Positions 1-16,144 of a stretch of 16,144 nt of DNA are shown one piece after another; position 1 is the first letter of the stretch, and each line of letters starts with the position of its first letter. The stretch comes from Chrysochromulina parva. Lineage: Eukaryota; Haptophyta; Prymnesiales; Chrysochromulinaceae. The position numbers and the translations under genes were made by a program. The notes below the pieces were generated by a model that saw only the letters and a program-made list of their open reading frames with translations, was not told the DNA's origin and searched no databases. Location of the stretch: NCBI GenBank assembly GCA_002887195.1, contig PJAB01001233.1:1-16144 (forward strand), written 5' to 3'.

Positions 1-137
1 CGGCCGCGCCCAAAGAAGACCTCGGGAGGAGAGGCTGATCTCGATCGATCTCGGCCGCGCCCAAAGAAGACCTCGGGAGGAGAGGCTGATCTCGATCGAT
101 CTCGGCCGCGCCCAAAGAAGGCCTCGGGAGGAGAGTC
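1..137. repeat. 51-bp in-frame tandem repeat
   Basis: Copies start at 1, 52 and 103 (the last is partial) and continue off the left edge. The period of 51 is 17 codons, and on the minus strand each unit reads PLLPRSSLGAAEIDRDQ with only a few changes in the copy nearest the LRR domain. Copies 1 and 2 are identical, which suggests recent expansion. Confidence 0.95.
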
Positions 138-886
138 TGTCGCTGCGAGCGCGCACGCTCCGCGGCTCGGAAGAGCGCCGCGTCGACGCGCCGACGCGCG
201 GCGTCGTTACGGAGCGTGAGGCCCAGCTTGCATAGCTTTGTGGCACCGCCGCTGTCAAGCGCCGCCGCGAGCGCCTCCTCTACCCGCTTGGACGTCGGCA
301 TCTTCTGACCCTCGAGTCGGAGCTCGCGCAGCACCGTGTTGGTGCGTAGCCCGTCGATGATCGCGAGTAGCCCCGCCTCCCTGAAGTCGTTCTGCTCGAG
401 GCTGAGCACCTCCAGCCGACTGATAGGCGCCTCGAGCACCGCACGCAGCGCCGGCGCCACCGCATCCGTCAGGTTGAGGCCGCTCAGGTTGAGCTTCGTC
501 ACGTGCGGGCTGCCCTGGAGCAGCGCGAGCGCTGCGCCCTGGCGTTCGAGGGGCCAGCGTGCTATCTCCGGGTCGTGAGCGAGGTCGAGCGTCGTGAGGC
601 TTGAGTCGAGCGCTGCCACGCGGAGGAAGAGCTGCTTGCCTGGCGAACCGTCTCTCAGTGCCGCCGTCGCCGCCTCAAATGCACCGAGCAGCTCCGGAGG
701 CAGCAGCGCCAACGCGGGAGTGGTGGATACGGCCGCCGGACCGGGTGCAACAGGAGGCCGCACGCGATGCCTCAAAGCACCCCGAGCTGCCTGTACTTGG
801 CCACCACCCGGAGTTGCTTCAAAGTCGGCGGCCGGCAACACGCCAGCTCCCGAAGAATCGTTACCTGCATCTTCCGCTTGCAGCAT
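1..886 (-). CDS. Tropomodulin-like leucine-rich-repeat protein, 3' end outside window
   Basis: This minus-strand frame is open from an ATG at 886 to the left edge with no stop, giving about 295 residues so far. A TGA lies in frame at 929-931, so 886 is the first in-frame ATG unless an upstream exon exists; CCACAG at 919-924 on the minus strand could be an acceptor. After a low-complexity start come ribonuclease-inhibitor-type leucine-rich repeats, for example LEVLSLEQNDF and VLRELRLEGQKM. The segment that follows (VEEALAAALDSGGATKLCKL, then RNDAARRRVDAALFRAAERA) resembles the C-terminal LRR cap of tropomodulins, which bind actin pointed ends. The C-terminus carries a 17-residue tandem repeat. 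No N-terminal tropomyosin-binding region is visible, so an actin role is inference; a generic LRR_RI protein is the alternative. It is divergent from the gene at 1302. Confidence 0.8.
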   Translation of the reverse strand, partial: MLQAEDAGNDSSGAGVLPAADFEATPGGGQVQAARGALRHRVRPPVAPGPAAVSTTPALALLPPELLGAFEAATAALRDGSPGKQLFLRVAALDSSLTTLDLAHDPEIARWPLERQGAALALLQGSPHVTKLNLSGLNLTDAVAPALRAVLEAPISRLEVLSLEQNDFREAGLLAIIDGLRTNTVLRELRLEGQKMPTSKRVEEALAAALDSGGATKLCKLGLTLRNDAARRRVDAALFRAAERARSQRQTLLPRPSLGAAEIDRDQPLLPRSSLGAAEIDRDQPLLPRSSLGAA

Positions 887-1301
887 CGCCGAGAACAGCA
901 AATAAATGCGCTCGTGCTGTGGCACGCCTCACGACTCGAGCAAGCTGACTCCGAGCTGTATCGGCGGAGTGTGGTTGTGGACGGACACGGATCGAAGCCG
1001 GCTCCCCCGCGCCACGCCGTGCGCTCGTGCGGGGCGAAGATTCACAGGCTTCGAAGAAACCCCTGAACACGCAGTCAGAACACGCTGTCAGTACTGACTC
1101 GACGTGGCGAACAATCAAGAACTTGAAGAAAGCACCACTCTCCTTTGACTGCGGCTCCAATCATGAGAACTTGAAACGACCCGTTTTTCTGTCCGCACAC
1201 TTCGCGTTGCTGATCAGCAACCATTACTGATCTGACTGACGGTGAGCTCCGCGGCCATACAGAGCGGCGCTGTTCATTGAAAGCTCTCTCCTAACCAGGC
1301 T
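887..1301. other. Divergent intergenic region, putative shared promoter
   Basis: This lies between the ATG of the minus-strand LRR gene (886) and the ATG of the plus-strand gene (1302). It should hold both promoters and 5' UTRs. Small frames in it have no recognisable domain or good coding character. I see no convincing TATA box. A possible 57-nt 5'-UTR intron sits at its right end. Confidence 0.6.
1242..1298 (+). other. Possible 5'-UTR intron
   Basis: GTGAGC at 1242 and CTCTCTCCTAACCAG ending at 1298 would form a 57-nt GT-AG intron three bases before the ATG at 1302, with CTAAC as a branch-point-like site. It has the size of a typical small algal intron. It does not change the protein, because the upstream exon has a TGA at 1233-1235 and no ATG in frame. 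It could equally be chance. Confidence 0.3.
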
Positions 1302-3551
1302 ATGCGTGCGGTGCCCCCAGCAAACTCAAAGGTGTTAATCACCTTAGGAACACCCAGGGATGGCTCGGATGGAGGGGCATCATCATCTTTCCGGCCCTCT
1401 TCGACCTCGGGCATGACGGCCGTACAGGCCTTCCAGTACGGCTTCCTCCAAGAACGACCATCCAGTGCCTACATGAGCGCACTCTCTGTTTCGCTCGATA
1501 CATGCATGCCGATGGGGACACGCGAGCAGCGAGCTGGGGGGCTGTCGCAACCCACGCCTCAACGAGCACCCACGGTTCTAAGCCGCGCGCTGCAAGCACC
1601 TCAGCAACAGGGACTTGCAAGCCAGCTGCGGCCCTCTACCGTCCCGGCCAGCCTCAAGCGGCCGCACCTGCCACTGACGCCGCGGGGGATCAATGATGGA
1701 AGATCGGCGATAAGGACGGCTGATGGGAGCAGACTTCCGAAGCCAACCCGACACCCGCACAGCCTCCTTGAGCGCATCAATGCGCACCGCGGAGGTGCTT
1801 CAACATCGGCATCGGCGGGCTGGCGCAAGGTCAAACTGCAGAGCGTGGCTGGAATCGCAGCGCTGGACGTATGGAAAAAGGACACCCTGCAGCGCAACAC
1901 CCTACAAGGGCCGTCCACGGAACGCATTCTACGTCCGCCAGCGATGCGCAAGGAGCTGCTGGAGCTCCGCGCGAGCGCCCCCAAATGGTGGAAGATGCCT
2001 GTTACGTCCGTGGAGGCCGCCCAGCGCTTCGATACGAAGCACCGCGCGATAAGTGCCAAGGCGGATCATCTGTGCATAAACTCGAGCAAGGCGAAGAGCG
2101 CCGCGGTAGCCGACAAATTTGACGAGGCCTTGTTCGCCGTGCGCACCAATCGCTACTTTGAGCTCCGACCTGTCGAACCCACTGAGAAGGTGATTGCTCG
2201 TGCGCGAAGACCCGAGGACGCGAAAGTGATCGAGCCCAAGCCTTTTGATGTGTACAAGAGCATCTGGGAGCCGAGACGCAAGGACGCCGACTCGAAGGAC
2301 GTGTACGACACAGACGACGTTGAATTCAAACGCTTCAGCATCGACTGGGAGGTGCTCCTCGGCCTTGGCATGACCAAGCTCGTATTAGCGCACGACGATG
2401 GCGACGACGACGGGGTTGAGGATGAGGACGGTGATGGAATCCCGGACGAGGTCGAAGACGTGGGCATGGCGCTGTGGAACGTCCACGACCTGCTGACCAG
2501 CATCTACACGTACTATTCTATAGAGAGCGGCAGCATATCAGATGGCGTCGGCCTGAATGCGTGGACGGACTTTACTGATGATTTCAAGCTGGTCTCCAAG
2601 ACGAGCAAGTATTGCAAGCGCAAGGACGCCGATATGATCTTCCTCGAGGTGAATGCGAAGACCAAATTAGCCGCGCGCGAGCTCAAAAAGCAAACGTCCA
2701 CGCGCGCGGCGGTCGCAGTAGACGGTGGCAGCGAAATCTCGCTCTCGCGTCTAGAATTCTACCAGGCCCTCGTGCGCCTGGCGATCTGCAAGTATGTAAA
2801 GTCCGGCGAAATCCCTGACGTGTCGGATGCGGTCGAGCGGCTGGTCTCCACCGACATTATGAATCGAGCTCTCGCCACTGGCATGCATATCGTCGTTGAC
2901 ACCAACATCTTCCGAGCGCGCTTGGCGTACACACGGGCGGTCACCGAGCTACTCGAGGCAAACTTGGCATCGCTCGAAAATCTGTACGACGCGCTCTGCA
3001 AAAGAAGCTACGCTCGCATGAAGCCTCAAGGCTTGAAGGATCGACTCGCGTTGGAAGAGTGGATGGACTTCCTTAACCACTCGAAGCTGATCGGCCAGGA
3101 TCTCTCTGAGCGCGATGCCATGTTGTGCTTTGCCTCTGCCAGGATGGTCGTTGTGGACACGAGAACAGAGAACGGAAAGCGGCGCGACTCGATGATCAAT
3201 TTCCAAGGCTTCATGGAGGCCTTGTGCCGAGCCTCGACGCTGAAAGCCCTGCCGACGACTGCCGAGATCGGGGCAGCAGGTTGCCAAAACGCGGCTCAGT
3301 GGATCGAGGAGAATCATGACAAGTACATGGCCATTTTAAGCACGCGAGCACCGCCATGGGGCACCGATCCCGTTCGGCCAATTGAAGAATCGATGAAGAT
3401 GGTGCTTGATATCGTGCATGATGCAGTCGCGAGGACAACCTCTGAGACAACCTCATCCGCCCATGCTGACATCTCAGCTGGAGTCATCTCGTCAGAGCTG
3501 GCCATGCGATTTGCGAAAAAGCTCAAGGAAAGGGTCAGAAATCGAGGTTGA
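1302..3551 (+). CDS. Conserved-looking protist protein with duplicated EF-hand-like helical modules
   Basis: This is a 749-aa single-exon frame from ATG 1302 to TGA 3549-3551. Residues 1 to about 190 are Ser/Pro/Arg-rich and look disordered. The folded part contains two related modules. Module A (about 390-505) has a YY-containing helix, a WTDFTDDF motif, a KDADMIFLEVN stretch and RLEFYQALVRLAICKY. Module B (about 550-660) has LENLYDALCKRSY, LEEWMDFLNHSKLI, ERDAMLCFASARMVV and NFQGFMEALCRAS. Both follow the same order of helices and aromatic positions, like degenerate EF-hand pairs. Just before module A, residues 374-385 read DEDGDGIPDEVE, which fits the DxDxDGxxDxxE calcium-loop pattern. No signal peptide or membrane segment is visible. 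I recognise no named family. Related architectures occur in protist cytoskeletal or flagellar proteins, but that is a weak hint. An internal ATG at 1413 is an alternative start. Confidence 0.88.
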   Translation: MRAVPPANSKVLITLGTPRDGSDGGASSSFRPSSTSGMTAVQAFQYGFLQERPSSAYMSALSVSLDTCMPMGTREQRAGGLSQPTPQRAPTVLSRALQAPQQQGLASQLRPSTVPASLKRPHLPLTPRGINDGRSAIRTADGSRLPKPTRHPHSLLERINAHRGGASTSASAGWRKVKLQSVAGIAALDVWKKDTLQRNTLQGPSTERILRPPAMRKELLELRASAPKWWKMPVTSVEAAQRFDTKHRAISAKADHLCINSSKAKSAAVADKFDEALFAVRTNRYFELRPVEPTEKVIARARRPEDAKVIEPKPFDVYKSIWEPRRKDADSKDVYDTDDVEFKRFSIDWEVLLGLGMTKLVLAHDDGDDDGVEDEDGDGIPDEVEDVGMALWNVHDLLTSIYTYYSIESGSISDGVGLNAWTDFTDDFKLVSKTSKYCKRKDADMIFLEVNAKTKLAARELKKQTSTRAAVAVDGGSEISLSRLEFYQALVRLAICKYVKSGEIPDVSDAVERLVSTDIMNRALATGMHIVVDTNIFRARLAYTRAVTELLEANLASLENLYDALCKRSYARMKPQGLKDRLALEEWMDFLNHSKLIGQDLSERDAMLCFASARMVVVDTRTENGKRRDSMINFQGFMEALCRASTLKALPTTAEIGAAGCQNAAQWIEENHDKYMAILSTRAPPWGTDPVRPIEESMKMVLDIVHDAVARTTSETTSSAHADISAGVISSELAMRFAKKLKERVRNRG

Positions 3552-4108
3552 CCGCGCCACACACGCTTACATGCTCTTAGGTCTTAGCCCGACGCACGGG
3601 GCTGCACCGGGCCGGACCGGCAGCGGACCGCAGCGCCCGCGCAGCGGTTCTCCTCTCCGCGCGCAGAGCCTGGTACTGATCTACGTCAATACACGTGTTT
3701 GGGGAATAACGTCTCACAGGACGCCTCTATTATAACCATTCGTACCGAGTGATCCGACGTATACGTGCACATTTTACCCGGCGCAATCGGTGCGTCTTAA
3801 ATCGTCACAATCTTGCGACGATCTAGAGACTAGACGAGATGATTCAACGAGAAGGCGAGATGCGAAGGGGTTCGAGAGGAATACTGAGCCCATTCACAGT
3901 CACACCGGGCTGGGCGTCCTGCCATATTTCCCCAAAACGCACAAGATGAGCCCGGAAGCGGATCCCATCCGCGGACCGAGCCACCAAGCCGCGACCGCCG
4001 CGCAGCTTGCAGCCGCCCTCGCAATGCAATCACACTCGCTTAAAAATGGCCCATGAGTTGTAGCATGGTCGGGAGCTCATTGCTCAAGACCATGGTGCTC
4101 TCATGCCT
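3552..4108. other. Convergent 3' intergenic region
   Basis: This separates the stop of the plus-strand gene (3551) from the stop of the minus-strand membrane-protein gene (4109), so it should contain both 3' UTRs and polyadenylation sites. It is less GC-rich around 3660-3800 than the coding regions. A small plus-strand frame (3790-4056) begins at GTG and has no recognisable domain, so I do not call it. No repeat or RNA gene is seen. Confidence 0.6.
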
Positions 4109-4828
4109 TCAGTGCAAGCCCATCAGAGACCGGATGCGGGGACGGATGTAGCCCAGATAGTCGACTGGACCCAACCAAGCACACACCAGAGCAAGAAGGA
4201 TGAAACCAGCGACATTCTCACGGATCACACGCCTCGCTCTATCGGGGCCGGTCTTGATGGCGTCCACCACCTTGGGCATTTCGTCGGCGACGACCTCGAT
4301 CGCGCCGCCGCCAAGGACGATGCACAACGCAAGGAGGTCTCGCAACGGTTTGAACAGGCTACCGATGAATTTGAGCAAGCTATCCACCAACTCCTCGACG
4401 AACGTCTTGAGAGCGACGAACAAGAGTTTGACAAGATCCACCACGCCCATCGCCATTCCCCACACCAGCTGCTTGTTGAATTTGAACCACTCGTAAATGC
4501 TATTTACGGTAAACTCCACTCCTTCGTCCGCTTTTTGATGCAGGCGCTTCTCAAACTTCTTGTGCAGGAACATCCACTCGTCGCTGGACGTCACGATGGA
4601 GCTGTATAAGACCCCCCACAATATGAGAACGCTCATGCTCGATGCCAACCATTTCGTTCTCACAAGGTAGCCCTCGAACCCGAGCGCAGTCCAAACGGCG
4701 AAGAAAAGCACAACTGAAAAGAAGAGAAGCGGAGTTGAGGTGTACACCATCCAGAGCTTGTCCCGCAGCTCATATGGCGCGTCCACTGTTTTGACGCGTC
4801 GCGGCGTCAGCGGACTGTCCGGAGTCAT
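4109..4828 (-). CDS. Unknown multi-pass membrane protein
   Basis: From the ATG at 4828 this is 239 aa, ending at 4109. The frame continues upstream without ATG to a TTG at 4918, with a stop just beyond, so the true N-terminus may come from a spliced upstream exon. GTGAGT motifs on the minus strand near 4924-4929 are candidate donors, but I found no frame-consistent junction. Numbering from the ATG, a short basic, Pro-rich start is followed by two close hydrophobic helices (about 33-54 and 59-79). A Trp/Phe/Lys-rich amphipathic stretch follows (about 85-165), then a hydrophobic segment (about 163-181) and a final one near 206-228. No catalytic motif or signal peptide is visible. I do not recognise the family; an ER- or organelle-membrane-shaping protein is speculation. 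It is convergent with the gene ending at 3551. Confidence 0.75.
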   Translation of the reverse strand: MTPDSPLTPRRVKTVDAPYELRDKLWMVYTSTPLLFFSVVLFFAVWTALGFEGYLVRTKWLASSMSVLILWGVLYSSIVTSSDEWMFLHKKFEKRLHQKADEGVEFTVNSIYEWFKFNKQLVWGMAMGVVDLVKLLFVALKTFVEELVDSLLKFIGSLFKPLRDLLALCIVLGGGAIEVVADEMPKVVDAIKTGPDRARRVIRENVAGFILLALVCAWLGPVDYLGYIRPRIRSLMGLH

Positions 4829-5349
4829 CACAGGGGGCACCGCAGGTCCGAGCAAGACGGAGTTTCCTGCTGGTTTCGGAGTCCACAGATTGTAAGTCAG
4901 TTTCGTCGCGGTCCGCAAAACTCACTCACTCGGGCATCAATGTACCGTATTCGCTGCTGGTGAGGTCGGTCTCTCCCAGCACACCCTCACCGCAGTCTCA
5001 AAGGTGAAAGGATGGTTCCGGCTTCCGCACACCTCGGTCACCACTTGTCACCACAAGTACTGAGTACTCCTTCTCTCGGGCTACTCAATTGTCTTTTCGC
5101 TTTCGTGACAGAGCGGCACGGCAGATGGCCGCGGTCGAGGTCACAGGTCTCGAGTCGTCGTCGGTGTTTCGACACACTTTGTTCGCCTAACCGTGACGGT
5201 GATTCTCGGTGTGTTCGCAGTTCGGCGCGCGCCGGGGAACATTCACGCAGCGCGGGCTCGAAGCTCAAACCACCTTCCGGGAGGCGGTCCCCACGGAGCG
5301 CTCGCAACCCACCCACCTACACCTCACCTTCCAACATCTGAAGACCGAA
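4829..5349. other. Intergenic region between membrane-protein gene and ODR4 gene
   Basis: This should hold the promoter and 5' UTR of the minus-strand membrane-protein gene and the 3' end of the ODR4 gene. Positions 4829-4918 remain open in frame with the membrane protein and may be coding if an upstream exon is spliced to it. A short inverted repeat (ACTTGT, CACC, ACAAGT) lies at 5043-5058. Plus-strand frames here are Arg/Pro/Ser-rich shadows without domains. Confidence 0.55.
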
Positions 5350-6975
5350 TCAAGGAGCGTCCGGTCGCTCGACGGCACCGGCCATGCCCATACCCTCGGC
5401 CGCCCTCGCCGCTTCCTCGCCCGCCGCGGCAATGGCCGCATCGAGTACGCCGCCCACGGATGCATGCACGCCATGGTGAGCGCCGATACGGTCGCCGTGG
5501 TGAGCGCCGTGGTGAGCACCGGGTTCCCCCGGGCTCCTCAGCGCGAGAGCGAGGCCGAGGCCGAGCAGCCCCAAACCCATCAGTACCGGGAGCATCAGAC
5601 TCGTGCCGATGGCGCCCGTCACGGCGCCCCCACGACTCGCCGGCGCGCCGTCCGCGCCACCATCCCCCCCACGTGCGCCCGCCTTGGCGCCGCCCGCGCC
5701 GCCCTTGGCGGTCGACACACTGGAGCTCGTGCGCGCCGTCCCGGCCGCCGGCAGCGCGCAGACGGAGTCGGCGAACGTCGCAACGAGAGGCTCAGCCTCG
5801 GGGCCGAGCTCGCGATCTCCGTCATCTCCCTCGCGAGATTGCATCTCGTGCCCGAGGAGCGCGTGCACCCGCTCGGCCACGTCACTCGCGTCCTCGTGGG
5901 CACCTAGGTAGTCGCACAGAGAGAGGTTGGTGCTTACCGGTACGTGCGCGCGCCGTGGCAGCGCGTGCGTGGCGCGCGCGTCGAGCGCGAATCGGCCGGC
6001 CGACCCCTTGGACGATGCGCCGTCGTGGGCGCCCCCCCCCTCGTCGTCCCCGTCCTCGTCGTCCTCATCCTCATCGGCCAGCTGCTCCAAAAGGAGCGGA
6101 ATGCGGGCGCGCAGTGTGCCGCACACGTCACGTCGGAGCTCGGCGAGAGCACTGCTGACCTCCGAGCGCGCGAGCACAAAGGCGCGCCCGTGCACCACGC
6201 CCACGAGCCGCACCGACGCCGCGGCCCCCGCCTGTGGGCGAAGCGCCGTCGTGGGCGATGCTGTGAAAAAGTCGACCCTGTGAGGGTTCGTCAACGAGCC
6301 GGAGGCGCCGGGCGCCGTGGTGAGCATGCCCTCGCTGGGCAGGGCGCCGTCCACCGTGGTGAGCGCGCTCGACAGCTCGGCCTCGATCGCGCCCAGCTGC
6401 TCCGCGAGCTGTGCCACGTGCGAGGCCGAGGCCGAGGCCGAGGCCGCCGCAGTATGCAGCCAGAGGGCCAAGTCCACTTGCCAGTCGCACGCGAAGCACA
6501 CGAGCTCGGGCGGCTTGGGCGACGTTTTCAGGTCGAGCGGCTGTAGCCGCACCGGCGGCGCCGCGGCGCAAGACTTGCACACGACCTTCTTAGCGTCCGA
6601 TGGTAGCAATAGCAAGACCGCGTGCGGCTCGCTCACACTTGGCGGGAGCCGCTTGGCGATCGCGTGCAGGACCTGCTGCAGCTTGGCCTCTTGCGGAGCG
6701 AGCTTGGCGTTGGGCGCGAAGACGTAGCAGCCGAGCACGACCACGCCCCCAGGAAGCATGCGCGACACCTGCACCGCGTGCTCGAGCATCCAATCTGGGT
6801 CGACGGCGACGGCCTTCACACCCTCCTCCTGCTCGGGAGTCGGCACGAATCGCAGCAGCGTGTCGGCCTTGGCGCCAGCCTGCGCGAGCAGCAGGCCGGT
6901 CTCGAAGGACTTGGTGCGCTGCAGCTTCTCGTGGTGCCCGAGCAGCGCGTCATCCGCGCTGAAAGCGCGTGGCAT
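5350..6975 (-). CDS. ODR4: ODR4 family membrane protein (odr-4 homologue)
   Basis: This is a 541-aa intronless protein from ATG 6975 to 5350; the frame extends to a GTG at 6999 but ATG is preferred. Family hallmarks run the whole length. ETGLLLAQ is at 25-32, and DPDWMLEHAVQVSRMLPGG followed by VVVLGCYVF spans 60-86. RAFVLARSEVSSALAELRRD is near 264-283, an acidic linker is near 300-312, and VPVSTNLSLCDYLG is at 345-358. A hydrophobic helix (about 455-479) forms the membrane anchor. ODR4 in animals is an ER membrane protein that helps deliver certain GPCRs to cilia and anchors the UFM1 protease UFSP2 at the ER. A role in UFMylation or receptor trafficking here is by homology only. Unlike the short tail I know from animal ODR4, about 62 residues follow the anchor, including GAHHG repeats and an Ala-rich helix. 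Confidence 0.9.
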   Translation of the reverse strand: MPRAFSADDALLGHHEKLQRTKSFETGLLLAQAGAKADTLLRFVPTPEQEEGVKAVAVDPDWMLEHAVQVSRMLPGGVVVLGCYVFAPNAKLAPQEAKLQQVLHAIAKRLPPSVSEPHAVLLLLPSDAKKVVCKSCAAAPPVRLQPLDLKTSPKPPELVCFACDWQVDLALWLHTAAASASASASHVAQLAEQLGAIEAELSSALTTVDGALPSEGMLTTAPGASGSLTNPHRVDFFTASPTTALRPQAGAAASVRLVGVVHGRAFVLARSEVSSALAELRRDVCGTLRARIPLLLEQLADEDEDDEDGDDEGGGAHDGASSKGSAGRFALDARATHALPRRAHVPVSTNLSLCDYLGAHEDASDVAERVHALLGHEMQSREGDDGDRELGPEAEPLVATFADSVCALPAAGTARTSSSVSTAKGGAGGAKAGARGGDGGADGAPASRGGAVTGAIGTSLMLPVLMGLGLLGLGLALALRSPGEPGAHHGAHHGDRIGAHHGVHASVGGVLDAAIAAAGEEAARAAEGMGMAGAVERPDAP

Positions 6976-7317
6976 CGCAAAAAGTGTTTCTATAAACACA
7001 GTTCACAGTGAAATCCTGTGAAGTGAGGAACCTTCGGCAAACGCAAAATAACCGGAATACTCGCGACCCTCTCCAATGAACAGTCGTGCAAAGCGGCCAG
7101 AACATGCAGGAAGCGCTTCCCCCGACGACATTGGCCGCCGGACACCTCTCAATTTGCCCGCCTTCCAGGGACAGCTGCGCCCCATGTTGCACACGCGAAT
7201 GGCCACCCGATGCCTGCGCAGCTCCGCAGCATGTGAGCGTCGTAATGAGCATCACAGCCACTGCCCCACTTCCCACACGTCGCTGCACGCCACGTGGCGC
7301 CGACGCGGCCAGTCGCG

Positions 7318-7423
7318 CCTCATGCTCGGCAGCTCTCATGGTGTGGTGCCCACTCGGTGCCCACTATGGCGCCAACCCTCATGCTCGGCAGCTCTCATGG
7401 TGTGGTGCCCACTAGGTACCCAC
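7318..7423. repeat. 47-bp direct repeat, two copies, 59-bp period
   Basis: Positions 7318-7364 and 7377-7423 match except for two bases; the first 37 bases are identical. Both begin CCTCATGCTCGGCAGCTCTC. The repeat lies outside any gene I call, in the presumed ODR4 promoter or CAF-1 3' flank. Confidence 0.92.
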
Positions 7424-7560
7424 CTCCCCACAGCCACCTTTCGAGTGTGGAGGGCCCTTTCGTGAGCGCCATCGTGAGCGCCACCATCACGTCCTCTCTT
7501 CTTGAAGATGATGAAAGTCATCATCCTCCTCTCGCCTCGCCCTGGTACACGTCGTCGAGC

Positions 7561-7600
7561 CGCACAGCTCTTCACAGCTCTTCACAGCTCCGCACAGCTC
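7561..7600. repeat. 10-bp tandem repeat, four copies
   Basis: Four copies of a 10-bp unit of the type TTCACAGCTC or CGCACAGCTC sit just downstream of the CAF-1 stop codon, in its expected 3' UTR. Confidence 0.85.
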
Positions 7601-7615
7601 CGCGCTCTCTGCTCT

Positions 7616-10600
7616 TCACGCGCTTGTCAAGGAGGGTGCCGGCACAGCCGGTATGCACCCCCCAGCTCCACATGCCGCCACCTCCATCGCCTCCACCTCC
7701 ATCGCCTCCATCGCCTTCGCCTCCATCGCCTTCGCCTCGATCGCCTTCACCTCGGCTACTGACGGCATTTCCACAGCGGCGGGGGTCAGCGAGTCGGCAA
7801 GGTCGGTCCTCGGAGTGCACAACTCGTTTGCACCCTCGGCGGCGGTCGACGGGGTGCGCGCCGCACTCGTCGCAACGGCGCCGCTACCGAAGAGAGTCTT
7901 GACCACTTCGAGGTCGCTCCCCTCGCCGCCGCTTCCGCCGACGCTTCCGGCGCTTCCGCCGCCGCTTCCGCCGCCGTTGCCACCGCTACAGTCCGGCGGC
8001 CCGAAGGAGAGTGGCGCTGCCGTGAGCGCAGGCGTCTCCAGAGCCGAGGGGCCGCTCAATACGGCGCTCGGAGGCGCGGGCGACGAGTCCGCAGGCGCGC
8101 TCGTGGGCGCTTCGGCCCCGGAGACGCCCTTGCCGTCGGATTTGGACAGGAGCCTCATGAAGTTGTTCTTGGCGATCTCCGCCTCGGCCTCCTCAACGCC
8201 CTGCTTGAAGCCGCGCACCGACGCGGGCTTCTTCTTCTGTGCCTCCTCAGCCTCCTTGAGGCACTTCTCCTTCCCTTCGGCCCACGGCATCGTGAGCTTG
8301 CAGTACCCGACCTGGTTCGTGCCGAAGTAGCGCACGAAGGTCCAGCCGCCCTCGCGCTTGTGGCGGTCGGGGCCCTGCGCCTCGCGCGCGACGATCGCCG
8401 GCCAGTACACGTAGCCCGCCTGCTTGGCCCAGACGATGGTGCCAAGTGGGCCAGCCGGCGGATCCTCCAAGTCGGCGTCCTCCTTGTCCTCCTTTGTGGG
8501 GGCATCGTCGCTCATCCGGGGCTGGTGCAGCTCCTTGCCGGCCTTGTCGGCGGACTTGGACAAGAACGAGCGCATGAAGTTGTTCTTGACGGCTGGATTT
8601 GCGACGCTGGCGGGCGCCGTGGCGGGCGCCGCAGAAGCGGCAGCGGCGGGCGCAGCAGGCGCGGCGGCCACTTGCACGTGCGCTGCGGCCGCCGCCTGAT
8701 CCTGCGCCTGCTCTTGCGCCTGCTCTTGCGCTGCGGCCGCCGCATGAGCCCTCGCCGACGCCTGCGCTGCTGCCAGCTGCATCCCGGCCAGAAGCGGCTT
8801 TCCGATCGGCGCGGCGGGCTGTTGCGCTAGAGGCGCCATCGCGACAGGCGTCGTCTCGAGCTCTTCGTACAGCCCGAGCTCCTTGAGCTTATCGGCATGG
8901 ACGATCCAGCACTTAGCGGCACTCTTGGGCGCACCGGCTGGCTGAGCATACTCGGCGATCGCGTTGATGGCCACCCTGATCTGCGCCTTGGATGCGGGCG
9001 GAGTGCCCTCCGGAGTACTGTCGAGGAACGCGTCGATCATCTTGGAGATCCCCTCCCGGCTGCGGTGCACCATCCGCGCAAGGCGTGGCATCTCGCAATC
9101 GACCACCGCCTTAGTGGACGGCCCGCGGATTCCGCCGCCGCCGCGGCTGCCGCCACCCGTCGCGACGCCCAGTCCGCCGTCAGCACCGGCGCCAGCTGCC
9201 GCCGCCGCGGCGCCACCGTCCGTCGCTGCGACGTCGTCTTCGAGAGACGGTGCCAGCTCTCCAGGCTGGAGCATCTCGGGCAGCAGCTGGACAGCACACA
9301 CCGAGAGGGCGGCGGGGACAATCAGTCGCAATCAGCATGCACTCAGTCGCAATCAGCATGCACCTGGACAGCACACGCCGAGAGGGCGGCGCGGGCCGCT
9401 TCGGTCGGCACGCCGCCGTCGGAGAGGCTCGCACACAGATGCAACATGGGCTCGCGCCGCGCCGTCTTGGCACCACCCAGCTCGGCAGCTTCGGCGGTCG
9501 CCCCCTCGGGTGTCTCGCCATCGGGGACCAGCCAGCCGTCTGCATTCTCCTCGTCGCTGAGTTCGTCGGCGTCCGCGTCGTCCTCGGATAGAAGCTCCTC
9601 CCCTTCGTCGCCTTCCTCCCAGCCATCCTGATGAGGGAGGCCATCAGAGCTCATTAGAGGCCATCATAGGCAGTCAGAGGCCATCAGAGCTCACATTAGA
9701 GGCCATCACAGGTCATCAGATGTCATCAGAGCTCGTTAGAGGCCATCAGCGCTCATTAGAGGCCAGCAAGGCAAATAGACGCCATCAGACATACCTCAGA
9801 GTCGTTCTCGTAGTCGAAGAGAGACGAGTCCCGACCGAAAGGCCGCCGGCGCGAGAGCGCTCCACTGCCCAAGCGTAGCGAGTCGAAGCTACGTGACGAC
9901 GCCACCAGCGCCGCCGTCGCCAATCCGTGGGACGCGCCCGACATCGCGCCCGGCACCGCGCCCGGCGCCGCGCCCGGCGCCGCGCCCGGTACCGCGCCCG
10001 TCGCGCCGACCTCAAAGCCGTCGTCGTCGGCGCCATCAGGCGCTGTGTCGGGCGCTGAAGAGTCTCCGAAGAGGAGCGAAGGCGCCGTCGCGGGCGCATC
10101 CTCGTCCATACTTGAGTCGATCCAGCCGTCGACGCTGGCGAGCGCCTCCGCCTCCGCCGCCTCGGCGGCGGCATGCAGCGCAAAGGACGCGTGCGTGAAG
10201 GTGCCGTGATAAGCCGGGCGCACGTCCTCATCGAACGCGAGAGTCTTCATGCGCGCCCACTGCCACGGCGCCGTGACGCTCAGCGTGCTGCTCAGCACAA
10301 CGCGCCGCCGCCGGTGCGCCGACCGTCGCAGGCTCGCGGGCGCGCGCGGCGGAGGGGGGTGGCTAGGCTGCTGCGCGAGGTACTCGAGCAGCGTTCCAAC
10401 ATAGGCCGATGCGCCTTTTGCCGTGGGCGGCGGCACGCGCAGCGGCGGCTCGGCGCCGAGCGTCGTCTCGGGCGCCAAGTAGAAAGGCTTCACTTCCTTG
10501 CCCCCACGCACAAAGATGCGGCCGGCCGAGGCTGACGTGCCAGGCGCGCCCTCAAGCGCGCCGGCGCCGGAGCCGACCGAGGCCACGCTGCCAACGGAAG

Positions 10601-11497
10601 TCTGGGCACCGCTGGCTGTGGCAGCACCGCTGGCTGCCCCTGCGACGTCGGCAGACGAGCCCCCCGCCGTGCCAGCAGCAGTGGGGGATCTCGACGGCAG
10701 AGGCGAGGCCGTTGCTGCCTCGGCCCCGCTATCCGTCCGAGGCACCTTGGCTGGCGGTTTCGCGCCAAAGAAGTTGGAGATGGACTGGCGCTTCTTTGCT
10801 TCCTCGAGCTTCTGCATCTGCTCGGCCTTGCGCTGCTCAATTAGACGCCTCTCCTCCTCCTTCTGACGAACCTCCTCTTGCTTCGCCTTCTCCTTGGCGA
10901 GGCGCTCGGCCTCTCTGTGGGCCTTCTCCTCCTCCTTCTCTGCCGCGCGCGCCGCCTTCTCGGCCTCCCGGATCAGCCGCTCCTGCTCCCTCGCGAGGCG
11001 CTCCGCCTCCTTGCGCTGGCGCGCCTCTTCACGCTCGGCCGCCTTGGCCGCCGCCTCCGCCACCCTCTGCAGGCGCGCCGCCTCCGTCTCAGCCGCCTTG
11101 GCCGCCGCCTCCGCCACCCTCTGCAGGCGTGCCACCTCCTTCTCCGCTCGCACCGCCACACCCTTGGGGGTGTCCTTGCGCGCCCGCTTGGACGCGTGCG
11201 CGGCGCCACCGCCGCCCGCCGCGGGCGCGCTGCGCTTCTTCAGGCTGCTGCTGCTGCTGCTGCCTTCTCCGCCGGCACGTGCTGGTCCATCGGCCATCGC
11301 CTGCTGCTGCACCTTGAGCTGCTCGGCACGGCGAGCGAGCGCTCGCAGCACGTGGAGGTCCGCGAGAGCAGTTGCCGAGCCAGCGGCCGCGAGAGCAACT
11401 TCCGCAAGCGCCTCCGTGTCGGGATCGGCGACGCCGCCGGCCGCATGGATGCCGGTGCCGGCGGCATCCGAGGGCGCTGAGTCCCCGTTTGCACCAT

Positions 11498-11538
<41 letters not shown>

Positions 11539-12755
11539 TCGTCAGCTGCCAACGGCATCGTGTCTAGCGGCAAAGGTGGCAGTGCTTCGGCCGGTAGGGT
11601 AGCGCGCGCGGCCTCGATGTGCGCGCGTAGCTGCGCCGCATCGAGCGCCATGAGCATCGCCTCCCGATCGCGAAAGTCCGTGACCAGCGTCTCGTCAAAG
11701 ATGTTATCGGATGGCTCCCAGGTGTTTGCATCCTCTCCATAGCCGCGCCAGACGATGAGGTACTCGGTCGTGCCGCCGGTGGCCGTGCGCTCGTCTACGA
11801 TCCCGGCCACCTCGAAAACCTCGTCGTCCTCGTCGTCCTCGTCGTCGACGCTCGCCTCCACGGGTGCACCCTCAGCACCGGTCGCCGAGTCAGCTTCTAG
11901 CTCCATCGGCGCCGCGCGCCCGGTCTCCGTCGCCGATGAGGCGGCGGCAGCGGCATCGGGTCCGGCTACGGTGGCGCCCACGACGGCGCCTTCGGCCGCC
12001 ACCGCCGCCTTGGGCATCACCTTGGCTGGCTTGGCGAAGAAATCCGCCGGGTTGATCGCCTGCTTGGACTTTGGCGCTGTCGTGAGCCCATGAGGACTGA
12101 CCGCCGTCGCTGCGGGTGCCGCGGCCGCGGCGGTCGTCGACGATCGCTCGGCACTCGGCGTGCCGCCGCTCGGCGTGCCGCCGCTCGGTGCGCTGCCGCT
12201 CGGTGCGCTGCCGCTCGGTGCGCTGCCGCCGCGCGGAAGGCCCTTGGCTTCCTCCTTCTTGTCTTCCTTGGGCTTCTTCGCCGGCGGCGGCAGGTTCTCG
12301 TGGACGCGCCAAGCGTCCTTGATTGAGCGCACCTTCTTGCCGGCCGGGCCCTCGTAGACGGTGTACGCACCACTCGGGGGCTCGTGGCGCACGGCCACCC
12401 ACCCAGGCGGCAGCTCTTTGCTCGCTTGCGCCGGCGGCTTGGCCGGCGGCCAAGGAAGTGGGGCCGTCGCCGCCGGAGCCGCACCCGCGGCATCCGACGA
12501 GGTGGCCGTCGCTGGTGGGGCGGGCGGCTGGATCCAGTCTTCGCCGCGACTCACGTAGAGCACGTCGTTATCCTCGATCAGCTCAAACTCCTCCTCGTGG
12601 ATCTCGGCGGCGTTCTGCGTGAAGATGCGCTTTGCGCCAAAACCCTCGCCCAGCTTGACGTCGGCGAGCTTGAGCAGACCGGCGTAGGTCTCGGGCAGCT
12701 TGACGAGATAGCTGGGCGTCACGACGCCGTTGGCGCGCAGCGTGACGCGCGGCAT
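7616..12755 (-). CDS. CAF-1 large subunit (p150/FAS1/Cac1-like) with added chromodomain, MBD-like and PWWP domains; three exons
   Basis: The exons are 12755-9795, 9627-9364 and 9286-7616, giving 1631 aa; both introns are phase 0. CAF-1 deposits new H3-H4 behind PCNA at replication forks and repair sites. In order: doublecortin-like domain 1-75; MBD-like segment 115-155; Gly/Ser/Pro repeats 176-202; acidic run 304-312 and chromodomain 313-365 (aromatic cage candidates F314, W336, W346); Ala13 tract 407-419; Lys/Glu/Arg coiled coil 536-656; PIP-like RQSISNFF 656-663. The CAF1A signature MKTLAFDEDVRPAYHGTF is at 836-853 and RRPFGRDSSLFDYENDSE at 970-987, continuing across intron 1 into DGWEEGDEGEEL. 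The C-terminal winged helix is at about 1145-1214 and ends in KELGL. The PWWP is at about 1356-1420 (GTIVWAKQAGYVYWPAIV). The start is the ATG at 12755; the frame opens upstream only to a TTG at 12830. CAF-1 identity is firm; the reader functions are inferred from domain type. Confidence 0.93.
9287..9363 (-). other. CAF-1 intron 2 (77 nt), built from duplicated exon end
   Basis: The GT at 9363-9362 and AG at 9288-9287 join two reading frames in phase 0 (CAG then CTG CTG). Reading through instead meets TGA after six codons, and 77 is not a multiple of three. The last 28 nt of the intron (9287-9314) copy the last 28 nt of the upstream exon (9364-9391) with one mismatch. The other 49 nt hold two identical 21-nt units. 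Confidence 0.85.
9322..9363. repeat. Two identical 21-bp units inside CAF-1 intron 2
   Basis: Positions 9322-9342 and 9343-9363 are identical. On the minus strand each begins GTGCATGCTGATTGCGACTG, so the intron's 5' splice site sequence is itself duplicated. Confidence 0.95.
9628..9794 (-). other. CAF-1 intron 1 (167 nt), tandem-repeat intron
   Basis: The donor is GAG|GTATGT (GT at 9794-9793) and the acceptor CTCATCAG|GATGG (AG at 9629-9628). Joining is phase 0 and turns FDYENDSE into FDYENDSE-DGWEEGDEGEEL, the expected CAF1A acidic region. Almost all of the intron is a degenerate array of a roughly 20-nt unit. Confidence 0.9.
9641..9790. repeat. Degenerate roughly 20-bp tandem array in CAF-1 intron 1
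   Basis: About seven to eight units are visible. In the sense of the gene the best units read close to CTCTGATGGCCTCTAATGAG. Unit lengths vary from about 10 to 22. CTAAT or CTAAC recurs in several units and is branch-point-like. Confidence 0.9.
11041..11129. repeat. 54-bp repeat in the CAF-1 coiled coil
   Basis: Positions 11041-11075 recur at 11095-11129, a period of 54 bp. On the minus strand this gives two copies of an 18-residue helical unit, ARLQRVAEAAAKAAETEA, within the Lys/Glu/Arg coiled coil. Confidence 0.9.
11498..11538. repeat. GGC triplet run encoding the Ala13 tract
   Basis: About 13 GGC/GCC triplets encode the alanine tract at residues 407-419 of the CAF-1-like protein, between the chromodomain and the coiled coil. 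Confidence 0.9.
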
Positions 12756-14016
12756 TCGTGGGGGAGTGCGGTGGCTCGGTCGCGGGCAGTGGAACGCGTT
12801 TCGCGGGAAAGAGATCTTTTCTGTTTCCAAGTGTGAACCCTTTTTTTCTCATAAGCAGCCTGGTCGACGCACACTGTGCTCCTATGTTGCGTCGTCGTTT
12901 GTTTATCATCCTGGACACTTCCTGGACACGAGACGAGTGTCGAACGCATTGACGAAATCGTGGCGCGTCGACAAAATGTGAGTCGCGCCCCTTCTCCAGC
13001 ACCGCCCGCACATTTTCAGCACCCTCTGGACGAATCGGCTGCAGCTCCCTCCGTGGGCGAGAGCGCGATACGCATGCGTGCCTCGCTCTCGCCCCAGTCA
13101 CACCGAGCTCGCGTGCTCTCGTGCGGGTGCCACAACGCCTTGGCGATAATTAGCGCTGCGCGCACCTCGGCTGGGCGGCCGGCAGTCATTGTCGTCACCA
13201 CTGCCCCTTTGCGCGCCGCGTCAGTCTTCCGCCGCCCATCTCCTCCGCACTCGGAACACCCGCACCATCACCCTTCTTGCGACGATGGCCGGCTGCTCCG
13301 TAGCCGCTCCTTCTACTAAGGGCTGAGAGATTGCTCGCGCGCAACAATTGCACGCGGCCGGCGCGTACGCGGGGGGAGCCTTGCCGCGCGCCGTTGGCCG
13401 CTTGCGCCGCAAGCTCGCGACATTCCCTATTTGCACGCTGACGCGTGCGATGCTTCCCTCGCTCTCCCCAACAGGCGGCGTGGCACAGGACGCTCGGGCA
13501 TTGGCAGCCGCACAGGGTACACTCTACACAATGTGCGCTGATGGGAAAATGTACACTCAATCGAGTTGTAGTCTCCGTAGTCAATCTAGGTTGTAGCAGG
13601 ATCTTAGTAGACTCTCAAGAGTCACACTGTCTTGGAACTAACCTTACCTGAAACCTCAATAGTACAGATACGCACACATCGCGGCTCGCGCGTCGCCGGG
13701 CGGGCCGACCGACGGACACACGAGATATCGACGCGATGATCATGGCCGTCATGCTCACCGCGATGCGATGCGCGGCTCATGGACGGTGGCGGCGCCGCAT
13801 GGCCGACATCCCCGAGCTGCGAATGTGTACAGTAAGAGAGCATGCGCGCATCCCCGTCGCCCGTGACCCTTCTGACATCCCCCAGCTGTATTATGCCCCG
13901 GCGGGTGCGACCCTGCCCATCGAGCCCTTGACCCACAGTCCCCACAGTGCACATGCCCCCATAGTATGCGATCCACGTGGTGTTGTCCATGTCCTCCATG
14001 TTCGCGCGCTGGCGGC
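12756..14016. other. Intergenic region between CAF-1 and AP2 genes
   Basis: This holds the CAF-1 promoter and 5' UTR at the left and the 3' flank of the AP2 gene at the right. Several ORFs of 60-147 codons cross it on both strands. None has a recognisable domain, and their composition is mixed. The minus-strand frame at 13622-14062 overlaps the AP2 3' end in another frame and contains ATGs, so a small gene cannot be excluded. A 14-bp palindrome (GACTCT, CA, AGAGTC) lies at 13610-13623. Confidence 0.55.
12799..12810. promoter_or_regulatory. E2F-like site overlapping an MCB/SCB-like element
   Basis: TTTCGCGGGAAA lies 44-55 bases upstream of the CAF-1 ATG. On the gene's strand it reads TTTCCCGCGAAA and contains TTTCCCGC, an exact match to the E2F consensus TTTSSCGC. 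It abuts ACGCGT (12794-12799), the fungal MCB core, and its reverse reads CGCGAAA, an SCB-like core. CAF-1 large-subunit genes are S-phase, E2F-type targets in plants and animals. Promoter function here is inferred. Confidence 0.6.
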
Positions 14017-16144
14017 TTACCCGCGCCATACGCTCTCGCTCGAGCCGCCAGTGCCGTTGCAACAGGGAGCCAACGACGACGCCATGGGCGGCGCCACGCC
14101 ATTGCTGAAGGGCGAAAAGGTAGACGCTGGCGGCGGCGCTGCGCCATTGCTAAAGGGTGCAAACGAAGACACCGAAGGCGGCGCGCCGTTCCCAAACGGT
14201 GCAAACGAAGACATCGGCGGCGCCTGCTGCTGCTGCTGCTGCTGCTGCTGCCGCAGCTGTTGCAGCTGCGTCTGCTGCTGCTGGTACTGCTGGTACTGCT
14301 GGTACTGCTGCTGCTGCTGGTACTGCGGCTCCGATTGATGCTGCTGGTACTGCGGTTGCGGCTGCGGCTGCGGCTGCTTGTAATGCTGCGCCTGCAGCTG
14401 CTCGTAATGCTGCGCCGAAACTGTGTGCTGCATCGACGAAGCCGACGAAACTGTGTGCTGCATCGACGCCGCAACCGCGTTCGCCGCGGCGGCGGCCGCC
14501 GCTGCCTCCACTGCCACCCGCTCGACGCTCTTCTTTTCCTTGGGAGGCCGTCCACGCGGCCGCTTGATCGCGCCCGGCACGGCGGCGGGCTGCAATTGAA
14601 CTGGCTCCCACCGGTATCGGGCTGCCGCCTGAGCGGGCGCTGTGGCGGGCGCGGCGGGCGCTGTGGCGGGCGCGGCGGGCGCGGACGTGCCGTAGGGTTT
14701 CGAATATTGGCGAGCTGCGGCGATGGCGTTGGCGGCGCCCGCGACAGCGTAGGCGGCGGTGAAGACGGCATCTACCCTTTCCGAGCACGAAGAGCTCAAC
14801 GGAGCCAAGGCCGTTGCGCCGCCCTGCTGCATGGCTTGCGGCGGCGGCTGTGAAAGGCTCTCCCGAGGGTCCGCTACGGCTGTGAAAGTGCCCATGACGG
14901 CGCGCCCCATCTGCTCCTGGCTCTCGAGGCCATTGACGAAGGGATTTGGCGGGAAGAGGGCATACTGCGGCGCTGCCTCGTGACGAACCTCATGGCCCAT
15001 TGACGAACCCATCGGCGGGCAGGGCTGCATGGAGGGCTGGATGGAGGGCTGCATGGAGGGCTGGATGGAGGGCTGCATGGAGGGCTGCATGGAGCGCGGG
15101 GGCGGCTCGTACCCCGTCCAGCCTGGATGATGTTGGGGTAGGCCCATGGCGACCGCATGACGAGCCTCATGGGCCATTGACGAACCATTTGGCGGCCCCA
15201 TGAAGACCCCGTACGATCCGAACTGGTGCGGCGCGAGCGGTGACGAGGGCGGCGCTTGTGGTGAGCCTTCACACGCGTCGGACTCGCTCGCGACGGCGCT
15301 CGCGACGGTGGAGGGGCGTTGCGTCTGGTCGCCCAGGTCCGCAGCTGATGCGGAGGCCGGGTACTTGGCAGCCGGGAGTGCCTGTGACGAAACTGACGAA
15401 ATGGCCGGGTACTTGGCAGCCGGGAGTGCCTGTGTGAGATGGACGTTGGCCGGCGTCGCGTACCTCGCGTAGCACAAGGCTGCCTCCTCCGGCGTTTGGT
15501 AGGTGCCCAGCTCGGCGCTTGGAAGGTGGCGCAGCTTGCCAGTCTCGCTCGTCTGGACTTTGCACAGGCCGCGATCCTTGGAGCCGCCCTTGAAGCCCGT
15601 CTCGCAGCTCGACTTGGAGCTCGACGACAGCATCAGCCCTATCCGCTCGGCCGCCGCGAACGCGCGGACTTCGTCCGCCGTGAGTGGTGGTGGCTGGGTC
15701 GACTTCTGTGAATGTGAATGGGATCCCGTCCGGGCGTGCGAGGGAGCGCCGCCCTGAGCACCCGCATGCACCTCACCGGTAGGCGACTCGGCGTGTGAGG
15801 GGGCATGCGACCGGTGAGGTGCATGCAGGTGCTCGGGACGGCGCTCCAGCGCCCCCGCATGCGACGCATCGGCTGCTGCTGCCCCGTCCACTGCTGCGCC
15901 GCAAGCGAAGAGCGCAAGCATGCTCGCTGCTGCGTCGTGCACCTCCACCCTCTCCCGCTCAACGGACTTGGCCTGTTCCCCGCCGTCCTGGGCACCGCCG
16001 TCCTGGGCACCGCCGTCCTGGGCACCGCCGTCGTGGGCACCGCCCAGCCCGCCGTCGTGGGCACCGCCCAGCCCGCCGTCGTGGGCACCGCCCAGCCCGC
16101 CGTCGTGGGCACCGCCCAGCCCGCCGTCGTGGGCACCGCCCAGC
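14017..16144 (-). CDS. AP2-domain, AT-hook, Gln-rich transcription-factor-like protein, 5' end open at the edge
   Basis: The stop is TAA at 14017-14019. The frame is open to the right edge: the first in-window ATG is 15921, but in-frame coding-type sequence continues through Gly/Ala/Asp repeats to 16144, so the start is probably outside. Domains in order: a Gly-rich repeat N-terminus; a His/Ala-rich segment; one AP2/ERF-type DNA-binding domain at about 15627-15454, with TGFKGGSKDRGLCKVQ, a KLRHL strand and LGTYQTPEEAALCYARYA; low-complexity linkers; an AT-hook KRPRGRPPKEKK near 14535-14570 for AT-rich minor-groove binding; and a Gln-rich tract with Q9. Four APP-x-SSFAPF-x-NG repeats end the protein. 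It is likely a nuclear transcription regulator; targets are unknown. Neither nuclear localisation nor activation was tested beyond composition. Confidence 0.87.
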   Translation of the reverse strand, partial: LGGAHDGGLGGAHDGGLGGAHDGGLGGAHDGGLGGAHDGGAQDGGAQDGGAQDGGEQAKSVERERVEVHDAAASMLALFACGAAVDGAAAADASHAGALERRPEHLHAPHRSHAPSHAESPTGEVHAGAQGGAPSHARTGSHSHSQKSTQPPPLTADEVRAFAAAERIGLMLSSSSKSSCETGFKGGSKDRGLCKVQTSETGKLRHLPSAELGTYQTPEEAALCYARYATPANVHLTQALPAAKYPAISSVSSQALPAAKYPASASAADLGDQTQRPSTVASAVASESDACEGSPQAPPSSPLAPHQFGSYGVFMGPPNGSSMAHEARHAVAMGLPQHHPGWTGYEPPPRSMQPSMQPSIQPSMQPSIQPSMQPCPPMGSSMGHEVRHEAAPQYALFPPNPFVNGLESQEQMGRAVMGTFTAVADPRESLSQPPPQAMQQGGATALAPLSSSCSERVDAVFTAAYAVAGAANAIAAARQYSKPYGTSAPAAPATAPAAPATAPAQAAARYRWEPVQLQPAAVPGAIKRPRGRPPKEKKSVERVAVEAAAAAAAANAVAASMQHTVSSASSMQHTVSAQHYEQLQAQHYKQPQPQPQPQYQQHQSEPQYQQQQQYQQYQQYQQQQTQLQQLRQQQQQQQQQAPPMSSFAPFGNGAPPSVSSFAPFSNGAAPPPASTFSPFSNGVAPPMASSLAPCCNGTGGSSESVWRG
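14053..14223. repeat. Four protein repeats at the C-terminus of the AP2 protein
   Basis: Four units of 13-15 residues follow one another on the minus strand: APPMSSFAPFGNG, APPSVSSFAPFSNG, AAPPPASTFSPFSNG and VAPPMASSLAPCCNG. The core SSFAPFSNG is conserved and the last unit is the most divergent. Confidence 0.9.
14224..14335. repeat. CTG triplet and CTG/GTA array encoding a poly-Gln region
   Basis: Nine CTG triplets (14224-14250) encode Q9 on the minus strand, followed by repeated QQY and QQQ units further up. Confidence 0.9.
14979..15190. repeat. Duplicated MxHExRHE segment flanking the 12-bp array
   Basis: Two imperfect copies of about 32 bp (near 14980-15012 and 15155-15188) encode GSSMGHEVRHEAA and GSSMAHEARHAVA in the AP2 protein. 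They flank the 12-bp tandem array, so an older, larger duplication may have preceded the array. Confidence 0.75.
15023..15094. repeat. 12-bp tandem repeat, six copies
   Basis: Six units of GGCTGCATGGAG or GGCTGGATGGAG encode alternating MQPS and IQPS on the minus strand in the linker of the AP2 protein. Confidence 0.95.
15355..15434. repeat. 32-bp direct repeat, two copies, 48-bp period
   Basis: Positions 15355-15386 and 15403-15434 are identical. Both encode QALPAAKYPA, just downstream of the AP2 domain, and the 48-bp period keeps the frame. Confidence 0.93.
15981..16144. repeat. 15-bp then 24-bp in-frame minisatellite at the right edge
   Basis: Four 15-bp units (15981-16040; the fourth changes CCT to CGT) are followed by nearly five 24-bp units (16027-16144, sharing the same core) running off the edge. 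On the minus strand they encode GGAQD-type and GGAHDGGL-type repeats in frame with the AP2 protein. The 24-bp unit looks like the 15-bp unit plus a 9-bp insertion. Confidence 0.93.

Follow-up and report, generated by a model that had tools for sequence, protein, structure and literature searches.

Known large subunits of CAF-1 carry a KER/acidic region, CAF1A_dimeriz and a winged helix, in that order. To our knowledge, the p150, Cac1 and FAS1 proteins are without a KHA domain, a chromodomain, a PWWP domain or an MBD-like segment. MSH6, a reader of H3K36me3 linked to replication, combines a PIP motif with a PWWP domain. It is unsettled how chromatin states are passed through replication, and most studies deal with readers that encounter CAF-1 as distinct proteins. 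According to passages of PMC3852060, CAF-1 in mammals has ties with HP1 and belongs to a SETDB1-CAF-1 complex that depends on MBD1; these complexes join CAF-1 to a chromodomain protein and an MBD protein at replication. The readers in the mammalian complexes are separate proteins, whereas the locus described here appears to place a chromodomain inside the CAF-1 subunit itself. CAF-1 in protists is a subject of parts of PMC4751559. Among the matches listed from open-licence papers, no title or abstract opening describes a fusion of the CAF-1 large subunit with either a chromodomain or a PWWP domain, and the terms CAF-1, chromatin assembly and FAS1 have no occurrences in 12 of the 26 passages of a paper on PWWP genes in plants and animals (PMC3457860).

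Gene model and CAF-1 parts

The gene was found in a window of 16,144 nt (the whole stretch of DNA analyzed), from an assembly of 2,199 contigs. It lies on the minus strand, as do all features described below, and its three exons (12755-9795, 9627-9364 and 9286-7619) encode a predicted protein of 1,631 aa. Excision of two GT-AG introns leaves a single frame that opens at 12755 with the first in-frame ATG, runs for 1,631 codons and closes with a stop at 7618-7616, in agreement with the initial annotation of one minus-strand, three-exon gene. Exon 1 (9795..12755), delimited by open frame and splicing, encodes 987 aa that include the KHA domain, the MBD-like segment, the chromodomain, the KER-type region, the PIP-like motif and the start of CAF1A_dimeriz. 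Exon 2 (9364..9627; 88 aa) holds the remainder of CAF1A_dimeriz and a DGWLVPDG motif, and exon 3 (7616..9286; 556 aa and the stop) holds the winged-helix region and the PWWP domain. The earlier proposal that CAF-1 and reader parts share one open frame in each large exon was borne out. Scanning the window for Rfam families and tRNAs gave no matches, NCBIfam gave none for the six stretches searched, and no relatives were confirmed in viral and prokaryote contig collections.

Pfam domains were scored on the spliced protein against curated cut-offs, which were exceeded by Chromo, CAF1A_acidic (barely), CAF1A_dimeriz and PWWP. The CAF1A_dimeriz match (E 1.1e-11, 45.2 bits, cut-off 25) is the only one in the genome in a profile search at E <= 0.001. 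Its first part (10170..10247, residues 837-862, beginning KTLAFDEDVRPAYHGTF) was placed by Pfam and by alignment to human CAF1A. The second part (residues 967-1014 of the spliced protein in Pfam) is divided between exon 1 (9795..9857, residues 967-987, ending DYENDSE) and exon 2 (within 9364..9627, residues 988-1014, beginning DGWEEGDEGEEL). Human CAF1A aligns with the CAF1A motifs and the acidic stretch across this junction (E 8.8e-7), in an alignment of which part is acidic and of low complexity (bias of 13 bits against a stretch of 24.5 bits). Removal of intron 1 (9628..9794, 167 nt, GT-AG), which is mostly an array of ~20-nt tandem repeats, lifts the Pfam score of CAF1A_dimeriz from 23.1 to 45.2 bits, almost a doubling.

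The remaining CAF-1 parts vary in strength. The KER-type charged region (10791..11150, residues 536-655), defined by the CAF1A_acidic match and by composition, is 54% K+E+R, compared with 19% for the whole protein. CAF1A_acidic itself (residues 551-675) is barely over its cut-off of 26.4 on the spliced protein (E 6.1e-6, 26.5 bits) and scores 28.1 bits on exon 1 alone. Directly after the KER-type region lies RQSISNFF (10767..10790, residues 656-663), one of three matches to a relaxed PIP pattern; it is non-canonical, without Q at position 1, and the motif scan found no canonical PIP box in the protein. The winged-helix (Cac1_C) region (8867..9112, residues 1134-1215) is below the Pfam cut-off, both in the whole protein (residues 1141-1190, E 0.22) and as a 91-aa segment (E 0.0018, 18.7 bits, cut-off 24.3). 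Ten shuffled control segments, five from the winged-helix region and five from the MBD-like segment, gave no Pfam match at E <= 10. A PDB sequence search with the winged-helix region returned just two matches, whose E values of 0.64 and 4 look like chance, and a single-sequence fold model was too poor to use (pLDDT 54.6); none of the 40 Foldseek matches that this poor model drew at E <= 10 reached E <= 0.001. Of the CAF-1 parts named in the initial annotation, the CAF1A motif, KER and acidic regions exceed their cut-offs, while the PIP box is non-canonical and the winged helix falls short. The KER/acidic region, the CAF1A_dimeriz pair with its acidic stretch and the candidate winged-helix region follow the same order as in human CHAF1A/p150, yeast Cac1 and plant FAS1. 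As judged from these profile matches, the gene product is the p150/Cac1 protein, the large subunit of CAF-1.

Intron 2 (9287..9363, GT-AG) bears on whether all of these parts belong to one product. Its length of 77 nt is not a multiple of 3, and the frame would reach a stop at 1,081 aa if it were kept. This stop, together with the short length and repeat structure of the intron, would favor two products: either transcripts frequently keep intron 2 and yield a CAF-1 of 1,081 aa that has the chromodomain and is without the winged helix or PWWP domain, or exon 3 is a separate gene. We consider two products improbable, since exon 3 has the Cac1_C signature, albeit below cut-off, in the expected order. 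Moreover, the 3' end of this 77-nt GT-AG intron repeats the end of exon 2 at 26 of 27 nt, as would be expected of an intron formed by tandem duplication, and excision of such an intron would restore the older frame.

Domains added to the CAF-1 plan

Relative to CHAF1A, Cac1 and FAS1, the predicted protein adds a KHA domain, a chromodomain, a PWWP domain and perhaps an MBD-like segment. The N-terminus had been described as doublecortin-like, a claim that was abandoned: the DCX signature is absent, and the sole doublecortin-type match was Ubiquitin_DCDC1 (E 1.6). In its place, Pfam identifies a KHA domain (12552..12749, residues 3-68), which exceeds its cut-off of 29.6 on the N-terminal 160 aa (33.1 bits) and falls below it in longer queries (29.5 bits for exon 1, 28.7 for the whole protein). 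In Pfam's naming, KHA is the dimerization domain of K+ channels. The profile search gave two KHA matches in the genome, this gene included, and the plant channel AKT5 aligns weakly to the region (E 0.47). The MBD-like segment (12297..12413, residues 115-153), also claimed initially, is a weak Pfam match (E 0.14, 12.2 bits) below its cut-off of 21, and we take its L1 loop to be shorter than in classical MBDs. A structure model of the N-terminus was of no use (pLDDT 37.9).

In the HMM check, run with Pfam, CAF1A, CHROMO and PWWP were positive, and MBD and DCX were negative. The chromodomain (11664..11816, residues 314-364), predicted earlier to precede the coiled coil, lies before the KER-type region and is over its cut-off (Pfam E 1.1e-11). 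CBX4 is its best PDB match (2.7e-10), and CDY and HP1 also match. Residues F314, W336 and Y339, which we take to be the three cage positions, are all aromatic. The PWWP domain (8177..8443, residues 1357-1445), likewise predicted, follows the winged-helix region and exceeds its cut-off (Pfam E 8.8e-13); in the PDB it matches DNMT3B (1.1e-5), LEDGF (0.0015), HDGF (0.0016) and MSH6 (0.0033). It too has aromatics at all three presumed cage positions, Y1367, W1370 and Y1395. The likeness to MSH6 is that of a replication-linked protein with a PWWP domain; MSH6 differs in acting in mismatch repair and in being no chaperone. By these profile scores, the CAF-1 identity and the fusions to a chromodomain and a PWWP domain stand.

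Two possible sources of the chromodomain were set aside. Recent copying of the N-terminal 1.66 kb that contains it was rejected, as matches other than to itself span only 28-92 bp. A retrotransposon origin of the genome's chromodomains was rejected as well, with no integrase or reverse transcriptase families in ORFs at 29 of the 45 other matches, in a scan where many ORFs were clipped at locus edges.

Recent exchange of the PWWP cassette

The PWWP domain sits in a cassette of ~330-350 bp (8169..8494) that also occurs within two other genes of the genome, which differ from this one elsewhere. DNA identity is 95.4% over 326 bp to the copy on C605, and 92.2% over 293 bp (8169-8461) to that on C290, with an extra 64-bp piece (84%) reaching 8517. 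The C290 gene (L008) encodes a DEK_C-PWWP-HMG-box protein that has no CAF-1 family match in the 629-aa stretch scanned. The copies differ by a dS of about 0.1. Imperfect direct repeats flank the cassette upstream (8573..8587; AAGAACAACTTCATG, KNNFMRSFLSKS) and downstream (8156..8170; KNNFMRLLSKS), and one 15-nt string occurs on both sides and nowhere else in the window. Near-identity to two other genes, together with the flanking repeats, indicates that the PWWP domain entered this gene, or was overwritten, recently. As read from these DNA alignments, the cassette is recently exchanged between genes.

A near-repeat of this kind, in an assembly of many contigs, could also have led to a chimera, with a foreign PWWP domain joined to exon 3 via the common cassette. 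However, the longest exact runs common with the other two copies are just 61 and 38 nt, and six substitutions unique to the window's cassette are scattered along its length, indicating that it is no mosaic of the two known copies. The identical 15-nt string on either side also argues against misjoining. An assembly chimera is unlikely, and we give it almost no weight.

With those in this gene counted, the genome contains 10 PWWP matches and 46 chromodomain matches. A further Pfam domain (E <= 0.001) is present in 16 of 29 scanned ORFs at the 45 other chromodomain matches, in 13 of these over that domain's cut-off, and in four of the nine ORFs at the nine other PWWP matches, all scanned (three over cut-off). 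One chromodomain ORF (L022) is HP1-like, with a partial chromoshadow match. The dN/dS of the PWWP copies, at 0.28-0.73, is only moderately low, and with so many reader matches, accretion without function is possible. The fusion could be real while the added domains serve chiefly as additional tethers to DNA or nucleosomes, the PWWP domain next to the winged helix and the chromodomain binding in a general way, or are neutral accretions in a genome given to free shuffling of chromatin domains, without mark selection. The 95% and 92% identity of the cassette to otherwise different genes and the wide fusion of readers to other domains are consistent with this explanation. We nevertheless regard it as rather unlikely, since all cage positions are aromatic in both readers, and two different readers are each in frame with the chaperone. 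The 97 compared cassette codons are open in all three gene copies, with identical cage residues.

A proposed mark-reading CAF-1

Several features of the genome support the explanation proposed below. Genes for partner subunits are present, p48 on C1796 (CAF1C_H4-bd, 9.7e-31) and a p60/HIRA-type propeller of the CAF1B/HIR1 family on C1921 (2.1e-102, over cut-off), the latter presumably CAF1B rather than HIRA, as judged only by eye against known sequence. Histone H3 on C710 keeps canonical K9, K27 and K36 contexts. Among writer-type domains there is one Pre-SET match and one AWS match, which we take to be linked to H3K9 and H3K36 writing, respectively. Coupling of deposition to mark reading is plausible, consistent with this H3 and the single Pre-SET and AWS matches.

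We propose, with a probability of roughly 0.6, that, during replication, the two readers keep CAF-1 bound to methylated nucleosomes of parental origin. The sequence itself shows the architecture, the cage-position residues, the partner-subunit genes, the H3 tail, the writer-type domains and the PWWP cassette exchange. The chaperone parts would bind H3-H4 and join p60 and p48, and a contact with PCNA could come from the PIP-like motif. Behind the fork, methylated parental nucleosomes would anchor the complex through its chromodomain (type H3K9me or K27me) and its PWWP domain (type H3K36me), so that new H3-H4 would be delivered where the mark already stands. The fused readers would serve in cis the role that mammals leave to HP1 binding in trans, and the N-terminal KHA domain might add dimerization. 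PCNA contact, methyl-lysine binding and the mark bound, KHA dimerization and replication targeting are all predictions of this proposal. More tentatively, a single polypeptide might both read and deposit, sensing two kinds of parental H3 methylation, K9/K27-type via the chromodomain and K36-type via the PWWP domain, as it places new H3-H4; the specificity of the PWWP domain would be interchangeable, since the domain would move among chromatin genes as a cassette of DNA.

What appears to be new here, as judged from the gene sequence, is a CAF-1 variant with fused readers and the recent copying of its PWWP domain between genes. The cassette displays reader shuffling at the DNA level and is young enough (dS about 0.1) for its boundaries to be studied. 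One fused partner matches the known mammalian HP1-CAF-1 contact, and this would independently support the importance of that contact. In this microbial eukaryote, the CAF-1 protein that deposits new histones in the wake of the replication fork seems to have histone-mark readers built in; if confirmed, histone placement and the sensing of existing chromatin state would reside in one molecule, and the natural fusion would be a test of whether that union helps.

Gene structure and CAF-1 core

The CAF-1 large-subunit gene (window 12755-7616) lies in an assembly of 45.07 Mb and 2,199 contigs, of which the window is one entire contig (C1233; 16,144 bases). The three-exon, minus-strand model proposed in the initial annotation holds: exon 1 (12755-9795), exon 2 (9627-9364) and exon 3 (9286-7619) yield 1,631 codons once two introns with GT-AG ends are removed. 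Retaining intron 1 leads to a stop at 999 aa, and retaining only intron 2 to a stop at 1,081 aa. Intron 1 is independently supported because the Pfam score for CAF1A_dimeriz rises from 23.1 bits for exon 1 alone to 45.2 bits for the spliced protein, and because the exon 1-2 junction, DYENDSE joined to DGWEEGDEGEEL, aligns to human CAF1A in an alignment that also places DGWLVPDG opposite human DGFFVPHG and is partly acidic low-complexity (13 bits of bias). This intron (9628-9794) consists mostly of a ~20-nt unit repeated in tandem. The intron 2 call rests on its GT-AG ends, a downstream winged-helix signature below cut-off, and its own repeat structure: its 3' end copies the end of exon 2 at 26 of 27 nt. 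The intron also opens with two copies of a 21-nt unit. Judged from these repeats, intron 2 (9287-9390 region) looks like an intron gained via tandem duplication; a potato intron made in this way is reported in an excerpt of PMC4974935.

From N- to C-terminus, the predicted protein carries KHA, an MBD-like segment, a chromodomain, KER/acidic sequence, a PIP-like motif, CAF1A_dimeriz, a winged-helix region and PWWP. Among the CAF-1 parts, KER/acidic sequence spans residues 536-675 (Pfam plus a composition and motif scan), the PIP-like RQSISNFF residues 656-663, and CAF1A_dimeriz residues 837-862 and 967-1014 (Pfam); in a six-frame search of the assembly, this gene is the sole CAF1A_dimeriz match at E <= 0.001. 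The winged-helix region (1134-1215) is assigned from a Cac1_C profile match under the Pfam cut-off (E 0.0018 with the segment alone as query). As a chance control, the winged-helix and MBD-like segments were shuffled, and 10 of 10 shuffles lacked any Pfam family at E <= 10. Genes for p48 (C1796) and a CAF1B/HIR1-type propeller (C1921) are present; judged by eye, the latter resembles CAF1B more than HIRA.

Also on the minus strand are a neighbouring ODR4-like gene (5353-7002; Pfam E 3.3e-54) and, at the contig end, a 708-aa open frame (14017-16143) that contains KRPRGRPPK, which is AT-hook-like, as well as sequence resembling an AP2-type domain by eye; a Pfam scan of this frame gave no significant match.

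Reader domains and the PWWP cassette

The N-terminus, initially read as doublecortin-like, is instead a KHA domain (residues 3-68, Pfam). The proposed MBD-like segment keeps a profile match at residues 115-153, which is weak and below cut-off. The chromodomain (314-364, Pfam) does lie ahead of KER; among solved structures it is closest to those of CBX4, CDY and HP1 proteins, at a best E of 2.7e-10. PWWP (1357-1445, Pfam) likewise lies beyond the winged-helix region, and aligns to DNMT3B (E 1.1e-5, in a chain with the domain twice) and to LEDGF, HDGF and MSH6 (E 0.0015-0.0033). F314, W336 and Y339 of the chromodomain, and Y1367, W1370 and Y1395 of PWWP, fall at the cage positions of known structures.

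The DNA cassette that carries PWWP is common, at >90% identity, to three otherwise different genes, this one included. Window 8494-8169 is 95.4% identical to C605 over 326 bp, and 8461-8169 is 92.2% identical to C290 over 293 bp, with an extra 64-bp C290 match (84%) extending to 8517. The C290 gene encodes a DEK_C-PWWP-HMG-box protein; in the 866-aa stretch scanned on C605, PWWP alone was found. With whole exon 3 as DNA query, the genome gave at least 68 matches (40 of 57 candidates scored); among the scored matches, apart from the window's own, the cassette is covered by just those on C605 and C290. The remainder are short, outside it and mainly in repetitive exon parts. In comparisons of 97 codons, window-C605 has a dN of 0.027 and a dS of 0.098; the respective values are 0.070 and 0.131 for window-C290, and 0.077 and 0.106 for C605-C290. 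Identity is lost abruptly at the downstream end, and imperfect direct repeats starting AAGAACAACTTCATG flank the window cassette at 8587 and 8170. The high-identity copies, low dS, abrupt edge and flanking repeats point either to a recent arrival of PWWP in CAF-1 as a DNA cassette or to recent gene conversion that replaced a resident sequence, with exchange in either direction. The window cassette has six private substitutions scattered along it, and the longest exact run in common with another copy is 61 nt, which speaks against an assembly chimera. A genome DNA search found no comparable recent copies of the N-terminal 1.66 kb, including the chromodomain.

Reader fusions and a possible role at the fork

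Including this gene, the genome has 10 PWWP, 46 chromodomain and 2 KHA matches. Outside this gene, ORFs were scanned at 29 of 45 chromodomain matches and at all nine PWWP matches, and fusion counts are lower bounds, many ORFs being truncated where the 3-kb loci end. At least 16 of the 29 chromodomain ORFs also match another Pfam family at E <= 0.001, 13 of them over the family cut-off (CXXC, PHD, CW, SET, SNF2, DEK_C, chromoshadow, MBT/Tudor-knot, LysM) and three only below it (Tudor_5, YABBY_N, Stc1). At least four of the nine PWWP ORFs match another family at this E value as well (HMG/DEK_C, homeodomain, PHD, and Tudor below cut-off). One locus on C1311 joins a homeodomain to a PWWP 42% identical to that of CAF-1 over 99 aa, and an HP1-like ORF on C482 combines a chromodomain with a partial match to chromoshadow and one to ARID slightly under cut-off. 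The main, less likely alternative to a mark-reading role is that the domains added to CAF-1 act as general tethers to chromatin or have accreted neutrally, in a genome that fuses reader domains freely.

A histone H3 gene (C710) has K4, K9, K27 and K36 in canonical contexts. Pre-SET and AWS, which are associated with H3K9 and H3K36 writing, each have one match in the genome.

In mammals, according to excerpts of PMC3852060, PCNA brings CAF-1 to replication sites, and CAF-1 handles HP1 and occurs in an MBD1-dependent complex with SETDB1. Here, in contrast, the large subunit itself contains a chromodomain and perhaps an MBD-like segment. The sequence shows this architecture; binding, the choice of mark, contact with PCNA and timing in replication are predicted. 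Most likely, CAF-1 located at the fork would be held by its own readers on methylated parental nucleosomes, and the same reader-held CAF-1 would meanwhile deposit H3-H4.
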